Source: Nonomuraea gerenzanensis (GTDB taxonomy: Bacteria; Actinomycetota; Actinomycetes; Streptosporangiales; Streptosporangiaceae). From it: a stretch of DNA of 64,000 bases. The position numbers were made by a program, and so were the translations under genes. A model generated the notes under the pieces. The model did no database searches, was not told the origin of the DNA, and saw only the letters and a list, made by a program, of their open reading frames with translations. The stretch lies in NCBI RefSeq assembly GCF_020215645.1, contig NZ_CP084058.1:11090501-11154500 (forward strand). The letters are read 5' to 3'. Of the stretch, positions 1 to 64,000 are shown piece after piece. How positions within the stretch are numbered: position 1 is the stretch's first letter; each line of letters begins with the position of its first letter.

Positions 1-17
1 TGAGAACGACGGACGCG

Positions 18-803
18 TCAGCCGTCCTTCAGCTCGGCCAGCAGGTCCTGCGAGTACGCGATGCGCCCCGTCAGCTCCGCGGCCGGGCGGTGGCACAGGG
101 CCAGGGCGGCGTCGGCCATGACGGAGGGCGGCTCGGCGTCGGGGTCGTCGTCGGTGGTCAGGCGGTGGAAGAGGGTGCCGGGGGTGGGCACGACCTGGTT
201 CGGGGACAGCGCGTTCACCGCGATGTCGTCGGCGTAGAGCTCGGCGGCCAGGCCGGTGGTGAACCGTTCGAGCGCGGCCTTGCACATGCCGTACACCGTG
301 CCGCCGAAGCCGGCGTACGCGCCGGGCGGGAACGTCGGGTGGCGGGCGGCGATGGAGGAGATGTTGAGTATCCAGCCCGCGCCGCGCTCCCGCATCCCCG
401 GGATGACCAGCCGGGCGAGGTGGAAGGGCGCGTTGACCTGCACCTCGAACATGAGCTGGTAGCGGCGGTCGCTGAAGTCCCGCACCTGCGCGAAGTAGGT
501 GACGGCGGCGTTGTTGACGAGGATGTCCACGGCGCCGTACCGCTGCTCGGCGGCCTCGACGAGCGCCCGCCTGTCCTGCTCCCGCGACAGGTCGGTGGCC
601 TGGGCGAAGGCGGTGCCGCCCGCCGCCTCGATCTGCGCGACGGTGTCGCCCAGCGTGCCTTCGAGCCTGCTCTGCGCCGCCTCGACGGTACGGGCGGCGA
701 CGACGACCTGCGCGCCCTCGGCCGCCAGCCGTACGGCGATGGCGGCGCCGATGCCCCTGCTCGCTCCGGTGACGACCGCGACTTTGCCCTCGAGTACGCC
801 CAT
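18..803 (-). CDS. SDR-family NAD(P)-dependent oxidoreductase
   Basis: Classical short-chain dehydrogenase of 261 residues, the usual family length. The N-terminal Rossmann fold carries the dinucleotide-binding motif TGASRGIG (residues 12-19) and the NNAA motif (97-100). The catalytic set is Asn124, Ser149/150, Tyr171 and Lys175 (YGMCK). Such enzymes reduce or oxidise a carbonyl/alcohol with NAD(P)H in the cytosol. The substrate cannot be read from sequence; the family includes acyl-carrier and sugar or lipid ketoreductases. ATG at 803 is preceded by a GAGAGGG ribosome binding site. It is the next minus-strand gene after the MccB-like enzyme, 160 bases downstream, so it could belong to that locus, but the gap is long enough for its own promoter. 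Confidence 0.9.
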   Translation of the reverse strand: MGVLEGKVAVVTGASRGIGAAIAVRLAAEGAQVVVAARTVEAAQSRLEGTLGDTVAQIEAAGGTAFAQATDLSREQDRRALVEAAEQRYGAVDILVNNAAVTYFAQVRDFSDRRYQLMFEVQVNAPFHLARLVIPGMRERGAGWILNISSIAARHPTFPPGAYAGFGGTVYGMCKAALERFTTGLAAELYADDIAVNALSPNQVVPTPGTLFHRLTTDDDPDAEPPSVMADAALALCHRPAAELTGRIAYSQDLLAELKDG

Positions 804-895
804 GGCTGCCCTCTCACCGTCTCGGGATCGCTCCTTGGGGCGATACTAGAACGATATTCGGTGGATTCCTTGTGATCGTGGCGGACCGGCGGCCG

Positions 896-922
896 TCATT
901 TCTCCGTCCACCGCTCGTACAT
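896..922 (-). CDS. possible 8-residue leader or peptide ORF (weak)
   Basis: An ATG with a strong ribosome binding site (GGAGGG, 7 bases before the start) opens a reading frame of only eight codons, MYERWTEK, between the stop of the MccB-like gene and the SDR gene. Its TGA overlaps a second ATG (899) that opens a 17-residue frame ending at 846. Microcin C precursors can be as short as seven residues, so a tiny translated gene here is conceivable, but this peptide does not end in Asn. It may equally be the broken start of a lost gene. No function can be assigned. Confidence 0.2.
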   Translation of the reverse strand: MYERWTEK

Positions 923-962
923 GCCGACTCCCTCCGACTTCACCGGGTGCGACCCGTGTGGT

Positions 963-2069
963 TCAGCCGCCGCACGTCGGGCAGCCGGGCCGCCGGGGGA
1001 CGGGCCGGGAGCGGATCTCCAGCGGCCAGAAGTCCACCTCGCTCCACCGGTCGCCGAGGGCCGGCGGGAGCCCCGCCAGGATGCGGATCGCCTCCCAGGC
1101 CAGGATGTTGCCGACGAGGCCGGACAGCGCGCCCATCGCGCCCGCCTTGTCCCGCTTGCCGACAAGGGTCTCCATGCCGTCCCGCCCGTGGTCGGCGAAC
1201 GTCTCGGCGCGTACGCAGGACCAGCAGGCGGTCAGGCCGGGGATGATCGACGTGCCCAGCACCCCGATGTGGTAGGCGTAGCCGGTGCCCATGATGTGGG
1301 GGATGTCCGGCCAGCAGGCCTCGCTCACCCAGCCCGCCACGTCGTTGGGGGTGGGCTGGTCGGCCGCGTTGACGACGAGGTCGGCGCCCTTGACGACGCC
1401 GGCCAGGTCCTCGGCGCAGCCGATGCGCCGCTCCACGGCCTCCACCTCGATGAACGGGTTGAGCTCGCGCAGCCGGACGGCCGCCGCGTCCACCTTGGGG
1501 GTGCCCAGGTCGTCCATCCTGAACAGGACCTGCCGGGTGAGGTTGGAGACCTCCACCCGGTCGAAGTCGCAGACGCGGAGGCGGCCGACGCCCGCGGCGG
1601 CCAGGGCGAGCGCCACCCAGCCGCCCAGCCCGCCGATGCCGCAGATCACGGCGGTCGATCCGGCGAGGCGGCGCTGGAGCGCGGCGCCGCTCGTCTCGCG
1701 CGCCCAGCCCTCGTCGCAGAAGTCCTGGAACAGCCGGAGTTGACGATCGTAGAATTCGGCGCGCGCGACACCTAAAAGTCGAAATTCCGGCTCCGGTGCG
1801 GCGACCCGGCTCAACAGCCGCTCATGCTCCAGGATTTGCACGACTTCGGCCACCCTGGCACCCGCGCCGGCCGCGCCGCCACAAGTGAGCGCGCCGATCT
1901 CCTCGATCGTGCGGGTGCCGTCGAGAAGGACCACCACGGCTTTCACGAATTCGTCGCAGGTGAATCTCTTCACGGTCCGGTCGGCCAGGCACAGGAACAG
2001 CAGCGTGCCGCCGTCGGCCTGCACGATGACACTGTCACGCAGGCGCGGGCGCGATGCGGTGTCGGCCAC
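963..2069 (-). CDS. MccB-like ThiF/E1-family peptide adenylating enzyme with N-terminal RRE-like domain
   Basis: E1-like (ThiF/MoeB/MccB) enzyme of 368 residues from the proposed GTG at 2069. An AGGAGG lies 7 bases before that GTG; an ATG at 2075 is too close to it, and the frame stays open to a GTG at 2120. Residues 8-90 form a small winged-helix/PqqD-like region resembling the peptide clamp of MccB. The Rossmann core has GIGGLGG (144-150), the acidic turn CDFDRVEVSNLTRQ (from 167) with the arginine that contacts ATP in this family, and AADQP (235-239). The stretch from SEACW through HIMGTGYAYHIGV to ACWSC aligns with MccB. Zn-binding pairs are CWSC (282-285) and CPTC (363-366). No conserved E1 thiol cysteine is obvious, as in MccB. 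It follows an Asn-ending peptide gene, so the inferred role is C-terminal nucleotidylation of that peptide. Confidence 0.85.
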   Translation of the reverse strand: MADTASRPRLRDSVIVQADGGTLLFLCLADRTVKRFTCDEFVKAVVVLLDGTRTIEEIGALTCGGAAGAGARVAEVVQILEHERLLSRVAAPEPEFRLLGVARAEFYDRQLRLFQDFCDEGWARETSGAALQRRLAGSTAVICGIGGLGGWVALALAAAGVGRLRVCDFDRVEVSNLTRQVLFRMDDLGTPKVDAAAVRLRELNPFIEVEAVERRIGCAEDLAGVVKGADLVVNAADQPTPNDVAGWVSEACWPDIPHIMGTGYAYHIGVLGTSIIPGLTACWSCVRAETFADHGRDGMETLVGKRDKAGAMGALSGLVGNILAWEAIRILAGLPPALGDRWSEVDFWPLEIRSRPVPRRPGCPTCGG

Positions 2070-2143
2070 GGACATGCCTCCTACCCGGGTGTGGGTGAAG
2101 CCGGTGAATGCCTCACCCACAGGACGCTACCCGAGCCGAGGTT

Positions 2144-2230
2144 TCAGTTTCCGTGTGAGTTGGACGCGGTCACGGCACCGACGCGCAGCGGGACTTCTTC
2201 CACCTTCACCATCACGGGGGGTCGATCCAT
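2144..2230 (-). CDS. candidate microcin C-type precursor peptide (28 residues, C-terminal Asn)
   Basis: A short gene, too small for usual gene calling. ATG at 2230 follows the purine-rich site AGGAGAAAGGG by 5 bases. The product starts MDRPPVMVKVEEVP, continues with LRVGAVTASN and ends SHGN before TGA, giving 28 residues. Third codon positions are mostly G or C, as in real genes of this genome. It lies 74 bases before the MccB-like gene, on the same strand, and has its own promoter. In known microcin C-type systems the precursor ends in an invariant Asn that MccB converts and joins to a nucleotide; the final Asn here fits exactly. The mature product, any leader removal and the nucleotide base are unknown. 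A chance ORF is possible, but its position, RBS and final residue argue against it. Confidence 0.65.
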   Translation of the reverse strand: MDRPPVMVKVEEVPLRVGAVTASNSHGN

Positions 2231-2265
2231 CGCTACCCTTTCTCCTCTGATATTGTCCCGCGCAT

Positions 2266-2294
2266 ATCATGCCGAGTTCGAGGGCGCTTGACAA
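2266..2294 (-). promoter_or_regulatory. sigma-70-like promoter of the peptide/MccB-like unit
   Basis: On the minus strand TTGTCA (2294-2289) is followed after 17 bases by CATGAT (2271-2266), a good match to the housekeeping -35/-10 pattern with ideal spacing. The predicted start of transcription is near 2259, about 29 bases before the peptide ATG. This separates the peptide/enzyme unit from the upstream phosphotransferase gene. Confidence 0.5.
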
Positions 2295-2315
2295 AGCGTC
2301 TTACTGAAAGTCCTG

Positions 2316-3080
2316 TCAGCCGGAAAACTCGTCGAGTTCGTGCACGGCCTGATCGAGCTGCTCGGCCACCCCGCGCCGCAGCAGCCTGCCGTAGAGCCCC
2401 TCACCCCCGTGTCCCAGGCGGCGGATCAGCGCGGCCCGCTCGGCGAGCTGCCCCTGCACGTTCCTGACGAGCACCTCGGGCCTGCCCCGCCACCCGTAGG
2501 CGTCCAGGAACCGGCGCAGCCTGGCCGGCCGGGCCTCGAACGCGGTGAACCCCGTCGAGGCGTCCACGTGCCGGGCGTGCAGCGGCACCCAGCAGTGCGC
2601 CACCAGCGCCACCTCGGCGTCCACCGTGGTCGGCCCGGCGAAGTCCCAGTCGAAGAAGCCGGCCAGCCGCCCGTCCCGGTAGGCGGCGTTGGCGGGCCCC
2701 GCGTCGTTGTGGCCGATCACCAGCCCCGGCGACCACCGCCCGCCCGAGCGCCAGCGGGCGCCCGCGGACGGCACGAAGTCGGCCACGGCCTCGTGATAGG
2801 CGCGCAGCCACTGCGCCACCTGCACGAGCGTGTCCTCGGTGCGGGTCCACGACGGCCACACCGGCGCGTCGCCCATGGTGTCGCCCTCCAGGTACGTGAG
2901 CACCTCGTACCCGCCGGCCTCGACGCCCAGCACCCGGGGAGCCCCCTCGAACCCCTTGCGCTCCAGGTGACGCAGCAGCTCGTGGACCGAGGCCGTCCAC
3001 TCCCGCACCGGCCGCCGCACCGTGGCGCCCACGCGGACCGCGCCCGTGTCGTTCCCCCCGCCGAGCCGCTCCCCGGTCAT
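2316..3080 (-). CDS. aminoglycoside phosphotransferase (APH)-family kinase
   Basis: APH/choline-kinase-like small-molecule phosphotransferase, 254 residues from ATG 3080, which follows GGGGAGG by 8 bases; the frame stays open 36 codons further upstream, across the intergenic operator. The catalytic loop HNDAGPANA (His124, Asp126, Asn131) and the metal-binding DWD (144-146) are present, so the active site is intact. The hinge motif LTYLEGD lies at about 61-67. Family members phosphorylate antibiotics, choline, homoserine and similar molecules; the substrate cannot be told from sequence. It is divergent from the GH20 gene with a palindromic operator between them, so it may share that control. 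It ends 85 bases before the microcin-type unit on the same strand, and a role in self-protection there is only speculation. Confidence 0.85.
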   Translation of the reverse strand: MTGERLGGGNDTGAVRVGATVRRPVREWTASVHELLRHLERKGFEGAPRVLGVEAGGYEVLTYLEGDTMGDAPVWPSWTRTEDTLVQVAQWLRAYHEAVADFVPSAGARWRSGGRWSPGLVIGHNDAGPANAAYRDGRLAGFFDWDFAGPTTVDAEVALVAHCWVPLHARHVDASTGFTAFEARPARLRRFLDAYGWRGRPEVLVRNVQGQLAERAALIRRLGHGGEGLYGRLLRRGVAEQLDQAVHELDEFSG

Positions 3081-3127
3081 GAGGGCATCCTCCCCGGCGC
3101 CCGCCGTCCCCATCAAGGACAGATTTC

Positions 3128-3141
3128 CTACCACGTGGTAG
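3128..3141. promoter_or_regulatory. palindromic operator, site 1 of the TetR-type regulon
   Basis: Perfect 14-base palindrome CTACCAC/GTGGTAG flanked by T-rich and A-rich arms. It sits 10 bases before the GH20 start and 48 bases before the phosphotransferase start. The core TACCA-NN-TGGTA recurs at 9674-9695 and 13906-13927, all within the same glycoside-use cluster. A repressor bound here would cover the GH20 promoter or start. Confidence 0.7.
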
Positions 3142-3150
3142 AAATTCTCT

Positions 3151-4632
3151 ATGCATGTCGTACCGCTCCCCCGTGACCTGTCGCCCACCGGGCCGGGCGC
3201 GCTCCGGCTCGGCGGCTCCCCGCGGGTCGCGGTGCCGTCCGATCACCTGCTCGGGCTGGGGCAGGTGGTCGCCGGCCTGCTCGAAGGCACCGCCCAGGTG
3301 GGCGGGGCGGCGGAGCTGGTGCTCGCGCTCGACGAGACGGCGAGCGAGGGTGAGGAGTACACGCTCGTGGTGACCGAGGCGGGCGCCACGGTCAGCGCCG
3401 GGTCGGCGGCGGGCCTGTTCCGGGGCGCGACGACCGTGGCGCAGCTCGTCACGCCGGAGCGCACGGTGCCGTGCGTGCGGGTGAGCGACGGCCCGGCCCT
3501 GGCCTGGCGCGGCCTGTCGCTGGACGTGGCGCGCCACTTCTTCCCGGTCGAGCAGGTCAAGCGGGTCGTCGACCTGCTGGCGCTGTACAAGTTCAACGTC
3601 CTGCACCTGCATCTGAGCGACAGCCAGGCCTGGCGGCTGGAGATCGGCGCGTGGCCCCGGCTCACCGGGCCCGAGCGCTACACGCACGACGACTACCGGG
3701 AGATCGTCGCCTATGCGGCGGAGCGCTTCGTCACGGTGGTGCCCGAGCTGGACATGCCGGGGCACGTGCTGGCCGCCGTCCGGGCCTACCCCGAGCTGGG
3801 CGGCCTGGACGAGCCCGCGCATCCGCTCGTCCCGTTCCTCGACCCACGGGCCGAGGTGGTGTGGCGGTTCGTCGCGGACGTGCTGGGCGAGGTCGCGGCG
3901 CTCACCCCGGGGCCGTACCTGCATCTCGGCGGCGACGAGGCGTTCGGCATGCCGGAGGAGCTGTACACGGCGTTCGTGTCCAGGGCGCTCGGGCTGGCCA
4001 GGGCGACGGGCAAGCGGGTCGTGGGCTGGCAGGAGGTGAGCCGCTCGGGGGCGCTCACCCCCGCCGACCTCGTGCAGTGCTGGGTGGGCGACGGGGACGC
4101 GTTCGACGCCGAGGCCGCGCGGAAGACCGCGCCGCCCCGGTACCACCCGCTCATCGACCTCGCGGCGCGGGCGTTCGAGCAGGCGCCGCACGACGTGCCC
4201 GGCGCGGTGGCGGCGGGCGCCGCCGTGCTGGCCTCGCCGAGCCGGGTGCTCTACCTGGACCGGCGGTACGCGGAGCCCTCGGTGCTGCCGGAGCAGAACG
4301 AGCGGCGGGAACGGGTCGGCTTCGCCTCCTACCGGCCGATGACGAGCAGGCAGTACTTCGCCTGGCAGCCGGGCGAGCTGGTGGAGATCCCCCGTGGCGC
4401 CCGGCTGGCCGGGGTGGAGGCGGCCGTGTGGTGCGAGACCGTCGGGAGCTTCGACGACCTGGCGTTCCTGCTGCTGCCCCGGCTGGCCGGGATCGCCGAG
4501 AAGGCGTGGACGGAGCGGGCCACGACCTGGGAGGACTACCGGGAGCGGGTCGCCGCCCACACCTCCTGGTGGGAGCGGCTCGGATGGGGCGGCTACTACC
4601 GCTCCGCCGAGCTCTTCCCCGCGCGGACGTAG
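3151..4632 (+). CDS. GH20 beta-N-acetylhexosaminidase
   Basis: Glycoside hydrolase family 20 enzyme, 493 residues, releasing terminal beta-GlcNAc or GalNAc by substrate-assisted catalysis. An N-terminal GH20b-like domain (to about residue 115) precedes the TIM barrel. Signature motifs are HLHLSDSQAWRLEI and HLGGDE with catalytic Asp262-Glu263. There is no signal peptide, so it likely acts on imported chito-oligosaccharides in the cytosol. ATG at 3151 lacks a clear ribosome binding site; the close operator suggests a short-leader or leaderless transcript. The 3' end overlaps the convergent ABC ATPase gene by 37 bases. Neighbouring importer, TetR and beta-glucosidases support a role in amino-sugar or beta-glycoside use. 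Confidence 0.93.
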   Translation: MHVVPLPRDLSPTGPGALRLGGSPRVAVPSDHLLGLGQVVAGLLEGTAQVGGAAELVLALDETASEGEEYTLVVTEAGATVSAGSAAGLFRGATTVAQLVTPERTVPCVRVSDGPALAWRGLSLDVARHFFPVEQVKRVVDLLALYKFNVLHLHLSDSQAWRLEIGAWPRLTGPERYTHDDYREIVAYAAERFVTVVPELDMPGHVLAAVRAYPELGGLDEPAHPLVPFLDPRAEVVWRFVADVLGEVAALTPGPYLHLGGDEAFGMPEELYTAFVSRALGLARATGKRVVGWQEVSRSGALTPADLVQCWVGDGDAFDAEAARKTAPPRYHPLIDLAARAFEQAPHDVPGAVAAGAAVLASPSRVLYLDRRYAEPSVLPEQNERRERVGFASYRPMTSRQYFAWQPGELVEIPRGARLAGVEAAVWCETVGSFDDLAFLLLPRLAGIAEKAWTERATTWEDYRERVAAHTSWWERLGWGGYYRSAELFPART

Positions 4633-5431
4633 GCCTCGAACGCCTCGCGCCGGGCCCGCTGAGCCGCGACGTCGGCGACCGGCGCCGCCAGCAGCAGCCC
4701 CCGCGTGTACGGGTGGCGCGGCGCCCCGGTCACCTCCGCAGCCGAGCCCGTCTCCACCAGCTCACCCCGGTGGATGACCGCCACCCGGTGCGCCATGAAG
4801 CGCACCACCGCCAGGTCGTGCGAGACGAACAGGTAGGAGACGCCCGACTGCTGCTGGATCTCCAGCAGCAGGTCGAGCACCGTCCGCTGGGTGGTGAGGT
4901 CGAGCGCGGAGACCGGCTCGTCGCACACGATCAGCTTGGGGTCGATCGCCAGCGCGCGGGCGATCGCCACCCGCTGCCGCTGCCCGCCGGAGAACTCGCG
5001 CGGCAGCCGCCGCGCGGCGTCGGCGGGCAGGTGGACGCGGTCGAGCAGCCGGGCCACCCGCTCGCGCGCCACGCGGGCGCCCAGCCCGAGCAGGGGTTCC
5101 GCGAGCGTGTCGCCGACCGTCCGCGCGGGGTTGAGCGAGGTGTACGGGTCCTGGAAGATGACCTGCAGATCACGGGCCAGCTCCCGGCGCCGCCGGCCGG
5201 TGAGGCCGTCGATGCGCCGCCCGCCGAACGTGATCGTCCCCGACGCGACCGGCACCAGGCCGAGCACGGCCCGGCCGATCGTGGTCTTGCCGGAGCCCGA
5301 CTCCCCCACCAGGCCCAGGGTCTCGCCGGGCGCGATGGCGAACGACACGCCGCGCAGCACCTCCGTACGCGGTGCCCGCCGGCCCCTGCCGGGGAAGGAG
5401 ACGTGCAGGTCGTCGACCGTGAGCAGGGCGT

Positions 5432-5435
<4 letters not shown>
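4596..5435 (-). CDS. DppF/OppF-like ABC transporter ATP-binding protein
   Basis: Second ATPase of an oligopeptide-type (PepT family) importer, 279 residues. Walker A GESGSGKT, the Q-loop FQDPYTSLNP, signature FSGGQRQR, Walker B LIVCDEPVSALD and the H-loop SHD are all intact. The C-terminal oligopeptide-transporter tail (APRHPYTRGLL) is typical of DppD/F proteins. It starts with TTG at 5435 after GGAGG, and this TTG overlaps the TGA of the preceding gene, which implies translational coupling. Last gene of the importer operon, overlapping the convergent GH20 gene by 37 bases. In this setting the cargo is probably an oligosaccharide, since importers of this class carry cello- and chito-oligosaccharides as well as peptides. 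Confidence 0.9.
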
Positions 5436-7164
<1,729 letters not shown>

Positions 7165-7168
<4 letters not shown>

Positions 7169-8106
7169 CCGAGCCTCGCCTTCGGGTTGAGCCAGCCGAT
7201 GAGGACGTCGACGACGAGGTTGACGGCGATCACGCCGACCACGGTGAGCATGACCAGCGCCATGATGATCGGGATGTCGCCCCTGGTGGTGTAGGTGACG
7301 GTCATGCTGCCGATGCCCGGCAGCCCGAAGATCTGCTCGACCAGCACGGCGCCGCCGAGCAGGCCGACGAACTGCATGCCGAGCACCGCCAGCGCCGGGG
7401 CGGAGGCGTTGCGCAGCACGTGCTTGAGGACGATGCGCGACGGCGGCAGCCCCCTGGCCCGCAGCGTCCGTACGTAGTCCTGCCGCAGCACCTCGATCAC
7501 CGAGCTCCTGACCTGCTGCGCCACCCCGGCGACGGACCCGACGGACAGGGAGAGCACGGGCAGCAGCACCGTGGACAGCCACCCGGTGAAGGACTCGCCG
7601 ATCCCGACGTACCCGATGGCGGGGAACCACCGCAGCCGCACCGCGAAGACGAGCACGATGACCAGCGTGACCAGGAAGTTCGGCAGCGCGTAGCCGAGCA
7701 CGGAGAAGACCTGGACGAACCGGTCCACCGCGCCGCGCCGCACCCCCGCCCAGACGCCCAGCAGGAACGCGGCCACGGTCGTGACGAGCGTGACCCCGGC
7801 CATGAGGCTGATCGTGACCGGCAGCCGGTTGGCGATCGCGCGGACCACGTCCTCGCTGGTGAACCAGGACGTGCCGAGGTCGCCGCGGACGGCGTGGGCG
7901 AGCCAGTCCAGGTACTGCACGAGGACGGGCCGGTCCAGGCCGAGCGCGGCGTTCTTGGCGTCCACCAGGTCCTGGGACGCGCTCTGCCCCAGCAGTTGCC
8001 TGCCCACGTCGAGATCCGGGATCGACAGCAGCGTGTAGGACAGGAAGGAGATCACGAGCACGAGCAGCAGCCCGGCCGCGCTCCTGCGCAGGACGAAGCC
8101 GAGCAT
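7165..8106 (-). CDS. DppB-like ABC transporter permease
   Basis: Inner-membrane subunit of the oligopeptide-type importer, 313 residues, about six TM helices. It begins with the typical MLGFVLRRSAAGLLLVLVIS segment and contains the extracellular domain after TM1 found in DppB/OppB proteins. The EAA-loop is VLRQDYVRTLRARGLPPSRIVLKHVLRNA. Its ATG shares one base with the stop of the solute-binding protein gene (TGATG), and its stop overlaps the fused permease-ATPase start, so all four genes form one tightly coupled operon. Confidence 0.92.
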
Positions 8107-9632
8107 CACTGCGCGGGCGCGTAGTTGTAGATGGCGGGCACCGCCATGCCGTCCTGCGGCTTGATCGTCACGCTTCCGTCCGATACGTGCAGGTACGTCA
8201 TCCGGTAGAAGGGCATGAACCAGCCGTCGGTGACGAGGTGCTCGTTGAGCGCCTGGAGGTCGGCCGTGGCGTCCTGCGCGGAGCTGCCCTGGATCTTGGG
8301 CAGCAGCTTCTTCACGGTGTCGTCGGTGTAGCCGAACATGTTGAAGGCGCCGGGCAGCACGACCTCGCCGACCGCGACCCAGTCGGCGGACGACTGGCCC
8401 ATGTTCATGACCATGGCGGAGTAGGCGCGGTCCTTGAAGATGCGCTGGACGGCGGAGCCGGGGTCGAGGTCGTCCCAGACCACCTTCACGCCGACCGCGC
8501 CCAGATCGGTCTGCAGCGAGGCGGCCAGCGCGTCGGAGACGATGGCCGGGATGCGCGGCAGCTTCAGCGTGAAGCCGCTCTCGTGCCCGGCCTCCTTGAG
8601 CAGCGCGCGGGCCTTGGCCTGGTCGAAGGTGTAGTACGTGTCCAGCTCCGGCTTGTAGGCGGCCGTGGCGGGGCCGAACACCTGGCTGGTCACGGCGCCA
8701 CGGCCCTGGCGGATCTTGGCCAGCATGGTCGGGCGGTCGATCGCGTGGTTCAGCGCCTGCCGAACGCGGGGGTCGCGCAGCTCTGGCGTGACCATCCCGG
8801 CCCGGTCGAACAGGAACATGCCCTGGAAGTCGAACTCCTGCTTGACCGTCTTCACCTCGGGGTCGCTCTCGACGCTGATCTGCTGGTCGGCGTCCTGGAT
8901 GAGAGCGGCGTCGAGCTGGCCCGTCTTGATGCCGTTGACGATCGCGGTCTCGTTGTCGAAGTAGCTGATGGCGATCGTGTCGTACGGGAGCCTGCTCCCC
9001 CAGTAGTTCGCGGCGCGGGTGAACACCCACTTGGTGCCGATGACGGTCTGGCCCGCGTCCAGCTCGTACGGGCCGGTGCCGCCCGGCCTGGTCTTCAGCG
9101 TGTCGTCCTGGGCGAAGTCCTTCGGGTTGGCCATGAGGCCGGCGGCGTCGCTCAGGTAGTACAGCATGGCCGGGTTCGGCTTGCCGAGGACGAGCGTGAC
9201 GTGGGTGGGATCGACGACCTCGATGGAGGTGACGTCGTTGAGGGTCTTGGCCTGGGCGCCGCCGCCCTTGCGGAAGCGCTCCATGTTCGCCTTGACGGCC
9301 TCGGCGTCGAACGGCGTGCCGTCGTCGAACTTCACGTCGCCGCGCAGGGTGAGGCTCAGCCGCGTCAGCTTGTCGTCGTAGGACCACGCGGTGGCCAGCA
9401 TCGGGCTGTACGTACCGTCGGGCTCCCGCTTGATCAGCGTGTCGTAGACCGCCTGGAAGAACGGCAGCGCGCTGCCGTTGGCGTCCTTGGGGTCGAGGCT
9501 CTGCGGCAGGGTCATCGTCGCGATGTTCAGGGTCGTGGGTGCGCCGCCCGCCGTACCGCCGTCGCCGGAGCCGGAACAGCCGGCGATCAGGCTCGCGGTG
9601 ACGAGGAGGGCTGCGGTGGCGGATCTCTTCAT
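8106..9632 (-). CDS. family 5 extracellular solute-binding lipoprotein (DppA-like)
   Basis: Substrate receptor of the importer, 508 residues. A lipoprotein signal (MKRSATAALLVTASLIAGC, cleavage before Cys19) anchors it to the outer face of the membrane. The SBP_bac_5 fold shows in SLTLRGDVKFDDGTPFDAEAV and in DPRVRQALNHAIDR. The start at 9632 is chosen because GGAG lies 9 bases upstream and the lipobox then sits at the right distance; the open frame extends 18 codons further, across the operator. First gene of the operon, divergent from tetR. Although the family was named for peptides, many actinobacterial members bind oligosaccharides, which fits the neighbours. Confidence 0.92.
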   Translation of the reverse strand: MKRSATAALLVTASLIAGCSGSGDGGTAGGAPTTLNIATMTLPQSLDPKDANGSALPFFQAVYDTLIKREPDGTYSPMLATAWSYDDKLTRLSLTLRGDVKFDDGTPFDAEAVKANMERFRKGGGAQAKTLNDVTSIEVVDPTHVTLVLGKPNPAMLYYLSDAAGLMANPKDFAQDDTLKTRPGGTGPYELDAGQTVIGTKWVFTRAANYWGSRLPYDTIAISYFDNETAIVNGIKTGQLDAALIQDADQQISVESDPEVKTVKQEFDFQGMFLFDRAGMVTPELRDPRVRQALNHAIDRPTMLAKIRQGRGAVTSQVFGPATAAYKPELDTYYTFDQAKARALLKEAGHESGFTLKLPRIPAIVSDALAASLQTDLGAVGVKVVWDDLDPGSAVQRIFKDRAYSAMVMNMGQSSADWVAVGEVVLPGAFNMFGYTDDTVKKLLPKIQGSSAQDATADLQALNEHLVTDGWFMPFYRMTYLHVSDGSVTIKPQDGMAVPAIYNYAPAQ

Positions 9633-9673
9633 GGCGCTCACTCCGTCTCGTTTGCCGGGGAGCATACACCGCA

Positions 9674-9695
9674 AAACTAACCACATGGTAGGTTT
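9674..9695. promoter_or_regulatory. operator, site 2 of the TetR-type regulon
   Basis: Imperfect inverted repeat with arms AAACTAACCA and TGGTAGGTTT around a 2-base centre. Eight of ten base pairs match between the arms. It lies between the solute-binding protein gene and tetR, 42 bases before the former and 79 before the latter, so one site could control both directions. Confidence 0.7.
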
Positions 9696-9774
9696 ACTTC
9701 GTGCGGGCTACTCTCGCTCTACCGCGGCACGTAACCGCAGCCCACGTGCCCACCACCGCAGAAGGGGCCGGCCG

Positions 9775-10383
9775 GTGAGCGAACCGACGCCACGCCGAGG
9801 GAGCAAGGGCGAGCGCACCCGCGCGCGCATCCTCGACTCCGCCACAGAGCTGTTCTCGCGCTCCGGCTTCCACGCCGTGTCGCTGCGGGACATCGCCGCG
9901 CACGCCGGGCTCACCCACGCCGGCCTGCTGCACCACTTCCCCGGCAAGGAGAGCCTGCTCATCGAGGTGCTCAGCCGCCGCGACGAGGTGGACGGCGAGC
10001 TGATGCACGGGCGCGACGTCGAGCTGTCACCGGAGGAGCTGCTCGACCGCATCGTCGCCCAGGTGGCCAGGAACATGGGCACCCCCGGCCTCGTCGGGCT
10101 CTACGTCAAGATCTCCGGGGAGGCGGCCGACCCCGGTCACCCGGCGCACGACTACTTCGTCAAGCGTTACCGCAGGCTGCGGCGGCAGGCGGCGTGGCTG
10201 CTCGGCATCCTGTTCGCGCGCTCCACGCCGCCGCTGCCGCACGACCCCGGCGCGGTCGCCCAGCAGCTCATCGCGCTGATCGACGGCCTGCAGACGCAGT
10301 GGCTGCTCGACCCCGACCAGGTGGACATGCGGGCCGCGGTGATCACGTTCCTGAGGCAGCTCGACCTGGACCCCAAACCCTGA
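9775..10383 (+). CDS. TetR-family transcriptional regulator
   Basis: One-domain TetR repressor of 202 residues from GTG 9775, after GAAGGGG. The N-terminal helix-turn-helix covers about residues 15-60: ARILDSATELFSRSGF, then VSLRDIAAHAGLTHAGLLHHFPGKESLL, a near-ideal TetR signature. The C-terminal half is an all-helical ligand pocket with no recognisable specificity. It lies between the importer operon and the GH3 gene, which starts 16 bases after its stop and is probably co-transcribed. Three similar palindromes in the cluster are its likely binding sites; the inducer would be a sugar or its metabolite, which is unusual for TetR and more typical of LacI or ROK proteins. Confidence 0.9.
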   Translation: MSEPTPRRGSKGERTRARILDSATELFSRSGFHAVSLRDIAAHAGLTHAGLLHHFPGKESLLIEVLSRRDEVDGELMHGRDVELSPEELLDRIVAQVARNMGTPGLVGLYVKISGEAADPGHPAHDYFVKRYRRLRRQAAWLLGILFARSTPPLPHDPGAVAQQLIALIDGLQTQWLLDPDQVDMRAAVITFLRQLDLDPKP

Positions 10384-10399
10384 TCAATCGAGGTATCGC

Positions 10400-12709
10400 A
10401 TGAAACTCACCCTGGCGGAGAAGGCGTCGCTCACCTCCGGCAGCGGCACCTGGCACACCACGGCGGTCCGCGACGTGGTGCCCGCGCTGACGCTCTCCGA
10501 CGGCCCGCACGGCATCCGCCGCCAGGGCGGCGGCTCCTCCGGCGACGCGCTGGGCCTGCGCGACAGCGTGCCCGCCACGTGCTTCCCGCCCGCCGTCGCG
10601 CTCGGCTCCTCCTGGGACCCCGCGCTCGCCCGCCGCGTGGGCGCCGCCCTGGCGGCGGAGGCCGTCGCGCTCGGGGTGGACGTCGTGCTCGGGCCCGGGG
10701 TGAACATCAAGCGCTCGCCGCTGTGCGGGCGCAACTTCGAGTACTTCTCCGAGGACCCGCACCTGACCGGGGTGATGGGGGCGGCCGTGGTGACCGGCAT
10801 CCAGTCGCTCGGGGTCGGGGCGTGCGTGAAGCACTTCGCGGTCAACAACCAGGAGACCGACCGGATGCGCGTCAGCGCGGACGTGGACGAGCGGACGCTG
10901 CGCGAGATCTACCTGCCCGCCTTCGAGCACATCGTGCGGGAGGCGGGGCCGTACGCGGTGATGTGCGCCTACAACCGGGTCAACGGCGTGCACGCCAGCC
11001 AGCACCGGTGGTTGCTGACCGAGGTGCTGCGCGGGGAGTGGGGGTTCGACGGGGTGGTGATGTCCGACTGGGGCGCGGTCAACGATCGGGTGGCGGCGCT
11101 GGAGGCGGGGCTCGACCTGGAGATGCCGCCCACGGGCACCGACGAGGAGATCGAGGCGGCGGTGCGCTCGGGCCGCCTGCCGGAGTCCGTTCTGGACGTG
11201 GCGGTCGAGCGGCTGCTCCGGCTGGCCGATCGCGTCCGCACCCGCCCCCGGCCCGCCCACCAGGGTGCGGCGGGCCCGGACGCGGCAGGCCCGGACGCGG
11301 CAGGCTCGGATGCCGCAGGCTCGGATGCCGCAGGCCCGGATGCCGCAGGCCCGGATGCGGCGGGCTGGGAGGTGGCGGCTCATCATGAGCTGGCTCGTGA
11401 GGCCGCCCGGGCCTCGGCCGTGCTGCTGAAGAACGACGGGGTGCTGCCGCTGGCCCCCGGGCTGCGCGTCGCGGTGCTCGGCGAGCAGGCCCGCAGCCCG
11501 CGCTACCAGGGCCACGGCAGCTCCCACGTGGTGCCGACCAGGCTGGACAGCGCCCTGGACGCGCTGCGTACGGCGATGGACGTGACGTTCGCGCCCGGCT
11601 ACCGGCTCGACGGCGAGCCCGACCCCGACCTGGAGCGCGAGGCCGTCGAGACGGCCGCCGCCGCCGACGTGGCGGTCGTCTTCCTCGGCCTGCCGGACGC
11701 CGCCGAGTCCGAGGGCTACGACCGCACGCACCTCGACCTGCCCACCACCCAGGTCGCGTTGCTGCGCCAGGTGGCCGCGGCCGGCCCGAAGGTCGTCGTC
11801 GTGCTCTCCAACGGGGGCGTGGTCTCGGTCGCCGGGTGGCAGGAGCACGCCTCCGCCGTGCTGGAGGGCTGGCTGCTCGGCCAGGCGGGCGGCGCCGCGC
11901 TGGCCGACCTGCTGCTCGGCACGCACAGCCCGTCCGGACGGCTCACCGAGACGATCCCGCTGCGCCTGGAGGACGTGCCCTGCCACCTGCACTTCCCCGG
12001 CTCGGACGGGCACGTGCTGTACGGCGAGGGCCGCTACGTCGGCTACCGGCACCACGACACGCTCGGCACCGAGGTGGCCTACCCGTTCGGGCACGGGCTC
12101 ACCTACTCCAGCTTCGCCTACTCCGGCCTGGAGGTCCGCGAGACCGGCACGAACGAGTGGCTCGTCGAGTTCACCGTCACCAACACCGGCGAGCGCGCCG
12201 CCCAGGAGGTCGCGCAGCTCTACGTGGCCTTCGAGGAGGAGCGGCCCACCCGCCCCCGCCACACGCTGCGCGGCTTCGCCAAGGTCGGCCTGGAGCCGGG
12301 CGCGAGCGAGCGGGTGCGGCTGCCGCTCACCGGGCGGGACCTGGCCCAGTGGTCGGTGGAGCGCGGCGGCTGGCGGATCGACCCCGGCGCCTTCGTCGTC
12401 GAGGTGGGCGCCTCCTCTCGCGACCTCCGCCTGCGGGCCGAGGTGAGCACGCCGGGCGACGGCCACGTGGCCGAGCTGACCCCGATGTCCACGCTGGGCG
12501 AGTGGCTGGCGCATCCGGTGGGCGGGCGCGTGCTGAAGGAGCGGCTGGGCGGGGCGCCGGGCCTGGCCGAGGTGGACCCGGCGCTGATGGGGCTGGCGCT
12601 GGGCATCCCGCTGATCAAGTTCCGCACGTTCGGGCTGGGGCTGACGGCGCAGGCCGTGGCCGACCTGGTCGCCACGGTCCGCGCCGAGTCACTGACCTCG
12701 ACGTCCTAG
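10400..12709 (+). CDS. GH3 beta-glucosidase / beta-glycosidase
   Basis: Family 3 glycoside hydrolase, 769 residues, no signal peptide. The N-terminal TIM barrel has LSDGPHGIR, KHFAVNNQETDR and the nucleophile region VVMSDWGAV (Asp223). The alpha/beta sandwich follows from about 330, with KNDGVLPLAPG, and a fibronectin III-like C-terminal domain starts near 570. A degenerate linker of Gly/Ser-Pro-Asp-Ala-Ala units (289-322) separates the two halves and is encoded by a minisatellite. Members cut terminal beta-glucosyl, xylosyl or GlcNAc residues. It begins 16 bases after tetR and shares four bases (CTAG) with the end of the convergent GH1 gene. Confidence 0.92.
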   Translation: MKLTLAEKASLTSGSGTWHTTAVRDVVPALTLSDGPHGIRRQGGGSSGDALGLRDSVPATCFPPAVALGSSWDPALARRVGAALAAEAVALGVDVVLGPGVNIKRSPLCGRNFEYFSEDPHLTGVMGAAVVTGIQSLGVGACVKHFAVNNQETDRMRVSADVDERTLREIYLPAFEHIVREAGPYAVMCAYNRVNGVHASQHRWLLTEVLRGEWGFDGVVMSDWGAVNDRVAALEAGLDLEMPPTGTDEEIEAAVRSGRLPESVLDVAVERLLRLADRVRTRPRPAHQGAAGPDAAGPDAAGSDAAGSDAAGPDAAGPDAAGWEVAAHHELAREAARASAVLLKNDGVLPLAPGLRVAVLGEQARSPRYQGHGSSHVVPTRLDSALDALRTAMDVTFAPGYRLDGEPDPDLEREAVETAAAADVAVVFLGLPDAAESEGYDRTHLDLPTTQVALLRQVAAAGPKVVVVLSNGGVVSVAGWQEHASAVLEGWLLGQAGGAALADLLLGTHSPSGRLTETIPLRLEDVPCHLHFPGSDGHVLYGEGRYVGYRHHDTLGTEVAYPFGHGLTYSSFAYSGLEVRETGTNEWLVEFTVTNTGERAAQEVAQLYVAFEEERPTRPRHTLRGFAKVGLEPGASERVRLPLTGRDLAQWSVERGGWRIDPGAFVVEVGASSRDLRLRAEVSTPGDGHVAELTPMSTLGEWLAHPVGGRVLKERLGGAPGLAEVDPALMGLALGIPLIKFRTFGLGLTAQAVADLVATVRAESLTSTS
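11268..11366 (+). repeat. 15-base minisatellite inside the GH3 gene
   Basis: About six tandem copies of a 15-base unit of the form GCAGGCCCGGATGCC, with C/T and G/C variants, encode the repeated pentapeptide AGPDA/AGSDA. The unit is a multiple of three so copy-number change keeps the frame. It falls exactly at the junction of the TIM barrel and the sandwich domain. Confidence 0.9.
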
Positions 12710-13872
12710 GGCGCGTGGAGGGCGTTCGCGCGGGCCACCTCACCCAGCCAGCGCGCGCTGGGCTTGGCCTCCCGCGCGAACGTCTCCCGATCCACCGCCA
12801 CCAGCCCGAAGGTCGGCGCCCACGAGCCCCACTCGTAGTTGTCCAGCAACGACCAGTGCAGGTACCCGCGCACGTCGGCCCCCTCGGCCAGGGCGGCGTG
12901 CAGCCCGGCCAGCGCCGCCCGCGTGTACTCCACCCGCTCGGCGTCGTCAGCCGTGGCCACCCCGTTCTCCGTGACGAGGATCGGCACGCCGGGCAGCCGC
13001 CGCGCGGTGTGCCGGACGGCGTCGCCGAGAGCGCCGGGGTAGAACTCCCACCCGGTGAGCGTGCGGCGGGCGCCGTCGGGCACGGGCAGCGCGCCCCGCC
13101 TGCCGATCCGCACCCGCGTGTACGCCTGCACGCCGACGAAGTCGTCCCCCTCGGCCGCCTCCAGGAACTGGTCCTCGCGGGGCCAGGCCCACGCGTCCCG
13201 CTCGGCCTCGGCGCCGTCCTCGGCCTGGAAGTTCTGGTTGGCGATCGTCCAGCCCGCGCGCAGGCCCGCCGCGCCCAGCTCCTCACGGGCCGCCCGGTGC
13301 GCGGCCACCAGCGCGTCGGCCATCGCCTGGTCCGGGGCCGCCATGGCGCCGGCCACGCCTCCCTCGCGGTGCCCGTCCCTGATCGCCTCGGCCATCATCG
13401 CGAGCATGTTGGGCTCGTTGATCGTGCACACCCAGGGGACGCCGTCCAGGATCGGCAGCACCGCCCGCACGTACCTGCGGAACCGCTCGGCCGCCGCGCC
13501 GGACCGCCACCCGCCCTCCCGCTGGAACCACATCGGGCTGGTGAAGTGGTGCAACGTCACGATCGGCGTGATCCCCCGCTCCAGGCAGCCCTCCACCATG
13601 CGCCGGTAGTGCGCGAGGTGCGCCCGCGACACCTGACCCTCGACCGGCTCGACGCGCGCCCACTCGACGCCGAACCGGTAGGCGCTCAACCCGAGGTCCC
13701 GCACCAGGTCGAGGTCCTCCGGCCAGCGGTGGTAGCTGTCGCACGCGTCGCCGCTGCGCTCGGGCAGCCGGCTCTCCAGCCCCCACAGGTCGCTGGCGAC
13801 GTTGTTGCCCTCGATCTGGTGCGCGCTGCTCGCCGCCCCCCAGAGGAAGCCCTCAGGAAACGTGATGCCCAT
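12706..13872 (-). CDS. GH1 beta-glucosidase
   Basis: Family 1 glycoside hydrolase of 388 residues, a retaining beta-glycosidase acting in the cytosol. It opens with the family signature FPEGFLWGAASSAHQIEG, has TLHHFTSPMW, the acid/base Glu153 in TINEPN and the nucleophile Glu302 in VTENG. It is shorter than the usual ~450 residues, with loops trimmed, but all core motifs are present. Convergent with GH3; its start is 34 bases from an operator of the TetR regulon. Having GH1, GH3 and GH20 under one operator type suggests intracellular breakdown of mixed beta-linked oligosaccharides. Confidence 0.93.
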   Translation of the reverse strand: MGITFPEGFLWGAASSAHQIEGNNVASDLWGLESRLPERSGDACDSYHRWPEDLDLVRDLGLSAYRFGVEWARVEPVEGQVSRAHLAHYRRMVEGCLERGITPIVTLHHFTSPMWFQREGGWRSGAAAERFRRYVRAVLPILDGVPWVCTINEPNMLAMMAEAIRDGHREGGVAGAMAAPDQAMADALVAAHRAAREELGAAGLRAGWTIANQNFQAEDGAEAERDAWAWPREDQFLEAAEGDDFVGVQAYTRVRIGRRGALPVPDGARRTLTGWEFYPGALGDAVRHTARRLPGVPILVTENGVATADDAERVEYTRAALAGLHAALAEGADVRGYLHWSLLDNYEWGSWAPTFGLVAVDRETFAREAKPSARWLGEVARANALHAP

Positions 13873-13905
13873 CCCGCCCGTCCCTTCGTCGTTGCAGTAG
13901 ACGCA

Positions 13906-13927
13906 AAACCTACCAGTTGGTTAGAAA
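13906..13927. promoter_or_regulatory. operator, site 3 of the TetR-type regulon
   Basis: Inverted repeat with arms AAACCTACCA and TGGTTAGAAA around GT. It shares ACC(A)-NN-TGGT with sites 1 and 2. It is 34 bases before the GH1 ATG on the minus strand and 49 before the kinase remnant on the plus strand; GH1 is the more likely target. Confidence 0.65.
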
Positions 13928-13975
13928 CAGTGGGCGAGGACGGCTTGATACACCGCGACTGCAGCGAACGCTGCC

Positions 13976-14452
13976 GTGATCGACAGCGCCGCAGCCCTGC
14001 CCCTCGGCCACGAGGATGCCCGGCAGATCGCCCGGTACGTCATCGAAGGACGCCTCGGCGCGGGCGGCCAGGGAGTCGTCCACCTCGGACGCGACCCGGA
14101 CGGGCGGCCGGTCGCCGTCAAGGCGCTCAAGGCACTCAAGGCGCTCAAGGCCATGCAGGCCCGCGACCGCTTCGCCCGCGAGGTGGCCGCCGCGCGCCGC
14201 GTCCCGCAGGCGCGCACCGCCGCGATCCTGGACGCCGGCGTCCTGGGCGAGCGGCTCTGCATCGTCAGCGAGTACGTGCCCGGCCTGTCGCCGCAGGCGG
14301 CCGTGGAGCGCAACGGCGTCTTCACCGGCAACGCGCTGAAGCTGGGACGCGCCACGCACGTCACCCCGGTGGACTTCCGGCCCGGCGCGGTCGCCGACGT
14401 GGCGCTCTGGGACCGGGCGCTGCCGGACGAGGAGATCAGCACCCTTGATTGA
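13976..14452 (+). pseudogene. Ser/Thr kinase N-lobe joined to a LamG-like tail (gene remnant)
   Basis: A 158-codon frame from GTG 13976. Residues ~20-110 resemble the N-lobe of a Hanks-type Ser/Thr kinase: glycine loop GRLGAGGQGVVHLG, the ATP lysine in VAVKAL and the hinge region SEYVPG. The catalytic loop (HRD), DFG and the whole C-lobe are missing. Instead the frame passes at about residue 110 into a fragment resembling the end of a LamG/concanavalin-type domain (DVALWDRALPDEEI). A triplicated KAL (9-base repeat) lies right after the ATP lysine. It cannot be an active kinase. Most likely an internal deletion fused the ends of one or two genes; a functional short chimera is a less likely alternative. 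Confidence 0.6.
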
Positions 14453-14506
14453 CCCACCGAACCATAAACCTAGACAAAGCGGACAGCCCGCCGCTAGCCT
14501 GATGGC

Positions 14507-14530
14507 GCTCCAGTGGGGGCCAACTGGAGC
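14507..14530. promoter_or_regulatory. hairpin before the protease gene
   Basis: Perfect 8-base stem GCTCCAGT/ACTGGAGC with an 8-base loop, 67 bases before the protease ATG. It has no U-run, so it looks more like an operator or a leader stem than a terminator. Function unknown. Confidence 0.4.
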
Positions 14531-14597
14531 ACCAAACGTCTGACATCCGCGCAGGTCAACGGGGGCTGAGCGGCCGACTCCCAGTCGGGTCCAAGCC

Positions 14598-16316
14598 ATG
14601 GACAAGAGCGCACCCCCACCATCTCCATCCGTGAGCGGATATTTCAGGACAAGGTTGACGAAGATCGCCGCAGTCGCGGCGGCCGTCGTGGCGGTGGCGC
14701 TGCCCGCCGCCCCCGCGGCCGCCGACGACGCCCCCGACGAGCGGCCCGACATCCCGGTCGGCACCTGGCTGGCGGCGCGTACGCAGCCCGCCGTCCAGCT
14801 GACCAGCTTCACCTACACCGGCACGGTCGCCGTCCCGACCAGCACGATCAACGAGACCGCGTTCAACGGGCTCACGCAGCAGGCCGTCGAGGCCGTGCAG
14901 GCGGGCAAGATCTCCTCGGACGAACGCAGCATCGCCAAGTGGCTCTTCCAGCGGATCGCCGCCGACGTCGACACCTACCTGACCGAGACCACCCCGGAGC
15001 GCACGGTGGACGCCGAGGTCGGCGGCCTGTGCACCGGCTGGTGGGTCACCCCCGACGGGTACATGGTCACCGGCGCCCACTGCGTCCAGGTCGGCGAGAC
15101 CGAGCTGAGCCGGCTCTTCGCGCAGCAGGCACTGGCCAAGTTCAACGAGCAGGACGCCAAGGAGATCGTCGCCGGGCTGCAGGGCATCGAGGCCGACGAG
15201 GAGATCCTCAAGCTCGCCCAGCAGATCTACGTCACCTTCAACACCGGTCACATGAAGATCCGCAACCTGCAGCAGAGCCTGTCGGTGCTGCAGAGCCTGC
15301 CGGGCGGCGGCGTGGACAAGACCGCCAAGGCGACCCCGGCCGAGCTGGTCTCGGTGGGCGAGAGCTACCCCGGCAAGGACTTCGCGCTGCTCAAGGTCAA
15401 CGGCCAGCAGAACCTGCCGACCGTGCCGCTCGGTGAGGACGCCGACGTGCGTACCGGCGACACGCTCTACATCAGCGGCTTCCCCGGCCTGGTCACCAAC
15501 ACGCCGTTCTTCAGCCTGGAGTCGAGGCTGGAGCCGGCGCTGACCGAGGGGCCGTACAACGCCAAGCGCAGCACGCAGACCGGCGTGCCCTACATCCAGA
15601 CCCAGGCCCCGTCCTACCAGGGCAACTCCGGCGGCCCGGTGTTCAGCAAGGACGGCAAGGTCATCGGCATGCTGATCGCCGGCACGGTGAGCGAGGGCGG
15701 CGAGGCCTCGGAGAGCGAGAGCTTCGTGCTGCCGGTGAGCATCATCAAGGAGAAGCTCGGCGAGAAGAACGTCAAGCCCGCCCAGGCCGTCACCACGACC
15801 CGCTACAACGAGGCGCTCAACGACTACTTCCGCAACTACTTCGAGGACGCGCTGCCGAAGTTCCGCGAGGTGCAGGCGCTCTTCCCGAACCACCCGTACG
15901 TCGCCAAGTACATCAGCGACACGCAGTCGGCCATCTCGGCGGGCAAGGACGAGTCACCCCGGCCGATCCTCATGTGGGTGCTGATCGGGGCCGGGGCGCT
16001 GGTCGTGCTCGTGCTCGCCGTGGTGCTGGTGAAGCTGCTCGGGCGGCGCCGCCGCCGTGCCGCCGCGGCGCACGCCCCGTACGGCGCGGTGCCGTCGCCG
16101 CCGTGGCAGCAGCACCAGCTCCCCGCGAGTCACGCCCAGGTGTCGCCCCCGGTCCCGCCGGCCCCCGGCCCGTACGGGTACAACGGCTCCGGCTACGGTC
16201 ACGGCCCGCAGCCCGCGCCCCAGCACGGGCAGGCCGGGCACCCGTACCTGGGCGACCAGACGCGCGACGTCCGCTACGGCCGGTTCACGCCGCCTCCGGA
16301 CGGCCGCCCCTCCTGA
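14598..16316 (+). CDS. membrane-anchored trypsin-like serine protease
   Basis: Secreted, C-terminally anchored S1-type protease of 572 residues. A signal peptide (to AAPAAA, about residue 42) leads to the protease domain with His161 (TGAHC), Asp261 (KDFALLKV) and Ser344 (GNSGGP), so the triad is complete. The ~100 residues between His and Asp include an unusual helical insertion (about 168-245). A helical region (400-450) precedes one TM segment (about 459-482), an Arg-rich stop-transfer and a Pro/Gly/Tyr-rich cytoplasmic tail. It probably processes a protein at the cell surface; similar anchored proteases act in stress sensing. The 3' end overlaps the convergent gene by 43 bases. Confidence 0.88.
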   Translation: MDKSAPPPSPSVSGYFRTRLTKIAAVAAAVVAVALPAAPAAADDAPDERPDIPVGTWLAARTQPAVQLTSFTYTGTVAVPTSTINETAFNGLTQQAVEAVQAGKISSDERSIAKWLFQRIAADVDTYLTETTPERTVDAEVGGLCTGWWVTPDGYMVTGAHCVQVGETELSRLFAQQALAKFNEQDAKEIVAGLQGIEADEEILKLAQQIYVTFNTGHMKIRNLQQSLSVLQSLPGGGVDKTAKATPAELVSVGESYPGKDFALLKVNGQQNLPTVPLGEDADVRTGDTLYISGFPGLVTNTPFFSLESRLEPALTEGPYNAKRSTQTGVPYIQTQAPSYQGNSGGPVFSKDGKVIGMLIAGTVSEGGEASESESFVLPVSIIKEKLGEKNVKPAQAVTTTRYNEALNDYFRNYFEDALPKFREVQALFPNHPYVAKYISDTQSAISAGKDESPRPILMWVLIGAGALVVLVLAVVLVKLLGRRRRRAAAAHAPYGAVPSPPWQQHQLPASHAQVSPPVPPAPGPYGYNGSGYGHGPQPAPQHGQAGHPYLGDQTRDVRYGRFTPPPDGRPS

Positions 16317-17515
16317 ACGTCCGCCTTCCTGACCGCTTCGAAGGTGGCCGCCAGCTCGGACTCCGGCACGAAATGGCCGAAGGTGTCGTTGGCGAAGAAG
16401 GACACCCCGGCCACGGACCCGGCGTGCGCGGCCAGCACCTCCCGCTGGTAGAGATAGGTACGCCGGTCGTCCAGGTAGGTCCGGTACCAGTACCAGGGGT
16501 CCACGAAGTCGAGCCCGAGCAGCGGCCGCGGCCCGCCGAGCGCGGCCTTGCTCAGCAGGTTCGGCACGATCTCGGTGCGCTCGACGAGCACGGCGAACGT
16601 GCTGACCAGGATCGCGTCGAGCGAGCGGTAGGCGGCGTCCGTCATGCCCCAGGCCGACCGCTCCACCTCGGCCCGCCAGTAGGTGTCCATCCAGTAGACG
16701 AGCCCGTCGCCCATGGCCTCGCGCAACCGCAGGAAGAACCGCTCGATGCCGGCCGAGCGCTCCGGCGTGAGCGGCGGCGCGTTGTCCGGATGCCAGAACC
16801 CGACCAGGCCGAACTGGTTGCCGAGCAGCACCCCGTCCAGTCCGAAGTCGGCCGTGAACGCGGCCGTCTGCGCGGCCACGAAGTCCCCGGCGGGCAGCCC
16901 GGCCGCGACGCCGCCGGGGAAGGCGGCGTACGGGCGGGGGTCGGCCGACAGCGGCGCCGTCACGTCGATGACGCCCGGCACGATGTGCCCGCCCGCGTCG
17001 GCGGTGCCGGCCGCCACCTCCGGGTGCCGCTGCGTCTTCCACTCGCTGCGGCAGAACTCCGGCCCCGGCTCCAGGTACTCCAGCAGGCTGACCCGCAGCC
17101 CGCGCCGCTCGGCCTCGGCGCGCACGGCCGCGTAGACGCCGGCCAGCGTCCGGTAGTCCATCGGCTGCTCCGACAGCACGAACATGGGCCCGGCCGAGTA
17201 CGGGTTGAACGAGCGCTCGCCGCCGTCGCGCACCCGGGCCAGCCAGTCCTGGTTGTGCGCCCGCGTGGCGGCGGCCGGCCCGCCGGGCGCCAGCGCGAAG
17301 CAGTTGTAGCGGGCCCAGTCGAAGCGGTGGTCCCAGGCGTCGCGGCCGGCGTAGTTCAGCACGTGGTCGCCGTTGCCGGCGCAGAACACGATGGTGACGG
17401 GCCGGTCGGTCAGCCACTCGGCGTGGTGGTCGAAGAACGCCGCCACCCCCGGTCCCGGGTCGTCCAGATCGTCGAAGATCTTGGGGGTGATCCAGAGGCA
17501 GGCTTCCAGGCTCAC
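16274..17515 (-). CDS. uncharacterised protein of the LacI sugar regulon, TIM-barrel-like
   Basis: A 413-residue soluble protein without signal peptide that I do not recognise as a named family. Aromatic-rich strands with acidic ends (CLWITPKIFDD, VSLLEYLEPGPEF, LLGLDFVDPWYWYRTY, GVSFFANDTFGHF) alternate with helices as in a (beta/alpha)8 barrel, and conserved-looking Asp and Glu residues at strand ends suggest a glycoside hydrolase or epimerase. GTG at 17515 overlaps the stop of the solute-binding protein gene (GTGA), so it is the last gene of the ABC operon and translationally coupled to it. Inferred role: cytosolic processing of the imported sugar. Function is not proven by any motif. Confidence 0.75.
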   Translation of the reverse strand: MSLEACLWITPKIFDDLDDPGPGVAAFFDHHAEWLTDRPVTIVFCAGNGDHVLNYAGRDAWDHRFDWARYNCFALAPGGPAAATRAHNQDWLARVRDGGERSFNPYSAGPMFVLSEQPMDYRTLAGVYAAVRAEAERRGLRVSLLEYLEPGPEFCRSEWKTQRHPEVAAGTADAGGHIVPGVIDVTAPLSADPRPYAAFPGGVAAGLPAGDFVAAQTAAFTADFGLDGVLLGNQFGLVGFWHPDNAPPLTPERSAGIERFFLRLREAMGDGLVYWMDTYWRAEVERSAWGMTDAAYRSLDAILVSTFAVLVERTEIVPNLLSKAALGGPRPLLGLDFVDPWYWYRTYLDDRRTYLYQREVLAAHAGSVAGVSFFANDTFGHFVPESELAATFEAVRKADVQEGRPSGGGVNRP

Positions 17516-18780
17516 CTGGCCTCCCCGAACGCCTTGTCCATCCGGCCGAGCAGGGTCGGCACGTCGATCGTGCCGTTGAACAGCTCCTGGACGGAGGTCA
17601 GGTGCTCCTGCTGCACCTTCGGGCCGGGCCAGCCCTGGTCCGGGTAGACGGTGGACCTGCCGTTCCGCACGGCTTCGAGCACCGGCTGCTGGAGCGCGTC
17701 GGGCTTGAAGGCCGGGCTGGACAACGCCGGGCTGCTGCCGGACTTCTCGGCGTAGCCGGCCTGGCCTTCCGGCGAGGCGAGGAACTGCATGAACTTCTTG
17801 GCCAGGGCCGGGTTCTTGGCCTTGGCGTTGACGCCGTACACGATGCCGACCGACACCGGGAGGTAGGTCTCGTCGGCGCTGCCCGTCGCGGGGAACGGGC
17901 TCATCGAGAACGTGGTGCCCTCGGGCGCGGAGTTGAGCGCCGACTGGACGGCCGACAGCACGTGGACGGCGCCCAGCGCCTTGCCCTGCCCGAGGAGCTG
18001 CATCTGCTCGTCGTAGCCGACGCCGTTGGGGCTGTCGTTGAAGCAGCCGGAGTCGCGCAGTTCCAGGTACTGCTCCATCGCCTGCTTCCACGCCGACTTG
18101 GCGAAGCTGGCCTGGCCGTCCTTCTGCTGCTGGGTGAACTGCGGGTTCGGGCCGTAGACGAGCGAGGCGGTCAGCGCGTACGGGACGAGCTGGGTGACCC
18201 ACGCCGACTTGAGGCCCAGCGCGAACGCCACCACCCCCTTGGCCTTGGCGTCCTTGCAGAAGGCGAGCACCTCGGGCCAGGTCGTGGGCTTGCTCAGGCC
18301 GCTCTTGGCCAGCGCCTGGTCGTTCCACACGGCGCCGATGGCGCCGATCGTCACCGGGACGGCCACCACCTTGCCCGCCGGGTCGGAGGTGACGGCCTTG
18401 AGGTCGGCGCTCAGGCCGCCGGCCCAGCTCTCGCCCGACAGGTCCATCAGCATGCCGTCGGCGCCGAGGTCGCGCACGGCCATGGTGTTGCCGCCCCCCG
18501 GCCACATGCGGAACACGTCGGGAGCGGTGCCCGAGGCGAGCTGCGTACGCAGTTGCTGCTGGTAGGAGGCGTCGTCCTCGGTGTACGTGGTCTTGACGAC
18601 GACACCCGGGTTGGCCTTCATGAACGCGTCCACGGCGGCCTGGGCGGGGCCCTGTCCGGCGGCGGCGAAGGTGAGGGTCTGCTCGCCGGGGGTGGCGGTG
18701 GTCTGGCCGCCCGAGGTCGAGCAGGCGCCTGCCGCGACGGCGAGGCAGCACACGGAGGCGAACGTTTTGATGATCTTCAT
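17512..18780 (-). CDS. family 1 extracellular solute-binding lipoprotein (sugar ABC importer)
   Basis: Receptor of a CUT1-type carbohydrate importer, 422 residues. The lipoprotein signal has the lipobox AAGAC; the mature part shows the SBP_bac_1 pattern (FMKANPGVVVKTTYTEDDASYQQQL, then SGTAPDVFRMWPG). ATG at 18780 follows GGAG by 8 bases; an upstream in-frame extension is rejected because it would hide the signal peptide. It lies 26 bases downstream of the MalG-like permease gene and is coupled to the unknown TIM-barrel-like gene. There is no ATPase gene in the operon, so it probably uses a shared MsiK-type ATPase as is usual in actinobacteria. Confidence 0.92.
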   Translation of the reverse strand: MKIIKTFASVCCLAVAAGACSTSGGQTTATPGEQTLTFAAAGQGPAQAAVDAFMKANPGVVVKTTYTEDDASYQQQLRTQLASGTAPDVFRMWPGGGNTMAVRDLGADGMLMDLSGESWAGGLSADLKAVTSDPAGKVVAVPVTIGAIGAVWNDQALAKSGLSKPTTWPEVLAFCKDAKAKGVVAFALGLKSAWVTQLVPYALTASLVYGPNPQFTQQQKDGQASFAKSAWKQAMEQYLELRDSGCFNDSPNGVGYDEQMQLLGQGKALGAVHVLSAVQSALNSAPEGTTFSMSPFPATGSADETYLPVSVGIVYGVNAKAKNPALAKKFMQFLASPEGQAGYAEKSGSSPALSSPAFKPDALQQPVLEAVRNGRSTVYPDQGWPGPKVQQEHLTSVQELFNGTIDVPTLLGRMDKAFGEAR

Positions 18781-18806
18781 GACGAACTCCAGGAGGAGGT
18801 GATCGA

Positions 18807-19631
18807 TCAGCCTTTGAGGCCGCCGGCGAAGCCCTTGATGATGTGTTTCTGCAGCGCGAAGTAGACGACGAGGATCGGGATCACGCTGATCACGAGGCCG
18901 GCGAAGATGAGGGGCCACTGCGACACGTACTGGCTGACGAACCCGTAGATCGCCACCGGTGCCGTGGTGTTGTCGCTGCCGCCGAGATACAGCAACGGGG
19001 TGAAGAACTCGTTCCAGATGCCGACGGCGTTGAGGATGACGACCGTGCCCGTGACCGGGCGCAGCAGCGGGAAGACGACGGAGACGAACGAGCGCAGCGG
19101 CCCGCAGCCGTCGAGCAGCGCCGCCTCCTCGTAGTCGAGCGGCAGCTCACGCAGGAACATCGTGTAGAGGAAGACCGAGAACGGGATCTGCTGCCCGACG
19201 TTGATCAGGATCACCGACCAGAGGGAGCCGAGCAGGCCGAAGTCACGCATGGTGGCGTAGAGCGGGAGCAGGGCGAGCTGGCCGGGGATGAGCAGGCCGC
19301 CGATGACGAGGTAGAAGGTGAACCGCGACCAGCCCCGCGTCACCCTGGCCAGCGGGTAGGCGGCCATCGACGCGAAGCCGATGATCAGCAGGACGCTGAC
19401 CGCCGTGATGAGGAAGCTGTTGGCCAGCGCCGCGCCGAGGCTGGCCTGGTTCCAGGCCTGGACGTAGTTGTCCAGCGTGGGCGGGAAGGCGAAGGCCAGC
19501 GCGCCGGTCTGGCTGTCCTGTGGCTTGAGCGAGACGTTGAGCAGGCCGACGAGCGGCACGAGGAAGACCAGGGCGAGCAGGATCAGGCTCACCTCGCGCG
19601 CCAGCGTGCGCCAGGTGTATCGCGAGTGCAT
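18807..19631 (-). CDS. MalG-like sugar ABC permease
   Basis: CUT1 permease of 274 residues with six predicted TM helices. The cytoplasmic EAA loop is ELPLDYEEAALLDGCGPLRSF, the contact site for the ATPase. The C-terminal ALQKHIIKGFAGGLKG is the standard ending of MalG-type subunits. Its ATG shares one base with the stop of the partner permease (TGATG). Confidence 0.94.
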   Translation of the reverse strand: MHSRYTWRTLAREVSLILLALVFLVPLVGLLNVSLKPQDSQTGALAFAFPPTLDNYVQAWNQASLGAALANSFLITAVSVLLIIGFASMAAYPLARVTRGWSRFTFYLVIGGLLIPGQLALLPLYATMRDFGLLGSLWSVILINVGQQIPFSVFLYTMFLRELPLDYEEAALLDGCGPLRSFVSVVFPLLRPVTGTVVILNAVGIWNEFFTPLLYLGGSDNTTAPVAIYGFVSQYVSQWPLIFAGLVISVIPILVVYFALQKHIIKGFAGGLKG

Positions 19632-20569
19632 CAGATGCTCTTCCTCTGCGTCAGGCGGAACTGGACGGCCGCGAGGACCGCGATGACCACGGTCATGACG
19701 ACCGCCAGCGCGATCGAGAACGGGAAGTCGCCGAGCGAGAACGCGCTCTTGTAGATGGCCGTCGAGATCGTCTCCGTCGCCGTGCCGGGCCCGCCGCCGG
19801 TCATCGCCATGACCTGGTCGAACTGCTTGAGCCCGCCGATGAGGCAGAGCATCACGTTGATCACCACCGCGCCGTTGAGCAGCGGCAGCACGACGCGGCG
19901 GAACTTGCTCCACGCCCCGGCCCCGTCGATGGTGGCCGCCTCCAGCACCTCGGCCGGGATCGCCTGCAGCCCGGCCAGGTAGATGACCATGGAGTAGCCG
20001 GAGAACTGCCAGACGATCTCCAGGACGATGGCGTACAGGGCCGTGTCGGGGTCGCCGAGCCAGTCGTGCGCCAGCGCGCCCAGGCCGACGGCGCGCAGGG
20101 CGTCGTTGACGGCGCCGTTGGGCGACAGCAGGAAGCTCCACACGTACCCGGCGACCAGCGGCGTGAGCACCACGGGGGCGAAGAAGATCACGCGCAGCAC
20201 GTAGCGGCTCTTGACCATGCTGTTCACGCCGAGGGCCAGGAGCAGGCCCGCGACGTTCTGCACGACCGTGGCCGCCGCCGCCAGGACGAGCGTGTTGACC
20301 AGGGCGTCGAGCGCTGTGCGGTCGGTGAAGACGGCGGTGAAGTTGTCCAGGCCGACGAAGGACCAGTCGGGGCGCAGGCCGTTCCAGTCGGTGAAGGAGA
20401 ACAACGCGCCGTTGGCGCTGGGGACGACGACGATGAACAGGTAGATCGAGATCGCGGGCACGACGAACCACCAGGGCGCGCGGACCCCGACCCGCCGGCG
20501 TCCCGGAGGCGCCTGCGCGGGAGGTTGGTGCACGTCGGGCGATGTCGTCGGGACATGAGTGGCAGCCAC
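19631..20569 (-). CDS. MalF-like sugar ABC permease
   Basis: Partner CUT1 permease, 312 residues from GTG 20569, which follows GAGGAG by 7 bases. An in-frame extension to 20674 overlaps the LacI operator and is rejected. A short polar N-terminus precedes six TM helices; the EAA loop is IPAEVLEAATIDGAGAWSKFRR. First gene of the importer operon, with a perfect LacI-type operator about 90 bases upstream. Confidence 0.93.
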   Translation of the reverse strand: MAATHVPTTSPDVHQPPAQAPPGRRRVGVRAPWWFVVPAISIYLFIVVVPSANGALFSFTDWNGLRPDWSFVGLDNFTAVFTDRTALDALVNTLVLAAAATVVQNVAGLLLALGVNSMVKSRYVLRVIFFAPVVLTPLVAGYVWSFLLSPNGAVNDALRAVGLGALAHDWLGDPDTALYAIVLEIVWQFSGYSMVIYLAGLQAIPAEVLEAATIDGAGAWSKFRRVVLPLLNGAVVINVMLCLIGGLKQFDQVMAMTGGGPGTATETISTAIYKSAFSLGDFPFSIALAVVMTVVIAVLAAVQFRLTQRKSI

Positions 20570-20659
20570 GTGTGACTCCTCTCGGGGGTGACCATGGATG
20601 CACGTGGTCTGCTGGACGGGATCTCGCGCGATGCGGCCCTCGTCATGGAGTCCACCCGC

Positions 20660-20675
20660 CGTGAATCGATTCACG
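20660..20675. promoter_or_regulatory. LacI-type operator, site 1
   Basis: Perfect 16-base palindrome CGTGAATCGATTCACG with the central CG typical of LacI/PurR-family sites. It precedes the sugar permease operon on the minus strand. Confidence 0.85.
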
Positions 20676-20742
20676 ACGTTTCGGGCAGATTACGCGGGCG
20701 TTCGAGACGATGTCAATGAGGCAGCGGCGCTTGGCGGTACTA

Positions 20743-20758
20743 CGTGAATCCATTCACC
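20743..20758. promoter_or_regulatory. LacI-type operator, site 2
   Basis: CGTGAATCCATTCACC, the same palindrome with a changed centre and outer base. It lies 55 bases before the lacI-type gene and 68 bases from site 1, so it may serve autoregulation or looping between the two sites. Confidence 0.8.
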
Positions 20759-20812
20759 GATCCGCTAGGCTGAGGCCGACACCAGGCCACGAAGACACGT
20801 GTGAGGAGCCCG

Positions 20813-21847
20813 ATGGCCTCTGGATCGGCGCCGAAGCAGTCGAGGGCCGAGGCGTCCACCCCCACGGTCGCCGACGTCGCGGCCCGCGCGGGGGTCTCGC
20901 GGGCGACGGTCTCCTACACCTTCACCCAGCCCGGCCGGGTCTCGCCCGACCTGCGGCGCCGCGTCATCGAGGCCGCCGACGAGCTCGGCTACGTCGGCAA
21001 CGAGGCGGCGCGCCGGCTGCGCGTGGGGCACAGCCTGGCGCTGGGCCTGCTGGTCTCCAACATCGGCAACCCCGTCTACGCCGAGCTGGCCGCGGGCGCC
21101 GAGGCGGAGGCCGCCGCCCACGGCCGTTTCATCCTCGTGGCCAACAGCGACGAGAGCCCCGAGCGGGAGCGCGCCTACCTCGGCTTCTTCGAGTCCCAGC
21201 AGGTCAGCGGCATCCTGGCGGCACCGGTCGGCGACGTGCCGGAGGAGCTGCTCGGGCTGGGCCGCAGGGGCACGCCGTTCGTGCTGGTCGGCACGGCGAC
21301 GGGGCCGCACAGCTATCCGGCGATCTCCGGCGACAACGAGCGCGGCGGCCATCTGGCGGCCACGCACCTGCTCGACCAGGGACGGCGGCGGCTGATCTTC
21401 ATCGGCGGCCCGCACCCGCACGTGGACCTGCGGCTCGCCGGGGCCAAGCGGGCCGTGGACGAGTTCGGGGAGCCCGCCTCGCTGGAGATCATCCGGATTC
21501 AGGTGCAGACGGCGAAGGTCGGCGAGGCGGTCGCGCGGACGTTGCTGCGGCGCCCGGCCGGCGACTTCCCCGACGGCATCGTGGCGGGCAACGACCTGCT
21601 CGCGCTGGGGCTGCTGCACGGGCTGATCATGGGCGGGATCCGGGTGCCGGAGGATCTGTCGCTGGTCGGCTATGACGACATAGAGTTCGCCGACTTCGCG
21701 ATCGTGCCGCTGACGACCATCCGGCATCCGTCGGCGGCCCTGGGGGCCAGTGCCGTGCGGATCCTGCTGGGCATCGAGTCTGAGCGGGACACTTTGGGGC
21801 GGTTCGAGCCCGAGCTGGTCGTCCGGGAGACCTCCCTGCGCGACTGA
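20813..21847 (+). CDS. LacI-family transcriptional regulator
   Basis: Sugar-responsive repressor of 344 residues. The LacI HTH (TVADVAARAGVSRATVSYTF, about 17-36) and hinge helix (AARRLRVG) are followed by a periplasmic-binding-protein-like sensor domain with the usual LLVSNIGNPVYAEL and LSLVGYDDIEFADF segments. ATG at 20813 is placed just after GAGGAG. It reads away from the importer operon, and copies of one operator lie before the importer, before itself and before the secreted gene that follows, which makes it the local regulator. The inducer is unknown. Confidence 0.94.
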   Translation: MASGSAPKQSRAEASTPTVADVAARAGVSRATVSYTFTQPGRVSPDLRRRVIEAADELGYVGNEAARRLRVGHSLALGLLVSNIGNPVYAELAAGAEAEAAAHGRFILVANSDESPERERAYLGFFESQQVSGILAAPVGDVPEELLGLGRRGTPFVLVGTATGPHSYPAISGDNERGGHLAATHLLDQGRRRLIFIGGPHPHVDLRLAGAKRAVDEFGEPASLEIIRIQVQTAKVGEAVARTLLRRPAGDFPDGIVAGNDLLALGLLHGLIMGGIRVPEDLSLVGYDDIEFADFAIVPLTTIRHPSAALGASAVRILLGIESERDTLGRFEPELVVRETSLRD

Positions 21848-21910
21848 GCTGTCCCCTGTCTGTGTGCTGTTGACATGGCCGTGACGCCGCTCGTAGGCTC
21901 CGCGCATCGT

Positions 21911-21926
21911 CGTGAATCGATTCACG
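21911..21926. promoter_or_regulatory. LacI-type operator, site 3
   Basis: CGTGAATCGATTCACG, extendable to an 18-base perfect palindrome with the flanking T and A. It lies 66 bases before the large secreted gene and links it to the importer operon. Confidence 0.85.
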
Positions 21927-21992
21927 ATCATGGTCGGCGCATCGGCGCAGGTCACGACGGTCTCCGCGTTCGCACCCCCAGGAGGCACCCCC

Positions 21993-24900
21993 ATGAGCTC
22001 GAAACGGATCGCCGCGGTGGCCGTAACCGCGGCGCTGGCGCTGGGGCTGACGCCCGCCACCCCCGCGGCGGCCGCGCCGCTGCCCCCGGTCGCCGCCCTC
22101 GACCCCGCCACGATCGACCTCGCCGGCTTCACCGGCCTCGAACAGCAGATCGCGCCCTACCTGGGCAACCTGGCCCGCCTGGCCAACAGCGTCGACGACG
22201 CCGGCTTCATCACCTGCAACTGCTGGCGTACCGGCCAGGGGCCGAACGACGCCCGGGTCATGGAGAACGTCCTCACGCTCGCCTACTTCTACACCGCCGA
22301 CCGCCCGTGGAACCCCTACCACCGGGATCCGGCCCTGCGCGGCCGGCTGGAGGCGGCGCTGCGGTTCATGCTCGGCACCCAGAACGCCGACGGCTCGTTC
22401 CCGCAGGGCTCGGGCGACCTGCACTCGCGGGCCGCCACGGGCTTCGCGCTGGAGCTGTACGCGATCATGCTGGACCTCCTGGAGGCCGACGGCACGCTCG
22501 ATCCGGCCCTGGTCACGCGGCTGAGCGCGGCCATGCGGGCGGCGAGCGGGTGGTTCCTGGAGGACGAGGAGGTGTGGGGGCCGCGCGGCGCGCAGTTCGC
22601 CAACCAGGTCGCCGGCGGGCTGGTCGGCATCTCCCGCCTGCTCGCCCGCTTCGGCGACCTGCGCCCCCGGTTCGAGGAGCGGCTGGCCGAGCACGAGCGG
22701 GTCTCCCAGGGCGAGGCCGGCTTCTTCAGGGACGGGACGGTCGCCCACCGCTACAGCCTGGAGGTCGAGTCGGAGGACCTGGCGGGCTGGGCCGACCCCG
22801 CCACCCGGCCGGTCATCGACCGGATGCAGGCGCGGTACCTGGACTGGGCCCAGTACAACCTGCTCTACGACCAGGGGCTCGACGGCTACTTCATCAACAC
22901 GGCCATCGACTCGCGGCACCGCGGCTGGAACTACGCCGACGAGCTGCCGATCGGCTCCAACAACCTCTGGGGCTCGGTGATCCCGCAGGCCCGCGCCTAC
23001 GCGGCCACCCGCGAGGAGACCGACGAGCGCCGCGCCGCTTTCGCCGAGGCCGGCTGGCAGACCTCCGTCGCGCCCCTCATCGCGCCGACCTGGGCCTACC
23101 TCGACCCCTCGATCATCCGTGACGTGGCGCTGGGCGAGGAGTACCACCCGGCCGCGGCCGACCGCCTGGCCGCCGTCAGGACGCTGCGGCCCTACGCGGG
23201 CGCGCCGTACACCGAGCACCGCGCGGACGCGGTCACCGGGCAGCGGTTCGTCTTCGCCAAGCGGCCCTCCTACGTCGCCGGTCTCGGCTTCGGCAAGCAC
23301 TTCGACACCCAGTACGGCTTCTGGGACAACCAGCGCTTCGGGCTCAGCTACCTCTACGACCCGAAGCTCGGCGTGGTCGTCCAAGGGCAGAACGCACCCC
23401 AGATCGGCGCCCCGCGCACCCGGCCGGTGGACGCTGAGCTGTCGTGGGGCACCGGATGGACGGCGGCGGACGGGGTGCACTTCGACTCCTACGACCAGCC
23501 CGTGCCCGCGTTCTACCGCGACGGCGCGCCCGTGGACCCGGCGGCGGCCGGTGACCTCGACGACCTGGAGATCCGGTACGCGTCGGCGGGCGGCACCAAG
23601 TCGGTGACCCTGGACGACCGGCTGCAGGTGCGGATCGACGGCGCCACCGCGCCGTTCTTCGAACGCATCCCGCTCGTGCTGGACAAGGACGACACGGTGC
23701 GGTGGATCAGCGGCGAAGGCACCCGGACCGGCGGCGCATCCGCGGCGGCCGGCGAAGGCACCACGGCCGACCGGTCCGTAGCGGTCGGCGAAGGCACCAC
23801 GGCCGACCGGTCCGTGGCGGTCGGCTCGCGGGCCGAGGCCACCGACGTCTCGGGGGTCATCGTCAACCGCGACGGCCGCAGCGTGGAGATCCGCTGGTCA
23901 GGCACCGGATCGGCGGTCCTGTGGCCGTCGTCCCTCCCCGTGGCGGGCGGGCGGCGCACGCTCCAGGTGCTCGACCTCAAGGCCACGAACACGCTGGCGT
24001 ACGACATCCGGATCGTCGACGACGCCTGCGTAGGCTCGGACGAGCGGGCCCAGGTCTTCATCGGCGACCGCGACACCGGCGTCCGCAACCCCGACGACGG
24101 CACCGGCTGCACGGTCGCCGACCGCCTGCGCGCCACCGAGCAGTGGGACGGTCACCACGCCTTCGTCGCCCACGTCACCAAAACCACCACCGCCCTGGCC
24201 CGCAAGGGGGTGCTGACCAGGCGCGACGCCGCCCGCCTGGTCGCCGCCGCGGCCAGGTCCGACGTGGGCAAGAACCTCGTCACCGCCTCGCTGAGCGCGG
24301 CGGAGGCGGTGGCGGGCACGCGGCTCGACGTGCGGCTCGAAGGGCGGAGCATCCGCGAGGCGACGGTGTCGGGCCCCTGCCTGACCGCCGAGGTCACCAC
24401 CACCGGGCCCACGCAGGTCACCGTGCGGGAGACGACCCTCCCAGGGCCCTGCCCGCTCACCGTCCGCACGGTGCGCACCACCGGAACCGTCGAGCTGGAC
24501 ACCCTCCCGCTGACGATCGTGCCGGACGCCCAGGGCGTCGTCTTCCGCGACGGCTTCTCCGCGCCCTCGCAGGCGTGGACCGCCGTGGACGGCACCTGGA
24601 GCGTCACCGGCGGCGTCTACCGCCAACAGGACACGACCCGTACGGGCTGGCGCACCTACGTCAACGGCCTGACGATCGCCGACGGCACGGTGGAGACCAG
24701 CATCGACTTCCGCACGACGGCGACCTCGACCGCGTTCGGCGGCGTCCAGGTGCGCACGGCCAGGCCCGGCGACGCCTACACGCAGTCGGGCTACCTCGTC
24801 TACCTGCGCCCCAACGGCTCCGTGGACGTCTACCGGGCCGGCACGGGCGTGCTCGCGACCGGCACGGGAGCGGCGGTCACGGGCCCGACGAGGCTCCGGG

Positions 24901-25058
24901 TCGAGCTGCGCGGGGCCGAGCTGCGTGCCTTCGTCGGCGACGACCCCGCGCCCCGCGTCACGGTGACCGATCCGGACCCGATCACCGGCGCCGGTTCGGT
25001 GCAGCTCGTCACCGGCCGGGCGGCGGTCGACTTCGACGACGTCCGCGTCACCAGGTGA
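21993..25058 (+). CDS. large secreted carbohydrate-associated protein, unrecognised catalytic domain
   Basis: Secreted protein of 1,021 residues. ATG at 21993 follows GGAGG by 7 bases and gives a clean signal peptide ending TPAAAA. Residues ~40-370 are all-helical with repeated aromatic/Asp-rich helices (CNCWRTGQGPNDARVMENVL, SGDLHSRAATGFALELY), like the (alpha/alpha)6 toroids of polysaccharide lyases and unsaturated glucuronyl hydrolases. Residues ~400-620 look beta-rich, and the last ~190 residues (from VVFRDGFSAPSQAW) resemble a LamG/DUF1080-like jelly roll that binds sugar. A Gly/Thr/Ala-rich duplicated linker lies at about 586-610. LacI control with a sugar importer suggests it frees the imported oligosaccharide. 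I cannot name its family or substrate. Confidence 0.8.
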   Translation: MSSKRIAAVAVTAALALGLTPATPAAAAPLPPVAALDPATIDLAGFTGLEQQIAPYLGNLARLANSVDDAGFITCNCWRTGQGPNDARVMENVLTLAYFYTADRPWNPYHRDPALRGRLEAALRFMLGTQNADGSFPQGSGDLHSRAATGFALELYAIMLDLLEADGTLDPALVTRLSAAMRAASGWFLEDEEVWGPRGAQFANQVAGGLVGISRLLARFGDLRPRFEERLAEHERVSQGEAGFFRDGTVAHRYSLEVESEDLAGWADPATRPVIDRMQARYLDWAQYNLLYDQGLDGYFINTAIDSRHRGWNYADELPIGSNNLWGSVIPQARAYAATREETDERRAAFAEAGWQTSVAPLIAPTWAYLDPSIIRDVALGEEYHPAAADRLAAVRTLRPYAGAPYTEHRADAVTGQRFVFAKRPSYVAGLGFGKHFDTQYGFWDNQRFGLSYLYDPKLGVVVQGQNAPQIGAPRTRPVDAELSWGTGWTAADGVHFDSYDQPVPAFYRDGAPVDPAAAGDLDDLEIRYASAGGTKSVTLDDRLQVRIDGATAPFFERIPLVLDKDDTVRWISGEGTRTGGASAAAGEGTTADRSVAVGEGTTADRSVAVGSRAEATDVSGVIVNRDGRSVEIRWSGTGSAVLWPSSLPVAGGRRTLQVLDLKATNTLAYDIRIVDDACVGSDERAQVFIGDRDTGVRNPDDGTGCTVADRLRATEQWDGHHAFVAHVTKTTTALARKGVLTRRDAARLVAAAARSDVGKNLVTASLSAAEAVAGTRLDVRLEGRSIREATVSGPCLTAEVTTTGPTQVTVRETTLPGPCPLTVRTVRTTGTVELDTLPLTIVPDAQGVVFRDGFSAPSQAWTAVDGTWSVTGGVYRQQDTTRTGWRTYVNGLTIADGTVETSIDFRTTATSTAFGGVQVRTARPGDAYTQSGYLVYLRPNGSVDVYRAGTGVLATGTGAAVTGPTRLRVELRGAELRAFVGDDPAPRVTVTDPDPITGAGSVQLVTGRAAVDFDDVRVTR
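23751..23822 (+). repeat. 36-base tandem duplication in the secreted gene
   Basis: Two nearly identical 36-base units, in frame, encode GEGTTADRSVAV twice. They lie in a flexible linker and differ by one base, pointing to a recent duplication. Confidence 0.9.
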
Positions 25059-25224
25059 GCAGCTCGGGGGTGTGGTCCCGCAGCACGCCCAGGAAGGTTT
25101 CCGCCAGCATGCCCCGGTAGCCGCGCCGCCGCACGACCGCGACCACGGGCAGGCCGGCGTCCAGGCCGCGCACCTCGATCGCCCGCAGGCTGCCGAGGCG
25201 CAGCAGCTGGCCTCGATCGCGGAG
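25048..25224 (-). pseudogene. C-terminal fragment of a LysR-type regulator
   Basis: On the minus strand a 58-codon frame ending at 25048 resembles the last part of a LysR substrate-binding domain (RLGSLRAIEVRGLDAGLPVVAVVRRRGYRG and the final LRDHTPELLTW, given here in pieces: LRAIEVRGLDAGLPVV, AETFLGVLRDHTPEL). It is cut upstream by a TAG, with no HTH domain. Immediately next to it, a plus-strand frame ends QLASIAELHQAFR at 25243, which looks like the end of a different gene. The two pieces meet near 25215, so this is a rearrangement scar. Confidence 0.55.
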
Positions 25225-25238
25225 CTACACCAGGCCTT

Positions 25239-25309
25239 CCGCTGAGCGGGCGCTCGCAACCCGCTTCAGCCGCTGAGCGGGCGCTCGCAGACCGCTTCAG
25301 CCGCCGAGG

Positions 25310-25325
<16 letters not shown>
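25239..25325. repeat. 31-base tandem repeats at the rearrangement scar
   Basis: Two nearly identical 31-base units (starting CCGCTGAGCGGGCGCTCGCA, at 25239 and 25270) and a partial, diverged third unit that runs into the end of the GH2 gene. They sit right beside the LysR fragment. Confidence 0.85.
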
Positions 25326-27151
<1,826 letters not shown>

Positions 27152-27160
27152 CGCGCCATG

Positions 27161-27739
27161 TCACACGTACAGCAGGATGATGATCGCCACGCCGAGCGTG
27201 AAGTCCAGGACGGCGCAGAACTCGGCCAGCGACCGCGCCACGACCTTGCCGGCCCGCCAGACGATCACGTCCTGCGCGGCGTGGCCGATGAGGGCCACCG
27301 CGACCAGCCACGCGCCGAGTACCGGGTCCAGGCTCAGCGCGAGGAGCGCCGCCGCCCCGAAGACCAGCATCAGCGGGATCTGCATCGCGGCCAGCCTGGG
27401 CCGCCGCGGCAGGTCGCTCACCAGGCTGAGCACCGTGACGGACACGGCACCGCCGACCAGCACCGGCCACAGGTCCGCGCCCAGCACCCGCGTCACCGTC
27501 ACCCCCACCACGGCGGCCCCGAACAGGATCCACACGACTCCCGGCCGGCCGACCACCGCCGTGGCGAGGTAGATGAGGGCGGCCAGGAAGACGACGAGGC
27601 CCTGGCTGCGGCCGTCCTGGTCGTCCAGGACGGCCAGCGCCATCGCCACGAGACCGGCGAAGGTGGGCCAGCGGTGGGCGAGGAAGGCCAGGGCCCGGAC
27701 GGCGACCGGGCCGGTCGAAGGGGAGGAAACATCTGTCAT
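27161..27739 (-). CDS. polytopic membrane protein, unknown function
   Basis: 192 residues with about six hydrophobic segments (for example LVVFLAALIYLATAVV, VVWILFGAAVVGVTV, LMLVFGAAALLALSL). No catalytic motif is evident. The start ATG 27739 follows a GGGGG stretch; the frame is open further upstream without a better signal. It ends 9 bases before the GH2 start on the same strand and may be co-transcribed. It resembles actinobacterial hypothetical integral membrane proteins of the DUF type. Confidence 0.7.
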   Translation of the reverse strand: MTDVSSPSTGPVAVRALAFLAHRWPTFAGLVAMALAVLDDQDGRSQGLVVFLAALIYLATAVVGRPGVVWILFGAAVVGVTVTRVLGADLWPVLVGGAVSVTVLSLVSDLPRRPRLAAMQIPLMLVFGAAALLALSLDPVLGAWLVAVALIGHAAQDVIVWRAGKVVARSLAEFCAVLDFTLGVAIIILLYV

Positions 27740-27832
27740 GCCCCCGACTCTCACGGATCGGCCCGCCGCGGACCCCGATCCCCCGTGCGAGCTGTCCGGA
27801 ATCCTGGGCATCCGGTCCGTTCGGACGGCGAC

Positions 27833-28153
27833 TCACCCAGGAACCGCGGCCAGGCCCGCCGGCTGCATGCGGCCCTGCTCGCGCAGCCGCGCCACCCGGG
27901 CCAGGTTCCGCTCGGACCAGGCGCTGCGCGGCCGGCGCGGGGTGTAGCGCTGAAGGTAGGTGGTGGCGTCGCGGCGACGGGTCAGGCCGTCGATCCAGCC
28001 GTAGCAGAGCGCCTCCTCCAGCGCCTGCTCGTACGTCAGGCTCGTCGGCTCCGTGGTGCCCTTCTTGGCCAGCACCACCCACGCCTCGGTCGCGGTGCCG
28101 TGGTGCTCGGCGAGCCAGTCTCGCCACGCGGCGGCGTCGGGGAAGAGGATCAT
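27833..28153 (-). CDS. YdeI-family protein, C-terminally truncated
   Basis: A 106-residue YdeI/OmpD-associated-type protein. Conserved family motifs are present: WRDWLAEHHG, EAWVVLAKKG, SLTYEQALEEALCYGWIDG and YTPRRPRSAWSERN, up to GRMQPAGL. Family members usually continue for about 80 more residues; here a stop follows at once and no continuation appears in the other frames, so the gene lost its 3' part. ATG overlaps the stop of the glyoxalase-type gene (ATGA). Function of the family is poorly known. Confidence 0.8.
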   Translation of the reverse strand: MILFPDAAAWRDWLAEHHGTATEAWVVLAKKGTTEPTSLTYEQALEEALCYGWIDGLTRRRDATTYLQRYTPRRPRSAWSERNLARVARLREQGRMQPAGLAAVPG

Positions 28154-28578
28154 GACGTGCCCTTGAGCGAGGCGAGGATCTCCAGGTAGTGGGGGTTGTA
28201 CATGAGGCCGAGGACGTTCCCCCACGGGTCGATGACGGAGGCGGTGATGAACCCGGTGCCCCGGTCGTGGGGCGAGTCGTGCTCCTTGGCGCCCAGCTCC
28301 ACGAGCCGCGCGAGCGCCGCCGGGACGTCGTCCACGTGCCAGTAGACGATCGCGCCGGCGGGCCGGCCGATGGTGGCCGGGTCGGGGGTCATGGCCAGCG
28401 GGCTGCCGGCGTACCGGCTGTGGATGACGCCGAACTCGTGCTGGTAGTCGCCGATGCGCCACTCCATGTACGCCGGGGTGTCCATGTACGGCGGGATGCC
28501 GAACAGCTCGGTGTACCAGCGCTTGGTGGCCTCGAAGTCGGGTGAGTAGAAGGCGGTGGTGGTGAGTCCTCGAAGCAT
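28150..28578 (-). CDS. VOC/glyoxalase-superfamily protein
   Basis: A 142-residue protein with two VOC (beta-alpha-beta-beta-beta) modules: AFYSPDFEATKRWYTELFG in the first, VDDVPAALARLVELGAK and FITASVIDPWGNVLGLM in the second. Members bind a metal and act on glyoxal adducts, dioxygenase substrates or antibiotics. The substrate here is unknown. ATG 28578 follows AGGAG by 6 bases. It is coupled to the truncated YdeI gene and preceded by a palindrome at 28623. Confidence 0.85.
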   Translation of the reverse strand: MLRGLTTTAFYSPDFEATKRWYTELFGIPPYMDTPAYMEWRIGDYQHEFGVIHSRYAGSPLAMTPDPATIGRPAGAIVYWHVDDVPAALARLVELGAKEHDSPHDRGTGFITASVIDPWGNVLGLMYNPHYLEILASLKGTS

Positions 28579-28622
28579 GTCCGGCTCCTGTTCGCGGGGT
28601 TGTGCCCTCATCATGACCCCCG

Positions 28623-28647
28623 AAAGTGCTCACCGAATGAGCACTTT
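28623..28647. promoter_or_regulatory. 10-base inverted repeat: operator or terminator
   Basis: AAAGTGCTCA and TGAGCACTTT around a 5-base loop. On the plus strand it is followed by two more T, like a factor-independent terminator, but no plus-strand gene lies upstream. For the minus strand it falls 45 bases before the VOC gene, where an operator is more plausible. It may also end transcription of the small membrane gene. Confidence 0.5.
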
Positions 28648-28659
28648 TTCTGAGCAGTT

Positions 28660-28830
28660 TCAGCCGCGCCGGCGGCGTGCCTCCCACACGCCCGCCGCGA
28701 CGCCCGCGATCAGCCCGACGAACGCGATGACGGCGATCTCGACGGTGCCCATGGCGCCCAGCGGGGCCAGCAGGCTGCCGATCACGATGAACGTGAGCAG
28801 GGCGGCGATGGCGCCCACGATGACCGGCAT
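28660..28830 (-). CDS. small two-helix membrane protein
   Basis: A 56-residue gene below common size cut-offs. ATG 28830 follows GGAGG by 7 bases. Two hydrophobic segments (VGAIAALLTFIVIGSLL and IAVIAFVGLIAGVAAGV) end in a positively charged tail (WEARRRRG), as in actinobacterial small membrane proteins of unknown role. No motif allows a function. Confidence 0.7.
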   Translation of the reverse strand: MPVIVGAIAALLTFIVIGSLLAPLGAMGTVEIAVIAFVGLIAGVAAGVWEARRRRG

Positions 28831-28869
28831 GTGCGGACCTCCAGACCCTGAGAGGGAACAGATTCCCGC

Positions 28870-29418
28870 TCAGGCCCAGAGGAACACCACGACGATCAGG
28901 GCGAGGGCCAGGGCCACGAAACCCGGCGTCCTGGGCTGCCGGGCGGCCTCCCTGCGCGAGGTGTCGATCAGCGTGAGGATCAGGGCCAGCGCGGTGAGCA
29001 GGTGCAGGCCGTACCAGAAGACGACGGGGAGGCCGCCCAGGACGGTGCCGTGCAGCAGGTCGTCCACGGAGCCGTAGCCGCCCAGGACACTGACCAGGAT
29101 CAACGCCAGGCCACCCCACGCGGGCGCGTACCGGAAGTGCCCGAGCATGGCCCAGACGACCGCGCCGAGCAGCAGCAGGAGAGAGGAGGTGTGGTGCAGC
29201 TGCCGCACGAGCAGGCCGCCGTGCACGTCGAAGCTGATCTCCAGGCTGGACAGGTAGGCGGCGCTCATCGGCACGCCGTGCAGCGGCGCGTAGCTGCCGT
29301 CGTACACCACCTGCCGGTCGTCCGGCGTGTAGTGGAAGGCCAGGAAGGCTCCGGTGGCCAGGACGATCACGAAGCAGTAGATGAGCATCTCACCTACGAG
29401 CTGGCGGGCCCGCTCCAT
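28870..29418 (-). CDS. cytochrome b N-terminal-like membrane protein
   Basis: 182 residues with four to five TM helices. The pattern GAFLAFHYTPD, then SAAYLSSLEISFDVHGGLLVRQLHHTSS and a later FWYGLHLL matches the first helices of cytochrome b/b6, with His residues in helices placed to ligate haem. It is shorter than QcrB and lacks the quinol-site PEWY region, so it is not a full bc-complex subunit. It could serve in an alternative membrane electron-transfer chain. Its ATG is 5 bases after the PL8 stop on the other side, on the same strand. Confidence 0.65.
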   Translation of the reverse strand: MERARQLVGEMLIYCFVIVLATGAFLAFHYTPDDRQVVYDGSYAPLHGVPMSAAYLSSLEISFDVHGGLLVRQLHHTSSLLLLLGAVVWAMLGHFRYAPAWGGLALILVSVLGGYGSVDDLLHGTVLGGLPVVFWYGLHLLTALALILTLIDTSRREAARQPRTPGFVALALALIVVVFLWA

Positions 29419-29422
29419 GCGC

Positions 29423-31939
29423 TCAGTGAAGGGTGGCCGTGAAGGTGCGGCCGTAGGCCTGGTGGGTCGTGGCCTGGATCAAGGTCCCGCCCGGGACGCG
29501 GCGCACCGTCACCCCCTCATCGGCCGAGTCGAGCCGCAGCCGCGCGCCGCGCACCACGACGGACACGCGCTCGCGTGCCATCGTGGGGTCGGACAGCGCG
29601 ACCACCGTACGGCCGCCGGACTTCCTGACGATGACGGAGGCGGGTCCGTCCACGAGCAGGCGCTCCACCTGGCGCGGCGGCCCGTCACTGAACACGTTGC
29701 AGGCCACGATGCCGAGGTCACGGTGCTTGACGGCCTGCACGTGGCGGTCGTTGGCCAGGACGGTGAGCGGGCCGTCCTGGTAGGCGCGCAGGGCGGCCTC
29801 GGTGGCGTTCGGGACCAGGGCGTAGGCGAAGGCGGTGGCGGCACCGGCGACGGTGGCGGTGAACACGTTCTTGGTGACACTGGTGTCGGGGTTGGCCGTG
29901 CGCACGACCCTGCGGCTGCGGGTGACGGGCTCCAACCCCGCCGTCACGGGCTGCCTGGTGAGGAAGGCGTAGCCGACGGCGGTGCGGCGGGTGCCGTTGG
30001 CGTACCGCAGCCAGCGCGGCTGCGCGGCGGCGCCCGGCTGCCACGGCTGCCCGTCCCAGCGCTCGCCCGTGAGCGCGACCTCGTCGGTGGGCGCGGCGAT
30101 GCGGCTGTCCACGGTGGTCACCACGTCGCGCCCGCCCTGCCCTGAGACGCCGGCGGCCAGCACCACGATCTCGTCGTCGAACATGAACCACGACTTGGTG
30201 GCGCGCGCGTTGCGGTAGGCGACGAAGTCGTCGGGCAGCAGGCCCGCCTGCTTGGCGGTGTAGGCGGCGTCGTCGGTCTGGACCATGCCGGCCGCGCCGT
30301 ACGCGCCGAGCGTCGCGCCGCCGGAGAAGGCGTTGCCGGCGCGCGGGAAGTACACGTAGGTGTTCTGGGACTCCGAGGAGGAGGTGAAGTTGAGCGGGTG
30401 CCCCGGGTTCTCGTACCAGAAGCGGCCGTACAGCTCGGGCACCGTGCGCCGCTCCTCCACCGGCGCGGTGACCCCGGCCAGCCGGTACGGCGAGACGGCC
30501 GTGTAGTAGTCGACGCCGAACACCTCACGCTGGTCCTCGCCCGCGAGGTACAGGTAGTACGCCCCGTCACCCTGGAACCAGGGCATCAGGTTCTCGCCGT
30601 TCATGTACTCGTACTTGCTGATCCGCTCCGAGCTGCGCGCCAGCGCGAAGGCGTACCCCGGGCGGCGGTGCACGGTGCGGTCCATGGCGTTGAACGCGAC
30701 GCAGCGCTGGGGTGGGTTCAGGTCGGCGGCGGGGACGGTGGCGTCGGCGCGGATGGCGGTGTAGCGGGCGATGCTCACCGGCGAGACGAACGCGGTCGTG
30801 TCCGCCGCCGGCAGGAACTTCAGGTACCGGCGCAGCGGCAGCGCGTCCTCGACGTGGTCGGCCAGGTCGGCGATGGCCTCGATGACGACGCCTATGTCGG
30901 CGTACCCGCTGCTGGTGCGCGAGGCCGCCCGTCCCTTGACGATCTCCATCAGCCAGCCCTCGAAGATCAGCGGCGCGAACCCGTCGGTGATCCACCGGTA
31001 CACGACGCCGGGCAGGTCCTGGGCGCCGCCCGCCACCGCCCCTTCGAGCATCTTGAGCGTCTGGACGACGCGCGTCAGCAGGATGCGGCCGTACGAGCCG
31101 GTGTAGGCGACCGAGTGGTGCTGGATGAAGGAGCCGTCGCGGTAGTAGCCGTCGGTGACGCCGTGCTGGAGCCGGTACGGGTCGATGGTGGCGAAGACGG
31201 TGGCCTGGTCGGCGACGGCCTTGGTGACGCGGGCGTCGTCGGCGGTGAGCGCGCCCTGGAGGATGCGGTTGGCGGTGATGTCGGCCAGGTTCGCCCCGGT
31301 GTGGAAGCGGGAGTCGAGGTCGACGTCGCCGTTCTTGCCGTTGCGCAGGTAGGCGTCCATCGTGGGCAGGTAGGTGGCGGTCAGGTCGCCGCGTAATCCC
31401 TCGGGCAGCAGGACCAGCGTCCTGCTCACGTGGGTGGGGATGCCGATCTCCCAGTTGTGCCAGTTGCCGTAGTAGCCGGCCGACTGGTCGCCGAAGTACC
31501 GCTCGTGCAGCCACCGCAGGCCGCCGGCGACGCGCTGCTGCACGGCGGCGTCGTCCACCAGCGCGCTGCCGGGCGCGCGGGTGGCGAGCGCGATCTCGTA
31601 GAGGTACTGGTAGGCCAGGCGGAGGTTGGCGTCGTCGGTGCCGAGCGCCAGGCCGGCGAAGAGCTGGCCGTCGCCCGCCCGGTCCATGGCCGTCAGCCGC
31701 GTCCTGGCGGTGGCCAGGATCGCGGCGAGCTTGCCCGCCACCTCGGGGCGGGCGTTGACCTCGGGCGTACCGGCGAAGATGGCGAGGGTGTTGGCGAGCA
31801 GCCGCCCGTGGTCGACCGTCGCGGCGCGCCCCGGGGAGGCGGCGGCGAGCAGGCCGGCGGCGGGCAGCAGCGAGAGAACCTGGCGGCGGGACATGTGCGG
31901 CACGGCGGGCTCCAGGCCGTTGGGGATGTGCCGGACCAC
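29423..31939 (-). CDS. polysaccharide lyase family 8 enzyme (hyaluronate/chondroitin/xanthan lyase type)
   Basis: Secreted lyase of 838 residues. A Tat-type signal (MSRRQVLSLLPAAGLLAAAS, starting at residue 16 of the GTG 31939 form) is followed by the (alpha/alpha) toroid and the C-terminal beta-sandwich domains of PL8. Catalytic residues by family comparison are Asn217 (TGANLAD), His274 and Tyr283 (IQHHSVAYTGSYG), and the aromatic patch NWHNWEIG (159-166) binds substrate. These enzymes cleave uronic-acid polysaccharides by beta-elimination; hyaluronan, chondroitin or xanthan cannot be told apart here. Its product would be processed by glucuronyl hydrolases and hexosaminidases; a GH20 lies in this window. 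Confidence 0.93.
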   Translation of the reverse strand: MVRHIPNGLEPAVPHMSRRQVLSLLPAAGLLAAASPGRAATVDHGRLLANTLAIFAGTPEVNARPEVAGKLAAILATARTRLTAMDRAGDGQLFAGLALGTDDANLRLAYQYLYEIALATRAPGSALVDDAAVQQRVAGGLRWLHERYFGDQSAGYYGNWHNWEIGIPTHVSRTLVLLPEGLRGDLTATYLPTMDAYLRNGKNGDVDLDSRFHTGANLADITANRILQGALTADDARVTKAVADQATVFATIDPYRLQHGVTDGYYRDGSFIQHHSVAYTGSYGRILLTRVVQTLKMLEGAVAGGAQDLPGVVYRWITDGFAPLIFEGWLMEIVKGRAASRTSSGYADIGVVIEAIADLADHVEDALPLRRYLKFLPAADTTAFVSPVSIARYTAIRADATVPAADLNPPQRCVAFNAMDRTVHRRPGYAFALARSSERISKYEYMNGENLMPWFQGDGAYYLYLAGEDQREVFGVDYYTAVSPYRLAGVTAPVEERRTVPELYGRFWYENPGHPLNFTSSSESQNTYVYFPRAGNAFSGGATLGAYGAAGMVQTDDAAYTAKQAGLLPDDFVAYRNARATKSWFMFDDEIVVLAAGVSGQGGRDVVTTVDSRIAAPTDEVALTGERWDGQPWQPGAAAQPRWLRYANGTRRTAVGYAFLTRQPVTAGLEPVTRSRRVVRTANPDTSVTKNVFTATVAGAATAFAYALVPNATEAALRAYQDGPLTVLANDRHVQAVKHRDLGIVACNVFSDGPPRQVERLLVDGPASVIVRKSGGRTVVALSDPTMARERVSVVVRGARLRLDSADEGVTVRRVPGGTLIQATTHQAYGRTFTATLH

Positions 31940-31980
31940 CGTACATGATCCTTACGCGGATGTGGCCCGCGTCACGCCTC

Positions 31981-32439
31981 CTATTTCGACAGGTAGAGGG
32001 TCTTCCAGGTGCCCGCGTACAGGCAGTTGAGCGACGGCTTGGCGGCCTTGCGCTCCGCGCACACCTTGAGCTCGACCTGGTAGACGTCGCTGAAGGTGAA
32101 GGAGAAGCGCTTCGGGGTCCGGTAGGAGCAGTCGCGGGCCCAGTGCTCGCGGTGCGGCAGCTCGTTCCCCGACCGGTAGGTGACGCGGAAGACGGCCCAG
32201 CCGCAGGCCGCGCCGCGGGTGTCGTCCTGCACCTTGCCGGAGACGCGCACGGAGTCGGCGGTCGGCAGGTCGGCGTGGTCCTCGCCCCTGACGGTCAGGG
32301 TGCCCGCGGCCCTGGCCGCGTGGCCGGGTGCGTGGTAGGGGCCCCACGAGGCGCTCGCGGCGTGGGCCGTCTGGGCGGTGAGGGCGAGGGTGGCGGTGGC
32401 CGCCAGGGTCAGGCCTGCAAGGGTACGGATGATCGCCAT
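31981..32439 (-). CDS. secreted small protein, unknown function
   Basis: 152 residues with a signal peptide ending AQTAHAA. The mature part has six cysteines (AACGWAV, ARDCSY, KVCAERK, LNCLY among them), probably in disulfides, and a beta-rich pattern. Start ATG 32439 is chosen because it places the signal peptide at the N-terminus. No family recognised; similar small secreted proteins are common in Streptosporangiaceae. Confidence 0.75.
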   Translation of the reverse strand: MAIIRTLAGLTLAATATLALTAQTAHAASASWGPYHAPGHAARAAGTLTVRGEDHADLPTADSVRVSGKVQDDTRGAACGWAVFRVTYRSGNELPHREHWARDCSYRTPKRFSFTFSDVYQVELKVCAERKAAKPSLNCLYAGTWKTLYLSK

Positions 32440-32609
32440 GGGGGGCCGTCCTCTCAGAGGGGAGATGGCCCACACTGTGCGGTCGATCGATTTCAGGTGA
32501 CTTGCCGCGGGATGTGCGCTGCTTGCAATCTTCTTGCCGCCGGCCTGATCTCCCCGGATCGCCGCGCATAGGCTGAAGAGGTCCGGAGGATCGACGAGAG
32601 GTGCGGCAC

Positions 32610-33077
32610 ATGGCCGACACGACCCCCGACCACCCCTCCCGGCCGCCCCGGCAGTTCCGCTCCAGCCGTGGCCGCCGCATCGGCGACGCGATCATCAGCG
32701 TGTTCATCCGGGCCGGTCTGGTGCCGGGCTCCTATCTGCTGACCACCCGGGGGCGTAAGAGCGGGCGCCCGCGTACCAATCCGGTGACCGTGGTGGAGCA
32801 TGACGGCAAGCGGTGGCTGGTCGCGCCGTACGGGGTCGTCTCGTGGGTGCACAACGTCCGCGCGGACGGGCGGGTGAGCCTGCGCCGCCGGTTCCGGAGC
32901 CGCGCCTACACCGTACGGGAGGCCACGGCGCGGGAGGCGGGGCCCGTGCTCAAGCGGTACGTCGCCGTCGCGACCCCGACGCGCCCGTACTTCACGGCCA
33001 CCAAGGACTCCCCCGTGGCGGACTTCGTCGCCGAGGCCGGCCACCACCCGGTCTTCGAGCTCATCCCCGCCAGCTGA
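32610..33077 (+). CDS. deazaflavin (F420)-dependent nitroreductase-family protein
   Basis: Ddn/DUF385-type split-barrel protein of 155 residues. The core shows LLTTRGRKSGRPRTNPV, the F420-phosphate contact region of this family, WLVAPYG and HNVRADGRVSL. ATG 32610 follows GAGG by 6 bases. Members use reduced F420 to reduce quinones or nitro compounds; the substrate is unknown. Its presence implies the host makes coenzyme F420. Confidence 0.9.
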   Translation: MADTTPDHPSRPPRQFRSSRGRRIGDAIISVFIRAGLVPGSYLLTTRGRKSGRPRTNPVTVVEHDGKRWLVAPYGVVSWVHNVRADGRVSLRRRFRSRAYTVREATAREAGPVLKRYVAVATPTRPYFTATKDSPVADFVAEAGHHPVFELIPAS

Positions 33078-33081
33078 ACTC

Positions 33082-33414
33082 TTACGGCTCCTGTCCGGCC
33101 ACGACGGCGAGCAGCACGTCGGCGTGGCACTCCTGGTCGGGCCTGCACCAGCAGGCGAGATCCCGGCCCGCCAGCTCCCGGCGGGCCCGCTCGACGAGCT
33201 CCGGATGCTCGCGCAGGTGCGCGCGGTACAGCTCGATCACCTCGGGCCGCTCGTGCACCCGCCCGCCGCAGGCCCGGCAGCCCTTGCCGCCGACGCTGTG
33301 CGGGCTGTTGTACGGGCTGGCCTTCAGCCCCGGCGCCGCCCTGCCGACGTACACCGCCCCGTCGGGCACGTGCCCGTGGTACCTGTCGCCCTCGACCTTG
33401 ACCCGCTGTGCCAC
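33082..33414 (-). CDS. DUF4326 domain protein
   Basis: 110 residues matching the DUF4326 pattern: an N-terminal GAVYVGRAAPGLKASPYNSP segment and the C-terminal LAGRDLACWCRPDQECHADVLL with conserved Cys and His, probably binding a metal. An additional CRACGG motif is in the middle. The family is found in phages and bacteria and has no established biochemical role. It is 4 bases from the convergent nitroreductase gene. Confidence 0.85.
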   Translation of the reverse strand: MAQRVKVEGDRYHGHVPDGAVYVGRAAPGLKASPYNSPHSVGGKGCRACGGRVHERPEVIELYRAHLREHPELVERARRELAGRDLACWCRPDQECHADVLLAVVAGQEP

Positions 33415-33436
33415 CGTAGCCTCCTCAGGGGCCTCC

Positions 33437-33877
33437 TCAGGCGACGGCTCCCAGCCGCCGTACCGCCTGATAGTACGAGCGGGCCAGCCGGTCGCAAGCG
33501 GTCCTGCGGATCTCGGCGTACGTGGCGCACACCCGCCCCATGTCGAACAGGAACGCCTCGTCGATGCGCGCCCGGTGGGCCGGGAACCTGCTCACCGCCT
33601 TGTAGTTGCGGTACCCGAAGTCGTGCCGCGTGCAGGCCAGGCGGAAGTCGTAGCCGAGCGGCTTGTCAGGGCTGCCCGAGCACAGGTCGGTGGTCCAGTC
33701 GAAGGCGTAGGGGGCCCAGGACGACCGGTGCTCCCAGGCGTCGCGCCAGGCGGCGGCGCTGCGTGCGGTGGGCTGGGTGAGCGCCGACAGCGCGGTGAGT
33801 TTCTGCTGCAGCGTCACGGTGGGGGCCGGCAGCGAGGTGATCAGAACGAGGGCGGCGAGCGATGATCCAACAACCAT
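33437..33877 (-). CDS. secreted prokaryotic phospholipase A2
   Basis: 146 residues with an N-terminal signal (VVGSSLAALVLITSLPAPTVT). The mature enzyme has the bacterial PLA2 signature: FDWTTDLCSGSPDKPLGYDF (calcium loop and first Cys) and CTRHDFGYRNYK, where the His-Asp pair is catalytic, and a later Cys in RRTACDRL for the second disulfide. It hydrolyses the sn-2 ester of phospholipids outside the cell. Close relatives are secreted by streptomycetes. Confidence 0.92.
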   Translation of the reverse strand: MVVGSSLAALVLITSLPAPTVTLQQKLTALSALTQPTARSAAAWRDAWEHRSSWAPYAFDWTTDLCSGSPDKPLGYDFRLACTRHDFGYRNYKAVSRFPAHRARIDEAFLFDMGRVCATYAEIRRTACDRLARSYYQAVRRLGAVA

Positions 33878-33973
33878 GAGAGCCTGCTTCGTCGTGCCAG
33901 GAAGTCGTCATGGCCAGCTTCGCGTGACCGCCCCTTCGTTCAGGTGGAACGCCGGGCAGTGCCGGTTCAAGCT

Positions 33974-34390
33974 TTAGTAGATGCGGTACTTCTTGCCGCA
34001 GTTGTCGAACTTGCCGGCCCAGCAGGTGAAGGTGTAGACCTTCTTGATCCCCTTGCCGCTCCAGGCGCCGACGACCTTGCCGTCCCAGGACTTGTTGAAC
34101 TTGTGCCAGGAGCCGTTCTGGTAGTACTCGAACCACACCCAGCCCTTCTTGCCGCCGACCTTGTCCACGCCGTACCACTTCGTGAACACCTTGCCGCCCG
34201 AGGCCCAGGTCTTGCCGTAGGTGTAGGCCTTGCGGTCGCTGGAGAAGAACTTGCCCCACTTGACGACCGTGACGGTGCTCGCCGTCGTGGTGGTGGTCTG
34301 CGTGGCGGCCTGGGCGGCGGCCGGGCCAAGCGCCAGACCGGTGACGGCCATCGAACCGGCCAGAGCGGCGATCGTGAGGGTCTTACGCAT
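33974..34390 (-). CDS. small secreted protein, Lys/Trp/Tyr-rich
   Basis: 138 residues with a signal peptide ending AAAQAAT. The mature part is basic and aromatic (KWGKFFSSDRKAYTYGKTW, WVWFEYYQNGSWHKF) with repeated K-x-Y/W patterns and two cysteines (TCWAGKFDNCG). It may be a beta-sheet wall-binding or surface protein. Codon choice has far more AAG than neighbours because of Lys content. No family recognised. Confidence 0.75.
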   Translation of the reverse strand: MRKTLTIAALAGSMAVTGLALGPAAAQAATQTTTTTASTVTVVKWGKFFSSDRKAYTYGKTWASGGKVFTKWYGVDKVGGKKGWVWFEYYQNGSWHKFNKSWDGKVVGAWSGKGIKKVYTFTCWAGKFDNCGKKYRIY

Positions 34391-34540
34391 GATCGGGTCC
34401 TCTTTCGTTTCTGTGTCCGTGTTGCCGGGCTTGTCCCGACACCAGGGACATTACGGAGGCCGCGAGCGATCAACTGTGGAGGAATCCACACACCAGCCGT
34501 GATCAGTGCCACACCGGCTCACGTCATCCGCGAGACCACC

Positions 34541-35812
34541 TCACGCGTACGCCCGCAGGCGCATCCTGATGTCGTCCTCCGCCCACAACACGAACCGCTC
34601 CACCGGCACCACCGGATGACCCTCGACCGGCTCGAACCGGAACCTCTTGAGCAGCACCGCCAGCACCAGCTCCGCCTCCACCATGGCCAGGCTCGCCCCC
34701 TCGCAACTCCGTGGCCCCAGCCCGAAGGGAACGTAGGCGTACCGGGGCCGGCGGGCCGTGGCCTCCGGGGTGAAGCGCTCGGGGCGGAACGCGTGCGGGT
34801 CCGGCCAGTGCTCCGGGTTCAGGTGGACGGCCCAGAACGGGTAGAAGATCGTGGTGCCCGCCGGGATGTGGTGGCCGGCGAGGGTGAGGTCCTCGGTGGT
34901 CTCGCGGGCGCCGTACGGGCCGGGCGGGTAGAGGCGCATCGACTCCTTGAGCGCCATCTCCAGGTACGGCAGGCGCTTCAGGTCGGCGTACGACGGGGCG
35001 GCGCGGTCACCGAGGACGTCGTGCAACTCGGCGGCCACCCGGGCGGCGGCCTCCGGGTGGCGGGCCAGGAGGTGGAGGGTCCAGGAGACGGCCACGCCGG
35101 TGGTGTGGTGGGCGGCCAGCATGATCATGAGGACGGTGTCGCGGATGCGCGCCGCCGACAGGTCGGCCTTGACCAGGGCGGCGACCAGGTCGCTGCCGCC
35201 GGCGGCCAGAACGCCGTCCACGACCTCGCGCAGGTGTGCCAGCGCCTGCTCGGCCCGCGCCAGGTCGTCGTCGCTCTCGCTCCGGCGGCCCAGGTAGACG
35301 GTCAGCACGGTCTCGAACGCGCTTACCACCCGGGCCGGGTCGTCGAGGTCGCCGCCGAGGGCGTACTGGCAGATCATGCGCAGCGAGAGCGCGCTCAGGT
35401 CCTGCTGCAGCGCCACCTCCCCCTGGCCCGCCCAGCGGTCGGCGAGGTCCGTGGCCAGGGCGGTGAAGGCGGGGAAGTGCGTCTCGTGGGAGCGGCGGCC
35501 GGCCAGCACCGAGAGCAGGGCGCGGCGGAAGGGCGTGTGCTCGTCGGCGGGCAGGGTCTGCAGGTTGCCCGCCTCGCACAGCGGCGCCAGGAACTCGAAG
35601 AGCTTGTCCGGCCGGCTGTTGACCGCGGCCGTGGCCTCCAGCAGCACGGCGTCGGCCACCGAGACGGCCGACGGGGCGCCGGGGAGCTGGAAGCGCACCA
35701 GCGGGCCGTAGCGTTCGTGCAGGTCGAGCTGGTAGGCGTGCAGGCCGCCCGCGGCCGTGATGGCGCTCAGCCCGCTGTCTGACTGGGTGGGAGGTCCGGG
35801 GATATCGCGCAC
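34541..35812 (-). CDS. cytochrome P450
   Basis: Soluble bacterial P450 of 423 residues. The I-helix oxygen-activation segment AAHHTTG (233-239, His in place of the usual Gly-x-Glu/Asp), ExxR (Glu290-Arg293) and haem loop FGLGPRSCEG (Cys370) are all present. The atypical AAHHTT suggests a class close to eukaryote-like or CYP family with alternative proton delivery. No ferredoxin or biosynthetic neighbours define the substrate. Starts with ATG 35812 and reads away from the small secreted gene at 35878. Confidence 0.93.
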   Translation of the reverse strand: MRDIPGPPTQSDSGLSAITAAGGLHAYQLDLHERYGPLVRFQLPGAPSAVSVADAVLLEATAAVNSRPDKLFEFLAPLCEAGNLQTLPADEHTPFRRALLSVLAGRRSHETHFPAFTALATDLADRWAGQGEVALQQDLSALSLRMICQYALGGDLDDPARVVSAFETVLTVYLGRRSESDDDLARAEQALAHLREVVDGVLAAGGSDLVAALVKADLSAARIRDTVLMIMLAAHHTTGVAVSWTLHLLARHPEAAARVAAELHDVLGDRAAPSYADLKRLPYLEMALKESMRLYPPGPYGARETTEDLTLAGHHIPAGTTIFYPFWAVHLNPEHWPDPHAFRPERFTPEATARRPRYAYVPFGLGPRSCEGASLAMVEAELVLAVLLKRFRFEPVEGHPVVPVERFVLWAEDDIRMRLRAYA

Positions 35813-35877
35813 GTCGCCACGGTCTCCTGATCGGGTTCGCTTGGCAAGCCTCCCCGCGGGTCTGCGAAGATCACCTG

Positions 35878-36168
35878 ATGGTGCGATCAGGCGTGACGCT
35901 GGTGATCGTGCTGCTGGTGCTCAGCGGGACGCCGGTGCCGGTCGGGGTGCCCCGGACGTTCGAGGACGAGGCGGCGCAGGCCGTATGGGCGTGGCGGACC
36001 AGCGGGGCGGCGGAGCGGTGGCGTGACGGGTTCCTGCCGGTGGGCGAGCTGAGCGCGATGCCGCCGGATGCCGGACGCGTGCCACGACAGGCGCTAGCCG
36101 AGACGCTCGCGCATGGGGCTGAGAGCGTCCGCCATGGACCGCCCCGCTCCGGCACCGCCACCATATGA
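35878..36168 (+). CDS. small exported protein, probably truncated
   Basis: 96 residues: an N-terminal hydrophobic signal (VTLVIVLLVLSGTPV), then FEDEAAQAVWAWRTSGAAERWRDGF, reminiscent of the start of larger actinobacterial exported proteins, and an Arg/Pro-rich end that looks unstructured. It may have lost its original C-terminal part. Its TGA overlaps the ATG of the DUF1772 gene (ATGA), so both may be co-translated. Confidence 0.5.
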   Translation: MVRSGVTLVIVLLVLSGTPVPVGVPRTFEDEAAQAVWAWRTSGAAERWRDGFLPVGELSAMPPDAGRVPRQALAETLAHGAESVRHGPPRSGTATI

Positions 36169-36608
36169 CCATGCTGGTACTCGCGCTGATCACCCTCCTG
36201 CTGCACGGCGCCCTCACGGGCCTGTTCTACGCCTTCTCCATGTCCGTCATGCCGGGCCTGAACGCCATCGACCCCGCCCAGGCCGAGGCGGCGATGCGGA
36301 GCATCAACAGGAAGATCCTCAACCCGTGGCTCCACCTGGTCTTCCTCGGCTCGCCAGTGGCCGCCCTGGTGGCGGGGTTCCTCGCGGACGGCATGGCCGC
36401 CACCTGGTTCTTCGCCGCCGCCGGGGTGAACTTCGTCGGCTCCTTCCTGGTCACCATGCTGATCAACGTGCCGATGAACAACGCGCTGGACGCCGCGACC
36501 ATGTCGTTCAAGGACTACTCGCCCCGGTGGACCGCCTTCAACACGCTGCGCACCGTGGCCTGCGCGGCGAGCGTCGTGCTGGTCGGGCTCGGGCTGACCG
36601 AGCTGTGA
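36165..36608 (+). CDS. DUF1772 (anthrone oxygenase-like) membrane protein
   Basis: 147 residues with four TM helices. The motif pattern GLFYAFSMSVMPGL, INRKILNPW, NVPMNNAL and WTAFNTLRT is diagnostic of DUF1772, a family related to fungal anthrone oxygenases. In bacteria the role is mostly unknown. Two nearby ATGs (36165 and 36171) are possible starts. Confidence 0.88.
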   Translation: MTMLVLALITLLLHGALTGLFYAFSMSVMPGLNAIDPAQAEAAMRSINRKILNPWLHLVFLGSPVAALVAGFLADGMAATWFFAAAGVNFVGSFLVTMLINVPMNNALDAATMSFKDYSPRWTAFNTLRTVACAASVVLVGLGLTEL

Positions 36609-37163
36609 TCAGTGCCCGTAGCGGGTGCGCAGCAGGCCGCGGCACAGGCCGGCGTTGCCCTCGATGCCGCGCCTCCGCCGTCCGCACGCCGTCCGCACGC
36701 CGTCCGCACGCCGTCCGCACTCCGGGCGCCGCCCGTACGGCGTCCAGGGCGTCCGCGACCATGAGGTAGGCGAAGTCCGGCGCGCAGAAGTAGGTCGGCA
36801 GCCGTGCCGGCCGTCGGCGGGCACCGTGTGCGTGGCACCGAGCCCTTCGGCGAGCTTGAGCGCCTCCGCCGACCGGTCCACGACGATGATCTCGGCGGGT
36901 GTCATCGCGGCCAGGCACTGCACGCCGATGTGGCCGAGCCCGCCGGCGCCGATCACCGCGACGCTCGTGCCCGGATGGAGCAGCGGCTGCGCCTTGCGTA
37001 CCGCGTGGTAGGCGGTCAGCCCCGCGTCGGCGAGCGCCGCGACCTCCGCCGGGTGCAGTGACTGGCTCAGCTTGACCACCGAACGGGCGGAGGTGAGCAG
37101 CAGCTCGGCCATGCTGCCGTCGCAGTCGATGCCGGGGAAGCGCGCGTTCGCGGGGGCGGTCAA
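36609..37163 (-). pseudogene. zinc-type alcohol dehydrogenase remnant
   Basis: The frame resembles the middle of a medium-chain Zn alcohol dehydrogenase: FPGIDCDGSMAELLL, ADAGLTAYHAV, the NAD-binding VIGAGGLGHIGVQCLA and VVDRSAEALKLAEGLGATHTV. The N-terminal catalytic domain with its Zn ligands is absent, and after about residue 118 the frame is lost through an 11-base tandem array and a shift. It cannot make an active enzyme. It ends one base from the DUF1772 stop. Confidence 0.85.
36677..36720. repeat. 11-base tandem repeat, four copies
   Basis: Four exact copies of GCCGTCCGCAC. Because 11 is not a multiple of three, each copy changes the frame of the dehydrogenase remnant it lies in. Confidence 0.95.
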
Positions 37164-37196
37164 CGGCCGAGATTTCAGAACGCGGGAATTTCGGTC

Positions 37197-38525
37197 CTAC
37201 CCGGCGAAGTGCTCCTTGGGGATGACGCCGTGCACGCCCGTCGTCCTGTCGACCACCTGTGACACCTCGAAGTTCGCCGCCGCTGACAGGTAGGCGTACG
37301 CCACGGCCCGCTCCATGCCCTGGTCGTGCTCCAGGAAGTCCAGGGCGTTGACGACGGCGCGGCGCATGGCCACGTCCAGGTCGTTCACCTGCCCGCCCTG
37401 CGAGCCGTCAGGATCGGACAGGCCGATCGGCAACCAGGCGTCCCGCGTCTCCGCGAACGGGTAGTGGAAGGCCGGCGAGGGCGCGTCGCCCGAGCCCGGC
37501 TTGCAGACGGTGAGGCGGAAGGTGGCGCGCAGCGAGCCCTCCATCGCGGTCAGCGCCACCTCGCCGCCGCCCATCGCGTGATGCGGGTCGCCGGTGTAGA
37601 ACAGCGCGCCCTCCGCGAACACCGGCAGGTAGAACGTGGCGCCCGCGCCGAGGTGGTGGATGTCGATGTTGCCGCCGCCCCGGGTGGGCGGGATCGAGTT
37701 GAGCGCGGGGTCGGTCATCCGGTCCGCGCCGGCGAACGCGACGCCCATGACCCCCATGAACGGCCGCAGCGGGAACGTCACCTCCTTGCCCCGCCCGCGC
37801 TTCAGCACGCCGCGGCCCCGGCGGACCGGGGTGAACACCGACACGTTCCCGTATCTCATCGGATCGCCGGTGGCGCGCCCGTCGGTGGCCACCGGAGGCA
37901 TCACCTCCTGCACCGTGATGCCGTCCGGCGCGCCGCCGCCCGCCTGCCTGGCCAGCGCGCCCTTGCCGTGGCGGCTGGAGACGACCCCGTACGGCACGCG
38001 CGGCAGCAGCGACAGCATCTCGACCTTGAGCACGTCGCCGGGGCGGGCATCGTCCACGTGGATCGGGCCCGTCACGATGTGCGGGCCGTCGAGGTCGAAG
38101 TCGCGCGGCGTGCGGGCGTAGTCGCGGGCGATCGCGACGGCGTCCTGGAGCACGTCCGCGCGGCGCACGCCGTGGCCGCCGAAGTACGCGACGGGGTCGC
38201 GGCCCTGGTCCTCAAGGATGCCCTCGTGCGAGACCGAGTCGACGGTGACCGTCTCGCCCGACCGCATCCGCAGGACGGGCTCGCTGGTCAGGGACGGTAC
38301 GTAGCCCCAGCGCACCTGGTCGGGCGTGGAGCGCAGGTAGTGCCTGCCGTGGATCGGGCCCTTGCCGGGCTGGAGGATCTCGCGGGGCTGGGCCGCGGCC
38401 GGGCTCGCCGCCGAGGTGGCGGTGGCGCCCGCGCCGAGGGCCGCCGCCACGCGCAGGAAGCTCCGCCGCCCGAGTCCGGTGATCAGCGCGTCCCGTACGT
38501 CGGCCGCGCTCTTCGGCACAGTCAT
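37197..38525 (-). CDS. acetamidase/formamidase-family protein, Tat-exported
   Basis: 442 residues of the FmdA/AmdA family, which hydrolyses short amides to ammonia and acid. A Tat signal (GRRSFLRVAAALGAGATA) precedes the beta-rich enzyme, so unlike most members it is probably exported. Family motifs include VTVDSVSHEG, PIHVDDARPGDVLKVE, GGGNIDIHHLGAGATFYLPV and GDPHHAMGGGEV. ATG 38525 follows GAGGAG. Downstream lies only the dehydrogenase remnant. Confidence 0.9.
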   Translation of the reverse strand: MTVPKSAADVRDALITGLGRRSFLRVAAALGAGATATSAASPAAAQPREILQPGKGPIHGRHYLRSTPDQVRWGYVPSLTSEPVLRMRSGETVTVDSVSHEGILEDQGRDPVAYFGGHGVRRADVLQDAVAIARDYARTPRDFDLDGPHIVTGPIHVDDARPGDVLKVEMLSLLPRVPYGVVSSRHGKGALARQAGGGAPDGITVQEVMPPVATDGRATGDPMRYGNVSVFTPVRRGRGVLKRGRGKEVTFPLRPFMGVMGVAFAGADRMTDPALNSIPPTRGGGNIDIHHLGAGATFYLPVFAEGALFYTGDPHHAMGGGEVALTAMEGSLRATFRLTVCKPGSGDAPSPAFHYPFAETRDAWLPIGLSDPDGSQGGQVNDLDVAMRRAVVNALDFLEHDQGMERAVAYAYLSAAANFEVSQVVDRTTGVHGVIPKEHFAG

Positions 38526-38678
38526 GATGGCTCCTCACAACGCCTCGCTCGTGACACCGATCATCGAGGACGGCTGTTGCGCCCTTGTTTCGGGCGGTTT
38601 TCGCCGTGCCCATGACCACCGATCGCCATGCGCCGTCTGACAGGATCGGATCACGCTCTGATCTGAAAGGCATCCGAG

Positions 38679-39149
38679 ATGGCTCCGAACATCGCCACCG
38701 CACGCCGCGTCGACCTGCCCGAACTGCTCGACTTCCTGCGCCCCAGGCACCACGGCCTGCTGTCCACCACCCGCGCGGACGGGCGTCCCCAGCTCTCCCC
38801 CGTCTCCTGCGGTGTGGACGGGAAGGGCACGATCGTGGTCTCCACCTATCCCGACCGGGCCAAGGCCGCCAACGCCCGCCGTGACGACCGCGTGTCGATC
38901 TGCGTGTTGTCCGACGACTGGAACGGGCCGTGGGTGCAGGTGGACGGGCATGCCGAGGTGACCGACATGCCGGAGGCGCTGGAGGGGCTGGTGGAGTACT
39001 ACCGGTGCATCGCCGGCGAGCACCCCGACTGGGACGAGTACCGCGAGGCCATGCGCCGCCAGGACAAGTCGCTGATCCGCATCCACATCGACCGCTGGGG
39101 CCCCATCGCGACCGGCGGCTTCCCCGCACGGCTGGTCGCCGACCAGTGA
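38679..39149 (+). CDS. PPOX-class (F420-dependent type) oxidoreductase
   Basis: Split-barrel flavoprotein-fold protein of 156 residues. It shows LLSTTRADGRPQLSPVSC, the cofactor-binding strand pair, STYPDRAKAANARRDDRVSI and a WVQVDGHAEV strand. Relatives bind F420 and reduce biliverdin, quinones or lactones; the substrate is unknown. Starts after a GAAAGG site. Convergent with the monooxygenase remnant. Confidence 0.88.
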   Translation: MAPNIATARRVDLPELLDFLRPRHHGLLSTTRADGRPQLSPVSCGVDGKGTIVVSTYPDRAKAANARRDDRVSICVLSDDWNGPWVQVDGHAEVTDMPEALEGLVEYYRCIAGEHPDWDEYREAMRRQDKSLIRIHIDRWGPIATGGFPARLVADQ

Positions 39150-39156
39150 CGCGGGC

Positions 39157-39584
39157 TCACACCATGGCCAGGTAGGCGGCCAGCTCCCCGGCCGAGGAGG
39201 TGGCGATGCCGACGTACCCGTCCGGCCTGATCAGGGTGTGCCTGACGCCTCCGTACGGCTGCGCGGGCACGTACGCCCGCACCTGCGGACCTCCGGGGAC
39301 GCGCGGCGCGGGGTCCGGGGAGAGCAGCGTGAAGTGCGGCCCCCGCAGCAGGTCGAACAGGCGTGCCCGCCGCCCGCCCGCGCCGCCAGGATCGGCGCCG
39401 CCACTCCCAGGTCGTCGAAGACCTCCTGCGTGCGGGGCTGGAGGCCCTTGCCCTTGGAGCCGCCCGCCGGTTGCGGGGCCTGGTCCAGGATGCGGCAGGG
39501 GACGCCGCGGCGGGCGCGGTCCACGGCGAGGGTCAGGCCGGTGAGGCCGGCGCCCGCGATGAGCACGTCGGTGTCGTCGTTCAT
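39157..39584 (-). pseudogene. FAD-dependent aromatic monooxygenase remnant
   Basis: The first ~60 codons encode the FAD Rossmann start (VLIAGAGLTGLTLAVDRARRGV, then KGLQPRTQEVFDDLGV) of a PheA/TfdB-type hydroxylase. The middle ~350 codons are missing. Near 39370 the homology resumes one frame over with the typical end (RLFDLLRGPHFTLL, then LIRPDGYVGIATSS). An internal deletion plus a frameshift has destroyed it. Confidence 0.85.
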
Positions 39585-39634
39585 GGCGCCGACCGTGCCA
39601 GGCGGCTCTGCCGGATCGCTGTCAGCTCCTGCCA

Positions 39635-39682
39635 GGCGCCGTCGGGGGCGCCGTCGGGGGCGCCGTCGGGGGCGCCGTCAGG
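39635..39682. repeat. 12-base tandem repeat, four copies, in the gap before ligA
   Basis: Four units of GGCGCCGTCGGG (last one slightly changed) in the 260-base gap between the monooxygenase remnant and ligA. Further along the same gap a plus-strand frame ends RWRYAIDNPFGTAG at 39814, which may be another gene fragment. No clear promoter for ligA could be picked. Confidence 0.85.
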
Positions 39683-39844
39683 GCTCGTCGGGCGCCGCCG
39701 TCCCCTCGGCTCCCCGCTCCCACATCGCCTGCAGCACCGGCCCACGTCGCCAGGCGCGGCGAGGAAGGCCGCTGGCGGTACGCGATCGACAACCCGTTCG
39801 GAACCGCCGGCTGAATTGTCGGTCCCGCTGGTCAGAATGGACCC

Positions 39845-41911
39845 ATGACCGAGACGCCCCCCATCACCACGCTGCCCGACGACACGGCCTACGCCGAGGC
39901 CGTCCAGCTCGCCGTCGACTCCGCCGCGGCCTACTACGCCGACGGCACCTCGACGCTCGACGACGACGCCTACGACCGGCTGGTGCGCGGCATCCAGGCG
40001 TACGAGGAGGAGCACCCCGAGTCGGTGCTGCCGTCCTCGCCCACCGGGAAGGTGGCCGGCGGGGCCGTGGCGGGCGACGTGCCGCACACGGTGCCGATGC
40101 TGAGCCTCGACAACGTCTTCGGCGCCGAGCAGCTCGCCGACTGGGCGGCGGGGCTGGAGCGCCGGCTCGGGCGGCCGGTCACGGCGTGGAGCGTGGAGCC
40201 CAAGCTCGACGGGCTGGCGATCTCTGCCCGCTACCGGCACGGCCGGCTGGCGCAGCTCGTCACGCGCGGCGACGGCACCGCCGGCGAGGACGTCTCACAC
40301 GCCATCGGCACCGTCGTCGGCCTGCCCGACCGGCTCGCCGACGCCGTGACGGTGGAGCTGCGGGGTGAGGTCATGATGACCACCTCGCAGTTCGAGGAGG
40401 CGTGCGCCAAGCGGCAGGCGCACGACGGCACCACCTTCGCCAACCCGCGCAGCGCCGCCGCGGGCACGCTGCGCGCGCAGGACCGGCCTTACGTGTGCGA
40501 GCTGACCTTCTTCGGCTACGGCGCGCTGCCCGCGCCCGGCGACGAGTCCGACCTGGCCGTGCGCCTGCGCGAGCTGCCGCACAGCCAGATCATGGAGTGG
40601 GTCGCCGCGCAGGGCGTGCAGACCACGGCCGCCACCTCCGTGGCCGGCATCGTGGCGCAGACGCTCGACCAGGTGCAGGCCCGGGTCGGGGAGATCGCGG
40701 CGGCGCGGGCCGAGCTGCCGTTCGGCATCGACGGCATCGTGATCAAGTGTGATCTGGCCGGTGACCAGGCGGAGGCGGGGTTCAGCTCGCGGGCGCCGCG
40801 GTGGGCGGTGGCGTACAAGCTGCCCGCCACCGAGAAGATCACCAAACTGCTCGACGTGACGTGGAACACCGGCCGCACCGGCGTCATCGCCCCGCGCGCC
40901 GTGCTGGAGCCCGTCGAGCTCGACGGCAGCATCGTCACCTACGCCACCCTGCACAACGTCGCCGACATCACCCGGCGCGGCCTGATGCTGGGCGACAGCG
41001 TGACCGTCTACAAGGCGGGCGACGTCATCCCCCGGGTCGAGGCGCCGGTGGTGCACCTGCGCACGGGCGACGAGCGGCCGATCCCGATCCCCGAGGTCTG
41101 CCCGATGTGCGGGGATGAGATCGATCGGTCGCAGGAGCGCTGGCGGTGCGTGCGCGGGCGCGACTGCCAGGCGATCTCCTCCGTCATCTACGCGGTCGAA
41201 CGCGACACGCTCGACATCGAGGGCCTCGCGTCCAACCGCATCAAGCAGATGTTCGAGAACGGCTTGATCGCCGACTTCGCCGACCTGTTCTTCCTGACCC
41301 GCGAGCAACTCCTCAAGCTGGAGCGCATGGGCGAGACCAGCACCGACAACCTCCTGGCCGCCATCGAGCAGGCCAAGACCAGGCCGCTCAGCAGGGTGTT
41401 CGCGGCTCTCGGGGTGCGCGGCACCGGCCGTTCGATGAGCCGCCGCATCGCCCGCCACTTCGCCACCATGGACAACATCCGCGCGGCCGACGCCGAGGCG
41501 ATCCAGCAGGTCGACGGCATCGGGCCGGAGAAGGCGCCGGTCGTGGTGGAGGAGCTGGCCGAGCTCGCCCCGCTGATCGACAAGCTGGTCCGCGCGGGAG
41601 TCAACATGGTGGAGCCCGGCGCCACCCCGCCGAGCGACGACCCGAAGGCCCCGGCCGAGGACCTGCCGCTCAGCTCGATGTCGGTGGTCGTGACCGGCAC
41701 GATGACGGGGCCGCTGGCGGCGCTGACGCGCAACGAGGTGAACGAGCTGATCGAGCGGGCCGGCGGCAAGTCCTCCTCCAGCGTCTCCGCCAAGACCTCG
41801 CTGCTGGTCGCCGGGGAGAAGGCGGGCTCGAAGCGGGCCAAGGCCGAGTCGCTGGGGGTGCGGATCGTGAGCCCGGAGGAGTTCGCCGAGCAGGTCGGCG
41901 CGTTCCTCTGA
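39845..41911 (+). CDS. ligA: NAD-dependent DNA ligase LigA
   Basis: 688 residues, the usual LigA length. Domain Ia has [15 protein letters not shown], the NAD contact. The adenylation domain has the nucleophile Lys120 (EPKLDG), [17 protein letters not shown] and the final [13 protein letters not shown]. The OB fold is followed by a four-Cys zinc finger (CPMC...CVRGRDC), HhH motifs and a C-terminal BRCT domain ([13 protein letters not shown]). It seals nicks in replication and repair. It sits alone among decayed genes and not in the usual replication or gat context, so it may be a second, accessory copy. Confidence 0.93.
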
Positions 41912-41941
41912 GCTTGGTGGAGCCAGGCCACGCCGGGTCCG

Positions 41942-42166
41942 TCACCTCGTGGGGGTGGAGCGCCGGCGGAGCCAGCCGGCGGCGCACTCGCCCCGGCGTA
42001 CGTGGGCGCCGATCAGGACGGCGCTCTTGCCCAGGTACGCCGCCATCTCCAGGACGTCGCCGGAGGCGCCCTCGCCCGACGGGAACCACTCGAACAGGCG
42101 CTGGTCGGTCGGCCAGAACCAGCCGGGGATACGCTCCAGCGCGGCGGTGAGATCTGGTGCTGACAT
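41942..42166 (-). pseudogene. truncated SAM-dependent methyltransferase N-terminus
   Basis: 74 codons from ATG 42166. The start (ERIPGWFWPTDQRLFEWF, then SGDVLEMAAYLGKSAVLIGAH) matches the beginning of class I methyltransferases of the macrocin O-methyltransferase/TylF-like type, with the SAM-binding motif I as EMAAYLGKSAV. After RRGE the homology stops and the frame runs into a short basic end. The remaining two thirds are missing. Confidence 0.7.
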
Positions 42167-42316
42167 GCCCCGGACGCCAACAGCCCGGTTTTTCCGGAAA
42201 GAAGAGGGTTTGCCGCATGGCCATCGGGAGGTCACCGAAAGTTCGGCCGGCTTCGATTTTGTCGGTGCCGCCGTTCATAATCGCCATCGAGCACTGATCT
42301 CGGGGAGGCGGCGGCG

Positions 42317-42979
42317 ATGGCGAGGCGCTCCAGGCGCAGGCGGCGCAAGGCGGGCATGAAGGAGCAGTTGGCGCTGCTCGGCCTCGTGGGCGCGGCCGTC
42401 GTGGCCGTTCTCTTGGTGAAGTTCGCGGTGGAGAATCCGGTGTGGGCCGTGGTCATGGCCGGCCTGCTGATAATCGGCTTCTGTGGCGCGCTTTTCATGA
42501 GATATCGGGTCATTCAGGCACATCGTCGGCAATTTCTCGCCGCCAATGCGGAATTGGCGAAGGTCGATACCCTGACCGGCCCCGAATTCGAGCACCTGGT
42601 CGCCGAACGCCTGATCGCCGACGGCTTCCGCCGCGTACGCGAGCGGGGCCGCAGCGGCGACGGCGGCGTCGACATCACCGCCGTCGCGCCCGGCGGCGGG
42701 CCGTACGCGGTGCAGTGCAAGCGCTACAGCCGGACGGTCGGTGCTCCGGAGGTGCGCAACTTCCTGGGGGCGCTGGCCAACACGTTCGACGGGCACACGG
42801 GGGTGCTCGTCACCTCCGGGCATCTCACCCGTCAGGCGCGTGCGGAGGCGTTACGCGCCCGGCAGCCTCTCGTCCTCGTCGAACGTGACCGCCTCGCCGA
42901 TTGGTTGATCGGGCGCGACAGCCTGTTGCCGCGTCGGGTGCGGTTTTCGCTGGTGGAAGGGGAGGAGCCGGCGGGCTGA
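42317..42979 (+). CDS. membrane-anchored Mrr-type restriction endonuclease domain protein
   Basis: 220 residues. A basic start is followed by two TM helices (LLGLVGAAVVAVLLVKFAV and AVVMAGLLIIGFCGALF), then a Mrr-type PD-(D/E)xK domain: FEHLVAERLIADGF, SGDGGVDITAV with the catalytic Asp, and YAVQCKRYS with the QxK motif. The catalytic residues look intact. Such TM-Mrr proteins are widespread in actinobacteria and are suspected of acting on foreign or modified DNA at the membrane. Part of the gene (about 42,430-42,570) has lower G+C than its surroundings. Confidence 0.88.
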   Translation: MARRSRRRRRKAGMKEQLALLGLVGAAVVAVLLVKFAVENPVWAVVMAGLLIIGFCGALFMRYRVIQAHRRQFLAANAELAKVDTLTGPEFEHLVAERLIADGFRRVRERGRSGDGGVDITAVAPGGGPYAVQCKRYSRTVGAPEVRNFLGALANTFDGHTGVLVTSGHLTRQARAEALRARQPLVLVERDRLADWLIGRDSLLPRRVRFSLVEGEEPAG

Positions 42980-43021
42980 TCCGGATTGATCGACTACGGG
43001 GCGGCGGGACCGCTAGGGTTG

Positions 43022-43119
43022 TCCGCCTTCTCTTCCGCTGCATTCTCCTCCGCCCCTCCGCCCCCTTCCCCACTCCTCCTCCGCTCCTCCGCTCCTCCTC
43101 CGCCCTCCTCCCGCCCCCC
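43022..43119 (+). repeat. C/T-rich (polypyrimidine) tract
   Basis: About 98 bases almost free of A and G on the plus strand, made of CTCCTCCG-like units. It lies between the nuclease gene and the likely GTG start of the large membrane protein. An open frame through it gives only Ser/Pro-rich sequence, so I treat it as non-coding. Confidence 0.7.
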
Positions 43120-43129
43120 GAGGACCGCC

Positions 43130-45679
43130 GTGCTCCGCTACCGCCTTGGCCCGATCGTCGTGGCCCTCCTCGCGGTGCTGGTCGCTGCATCCGGCGCCGT
43201 CGCCCTCGTGACCGGCGACACCCGGCTATCCGTGCTGTTGGTCTACGGGCGGTTCCCCGAGCAGCTCGACGAGGTGGATACGGCCCATCTCGTGATGCTG
43301 GTCCTGGTGGGCCTGGCACAGGTCTGGGCGTTGGGGCAGATCCTGCCGAAGCCCGCCGCCGTCCTGCCGCAGCGGCACGGCGGCGGGGCACGGGGTGGGG
43401 CGCGGGGCTGGGACGAGCGGCTGCTGCGGATCGTGCTGTACGCCTGGATCGGGTGCGAGCTCGCCGACCGCCTGCCCTCCTGGCCCGAGCTGCCCGAGCA
43501 TCTCGCCCAAGCCGCCGCCGTGGTGCTGTTCTTCCGGGTGATGCGACCGGTGGCCCTGGGCTTGCGACTGGTCGCGCTCGTCGTGGGGCTGTTGGAGCCG
43601 GTCCGGGTGCTGGTCTCCGCGATCCCCTGGATCGAGGGCGCGGTGCTCTACGACGTTCTGCGGCTGGGTGGGGTGTCGTGGCTGGTCTGGCTCGTGCTGA
43701 CGGTGGCGGCGCAGGCGAAGGACGGCCGGTGGCGGCGGGGCACGCTGTGGGCGGGAGCGGTGGTCGCCGCCGAGCCGCTGCTCGTGCCGGAGCTGGACTT
43801 TCCCTTCTTCTGGTCCTACGCGTGGTTCGAAGGGGCCAGGCTGTTGATCGACGTGGTCCTGGTGGTGTGGCTCGGCCGCTCCGCCCGGGAAGCCGGGAAC
43901 GAACCCAAGGCCCTGGCGCAGGCCCGGACCGGGTCCAAGGCACCGTCAGCCGCCGCCCACAGGCGACCGTTACGGTGGTGGCCGGCGCAGGCGGTGGCGG
44001 TGGTGGTTCCGCTGGTGCCCGCAATGGTCAACTGCGTGAACGGGGTGTTCACCTGGATCGGGCCGCGCGGGGCCATCGCATCCTGGTTCTCCGGCGACGG
44101 GTGGTTCCTGCGGCAGCTCTGGCTCCCGATCGACGTCCTCCTGGGGGCCGGTGGCGCCTCGGGGCTGGTGCTGGCGGCGGTGCTGCTCCAGACCCGGCGG
44201 CTGGTGCTCGGCACGGTCGGGGTGCTGCTGGTCGCGGCGGTGGTCGGCGTGGTGAGCGCGGTGACAACGGGGGACGAAGGAGAACGGGCGGCCCAAGCTT
44301 CCGAGACCGCGATCTGGAACACGCCCTTCCCTGCCACCGCACCTACCACTGCACCCGCCACTAGCCTTGCCGCCGACCCTGCCACTGAGCCTGCCTCTGA
44401 ACCTACGCCTGCGCCTACCACCGGCCCCACCACCGATCCCACCGCCGCACCCACCACCGGCCTTGCCAGCGACGCCGCCGCCGCACCCACCACCGATCCC
44501 GCCACCCATCCCGCCACCGGCCTTGCCGGCGACGCCGCCGCCCCACCCACCACTGCCCCTACCCCCGACGCCGGCACCTCCGGCTCCGAGCAGGTGATCG
44601 TCGGCCTCGTCCGCCCATTCGAGAGCCGCCTGACATTCCACGACGAGAGTCCCCCGATCCTCTTCGACGAGCTGCTCACCACCGAGCCCGGCATCTCCCC
44701 GCTCTGGTACAGCGCCGCCTTCACCACCTCCGCCTTACTCCTGCTCCTCGCGTACGGCGGCCACCGCGTGCGCCGCCCGTACCGGACGGTCATGGCGAGC
44801 GTCGCCACGGCGGCGGCGCTGGCGTTCGTGCCGGTCTCGGATCAGGAGCCCGCCCGGTTCACCACGGCGGCCGGCTGCGACGGCATGGACCCCGATCGGG
44901 TCTCGGGCGAGCAGCGGTTCGTCTGCTCGGTGCGGCGCATCGAGAGCCCGCCGTTCGGCAAGGACATGCCCGATGAGCGGCTGATCGCGTACGGGCGGCG
45001 GCTCTGTGACGTCTACACCCGCGGCGACGCCCAGGAGGCGGCGGCGTTCGGCGCCGCGCACGGCTTCGCGCCGCTCGAACAGGCCGCGCTCGTGCGGGAC
45101 ATCTGCCCGAAGGCCGAGGCGGACGTGGCTCAGGCTTCGGCCGAGGACGAGGCCGAGATGCTGGCGTGGGAGGCGGAGGAGCAGGCCATGTGCGACCGCG
45201 CGCCGCGCCACCGGCCGCTGGTCGAGCCCGTTCGGGCCACCAGGGAGAAGGAGCCGGTCTGGCCCGAGGTCTGGCTGGAGGCGTACGAAGGGGACGGCAT
45301 GCCGGACGACGGGCTGTACGGGCAGGAGCTCGATCTGGTGGCCGTCGCGCCCGGTCACCTGCTCATCGAGGTCGAGACCACCTACCGCGTCTGCGTCACC
45401 ACCGAGACCTACGACCGCCGTCCCCCGGTCGAGACCAAGGGCTGGGCGCACGTCGTCGAGGTCGGGTACGAGAGCCCGACCGGCACCATCGAGCTCACCG
45501 ACAACCTCGCGGGGGTGGAGCTTCCCGACCTCTCGCTGCGCGGCAGGAAGGGGCACTATCGCATCCGCGTCCACTACGACCCGCCCGACTGGGAGAGGAA
45601 GGTGGGGCAGCGGCTGCTCGTCATGGCCTGGCCGGGACGCGGCGACGCCAGGGTGGTGCACCGGGCTCCGCCACGCTGA
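43130..45679 (+). CDS. large multi-pass membrane protein, unrecognised
   Basis: 849 residues from GTG 43130, which follows GAGG by 6 bases. I do not recognise the family. About nine TM helices span residues ~5-395, a Thr/Pro/Ala/Asp-rich repeated linker spans ~400-485, two more TM helices follow (about 525-590), and the C-terminal ~270 residues are soluble with several Cys (AGCDGMD, RFVCSV, RLCDVY, DICPK, AMCDRA) and an acidic coiled segment (ASAEDEAEMLAWEAEEQAM). The last part is beta-rich. It follows the Mrr-type nuclease by 151 bases on the same strand, so they could be one unit. Confidence 0.75.
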   Translation: MLRYRLGPIVVALLAVLVAASGAVALVTGDTRLSVLLVYGRFPEQLDEVDTAHLVMLVLVGLAQVWALGQILPKPAAVLPQRHGGGARGGARGWDERLLRIVLYAWIGCELADRLPSWPELPEHLAQAAAVVLFFRVMRPVALGLRLVALVVGLLEPVRVLVSAIPWIEGAVLYDVLRLGGVSWLVWLVLTVAAQAKDGRWRRGTLWAGAVVAAEPLLVPELDFPFFWSYAWFEGARLLIDVVLVVWLGRSAREAGNEPKALAQARTGSKAPSAAAHRRPLRWWPAQAVAVVVPLVPAMVNCVNGVFTWIGPRGAIASWFSGDGWFLRQLWLPIDVLLGAGGASGLVLAAVLLQTRRLVLGTVGVLLVAAVVGVVSAVTTGDEGERAAQASETAIWNTPFPATAPTTAPATSLAADPATEPASEPTPAPTTGPTTDPTAAPTTGLASDAAAAPTTDPATHPATGLAGDAAAPPTTAPTPDAGTSGSEQVIVGLVRPFESRLTFHDESPPILFDELLTTEPGISPLWYSAAFTTSALLLLLAYGGHRVRRPYRTVMASVATAAALAFVPVSDQEPARFTTAAGCDGMDPDRVSGEQRFVCSVRRIESPPFGKDMPDERLIAYGRRLCDVYTRGDAQEAAAFGAAHGFAPLEQAALVRDICPKAEADVAQASAEDEAEMLAWEAEEQAMCDRAPRHRPLVEPVRATREKEPVWPEVWLEAYEGDGMPDDGLYGQELDLVAVAPGHLLIEVETTYRVCVTTETYDRRPPVETKGWAHVVEVGYESPTGTIELTDNLAGVELPDLSLRGRKGHYRIRVHYDPPDWERKVGQRLLVMAWPGRGDARVVHRAPPR
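44336..44578 (+). repeat. Thr/Pro/Ala-rich degenerate repeat in the membrane protein gene
   Basis: Degenerate units of 6-18 bases encode alternating blocks such as APTTDPATHPATGLAGDAA. They form an extended linker between membrane halves. Confidence 0.8.
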
Positions 45680-45765
45680 GCGCGGCGTCCCCGGCGGCGA
45701 CGCTCGTCAGGCCCGCCGGGCGCCCCACCGCTGAGCGCGGTGACGACCGTGTGGCCCGTCGGGCG

Positions 45766-46881
45766 TCAGCGCTGAGTGCAGATGGCGGTGTCCAAGGCAG
45801 CCTCCACCCGCTCCAGCGCCTTGGCCGAAGTGGGCAGGTGGGTGACGGCGACGGCGGCGGCGCGGCCGTCCTCGGTGGCGGCGTTGGCGGTGTAGTAGCC
45901 GGGGATGGAGCCACCGTGCCCCCACGCCGTGACGCCGCACGACAGCTTCACGCTGCTCAGGCCGAGGCCGTAACGCCCCTCGCGGCCGAACTGCGGTGCC
46001 GCGACGGTGGTGCGCAGCTCCTTGAGCTGGGCGGGCTTGAGCAGCTTGCCGTCGAGGAGCGCGGTGAAGAAGCGGTTCAGGTCGCTGGGGGTGGAGATCA
46101 TCTGCCCGGCGGTCCAGGCCTGCGACGGGTCGAACTCGGTGACGTCCGACATCGGCTGCTGCGGGTCGTCGCGGTGGTAGCCGGTGGCGTACGGCCGGCG
46201 GAGCTTGCGGTCGCCGTCGGCCGGGAAGTAGGTGCGGCGAAGGCCGAGCTTGTCGACGGTGCGCCTGGTGATCTCCTCGCTCGCGGGGCGGCCGGTGACC
46301 TGCTCGATGAGCAGGCCCGCGACGATGTAGTTCGTGTTGCTGTAGGCCCATCGGGTGCCGGGCGCGAACTGTGCCTTCTTGTCCAGCGCGAGGTCGAGCA
46401 GGCGGCGCGGCTCGTAGTGCTGGTGCAGGATGGGCAGGATGCCGCCGGCCAGGAGGGTGTCGGTGTACTCGGGCAGGCCGCTGGTGTGCTGCAGCAGCTG
46501 CCGTACGGTGATGCGGCGGCCGTCGATGCCGTCGCCGCGCAGCAGGCCCGGCAGGTAGGTCTCGACGGGTGCGTCCAGCTTGACCTTGCCCTCGCCGACG
46601 AGCTGCAGGACGGTCACGGCGGTGAAGGTCTTGGTGTTGCTGCCGATGCGGACGTACGCGTCGGCCGGGGGACGGCCCTTGCGGCCCGCGGTGTAGTGGC
46701 GCATGCCGCCGCCGCGTGCCTGGACGGAGGCGAGCGCGCCGGGGAAGCCGTCCTTGGTGACGAGCTTGTTCAGGGTCGCCTCCATGCTCGGGGAGGCGGC
46801 GGCCTGGGTGGCGGTGCCGCAGAGGACGGCGAGGGTGAGGGCGGAGGCTCCGGTCCACCGGTGGAAGCTCGATGCGATCAT
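45766..46881 (-). CDS. secreted serine hydrolase of the beta-lactamase / DD-peptidase type
   Basis: 371 residues with a signal peptide (ending ATQAAAS). Class C beta-lactamase-fold motifs are intact: Ser81-x-x-Lys84 (GSNTKT), YSNTNY and HGGSIPG. Such enzymes act as D-alanyl-D-alanine carboxypeptidases, esterases or beta-lactamases outside the cell; sequence alone does not decide. It stands alone, convergent with the large membrane protein. Confidence 0.9.
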   Translation of the reverse strand: MIASSFHRWTGASALTLAVLCGTATQAAASPSMEATLNKLVTKDGFPGALASVQARGGGMRHYTAGRKGRPPADAYVRIGSNTKTFTAVTVLQLVGEGKVKLDAPVETYLPGLLRGDGIDGRRITVRQLLQHTSGLPEYTDTLLAGGILPILHQHYEPRRLLDLALDKKAQFAPGTRWAYSNTNYIVAGLLIEQVTGRPASEEITRRTVDKLGLRRTYFPADGDRKLRRPYATGYHRDDPQQPMSDVTEFDPSQAWTAGQMISTPSDLNRFFTALLDGKLLKPAQLKELRTTVAAPQFGREGRYGLGLSSVKLSCGVTAWGHGGSIPGYYTANAATEDGRAAAVAVTHLPTSAKALERVEAALDTAICTQR

Positions 46882-46973
46882 GTCGCCAAACTACGGACGG
46901 TCAGGGGCCGGTCGCGATCCCGTATACGGGACGATCGTGGTAGGGCCAGCACTACCGCCTAGGATCATGGCGC

Positions 46974-47840
46974 ATGCGTCCGAACGACTGGCACCTCACC
47001 GACGACCTCGACGGTTTCCTCGCCCGGGCCGGAGACTTCCTGCGGTCCCGTCCCGCCCTGCACACCACGCCGCTGACGGCGCTGGAGAAGCTGCGCGCAC
47101 GGGGCGCGGACGCGTCCGTCTTCTTCGGCGTGCTGGAGCCGGAGGGGCAGGTCAGCGCCGTCTGCTACCGCCTGGCGACCCATCGCCTGACCCTCACCCC
47201 GTGCTCGGACGAGCACGCCGACGCCCTCGCCGCCCACCTGGCCGGCCTCGGCACCCGCCTCGTCGGCGTCACCGCGGACCACGACACCGCCACCGCCTTC
47301 GCCGAGGCGTGGCAGCGGCACGCGGGCGCGACGCCGGCCTCCTTCTGGGGTGCCCGCCTCTACCGGCTCGGCACACTGACCCCGCCGGAGCCGGTACCGG
47401 CCGGTCAGGGCCGGGTCGCGGGCGCGCAGGACCACGAGCAGGTGGTGCGGTGGTGCGGTGAGTTCGCCGCCGCCGTCGGGGAGGCCGCCGCCATGGACGC
47501 CCGCGCCTGGGCCGACTCGCGCTTCGCCGACAAGCACTACACGTTCTGGGAGCTGCCGGACGGCACCGCCGTCTCCATGGCGGGCTCGACGTCGATGGTC
47601 GGCGGCATGATCAGGGTGGACCCGGTCTACACGCCGGCCCGCCTCCGCGGCCGCGGCTACGCGGGCGCCGTGACGGCCGCGGTGAGCGGGGCCGCGCTCG
47701 CCGCGGGCGCGACGGACGTCGTCCTGTTCGCGGATCCCGCCAACGCCACCAGCAACGCCCTCTATCAGCGGATCGGGTACGTCCCGATGTGCGATTTCAC
47801 CGGGTACGCCTTCTCCAGCGACACACCGGCGGCCCGCTAG
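46974..47840 (+). CDS. GNAT-family N-acetyltransferase
   Basis: 288 residues. The C-terminal half is a GNAT domain with VDPVYTPARLRGRGYAGAV, the acetyl-CoA loop (RxxGYG-like), and ATSNALYQRIGYVPM. The N-terminal ~130 residues form a second, degenerate GNAT-like half. The acceptor substrate is unknown. It reads away from the serine hydrolase; its start lies 92 bases from that gene's start. Confidence 0.85.
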   Translation: MRPNDWHLTDDLDGFLARAGDFLRSRPALHTTPLTALEKLRARGADASVFFGVLEPEGQVSAVCYRLATHRLTLTPCSDEHADALAAHLAGLGTRLVGVTADHDTATAFAEAWQRHAGATPASFWGARLYRLGTLTPPEPVPAGQGRVAGAQDHEQVVRWCGEFAAAVGEAAAMDARAWADSRFADKHYTFWELPDGTAVSMAGSTSMVGGMIRVDPVYTPARLRGRGYAGAVTAAVSGAALAAGATDVVLFADPANATSNALYQRIGYVPMCDFTGYAFSSDTPAAR

Positions 47841-47871
47841 AAGCTTCCCTGGCGCACCGGCAGCCCTTCCG

Positions 47872-48606
47872 TCAGGCTTCTCTGGAACGCAGGAATGCTT
47901 CCAGCGCGGCCCGGACGGCGGCCCTCGTCGGTTCCAGGGCGATCCCGTGCTCCCACAGGAGCTTGCCCGCCGTCCCCGACTTGTCGTGCAGGAGGCCGAG
48001 CAGCATGTGCTCGGTGCCGATGTAGTTGTGCCGCAGCTCCGCCGCCTCGGTCAGCGCGGCGGTGAGGGCCCGCCGGGCGTCCGCGCCGACCGACAGCGCC
48101 GCCGGTGCCCCTGGGCCGGTGGGCAGCCGCCGTTCCAGGGACTCGCGCAGAGCGGACGGGTCGGCGTCCTGGGCGGCGACGGCGCGGACGGCCAGGGTGT
48201 TCGGGTCGTCGAGGATGCCGAGCAGGACGTGGCCGGCCTCGATGGCCGAGCGGCCGAGGCGGCGGGCGTGCGTTTCGGCGCGTTCGAGGGTCTCCTTGGC
48301 GCGCCCCGTGTAGCGCTCGAACGCCCCCGACTTGGCCAGGTCCGCGATCGTGAGGCTGGACCAGCGGCGGCCGTAGCGCTGCTGGGCCGCCTGGCGGCTG
48401 ATGCCGAGATGGTCGCCGATGTCGGCCCATGAGCAGCCTTCGGCCCTGGCCAGCTCGACCAGGTAGCCGAGCAGGCGGTCGCCGACTTTCTGCAGGTCGG
48501 ACAGCACGCCTTCGGCCACCGTGAGTCGGGCCAGGGCGTCGGTGTCGTCGGCGCTGCGCTCTTCGACGATCGACAGCAGCTCGGTGAGGTCGGGTAGCTC
48601 GGGCAC
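47872..48606 (-). CDS. HTH plus Clp N-domain protein
   Basis: 244 residues joining a DNA-binding-like helix-turn-helix (SWADIGDHLGISRQAAQQRYG, about 59-79) to a double Clp_N repeat (ARRLGRSAIEAGHVLLGIL and RHNYIGTEHMLLGLLHD). Clp_N domains bind adaptor and substrate proteins of Clp ATPases, but here no AAA module follows. It may be a regulator that senses Clp substrates or antibiotics bound to the N-domain. GTG 48606 lies 6 bases after a -10 element, so the mRNA is probably leaderless. Confidence 0.85.
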   Translation of the reverse strand: MPELPDLTELLSIVEERSADDTDALARLTVAEGVLSDLQKVGDRLLGYLVELARAEGCSWADIGDHLGISRQAAQQRYGRRWSSLTIADLAKSGAFERYTGRAKETLERAETHARRLGRSAIEAGHVLLGILDDPNTLAVRAVAAQDADPSALRESLERRLPTGPGAPAALSVGADARRALTAALTEAAELRHNYIGTEHMLLGLLHDKSGTAGKLLWEHGIALEPTRAAVRAALEAFLRSREA

Positions 48607-48611
48607 CGTAC

Positions 48612-48669
48612 CATTATGGCTGTCAACGTCTGCCTTGACACTTCTGGGATGTCAATGCGAGCGTTGACG
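48612..48669. promoter_or_regulatory. divergent control region with TGTCAA/TTGACA half-sites
   Basis: On the minus strand CATAAT (48617-48612) is placed to start transcription at the GTG of the Clp_N gene. The region carries four related half-sites: TGTCAA at 48621, TTGACA at 48635, TGTCAA at 48650 and TTGACG at 48664. The middle two form an inverted repeat with a 9-base spacer. They could bind the HTH/Clp_N protein itself. Confidence 0.55.
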
Positions 48670-48670
48670 C

Positions 48671-50206
48671 ATGGACATCAGCATGCTGGGAGAGGCGCTC
48701 GACACGTACGTGCCGGAGATCATGGAGCACTGCGGGACGCCGGGGTTGTCGATCGCGGTGGGCGTCGGCACGGAGGTGCCGCTGGCCCGCGCGTACGGGG
48801 TCGCGGACCTGGCCACCGGCCGCCCGATGGCGGTGGACACGGTCGCCCCCACGGGCTCCGACTGCAAGCCGTACACCGGGGTCGCCGCCCTCCAGCTCGT
48901 CGAGCGCGGGGTGATCGGGCTGGACGAGCCGATCGAGCCGTACGTGCGCGTCGTCAACCCGTACGGGCAGCGACCGATCACGCTGCGGGACCTGCTCACC
49001 CACCGCAGCGGGCTCGGCGTCGGCATGGGCAACTTCGACCGCGTGCCGCCACCGCCGCTGGGTGAGCATCTGCGGCGGGTGCTCGACGCCGGGCGGTCCG
49101 ACGCGTACGGGGGTGCGATGGTGCCGTTCTGGGCGGGGCCCGTGGGGGCTGCTTACCAGTACAGCAATGTGGGGATCGCCGTGGTCGGGCACCTGGTGGA
49201 GCTGCTCAATCCCGATGGGGTGACGTTCTCGGAGTGGGTGGGGCGGCAGGTGTTCGCGCCGCTGGGGATGGGCTCGACCGTGTTCCCACGGGCGCAGCAT
49301 CCCGACTTCGTGCCGGCCGAGCTGCTCGCCCGGCGTTCCACGGGGTATGCGACGTTGCCCGGTCTGCGGCTTCCGCTGCCTACGTTGTATCCGGGTGACT
49401 ATCCGGCGGGGTCGGCGCTGAGCACGCCGTCCGATCATGCCAGGTTCGTGCTGGCGGTGCTCGGCGGCGGGGCTCCGGTGCTGTCGGCGGAGCTGGCGAC
49501 GCAGCTGGTCACGGCTCAGGCGTCCGGGGGGACGTTGATGGGGGCGCGGGGGGATCTGGCTGTCGGGCTGGTGTTCAACGTGTTCGGGGGTGCGCATCCG
49601 TACATCGGGCACGGTGGTGAGTACCCCTGGGGGTGGACGCACTTCACGCGGGGGTGGATCGAGGATCGGGTGGCGCTGGTGATCTCCGCGAACCAGTTCG
49701 ACCTGGGTGATTTCGGCCTGTCCGATCGGCCGGGGCACGCTGCCGCGCGGCTGGTCGCTGAGATCGTCACCGCCTGGGTCCATGGGGTCGATCCCCGTCC
49801 CCGGCGGACTCTGGCGGCTGGGCGGAGCTTCCTGGCCGGGCTACTGGTGGGTGATCGGCTCACGGCCCGGTTGGGGATCTCCGGGCAGCCCGCCGCTGAG
49901 GAGCTGGCTCGCGTTTGTGCGGAGGCTGAGGTGGCGTTTCCGTGGGATCAGGAGGCGTTTCTGGAGGGGGTGGGGCGGGTGCGGTTGACGGCGGCGCCGC
50001 TGGTGGACCACGCCCTCACTGTGCGGCGGGAGGTGGCGGGGCATGAGCTGGCGTTGCTGGCGGGGCAGTTGGGGGTGCCTGGTCTGGCCGCGCAACTGGC
50101 CGGTGGTCCCGGCTCGCAGGCGGACGGTGGCTCCCGGGCGGACGGTGGCCCGCAGGTGAGCAGCGGCTCGCAGGCCGGCAGCGGCTCGCAGGCGGCGGAG
50201 CAGTGA
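48671..50206 (+). CDS. beta-lactamase-fold serine hydrolase, first gene of the MoxR-VWA operon
   Basis: 511 residues, no signal peptide, so cytosolic unlike most relatives. The nucleophile motif is Ser63-Asp-Cys-Lys66, followed by YQYSN and a GHGGEYPWG segment, so the active-site set is complete. A C-terminal region of ~120 residues beyond the catalytic domain includes VNPY... no known fold and ends in a Gly/Ser/Gln/Asp repeat tail (GGSRADGGPQVSSGSQAG). ATG 48671 has no ribosome binding site and directly follows a TTGACG half-site. Its stop overlaps the MoxR start (GTGA). Confidence 0.85.
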   Translation: MDISMLGEALDTYVPEIMEHCGTPGLSIAVGVGTEVPLARAYGVADLATGRPMAVDTVAPTGSDCKPYTGVAALQLVERGVIGLDEPIEPYVRVVNPYGQRPITLRDLLTHRSGLGVGMGNFDRVPPPPLGEHLRRVLDAGRSDAYGGAMVPFWAGPVGAAYQYSNVGIAVVGHLVELLNPDGVTFSEWVGRQVFAPLGMGSTVFPRAQHPDFVPAELLARRSTGYATLPGLRLPLPTLYPGDYPAGSALSTPSDHARFVLAVLGGGAPVLSAELATQLVTAQASGGTLMGARGDLAVGLVFNVFGGAHPYIGHGGEYPWGWTHFTRGWIEDRVALVISANQFDLGDFGLSDRPGHAAARLVAEIVTAWVHGVDPRPRRTLAAGRSFLAGLLVGDRLTARLGISGQPAAEELARVCAEAEVAFPWDQEAFLEGVGRVRLTAAPLVDHALTVRREVAGHELALLAGQLGVPGLAAQLAGGPGSQADGGSRADGGPQVSSGSQAGSGSQAAEQ

Positions 50207-51390
50207 GCGTGGACGGCGCCCGGACCGTGTTGGAGGCGCTGTCGATCGCCGTGTCGGCGGGCGTCCCGACGTTGGTGTGGGGCAGCCCCGGCACCGGCAA
50301 GACCTCGGCCGTCGTAGCCCTCGCCGAGTCCCTGAGCTGGCCCGTCGAAGTGGTCATCGGCTCGATCAGGGAGCCGAGCGACTTCGCTGGCCTGCCGGTG
50401 ATCTCCGACGGCACCGTCCGGCTCGCCCCGCCGGCCTGGGCGCAACGGCTGGCCACGGCCGGGCACGGGCTGCTCTTCCTCGACGAGCTGACCACCGCTC
50501 CCCCGGCGGTGCAGGCCGCGATGTTGCGGGTGGTCCTGGAGCGGGTGGTCGGCGACCTGCGGCTGCCGGACAAGGTGCAGGTAGTGGCCGCCGCGAACCC
50601 GCCGGAGGAGGCCGCCGACGGCTGGGAGCCGGCGCCGCCGCTGGCGAACCGGTTCGTGCATCTCGACTGGCCGGTGGACGGCAGGCAGATCGCGCGGGGC
50701 CTGGCCATGGGGTTTCCCGTGCCGTCGCTGGCCGGGTTCGCGCGGCCGGCGTCCCGGGAGCAGGTGATGGAGGCGCGGGCGACTGTGGCGGCGTTCCTGG
50801 AGATCAGGCCCGCGCTGGCACTGCGGGTGCCGTCGAGCAGCGGCACTTGGGGCGGCAGCTCGTCGATGGGCGGCGCGTCGGCCGGGAATCCGCCGGACCG
50901 GGGTGCGTGGAACGCGGGCGCCCCCGGCAGCGCCGGTCACGGCTGGCCCAGTCCCCGCTCGTGGGAGGCGGCGGCCAAGCTCATGGCCGCGTGCAAGGCG
51001 GCCGGCGCCTCGCCCGACGTGCTGGCCGTGCTCGTGGCCGGAGCCGTCGGTGAGGGGGCGGCCCTGGAGTTCCTGTCGTGGCTGGAGCACCTGGACCTGC
51101 CGGACCCGATGGCGGTGCTCGCCGGCCCGGACGCGTTCGAGCTGCCCAGGCGCGGTGATCGGGCGTTCGCCGTGCTCACCTCGGTGGTGGCCGTCGCGGT
51201 GGCCGCCGGGGACGTGGAACGGTGGAACGCCGCCTGGCGGGTGATCGCCAAGGCCGCCCGTACCGCGCCGGACGTGGCCACCCTCGCGGCCCGCACCCTG
51301 GCCGGCCACCGCCCCCCGGGCGCCGAGATCCCCGCCGCGCTGCTGGAGCTCAGCCCGATCCTGCGCTCGGCAGGGCTGCTCGGTGACTAG
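50203..51390 (+). CDS. MoxR-type AAA+ ATPase
   Basis: 395 residues. Walker A GSPGTGKTS (about 27-35), Walker B GLLFLDELTT and sensor 1 VVAAANPPE identify a MoxR-like AAA+ protein. A Gly/Ser-rich insertion (about 205-245) separates the AAA core from a C-terminal helical part. MoxR ATPases work with VWA proteins as chaperones that insert metals or remodel partner proteins; the next gene encodes such a VWA protein. GTG start overlaps the previous stop, and its own stop overlaps the next start by 8 bases. Confidence 0.9.
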   Translation: MSVDGARTVLEALSIAVSAGVPTLVWGSPGTGKTSAVVALAESLSWPVEVVIGSIREPSDFAGLPVISDGTVRLAPPAWAQRLATAGHGLLFLDELTTAPPAVQAAMLRVVLERVVGDLRLPDKVQVVAAANPPEEAADGWEPAPPLANRFVHLDWPVDGRQIARGLAMGFPVPSLAGFARPASREQVMEARATVAAFLEIRPALALRVPSSSGTWGGSSSMGGASAGNPPDRGAWNAGAPGSAGHGWPSPRSWEAAAKLMAACKAAGASPDVLAVLVAGAVGEGAALEFLSWLEHLDLPDPMAVLAGPDAFELPRRGDRAFAVLTSVVAVAVAAGDVERWNAAWRVIAKAARTAPDVATLAARTLAGHRPPGAEIPAALLELSPILRSAGLLGD

Positions 51391-52681
51391 CCCCGAGCTG
51401 TGGGAGAAGTGGTCGGCGGCCCGCGTCCGCGCCGCCCACCAGGCCCCGTACCTGGCCACCGCGCTGCTCTCCCTGGACCCCGTCATGGTCACCGGCACCA
51501 CCGGCGAGCTGCGGCGCTTTCCCACCGATCCGGGCTGGCACGTGTACGTCGGGGCCGAGGAGCTGGCGGGGCAGAGCGTGCAAGAGGTGGCCTTCTGGCT
51601 CGTCCACCAGGTGACCCACCTGCTACGGGAGCATGCCCGCCGCTACCCGGGCGGCGTGGTGGAGCCGCTGCCCGAGGAGCAGCGAGCCTGGAACCTGGCG
51701 ACCGACGCCGAGATCGACGACGACCTCACCCCGGACGAGCCGCCGAGGACGACCCCCCGCGCTTCTTCACCGGACGCCACCACACCCATTCGTCCACCGG
51801 ACGCGACCACGCCCGCCCGGCTCGGTCTCCCGGACGGCTGGACCGCCGAACAGTACTGGCACGCCCTGCGCGACGACGCGGCGCACCAGCACCAGCACAA
51901 GCACAAGCACGACCACGACCACGACCAGCCGAAGCACTCCCCACCAACCACCCCGGGTGACTGCGGCAGCGGCTGCGACGGCCTCCCCCGCGCCTGGGAC
52001 CGAGACCTGCCCGCCCTCTCCCCCGCCAGCGCCCGCCTGACCGCCCTCGACACCGCCCGCAGGATCCGCGAACGCCTCAACGCCCACGACGACGTGCCGG
52101 CCGGTTGGCGCCGCTGGGCCGACCAGGTGCTCGAACCCACCGTGAGCTGGCGTCGCCTCCTGTCCGCCAAGGTGCGGCACGGCCTCACCCAGGCGGCGGG
52201 CCGCGTCGACTACACCTACCGCAGGCCGTCACGCAGGGCAGCCGCGCTCCCCGGCGTCGTCCTGCCGAGCCTGCAGCAGCCCCTGCCCTCCGTGACGGTG
52301 CTGATCGACACCTCGGGCTCGGTCACCGAGACCATGCTGGCCCAGGCGCTGGCCGAGGTCACCGGCGTGCTGCGGGCTCTCGGCCTCGGCCGGCGGCTGC
52401 TCACGGTGATCACCTGCGACGCGCGCGCGTACCGGCCGCAAGCCCTCAGCCGCGTCTCGGACCTGCGGCTGGACGGCGGCGGAGGCACCGACCTGCGGGC
52501 CGGGTTCGCCGCCGCCCTGGCCAGGCGCCCGCCGCCGGACCTGATCATCGCACTCACCGACGGCCGCACCCCGTGGCCGTCGCACCGCCCGCCCGCGACC
52601 CGGGTCGTCGTCGCCCTGCTCGACGCGACCGGGCAGGCGCCCGAGTGGGCGCAGACCGTACACGTCCAAGGAGCATCATGA
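51383..52681 (+). CDS. DUF2201/VWA-like metallopeptidase-type protein
   Basis: 432 residues. The N-terminal half is a putative metallopeptidase domain with HQVTH (75-79) and WNLATDAEIDDDL, as in DUF2201 proteins found next to MoxR ATPases. A His-rich stretch (HQHQHKHKHDHDHD, about 168-181) suggests metal binding. The C-terminal VWA-like domain has a MIDAS-type DTSGS (309-313) and a GGGGTD loop. Partner of the MoxR ATPase. The usual HEXXH glutamate is replaced by Gln, which may abolish peptidase activity. Confidence 0.88.
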   Translation: MTSPELWEKWSAARVRAAHQAPYLATALLSLDPVMVTGTTGELRRFPTDPGWHVYVGAEELAGQSVQEVAFWLVHQVTHLLREHARRYPGGVVEPLPEEQRAWNLATDAEIDDDLTPDEPPRTTPRASSPDATTPIRPPDATTPARLGLPDGWTAEQYWHALRDDAAHQHQHKHKHDHDHDQPKHSPPTTPGDCGSGCDGLPRAWDRDLPALSPASARLTALDTARRIRERLNAHDDVPAGWRRWADQVLEPTVSWRRLLSAKVRHGLTQAAGRVDYTYRRPSRRAAALPGVVLPSLQQPLPSVTVLIDTSGSVTETMLAQALAEVTGVLRALGLGRRLLTVITCDARAYRPQALSRVSDLRLDGGGGTDLRAGFAAALARRPPPDLIIALTDGRTPWPSHRPPATRVVVALLDATGQAPEWAQTVHVQGAS

Positions 52682-53445
52682 TGTCCGACGAGTTCGACCC
52701 GGCCGCGTACGAGACCGCCGGGATCCCGCGCGCCGAGGCCCGCCGCTGGCGGAGCTGGCGGCTGACCGCCGCGCAGGCCGCCGCCTGGCGGCGGGCCGGC
52801 GTCACCGACCCGGCGGAGGCCACCCAGTGGACCACCGCCCGCGTCACCCCCGACACGGTCGGCTCGTGCCGCGTCGCGGGCCTGACCGCCGCCGAGGCGC
52901 TCCTCTGGCACGAGTACGAGTTCACCCTCGACGAGGCCATCGCGCTCACCCGCCAGGGGCACACCCCTGACCGGGCCTACGACCTCGAACACGGCCGCCG
53001 GCCCCGCAGCGCCGACGACCCCACGGCCCCCGGGGACGCGTTCAGCAGCCTCATGGCGTTCGCGGGCGGCGGCGATCCGCGTGACAGGGCGCAGCGGTTC
53101 ATCGCCCGCCTGGGGAACGCCGACGCCTTCGTGATCTACAGCTACTGCGGCGAGGACTGGGTGGACGACGAGGCCGCCGCCTGGGCCCGCCAGAACGTGG
53201 CCGCCCCCACCGCCCGCATGTGGCAGGAGCTGGGGCTCAGACCGGCCGAGGCCAGGAGGTTCATCCAGCGCGGGCTCAGCCCGATGGCGGTCGCGCGGGC
53301 GTGGTGGCGGGCGGGCATCCCGTTCGAGGAGACGGCGTCGTGGGCGGGTGCCGGCCTGAGCCCGGAGGAGGCCGCCGCCCAGCGCGCCCGAGGCGTCACC
53401 GCCGAGCAGGCCGAAACCCTCCGCGCCCTCCGCGACGACCGCTGA
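52678..53445 (+). CDS. helical-repeat protein of the MoxR-VWA operon
   Basis: 255 residues. It consists of repeated ~20-residue units of the form G-L/I-T/S-x-x-E/Q-A-x-x-W, for example GIPRAEARRWRSW, RLTAAQAAAWRRAGV, GLTAAEALLWHEY, GLRPAEARRFIQRG and GLSPEEAAAQRARG. No catalytic motif. It starts at ATG 52678 after AAGGAG and overlaps the VWA stop. Such units may form an alpha-solenoid that recognises the client of the MoxR-VWA pair. I know no name for the family. Confidence 0.75.
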   Translation: MMSDEFDPAAYETAGIPRAEARRWRSWRLTAAQAAAWRRAGVTDPAEATQWTTARVTPDTVGSCRVAGLTAAEALLWHEYEFTLDEAIALTRQGHTPDRAYDLEHGRRPRSADDPTAPGDAFSSLMAFAGGGDPRDRAQRFIARLGNADAFVIYSYCGEDWVDDEAAAWARQNVAAPTARMWQELGLRPAEARRFIQRGLSPMAVARAWWRAGIPFEETASWAGAGLSPEEAAAQRARGVTAEQAETLRALRDDR

Positions 53446-53467
53446 CGCCTCCACCGCACCCCCCGGC

Positions 53468-53998
53468 TCAGGTGGGCCGCCGCCAGTACGCCGCTGATCC
53501 GCTGCTGTGCTTGACCACCTGCGGCAGCGACTCCTCCGCCGGCCAGATCTGCAGCAGATAGTGATCGACGGGCCCGTCGGACAGGTCCGCGTCGTCGGTC
53601 GCGTCGTCCATCCCCCGCGCGTGGTACCGCAGCCGGTACCACCCGGGCCCAGCCGGCAGCGCGGGTAGCGCATGGCTGTCCCCGCCACCCCACTCCTGCA
53701 GCTCGAACTCCCCGGACTCCGACTTGATGCTGATCTCCACGACGTCCTCGAAGCCGTCGAGGTCCGCCCCGGGATCGTGGTCGGACACCGCGACGTCGAA
53801 GTCCACCACTCCGGTGTGCAGGCCGGTGATGATGAACGCGTCGCCGCCCTCGACCCGGATGATGCCGACCGGGTGGGTGGGATGGTCGTCGGGGATGCCC
53901 TCGGGCCCCTCGGCGTCGTCGGTGCAGTCGATCAGGTACGCCTGTCGGTAACTGACGCCGAGGTCGATATGCGTGACCTGCACGGTGGATTCGCTCAC
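53468..53998 (-). CDS. acidic hypothetical protein
   Basis: 176 residues, strongly acidic and beta-rich, no signal or TM segment. Motifs include GIIRVEGGDAFIITGLHTG, GWYRLRYHARGMDDA and the end HYLLQIWPAEESLPQVVKHSS. Similar endings occur in actinobacterial proteins of unknown role, sometimes near toxins as immunity-like proteins, but nothing here shows that. Convergent with the MoxR operon, 22 bases apart. Confidence 0.7.
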   Translation of the reverse strand: MSESTVQVTHIDLGVSYRQAYLIDCTDDAEGPEGIPDDHPTHPVGIIRVEGGDAFIITGLHTGVVDFDVAVSDHDPGADLDGFEDVVEISIKSESGEFELQEWGGGDSHALPALPAGPGWYRLRYHARGMDDATDDADLSDGPVDHYLLQIWPAEESLPQVVKHSSGSAAYWRRPT

Positions 53999-54090
53999 AA
54001 CCGCAGACCCTAGAGCCGACCACCGACACTTCCGGCGTGAAGGCCGCGTTCGCCCGGATCAAGCCGAGCTGACCGCGCTCACTCCGTCGT

Positions 54091-55914
54091 TCAGGCCGAG
54101 CTGACCGGCACGAAGCCGGAGCCCGCCCGGTAGTTGGGCGACTGGTGGCGGAAGTAGGTGTTGTAGACCTGGCAGTAGCGCCCGCCCCTGGCCAGCAGCG
54201 TGTTGTGATCGCCCTCCTCCACGATCTGCCCGTGGTCGAGCACGATGATCCGGTCCACGTGCTCGATCGTGGACAGCCGGTGCGCGATGACGATCGAGGT
54301 GCGCCCGGCCAGCACCACGTCGAGCCCCTCCTGGATCTGCGCCTCGGTCAGCGGGTCGACGCTGGCCGTGGCCTCGTCGAGCACCACGATCGCCGGGTCC
54401 TGGATGAGCAGCCGGGCCAGCGCGACGAGCTGCCGCTGCCCCATCGACAGGGCCCGCCCGTGCTCGCCGACATCGGTCTCCAGGCCGTTCGGCAGCGCCT
54501 CGATCCAGTCGCCGCCGCCCACGGCCGACGCGGCGGCGAGCACCTCGTCGTCGGTCGCCTCGGGGCGCGGGTAGCGGATGTTGGCCGCCACGGTGCCGCT
54601 GAACAGGAACGGCGCCTGCGGCACCGCGCCGATCTGCCGCCGGTAGCCGCCCAGCTCCAGCGTGCGGATGTCGCGGCCGTCGATGAGCAGCCGGCCGTCC
54701 TGGAACTCGTAGAACCGGGTGATCAGCTTGCTCAGCGTGGACTTGCCCGCGCCGGTGTGCCCCACCAGCGCCACGGTCTCGCCCGCCTCGATGACCAGGT
54801 CGAAGTCGCGCAGCACGGGGTGCGCCGGGTCGTACCCGAACGTCACCCCCTCGAACTCGATGCGCCCGGCCAGCCGCCCCGGGGGCTGCGCGTCCGTCTG
54901 GACGACCCGCGGCGGCGCGTCGATCAGCGCGAAGACCCGCTCGGACGCCGACAGCCCCTGCTGGAACTGCGACCAGAACGCGGCGATGGACGTCAGCGGG
55001 AACCAGAAGAGCGAGACCCCCTGCAGGAACAGGTACCAGTCACCGGCCGACAGCCTGCCCGCGACGACCGACGCGCCGCCGAGCTGCACGAGCGCGACCG
55101 TGGCCAGCCCCGCCACCAGGAAGAGCACCGGGAAGATCGCGGAGAAGACGAACCCCTGCCGCAGCGTCACCTGGTAGCTCTGCTGGTTGATCGGCCGGAA
55201 CTCGTCGTAGACCTGCCGCTCCTGCCGGAAGTTCTTGGCCACGGCGATGCCGCCCATGGTCTCCTGGAGGTTGGCGTTGACCCGGCTCAGCGAGCGTTGC
55301 GCCCGCCGCGTGCTGACCCTGGCCAGCCGCCGGAACAGCAGCGCCAGCCCCACCACGACCGGCACCACCAGCAGCGTCAGCAGGGCGAGCTCGACGCTGC
55401 GCACGAACAGCAGCACCGTGACGAAACCGACCATGAGCACCTGGCTGATCAGGTCCATCGTGAGGGTGGAGACGGTGGCGAAGTCGTCGGTGTCGGACGT
55501 CACCCGGCTGACGATCTTGCCGGACGGCGTCTCGTCGTAGAACGACAGGTCGCGCTGGAGCACGGCGTCGAAGGCGTCCTCGCGCAGGCTCAGCACCACG
55601 TCGCCGGTGACCTTCGCGCTGTGCTTCTGCCGCAGGTAGTTGAAGCACCACGACAGCACCCCGGTGGCCAGGATGCCCGCGGCCAGCAGCCAGCCCATCT
55701 GGCCGATCGTGCCGTCGGCGATGGCGTCGACGGCGAGGCTGCCCAGCGTGGGGATGACCGCCTGGGCCGCCGAGCCCAGCACGATCATGGTGGCGACCAG
55801 GACCATCGAGCCCAGTCTGGGCCGGAAGTAGGACATGATCCGGCGCAGCAGCTCGCGGTCGTTGTAGGTGCGGTCGTAGTCCTCGGCCTCCAGGCCGTCC
55901 ATGATGAAGCCCAT
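54091..55914 (-). CDS. ABC exporter half (TMD-NBD fusion), second subunit
   Basis: 607 residues: six TM helices (about 30-310) then an ATPase domain with GHTGAGKST, LSMGQRQL, IVVLDEATASVD and IAHR. The conserved Glu after Walker B is present, so this half is catalytic. Signature LSMGQ differs slightly from LSGGQ. It pairs with the upstream half gene; its ATG shares one base with that stop. Heterodimeric exporters of this kind pump lipids, peptides or drugs. A role in export of the peptide-nucleotide 50 kb away cannot be claimed. Confidence 0.92.
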   Translation of the reverse strand: MGFIMDGLEAEDYDRTYNDRELLRRIMSYFRPRLGSMVLVATMIVLGSAAQAVIPTLGSLAVDAIADGTIGQMGWLLAAGILATGVLSWCFNYLRQKHSAKVTGDVVLSLREDAFDAVLQRDLSFYDETPSGKIVSRVTSDTDDFATVSTLTMDLISQVLMVGFVTVLLFVRSVELALLTLLVVPVVVGLALLFRRLARVSTRRAQRSLSRVNANLQETMGGIAVAKNFRQERQVYDEFRPINQQSYQVTLRQGFVFSAIFPVLFLVAGLATVALVQLGGASVVAGRLSAGDWYLFLQGVSLFWFPLTSIAAFWSQFQQGLSASERVFALIDAPPRVVQTDAQPPGRLAGRIEFEGVTFGYDPAHPVLRDFDLVIEAGETVALVGHTGAGKSTLSKLITRFYEFQDGRLLIDGRDIRTLELGGYRRQIGAVPQAPFLFSGTVAANIRYPRPEATDDEVLAAASAVGGGDWIEALPNGLETDVGEHGRALSMGQRQLVALARLLIQDPAIVVLDEATASVDPLTEAQIQEGLDVVLAGRTSIVIAHRLSTIEHVDRIIVLDHGQIVEEGDHNTLLARGGRYCQVYNTYFRHQSPNYRAGSGFVPVSSA

Positions 55915-57743
55915 CAGCGCACCCCTCCCTGCTCGCCGGCCAGGACCGGCCCGTCGTCGTGCAGGTCGGCCTCGTCGTAGTGGGCGAAGACCCGCCGATA
56001 GAGGCGGCTGCGCCCGATCAGCTCGTCGTGGCTGCCGAAGTCGACCACCTGGCCGCGCCGCAGCAGCAGCACCTTGTCGGCCCAGCGGATCTGCGAGAGC
56101 CGGTGGGTGATCAGCAGGGTGGTGCGCCCTTCGAGGATGCGGCCGATGGCCTGCTGGATCTTGTCCTCGGTCGCGGAGTCGATGGCGCTGGTGGAGTCGT
56201 CGAGCACGAGGATCGCCGGATCGGTGAGCAGCGCCCGCGCGATGGCCAGCCGCTGCCGCTGCCCGCCGGACAGCGTGACGCCGCGCTCGCCGATCACGGT
56301 GTCGTAGCCGTCGTCCAGCTCCTCGACGAACTCCGCGGCCTGCGCGTCGCGCGCCGCCTCGATCACCGCCTCGCGGTCGGCCCGCTGGCCCATGCTGAAC
56401 GCGATGTTCTCCGCCACGGAGCGGGAGAAGAGCACGATGTCCTGCTCGATCGTGGAGATCTGCGAGCGCAGCGAGTCGAGGTCCCAGTCGCGGACGTCCA
56501 CGCCGTCGATCAGGATCCGCCCCGAGGTGACGTCGTAGATGCGCGGCACCAGCTTGGTCAGCGTGCTCTTGCCCGACCCGGTCTCGCCGACGATGGCCAC
56601 GGTCTCCCCCGGCCGCACGGTGAACGTCACCCCGCGCAGCGCCGGCTCGCCGCCCTCCTCGTAGCCGAACGTGACGTCCTCGAAGACGATCTCCCCGCTG
56701 ACCGGCGCGGCGTGCCCGTCGGGCCGCTGCTCGATCTCGCTCTCGGAGGTGATGAGGCCGAGGATCCGGCGCGCGGAGACGATGCCGATCTGGATCAGCG
56801 AGAACGTGAAGATCGACATCTGCGTCGGGAACCCGAGCATGCCCATCAGCCCCATGAACGCGACCAGCTCACCGATCGTGATCGCGCCGACGCCCTGGAG
56901 GTAGAGGCCGTGCCACAGCCCCGCCGCCATGGCGAACGCGAACAGCAGCGTCGGCAGGTAACGCGCCTGCACCAGCCCGTTGCGGACGAAGGAGTCGCGG
57001 TAGCGCCGCGCGTTCGCCCGGAACCGCAGCCGCTCCTGCGCCTCCTGCGCGGTCACCTTGATCACCTCGATGCCCCGCACGGCCTGGTTGAGCCCGGCGT
57101 TGAGCTCGCCGAACTCCTCGCGCATGCGGGTCGCGACCGGGTTGAGCTGCCGCATGTAGTGCCAGAGCGCGAACCCGAACACCACCGCGAACACGCCGGG
57201 CGCCAGCAGCAGCCGCGGGTCGATGGCGGCGATGAAGAACAGCGGCACCAGCCCGGTCAGCCCCGAGTCCACGATCAGGTCGGCGCCCGGCGTGATCATG
57301 ATGGAGAGCTGCCGGATGTCGTTGGCCGCCCGGGCCATCAGGTCGCCGACCCGCTGCCGGTTGTGGAAGGTCTGGCTCTTGCCGAGCAGGCTCACGTACA
57401 GCTCGTCGCGCGCGTCCCGCTCCAGCCGTTTGGCCAGCACCTCGCTCGACAGCCGCGCCCATAGGTCGAACAGCCCGCGCGCCACCACGATCGCCAGCAA
57501 CGCCCACGCGATCAGCCCGAGCGCGTCCATCGGCTCGCCCTTCACCCCGAGCACCGCGTCGAACGCGTCACCGGTGAGCTGCGGCACCATGGCGTTGAGC
57601 ACCACCATGGCCAGCGACCCGCCGAGGAAGCCGAGCAGGTGCAGCGGGTGGCGGCGCAGGTGCGACCAGAGCCAGCGCACCGGGCCGCGGCGGTCGTGAC
57701 GCGGACCGGCGACGGAGAACTCCGAGCCACTGGTGATCGACAT
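55914..57743 (-). CDS. ABC exporter half (TMD-NBD fusion), first subunit
   Basis: 609 residues with a TM domain followed by an ATPase domain: GETGSGKST, LSGGQRQR, ILVLDDSTSAID and ITHR. The residue after Walker B is Asp (LDDSTSAID) instead of the catalytic Glu, which marks the degenerate site of a heterodimeric exporter; the partner gene supplies the active one. ATG 57743 is chosen over an upstream in-frame extension because it follows a G-rich site and starts the conserved region. Confidence 0.92.
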   Translation of the reverse strand: MSITSGSEFSVAGPRHDRRGPVRWLWSHLRRHPLHLLGFLGGSLAMVVLNAMVPQLTGDAFDAVLGVKGEPMDALGLIAWALLAIVVARGLFDLWARLSSEVLAKRLERDARDELYVSLLGKSQTFHNRQRVGDLMARAANDIRQLSIMITPGADLIVDSGLTGLVPLFFIAAIDPRLLLAPGVFAVVFGFALWHYMRQLNPVATRMREEFGELNAGLNQAVRGIEVIKVTAQEAQERLRFRANARRYRDSFVRNGLVQARYLPTLLFAFAMAAGLWHGLYLQGVGAITIGELVAFMGLMGMLGFPTQMSIFTFSLIQIGIVSARRILGLITSESEIEQRPDGHAAPVSGEIVFEDVTFGYEEGGEPALRGVTFTVRPGETVAIVGETGSGKSTLTKLVPRIYDVTSGRILIDGVDVRDWDLDSLRSQISTIEQDIVLFSRSVAENIAFSMGQRADREAVIEAARDAQAAEFVEELDDGYDTVIGERGVTLSGGQRQRLAIARALLTDPAILVLDDSTSAIDSATEDKIQQAIGRILEGRTTLLITHRLSQIRWADKVLLLRRGQVVDFGSHDELIGRSRLYRRVFAHYDEADLHDDGPVLAGEQGGVR

Positions 57744-57836
57744 GCTCAAGCCCCCCTGGCCTAGCTGGAACCTGCTTTGTATCACCGGGCACCGACAGTT
57801 CTCGAACCCTTTTACGTGGTGGCGTAGCGTAGCCCC

Positions 57837-58262
57837 ATGGAGCGCATGAGTGACGAGGAGTGGCGGGCCTTCGCCCTGGCGGGCACCCGCACGGGCAAGC
57901 TCGGGGTGACGCTGTCCGACGGCGCGCCGCACGTCACGCCGATCTGGTTCCTGCTGGACGGCGACGCGGTGGTCTTCAACACCTCCGAGACCGGGCTCAA
58001 GGCCAGGGCGCTGCGCCGCGACCCGAGGGCCGTGCTGTGCGTGGACGACCAGACGCCGCCGTACTCGTACGTGGTGGTCAAGGGGCGCGCGAGCATCTCG
58101 GTCGACCTGGAGGAGATGCTGGCGTGGGCGGTGGAGATCGGGCGGCGGTACATGGGTGACGAGCGCGCCCAGGAGTTCGGCACCCGCAACGCGGTGCCCG
58201 GCGAGTGCCTCGTCCGGCTGCGCATCGACAAGGTGATCGCCCAGCGGGCCATCGCGGGCTGA
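57837..58262 (+). CDS. PPOX-class F420-dependent oxidoreductase
   Basis: 141 residues, split-barrel fold. GKLGVTLSDGAPHVTPIWFLLDG and VVFNTSETGLKARALRRDPRAVL are typical of actinobacterial F420-binding members (Rv1155-like). VVVKGRASI contributes the barrel strand. Substrate unknown. Reads away from the ABC exporter and may share its control region. Confidence 0.9.
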   Translation: MERMSDEEWRAFALAGTRTGKLGVTLSDGAPHVTPIWFLLDGDAVVFNTSETGLKARALRRDPRAVLCVDDQTPPYSYVVVKGRASISVDLEEMLAWAVEIGRRYMGDERAQEFGTRNAVPGECLVRLRIDKVIAQRAIAG

Positions 58263-58268
58263 TCCGGA

Positions 58269-58284
58269 GCCGGCGGGCCGGCTG
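58269..58284. terminator. hairpin between convergent genes
   Basis: Perfect 7-base stem AGCCGGC/GCCGGCT with a 2-base loop in the 42-base gap between two converging genes. No T-run follows, as is common for terminators in G+C-rich actinobacteria. Confidence 0.45.
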
Positions 58285-58304
58285 CTCCCGGCGCCTGCGG
58301 AGGA

Positions 58305-58961
58305 TCAGCCAAGGACGAGGGGCAGCTTGCCGGCCAGCTCACCGAGCTCCGCCCGCTCCGCGGCGGTCGCCGCCCGCCGTCCCGTGCCGATGAGCAGCGC
58401 GTCCGCGTCGGAGAACGACGCGGGGAACGCGGCCCCGGCCAGCTCCTCCAGCATCGCGCGGGACCGCGACAGCGCCTCGGCGGACGGCCCGGCGACGCCC
58501 GGCAGGTGGGCGATCAGGTCGAGGTGGTGCAACGTCCACTCCAGGACGTACGCCGCCAGGTAGTCCCCCACCGTGAGGACCTGGTCCTTGGTCCCCACCC
58601 GGGCGGCCGGGTCGGCGAGCGCGGCGGCGCGCCCGGCGGCCGAGCCCACGTCGTCGAGGTGGAACGTGAGCAGCCGCGGCTCCTGGTAGGCGGCGGCGAG
58701 GCGGACGGTGAGCGCGTCGAGCGGGTCGTCGCCGGTCGGCGGCTCATCGAGGAGGTCCCAGTACGTCACCGCGTTCCGGGTCGGCGGCCCGTCCTCGGGG
58801 GTGGCGAGGGTGATCAGGACGTCCTGGGCGTCGATGACCAGGTGACAGGCGAGGTCCCGGACGAGCCAGCCCGCGCAACCGGACGGCCGCTCGAAGTCCG
58901 CGTCGGGCAGCTCCGCGACCGCCGCGCGCAACGCGGCCCACGACCGTGAGAAGAGATCCAC
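58305..58961 (-). CDS. maleylpyruvate isomerase N-domain (MDMPI/DinB-like) protein
   Basis: 218 residues from GTG 58961. The four-helix MDMPI fold shows in LFSRSWAALRAAVAELPDADFERPSGCAGWLVRDLACHLV, with the first metal His in ACHL, and in YVLEWTLHHLDL with the other His residues. These proteins are mycothiol-dependent or related enzymes; the exact reaction is unknown. The 200 bases upstream hold no gene I can support. Confidence 0.85.
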   Translation of the reverse strand: MDLFSRSWAALRAAVAELPDADFERPSGCAGWLVRDLACHLVIDAQDVLITLATPEDGPPTRNAVTYWDLLDEPPTGDDPLDALTVRLAAAYQEPRLLTFHLDDVGSAAGRAAALADPAARVGTKDQVLTVGDYLAAYVLEWTLHHLDLIAHLPGVAGPSAEALSRSRAMLEELAGAAFPASFSDADALLIGTGRRAATAAERAELGELAGKLPLVLG

Positions 58962-59162
58962 CGCGGCACGGTAACAGAAGACACCGGTGGCTCTGATGGA
59001 CACCTTCCCGCCGTAGGGGGAGCGCGGCGGCCACGCACGCGAACGGAATCGCCGTCAAGGGCTACCGATGGCCGACGTCGAGCGCGACCAGCAGCGCCTC
59101 CGGTCCAGCGGGCGGCGGATGACCCGGCCGCCACCGGAGGTGGTCAGGCCGGGGTCATGCCG

Positions 59163-59570
59163 TCAAGCGGCGTCGAGGGCCGCGGTGATCTTCCGGAGCA
59201 TCTCGGCCACGGGCGGGCGGGGCTCGCCCTGGTGGACCCTGGCCGCTGCCTCGATGGCGACGACGACGGTGCGGCGGAAGTTGTGCGCCTCCGCCGGATC
59301 CCGCTTGTTGAGCAGGCTCATGGTCGCGGTCAGGGCCGGCAGGACGAGGTCGGCGAGCTCGGCCACGGACTTGCCGCGCAGGTTCACGCCCTTGGGCCAT
59401 TCGGCGAGCACGTGCCCGGTCAGGCCGGTCGCCGAGGCCAGGGCGATGGACCCGTGGGTGGCGGCGCGGTGCGGGCGTCCGGCGGCGTCGGCGGCGGCCA
59501 TCAGCGAGATCGAGCCCCAGGCGGCGGTGCGCATGGTGATCTTGTCCTGGGGGGTCAGGGTGAGGGACAT
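59163..59570 (-). CDS. hypothetical protein with conserved upstream element
   Basis: 135 residues from ATG 59570, which follows GGAG by 9 bases. Mostly helical and Ala-rich (GSISLMAAADAAGRPHRA, LADLVLPALTATMSLLNKR), no TM or signal. No family recognised. The interest lies in its 5' region, which shares a 44-base element, at the same distance from the start, with the serine hydrolase gene at 62466. Confidence 0.75.
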   Translation of the reverse strand: MSLTLTPQDKITMRTAAWGSISLMAAADAAGRPHRAATHGSIALASATGLTGHVLAEWPKGVNLRGKSVAELADLVLPALTATMSLLNKRDPAEAHNFRRTVVVAIEAAARVHQGEPRPPVAEMLRKITAALDAA

Positions 59571-59637
59571 GGTGGGTGCTCCGTTCCGGCTGTGTTCGTC
59601 GGTCGAGGTCACGTCGCTGGACCTCTCCTGGCAACCA

Positions 59638-59681
59638 CCTTCGCCGGTCGCCCTGATACAGGGCCGTCGTCATCCTGACGC
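59638..59681 (-). promoter_or_regulatory. conserved 44-base upstream element, copy 1
   Basis: 34 of 44 bases match 62535-62578. The core GCCCTGATACAGGGC (59650-59664) is an inverted repeat. It lies 68 bases before the start of the 59570 gene. Probably an operator or activator site for a shared regulator not in the window. Confidence 0.65.
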
Positions 59682-59697
59682 GGCCCCTGATATCCGA

Positions 59698-61179
59698 TCA
59701 GACGGCGACGAGGGTCTTGGACTCGCCGGGCGCGCCGGTGGTGGGCGCGCCTGCCTTACGGCGTCCGCGCAGGAGCAGCAGAGCCAGTACGGCGGCTGCG
59801 ATCACCCCGGCGGCGGCGCCCAGGAAGGCGGACGACATGGCCGCGCCGTAGGCCTCGCGGGCGGCCGCGGACAGGGACGGGTCGGCCACGGCGACGGCCA
59901 CCGAGCGGCGGGCCTCCTCGGACGCGCCGGCGGGCATGGCGGCGGCGTAGCTGCCGGTCGCCAGGGTGCCCAGGATGGCCACGCCGAGCGCGGCGCCGGC
60001 CTGCTGGATGGTGTTGTTGAGCGCCGAGCCGACCCCGGCCTGCTGCGCGGGGATGGCGCCCATCAGGGCGATGACCGCCGACGGCATCGCCAGGCCGCTG
60101 CCCGCGCCGAGCACGGCCTGGGCGACGGCCAGGATCGCGAAACTGTCCGCGGTGGAGAGGCTGAGCAGGCCGAACCCGCCCGCCATCACCACCATGCCGA
60201 GCACCGCGGTGGTCCGGTTGCCGAGCCTGTTGCCCAGCGCGGCGCCGACGCCGTTGAAGATCATGGACGCGGCGAACATCGGGATGAACGCCAGCCCGGC
60301 CTGGGTGGCGGTGTAGCCGAGCACGAACTGCATGTACTGGGTGAGCACCAGCAGCAGCCCGCCGTTGCCGACCTGGACCAGCGTCATCGACAGGCTGCCG
60401 CCCGCGAAGTCCCGGTCGCCGAACAGCTTGAGCGGCACCATCGGGTGCTCGGTGCGCAGCTCCCAGAACACGAAGCCGCCGAGCGCGACGACCGCGATGA
60501 TCAGCGGGACCCAGGCGACGCCGTGCGCCAGCTCGTTGATCGTCCACACCAGCGCCGACATGCCGATCACCGACAGGATGGCGCCGAGCGGGTCCGGCTT
60601 GGTCACGGGGCCCTTGGACTCGGGCATGAGCGTCACGGCGGCCGTGATGGCCAGGGCGGCGACCGGGACGTTGATCCAGAAGACCGCCTCCCAGCCGAGG
60701 GACGCGACCAGCGCGCCCCCGAGCACGGGCCCGCCCACCAGCCCGAGCACGCCGAAGGCGGCGCCGGCGGCCATGGCCTTGCGGCGTTCGGCCTCGTCGG
60801 TGAACACGTTGATCATGATGGACAGGTTGGCGGGCATGATCAGCGAGCCGCCGACGCCCATCGCCACCCGGGCGGCGATCAGCTCGCCCGGGGTGGTGGC
60901 GAACGTGCCCGCCAGGGACGCGACGCCGAACAGGGTCAGGCCGACGACCATGGCCTTGCGCCTGCCGTACCGGTCGGACAGGGATCCGGCGGTGAGCAGC
61001 AGGCCGGCGAAGACCAGCATGTAGGACTCCAGGATCCACTGGATGTCCTGCGCGTTCGCGCCCAGGTCGGCGGACAGTGCGGGGACGGCGACGGTGAGGG
61101 CCATGTTGTCGATGACCAGCACCATGGTGCTGAGACAGAGGGCGATGAGGATCAGCCAGCGGCGGGGGTGCGGTTGCAT
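59698..61179 (-). CDS. DHA2-family MFS multidrug exporter
   Basis: 493 residues with 14 predicted TM helices (EmrB/QacA type). Motif A is GSLSDRYGRRKAM and the DHA2 motif D1-like LVIDNMALTVAVPAL is in TM1. Exports drugs by proton antiport. ATG 61179. It follows the serine hydrolase gene on the same strand, but a strong hairpin separates them. Confidence 0.93.
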   Translation of the reverse strand: MQPHPRRWLILIALCLSTMVLVIDNMALTVAVPALSADLGANAQDIQWILESYMLVFAGLLLTAGSLSDRYGRRKAMVVGLTLFGVASLAGTFATTPGELIAARVAMGVGGSLIMPANLSIMINVFTDEAERRKAMAAGAAFGVLGLVGGPVLGGALVASLGWEAVFWINVPVAALAITAAVTLMPESKGPVTKPDPLGAILSVIGMSALVWTINELAHGVAWVPLIIAVVALGGFVFWELRTEHPMVPLKLFGDRDFAGGSLSMTLVQVGNGGLLLVLTQYMQFVLGYTATQAGLAFIPMFAASMIFNGVGAALGNRLGNRTTAVLGMVVMAGGFGLLSLSTADSFAILAVAQAVLGAGSGLAMPSAVIALMGAIPAQQAGVGSALNNTIQQAGAALGVAILGTLATGSYAAAMPAGASEEARRSVAVAVADPSLSAAAREAYGAAMSSAFLGAAAGVIAAAVLALLLLRGRRKAGAPTTGAPGESKTLVAV

Positions 61180-61210
61180 GTCTTCGGTGTCCGTTCGCGT
61201 GCGGGGGGAT

Positions 61211-61234
61211 GCCCGAGGGGGCCTCCCCTCGGGC
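61211..61234. terminator. strong hairpin between serine hydrolase and MFS genes
   Basis: Perfect 10-base stem GCCCGAGGGG/CCCCTCGGGC with loop GCCT, 12 bases after the serine hydrolase stop (minus strand). It likely ends or attenuates transcription from the hydrolase into the exporter gene. Confidence 0.6.
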
Positions 61235-61245
61235 GTGACTCGGTT

Positions 61246-62466
61246 TCAGTCCTCGATGGCCTGGTAGACGGTGGTCCAGAAGTCGCTCATCAGGTGTGCC
61301 GGGTTGGGCACGCTGTAGCCGAGCTGGCAGAGCAGGATGCCGGTGAGCTGGTTGGCGGGGTCGGCGTAGGCGGAGGTGCCGCTGCCGCCGTCCCAGCCGA
61401 ACTGGCCGATGGGGGCGTAGTCGCCGCGGTAGGTGCGCACGGCCATGCCGATGCCCCAGCCGCCCTGCTGGCCCTGGCCGAAGGAGATGTGCACGTTGTC
61501 GCGGGCTAGGGCGGTGCGGGGGGCGTTCTGCTCGGGGGTGAGCCGGTTGGTGGTCATCAGCTCCACGGCCGGGCGGGACAGGATGCGCTGTCCGTTGTGG
61601 GTGCCGCCGTTGAGCAGCATGCGGAAGTAGGCGTGGTAGTCGTCGGCGGTGGAGACCAGGCCGCCGCCGCCGCCCTGGAAGGCCGGGGGCTTGCTCCAGC
61701 GGCCGTCCTTGGGCTCGTCCCAGGCCAGGAACTCGCCGGTGGCGGGGTCGGGGGCGTACAGGGTGGGCAGCCGGTCGAGCTGGTCGGCGGGGACGTGGAA
61801 GCCGGTGTCGGTCATGCCGAGGGGGGCGAAGATGCGCTCGCGCAGGAAGTCCTCGAAGCTCTGGCCGGTGACCCGGGAGACCAGGACGCCGGCCAGGTCG
61901 TTGCTGATGTGGTACTGCCACTGCCGGCCGGGCTGGTGCATCAGCGGCAGCTCGCCGAGGCGGCGCATCCATTCGTCCTGTTCGGGGACCTCGGTCGGCA
62001 GGTTGGGGGTGAGGCCCTGGGCGAAGACGGCGTTCATGATGGGCTTGCCGAGGGCGGTGAAGTCGAGGCCGAGGCCGAAGGTGGAGGTGAGGATGTCGCG
62101 GACGGTGATGGGGCGGCGGGCCGGGACGGTGTCGTCCAGCTCGGCGTCGGGGCTGGTGAGCACCTGGCGGTCGGCCAGTTCGGGCAGCCAGGGGTCCACC
62201 ACGTCGTCCAGGCGCAGCCGGCATTCGTCCAGCAGGACCATCGCGGCGGCGATGGAGACGGGCTTGGAGGTGGAGGCCATCCGGAAGATGGTGTCGCGCT
62301 GCATGGGCGCGCCGCCGTCGTGCTGCATCGTGCCGATGGCCTCGACGTGGGTCTGGCCGCCTCGGCTGACCAGGGCCACCAAGCCGGGGATCTTCCCGGA
62401 GTCGACGTGCCTGGCCAGCACGTCCCGCAGCCTGCGCAGACCCGTCGCGGTGAAGCCGTTGTTCAT
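61246..62466 (-). CDS. beta-lactamase-fold serine hydrolase
   Basis: 406 residues from ATG 62466 (AGGAG 6 bases before). Active-site motifs Ser65-Thr-Ser-Lys68, YHISND and a C-terminal FGWDGGSGT (in place of HxG) fit class C-like esterases. No signal peptide, so cytosolic. Family members hydrolyse esters, including in lovastatin-type and drug metabolism. Upstream of it are several repeat types and the shared 44-base element; downstream an MFS exporter. Confidence 0.9.
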   Translation of the reverse strand: MNNGFTATGLRRLRDVLARHVDSGKIPGLVALVSRGGQTHVEAIGTMQHDGGAPMQRDTIFRMASTSKPVSIAAAMVLLDECRLRLDDVVDPWLPELADRQVLTSPDAELDDTVPARRPITVRDILTSTFGLGLDFTALGKPIMNAVFAQGLTPNLPTEVPEQDEWMRRLGELPLMHQPGRQWQYHISNDLAGVLVSRVTGQSFEDFLRERIFAPLGMTDTGFHVPADQLDRLPTLYAPDPATGEFLAWDEPKDGRWSKPPAFQGGGGGLVSTADDYHAYFRMLLNGGTHNGQRILSRPAVELMTTNRLTPEQNAPRTALARDNVHISFGQGQQGGWGIGMAVRTYRGDYAPIGQFGWDGGSGTSAYADPANQLTGILLCQLGYSVPNPAHLMSDFWTTVYQAIED

Positions 62467-62534
62467 CAGAATCTCCTGGTGTCCTTCGTGGGGGTTCTTG
62501 TCGGTTCGGGGTGGCGAACCGTTCACGAGGACAA

Positions 62535-62578
62535 CCTTCGCTGGGGGCTCTGATACGGGGCTGTCGCCGGTCTGACGC
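62535..62578 (-). promoter_or_regulatory. conserved 44-base upstream element, copy 2
   Basis: Partner of 59638-59681, 69 bases before the serine hydrolase start. The core is GCTCTGATACGGGGC. Equal spacing to two start codons argues for function and not chance. Confidence 0.65.
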
Positions 62579-62690
62579 CGGGACTGACACGCACGTCGGC
62601 CGACCTGACGCCGGGACTGACACGCACGCCGGCCGCGTCTACGGCGTCATGTCAGCAACGGGATACTTCATGTCAGCGAGGAGATACGGC
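62572..62690. repeat. cluster of short direct repeats upstream of the serine hydrolase
   Basis: Two identical 24-base units (CTGACGCCGGGACTGACACG plus CACG) at 62572 and 62605, then two 21-base units starting CATGTCAGC at 62648 and 62669. All contain CTGAC/GTCAG and some end in GATAC, the same words as the shared 44-base element. Looks like an array of protein-binding half-sites in the 279-base gap before the next gene. Confidence 0.75.
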
Positions 62691-62744
62691 CCGCGGCGTG
62701 TGGTGCATCGCGGGCTGTATCGCGGGCTGTTTCGCGCCGGGATC

Positions 62745-63302
62745 TCACAACTTCTCCCGCAACCGCAGGTATTCCAGCCCCGCCTCCGTGATCCTGACAT
62801 ACCGCGTGAGGTCGAACTGCTCCTCCCTGTCCCCATGATCCTCGCGAATCGCGTTGAGCCCCCGCCGCGAGTCCACCGGCTCCAGGAAACCCAGGGCGTC
62901 CAGCCGCTCCAGCTCCTGCTGCAGCTTCTCGTCCTTCCGGTTGCGGACGTGCACCGGCCCTTCGCCTCCCGCATCGGCCAGGCGCCGCAACTGGATCCAC
63001 TCGTGCTTGGTCACCAGCCCGCCCAGCGTCACCTGCAGCGCCCGCAACTCCGACTCCAGCGCCCGCTGCCTGGCCTCGGCCTTGTCCAGCCGGGCGCTGA
63101 ACCCGCCCGCGCCGATCGACACATCGGTGATGAAATAGGACGAGGCCGCGAACCACACCCCGGCCAGCAGGGCCGCGGCCAGCGCCACCTCGTGCACCTC
63201 CAGCCGGTGGGTCACCAGGCCGAAGGGGATGGCCACGATGTAGGCCAGGTAGATGATCGTCAGCAGAATCGCGAGGATCGTACCGACGCGCCGCGTATCC
63301 AT
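62745..63302 (-). CDS. membrane protein with coiled coil and winged-helix-like tail
   Basis: 185 residues. Two TM helices (ILAILLTIIYLAYIVAI and VALAAALLAGVWFAASSYF) are followed by a coiled coil (LDKAEARQRALESELRALQ) and a cytoplasmic region whose end (LERLDALGFLEPV, RYVRITEAGLEYLRL) resembles a winged helix. It may link membrane state to DNA or to a partner. No family recognised. Confidence 0.75.
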   Translation of the reverse strand: MDTRRVGTILAILLTIIYLAYIVAIPFGLVTHRLEVHEVALAAALLAGVWFAASSYFITDVSIGAGGFSARLDKAEARQRALESELRALQVTLGGLVTKHEWIQLRRLADAGGEGPVHVRNRKDEKLQQELERLDALGFLEPVDSRRGLNAIREDHGDREEQFDLTRYVRITEAGLEYLRLREKL

Positions 63303-63373
63303 ATCCGGAGTGTGGATCCCTCAGCCCTTCGAGGGAAGCCGACCTGGTTCTTACCGGCAGCTCGCTCTCGGTC

Positions 63374-63580
63374 TCACAGCCTTCTGCGGATGTAGGTCCG
63401 GATGAAGGCGACGGCGAAACCGGCGGAGATGGTGGCCAGGGCGGTCATGATCTGGGGCTCCGCCACCACCGCGGCGTAGATCGCCAGCACGAGGGAGACT
63501 GCGGCGCCCGTCAGGTAGGTCTTCCATACGATGGCCGGCGCGGGCGGCCGTGGAGGGCGGTCAGGAGGAATGAATGCCAC
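63374..63580 (-). CDS. small two-helix membrane protein
   Basis: 68 residues with a Pro-rich N-terminus and two TM segments (TGAAVSLVLAIYAAVV and IMTALATISAGFAVAF), ending in RTYIRRRL. It is 72 bases upstream of the coiled-coil membrane protein on the same strand and may be co-transcribed with it. Function unknown. Confidence 0.65.
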   Translation of the reverse strand: MAFIPPDRPPRPPAPAIVWKTYLTGAAVSLVLAIYAAVVAEPQIMTALATISAGFAVAFIRTYIRRRL

Positions 63581-63666
63581 CCCTCACATCCTGCAACATG
63601 ATCTACGCGGGCGCGGGATCACCTACGTACCTGGGCCCAGTCAGCCATCGACTGATCTCCGGCGAA

Positions 63667-64000
63667 TCAGACTTCCAGCGGGCGCCAGGCGGACCCGCCA
63701 CCGTCCCTGCGAACCTGCCCGAAGGCCGCATCGGCGAAGTGGATGCCGAAACCGATCGTGTCAGGCTCTTCCAACTCGGCGACGAGCTGACGACGATGCT
63801 CGGCGGACCGGGCACGGTCATGGTCATAGAGGCAGGACCATTCGGGGTGGTCCACCTGGATCGGCGAATGCAGGGCGTCGCCGAAGGCGATCAGCCGGGT
63901 GCCGCCCCCGGTGATGACGTACTGCGTGTGCCCGGCCGTGTGACCGCCGGTGACCTGCACCCGTACGCCAGGGAAGATCTCCTGCCCGTCCGCCACCGTA
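63667..64000 (-). CDS. metallo-beta-lactamase-fold hydrolase, partial (runs off right edge)
   Basis: C-terminal 110 residues of an MBL-fold enzyme whose 5' part lies outside the window. GGHTAGHTQYVI carries the third metal-binding His, and FGDALHSPIQVDHPEW the bridging Asp, followed by the final His (GIHF). Such enzymes hydrolyse lactones, thioesters or phosphodiesters. Stop at 63667. Confidence 0.88.
   Translation of the reverse strand, partial: TVADGQEIFPGVRVQVTGGHTAGHTQYVITGGGTRLIAFGDALHSPIQVDHPEWSCLYDHDRARSAEHRRQLVAELEEPDTIGFGIHFADAAFGQVRRDGGGSAWRPLEV

Follow-up and report, generated by a model that had tools for sequence, protein, structure and literature searches.

A Conserved 28-Codon Peptide Gene Beside a ThiF-Type Enzyme Gene in Nonomuraea: A Possible Minimal RiPP Locus

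We describe a two-part locus of the soil actinomycete Nonomuraea, in which a 28-codon peptide gene under selection precedes the gene of an adenylating enzyme, and which we tentatively read, with confidence a little short of even, as a minimal RiPP locus. RRE-ThiF RiPPs are already known as a kind; what this locus adds is a well-defined precursor, together with a chemistry that we infer. The favored outcome, at a similarly tentative level, is that the activated Asn carboxylate closes a ring (-18 Da); nucleotidylation is a close rival.

Results

Layout of the Locus

The window, i.e., the whole stretch of DNA that was analyzed, comprises 64,000 nucleotides (G000:C1:11090501-11154500) of a 12.07 Mb genome. 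On its minus strand, an APH-type gene is followed by a promoter, a ribosome binding site, the peptide ORF, a stem-loop, a second ribosome binding site, and the enzyme gene. An earlier note on this DNA had read a promoter, a ribosome binding site, a 28-codon gene ending in SHGN and an E1 enzyme in this order, and all of them are present in the sequence, as are the E1 motifs that it had named (GIGGLGG, NLTRQ, and CWSC/CPTC). Its proposal of a Streptosporangiales-type host agrees with the enzyme, which matches part of the Nonomuraea gerenzanensis record NZ_LT559118.1 at 99.7% identity. This record of 11.85 Mb is stored among plasmids with 10 annotated features, and its size suggests a chromosome.

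The sigma-70-like promoter TTGTCA-17-CATGAT (2266..2294, minus strand) lies 5' of the peptide gene and matches the consensus at 9 of 12 positions, compared with 0.1 such elements expected in shuffles. A similar pattern was found in 7 of the 14 aligned upstream regions, with a spacer of 17 in five and 18 in two. The GAGGAGAAAG region (2238..2247, minus strand) provides the ribosome binding site of the peptide gene (2144..2230, minus strand), which encodes MDRPPVMVKVEEVPLRVGAVTASNSHGN. The enzyme gene (963..2069, minus strand) encodes 368 aa from a GTG at 2069. Based on the spacing to its ribosome binding site AGGAGG (2077..2082, minus strand) and on the database protein P0001 (368 aa), this GTG is the likeliest start, rather than the 2120 of the longest ORF.

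The Peptide Gene Is Conserved and Under Selection

The earlier note had proposed to mine related genomes for the same small gene before enzyme homologues. A degenerate DNA pattern, [A/T]-S-N-S-x-G-N-stop with serine as TCN and TGA as the only stop, was searched in 345 genomes of the host order. It matched at 15 places in 14 genomes (13 Nonomuraea and G321, of another genus), which were precisely the genomes with a close enzyme; the other 331 genomes gave no match, and the reversed pattern gave none in the same 345. Orthologous enzymes of at least 68% identity occurred in 13 of the 54 Nonomuraea genomes, the host genome counted. An intact 28-codon ORF ending in SNSxGN stood directly 5' of the enzyme gene in 11 of these 13 loci, and also in G321. 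In the remaining two, the enzyme-adjacent copy was frame-broken (G014) or absent (G024), and an intact copy was present elsewhere in the genome. These orphan copies (L180:7835 in G014 and L179:7816 in G024) share their synteny away from the enzyme; their neighbors are a Pfam-assigned histidine kinase gene and, judged by eye, a response-regulator-like gene, and a TTGTCA element lies 5' of the peptide gene.

For 13 peptides (the 11 adjacent and two orphan copies, with the broken copy, G321 and Virgisporangium set aside), pS was 0.463 and pN was 0.104, giving a dN/dS of about 0.155. The co-occurrence of signature and enzyme together with this ratio indicates that the 28-codon ORF is a real gene under selection. 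Profile searches with the peptide in Pfam and NCBIfam gave nothing.

The Asn-ending precursor read by the earlier note was recovered in all 14 intact close-family peptides, two of which, the orphan copies, came from a pattern demanding an Asn ending, so that the unbiased count is 12/12. Residue 26, on the other hand, is variable (H, A, N, T, or I). In a 12-row alignment that includes Virgisporangium, S23 and S25 are invariant and Asn28 is found in 11 rows. The leader presumably spans residues ~1-22 and the core SNSHGN, and the stretch TASNSxGN contains no Cys, Trp, Glu, or Asp. The expectation that an Asn-ending ORF would precede the enzyme homologues held as a fixed feature in Nonomuraea and G321, but it did not hold in Virgisporangium aurantiacum: the enzyme there belongs to the same clade (51% identity), and its leader-homologous peptide ends in ...ASASIS, as checked in the DNA. 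At L056:10120-11415, after the enzyme gene and its Ser-ending peptide, comes a gene for a macrolide-type glycosyltransferase (PF06722).

A Stem-Loop Separates the Two Genes

An 11-pair helix (2091..2120, minus strand) lies after the stop codon of the peptide and before the AGGAGG of the enzyme gene, and the host region folds at z -2.35. Across 12 aligned loci, 97.7% of the cells were paired, a value biased upward because the helix was derived from those very sequences; control helices slid along the alignment were 39-58% paired with 0-1 double-changed pairs. Four pairs of the helix were changed on both sides, which 4 of 500 shuffles reached, and RNAalifold gave the identical helix with three double-changed pairs. 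The count of further pair types in the helix was no different from shuffles (345/500). L019 showed no such fold (z -0.05), G321 has just 29 bases between the two genes, too few for the stem-loop, and Virgisporangium has a hairpin of different sequence at the same place (z -1.77). A role as an intrinsic terminator was rejected because no T-run follows the helix. In E. coli, mccA and mccB are described as being separated by a terminator hairpin (PMC6495379), and by analogy the stem-loop probably tunes the ratio of peptide to enzyme expression.

The Enzyme Retains the Residues for Adenylation

The enzyme matched Pfam PF00899 (ThiF) with 152.5 bits against a cut-off of 28.1. Its best PDB relatives were MccB, then ThiF, MoeB, and PaaA, and the alignment to MccB by hhalign ran over near full length from residue 14 onward (E = 2.7e-42). 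The precursor-plus-adenylating-enzyme unit of the earlier note is supported as real. The AlphaFold2 model (mean pLDDT 88.5) places strands at residues 14-19, 22-27, and 32-37 and helices at 40-47, 55-63, and 69-82, which we take to be the winged-helix outline of an RRE; a wHTH-like N-terminus, as noticed earlier from the letters, is therefore also predicted by the model. According to the AlphaFold2 secondary structure and hhalign, this RRE-like unit covers residues ~12-85 (coding region 1815..2036, minus strand).

The GxGGxG motif, D168, R179, K192, D237, and the four zinc Cys were retained in 17/17 sequences of the clade of this enzyme (hereafter the target clade). For EnfB, the corresponding Arg and Lys were reported to be essential for ATP binding, and an Asp-to-Ala change abolished the activity (PMC12250964). 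Since the ATP-site residues and the four zinc Cys of MccB are kept, the ATP-dependent adenylation of the C-terminal carboxylate of the peptide is likely, and it is the best-supported step of the proposed chemistry. Of the features expected of RRE-ThiF enzymes, the locus has the ThiF/E1 domain, whose catalytic residues (Arg, Lys, and Asp) and zinc Cys are in place, and a conserved short precursor gene beside it. The presumed crossover-loop stretch contains no conserved Cys, which makes a thioester relay unlikely; the acyl-AMP would be expected to be captured within the peptide.

The Enzyme Falls Outside the E. coli-Type MccB Clade

The locus had been described earlier as a microcin C-type unit. 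A single clade of MccB-type and target-clade enzymes was rejected (AU p = 0.0026) in a test with 15 E. coli-type rows (14 MccB homologues and one from H. pylori) and 11 target-clade rows, so that the rejection applies to MccB of the E. coli type only. In these trees, which were quick, carry SH-aLRT support only and have several long end branches, the target clade grouped with an enzyme of a Lactiplantibacillus plantarum plasmid (L145) and with L042 at 99% support. The peptides of these relatives end in ...EEKNGSC and ...SGGSCA, respectively. Among 14 homologues of E. coli MccB, mostly known by sequence alone, 58 positions were conserved in at least 13. Of these, 15 were MccB-specific and lost in the target, four were common to the target but not to MoeB/ThiF, and the remainder was general or ambiguous. 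The replaced MccB-conserved positions include N241 (Y), D242 (H/N), R181, and S212, while some of the 15 changes are mild, such as I126 to L and D305 to E. Together with the Ser-ending Virgisporangium peptide and the lack of a recurrent exporter or immunity neighbor (see below), the rejected clade and the lost positions leave membership of the locus in the microcin C family unsupported.

Among the enzymes met outside Actinomycetota whose peptide could be read, L145 is the nearest, with 35% identity over 265 residues. In contrast to the target, its peptide ends in Cys, its core contains Glu, and a transporter gene lies next door. In this region (L145:5563-8021), two near-identical 19-residue peptides ending in EEKNGSC lie upstream of the ThiF-type gene and an MFS transporter gene. 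L042 (G024:C74) has its peptide and ThiF-type gene amid acyl-carrier-protein, ketosynthase-like, SDR, and P450-like genes (by eye).

A Kinase Gene Is the Only Recurrent Neighbor

The APH-type phosphotransferase gene (2316..3080, minus strand, with a possible extension to 3188) matched PF01636 with 30.1 bits against a cut-off of 23.2. Its HxDxxxxN and DWD motifs are presumably those of an APH-type kinase. It adjoins the unit upstream in 10 of the 13 Nonomuraea loci and in several genomic contexts. Kinase homologues were found in 53 of the 54 Nonomuraea genomes (E 1e-30), including copies of 58.6-72.1% identity in five enzyme-free genomes (G042, G006, G025, G007, and G040); in a sixth stretch, from G016, the gene finder called no kinase. 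The linkage is observed, whereas a dependence of the kinase on the enzyme is not, and we rejected the view that the pathway demonstrably includes the kinase, since homologues occur without the enzyme. Conceivably, it tailors the product by phosphorylation or gives the host self-protection.

By clustering of predicted genes, called by a simple in-house rule, no neighbor except the kinase was present in more than 5 of the 13 Nonomuraea loci, and no exporter or immunity gene recurred among them. An MFS-like gene (by eye) lay within four genes of the unit in two of the 13 loci (L036 and L037). The earlier note had seen no obvious exporter or immunity gene beside the unit and had pointed to the sequence left of base 1 of the window; the ORFs in 14.5 kb of that sequence, inspected by eye, contained none either. 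The three S66 (MccF-type) genes of the host genome are megabases from the locus. No YcaO gene was recognized by eye among the neighbors. The SDR gene at 18-803 was discarded as a part of the unit, being confined to five loci of one synteny.

Related Enzymes and Short Peptides in the Order

The same broad RRE-ThiF-like family, target clade included, was found in 117 of the 345 genomes of the order (E 1e-50), while a phylum-wide search at E 1e-70 returned one of 396 genomes, the host's own. A short peptide, often ...KIRKLEKIETT-like and then a short core, was seen in 20 of 40 loci (39 from the E 1e-50 list and that of G321) by a motif-and-RBS filter that misses real peptides, such as that of G321. 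The host genome has three further ThiF-type genes, L002, L005, and L006 (G000:C1:5033509, 9853842, and 5537310), each preceded by a short peptide of differing sequence (...SVKATQNPAT, ...KLEKVETTSWRDGGG, and ...KLEKIETTINRGGASG, respectively).

Among 55 enzyme-positive loci, 20 shared one neighbor cluster, in which an HExxH motif was recognized by eye. In L104-L142 and L148 (Streptosporangiaceae and a Streptomyces plasmid), this partner is membrane-like and has an RRE-like N-terminus, again by eye. A Nocardia neighbor at the same position belongs to Pfam M50, which suggests that the HExxH partner is a leader protease.

In a further clade of 19 loci, spread over 18 genomes, the precursors (L183-L199 and L201) are 20 residues long, of which 14 form the leader. 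The cores were GNSNSC in 12 loci, CGNSNS in four, and SNSNGC and SSGANC in one each, and one locus yielded none. Cys is first or last in the core, and an M14 carboxypeptidase-like gene lies near the CGNSNS loci. The target core SNSxGN, the SNSTGN of L107/L093, CGNSNS, and GNSNSC can be written as rotations of one ring, with X being H, A, N, T, I, or C. It is improbable, in our estimate, that several lineages yield one closed hexapeptide ring, Ser-Asn-Ser-X-Gly-Asn, and the rotation was rejected as strong evidence, since 3.5% of the shuffles of CGNSNS and 3.4% of those of GNSNSC also match; the shared ring is a long shot. SNSNGC and SSGANC, from the same clade as CGNSNS and GNSNSC, are not rotations of the target core. 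The enzymes of the CGNSNS/GNSNSC clade were separated weakly from the target (AU p = 0.038, four rows), and those of L107 (SNSTGN) strongly (AU p = 2.4e-05).

Discussion

In the reaction that we propose, the RRE-like unit of the enzyme would bind the leader, and the enzyme would adenylate the C-terminal carboxylate of the peptide with ATP. Because TASNSxGN lacks Cys, Trp, Glu, and Asp, the possible nucleophiles are Ser/Thr hydroxyls, backbone amides, the Asn side chain, and a freed N-terminus. A small ring (-18 Da) would result if the acyl-AMP met its nucleophile within the peptide, in the form of a Ser/Thr hydroxyl of the core, an amide of the backbone, or the N-terminus after its release; this closure would resemble those described for EnfB, IndF, GrcB, and PaaA. 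The RRE-ThiF reactions described in PMC12250964 and PMC12150305 are nucleotidylation by MccB and the formation of a bicyclic core by PaaA, a thiolactone by GrcB, an indolylamide by IndF, and a macrocyclic imide by EnfB. The four reactions other than that of MccB are intramolecular cyclizations, and this analogy, like the replacement of N241, D242, R181, and S212 in the aligned sequences, favors ring closure. EnfB (enterofaecin), IndF, and GrcB combine an RRE joined to an adenylating domain, carboxylate activation, and intramolecular capture, much as we predict for the target; compared by description, they differ in their cores, which have Trp, Cys, or Glu instead of SNSxGN. Pantocin A PaaA is likewise an RRE and adenylating enzyme, with a 30-residue precursor, but it is the weaker PDB match and is described as acting on two core Glu (PMC12250964), of which the presumed core of the target has none. 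A total of 27,400 candidate fusions is catalogued in a mining study of global scope (PMC12150305), and no paper on these loci, or on Nonomuraea or actinomycete ThiF RiPPs, was found in the open-licence PMC literature.

Several observations speak against ring closure and for a microcin C-type product, in which the C-terminal Asn would pass through a succinimide to an aspartamide N-P-nucleotide, a Trojan-horse inhibitor of an aminoacyl-tRNA synthetase. Asn is last in every intact close peptide while position 26 varies, which fits the chemistry of MccB, and some of the 15 lost positions are mild changes. Leader removal and export would also be left unexplained by ring closure, as the loci have neither a recurring protease nor a recurring exporter. 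Moreover, microcin C systems, both of the E. coli and the long-precursor types, resemble the target in the short Asn-ending precursor, the RRE-like and E1/ThiF enzyme, the gene order, the intergenic hairpin described for mcc (PMC6495379), and the ATP-site and zinc residues, and MccB provides the best PDB relatives. A precursor of more than seven residues is no novelty, since Asn-ending precursors of greater length have been published (PMC6495379, PMC7157772): MccB trees are reported to contain a second clade with precursors of 17-56 residues (PMC6495379), and Asn-ending Hyalangium precursors of 36 and 46 residues were reported to be adenylated in vitro (PMC7157772). On the other hand, the target enzyme is rejected from the E. 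coli-type clade and lacks the MccB-specific residues, a peptide of its own clade ends in Ser, the loci have no recurrent exporter or immunity gene, and the S66 genes lie far off. The chemistry of the target clade need not involve Asn at all, since the peptides of its relatives end in Cys (Lactiplantibacillus), Ala (L042), and Ser (Virgisporangium). We consider the nucleotide product somewhat doubtful, at a little over one chance in three, and it keeps this standing because the tree covers MccB enzymes of the E. coli type only.

Two other explanations were weighed. The activated C-terminus might be passed to an outside acceptor, such as an amine, a sulfide, a small molecule, or a protein, giving an intracellular conjugate for which an exporter is unneeded. 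This would agree with the scarcity of recurrent neighbors in the loci and with the reported ability of EnfB to amidate with free amines (PMC12250964); against it, the sole recurrent neighbor, the kinase, belongs to a family found also without the enzyme. We regard this explanation as unlikely. In the other, translation of the short ORF would control the enzyme via the stem-loop, and its product would be a regulatory leader peptide and no precursor, which is very improbable. The conserved stem-loop between the ORF and the enzyme gene would suit such control, but selection acts on the amino-acid sequence, intact copies with no enzyme gene beside them exist in two genomes, and many related enzymes are preceded by leader-core-like peptides.

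If the activation of the C-terminus is true, this locus and its siblings would represent a large and little-explored set of tiny actinomycete RiPP pathways, in the format of one enzyme, one 20-40-residue precursor, and a short core. The two-part locus is small enough for reconstitution, and it could show directly which fate, nucleotidylation or cyclization, meets a core that ends in Asn when its enzyme is not of the E. coli-type MccB clade, an answer that bears on the diversification of E1-like enzymes. Related loci of Streptosporangiaceae hold many other short cores, and if the shared-ring reading were true, E1-type C-terminal activation would serve this family more generally for making very small cyclic peptides.
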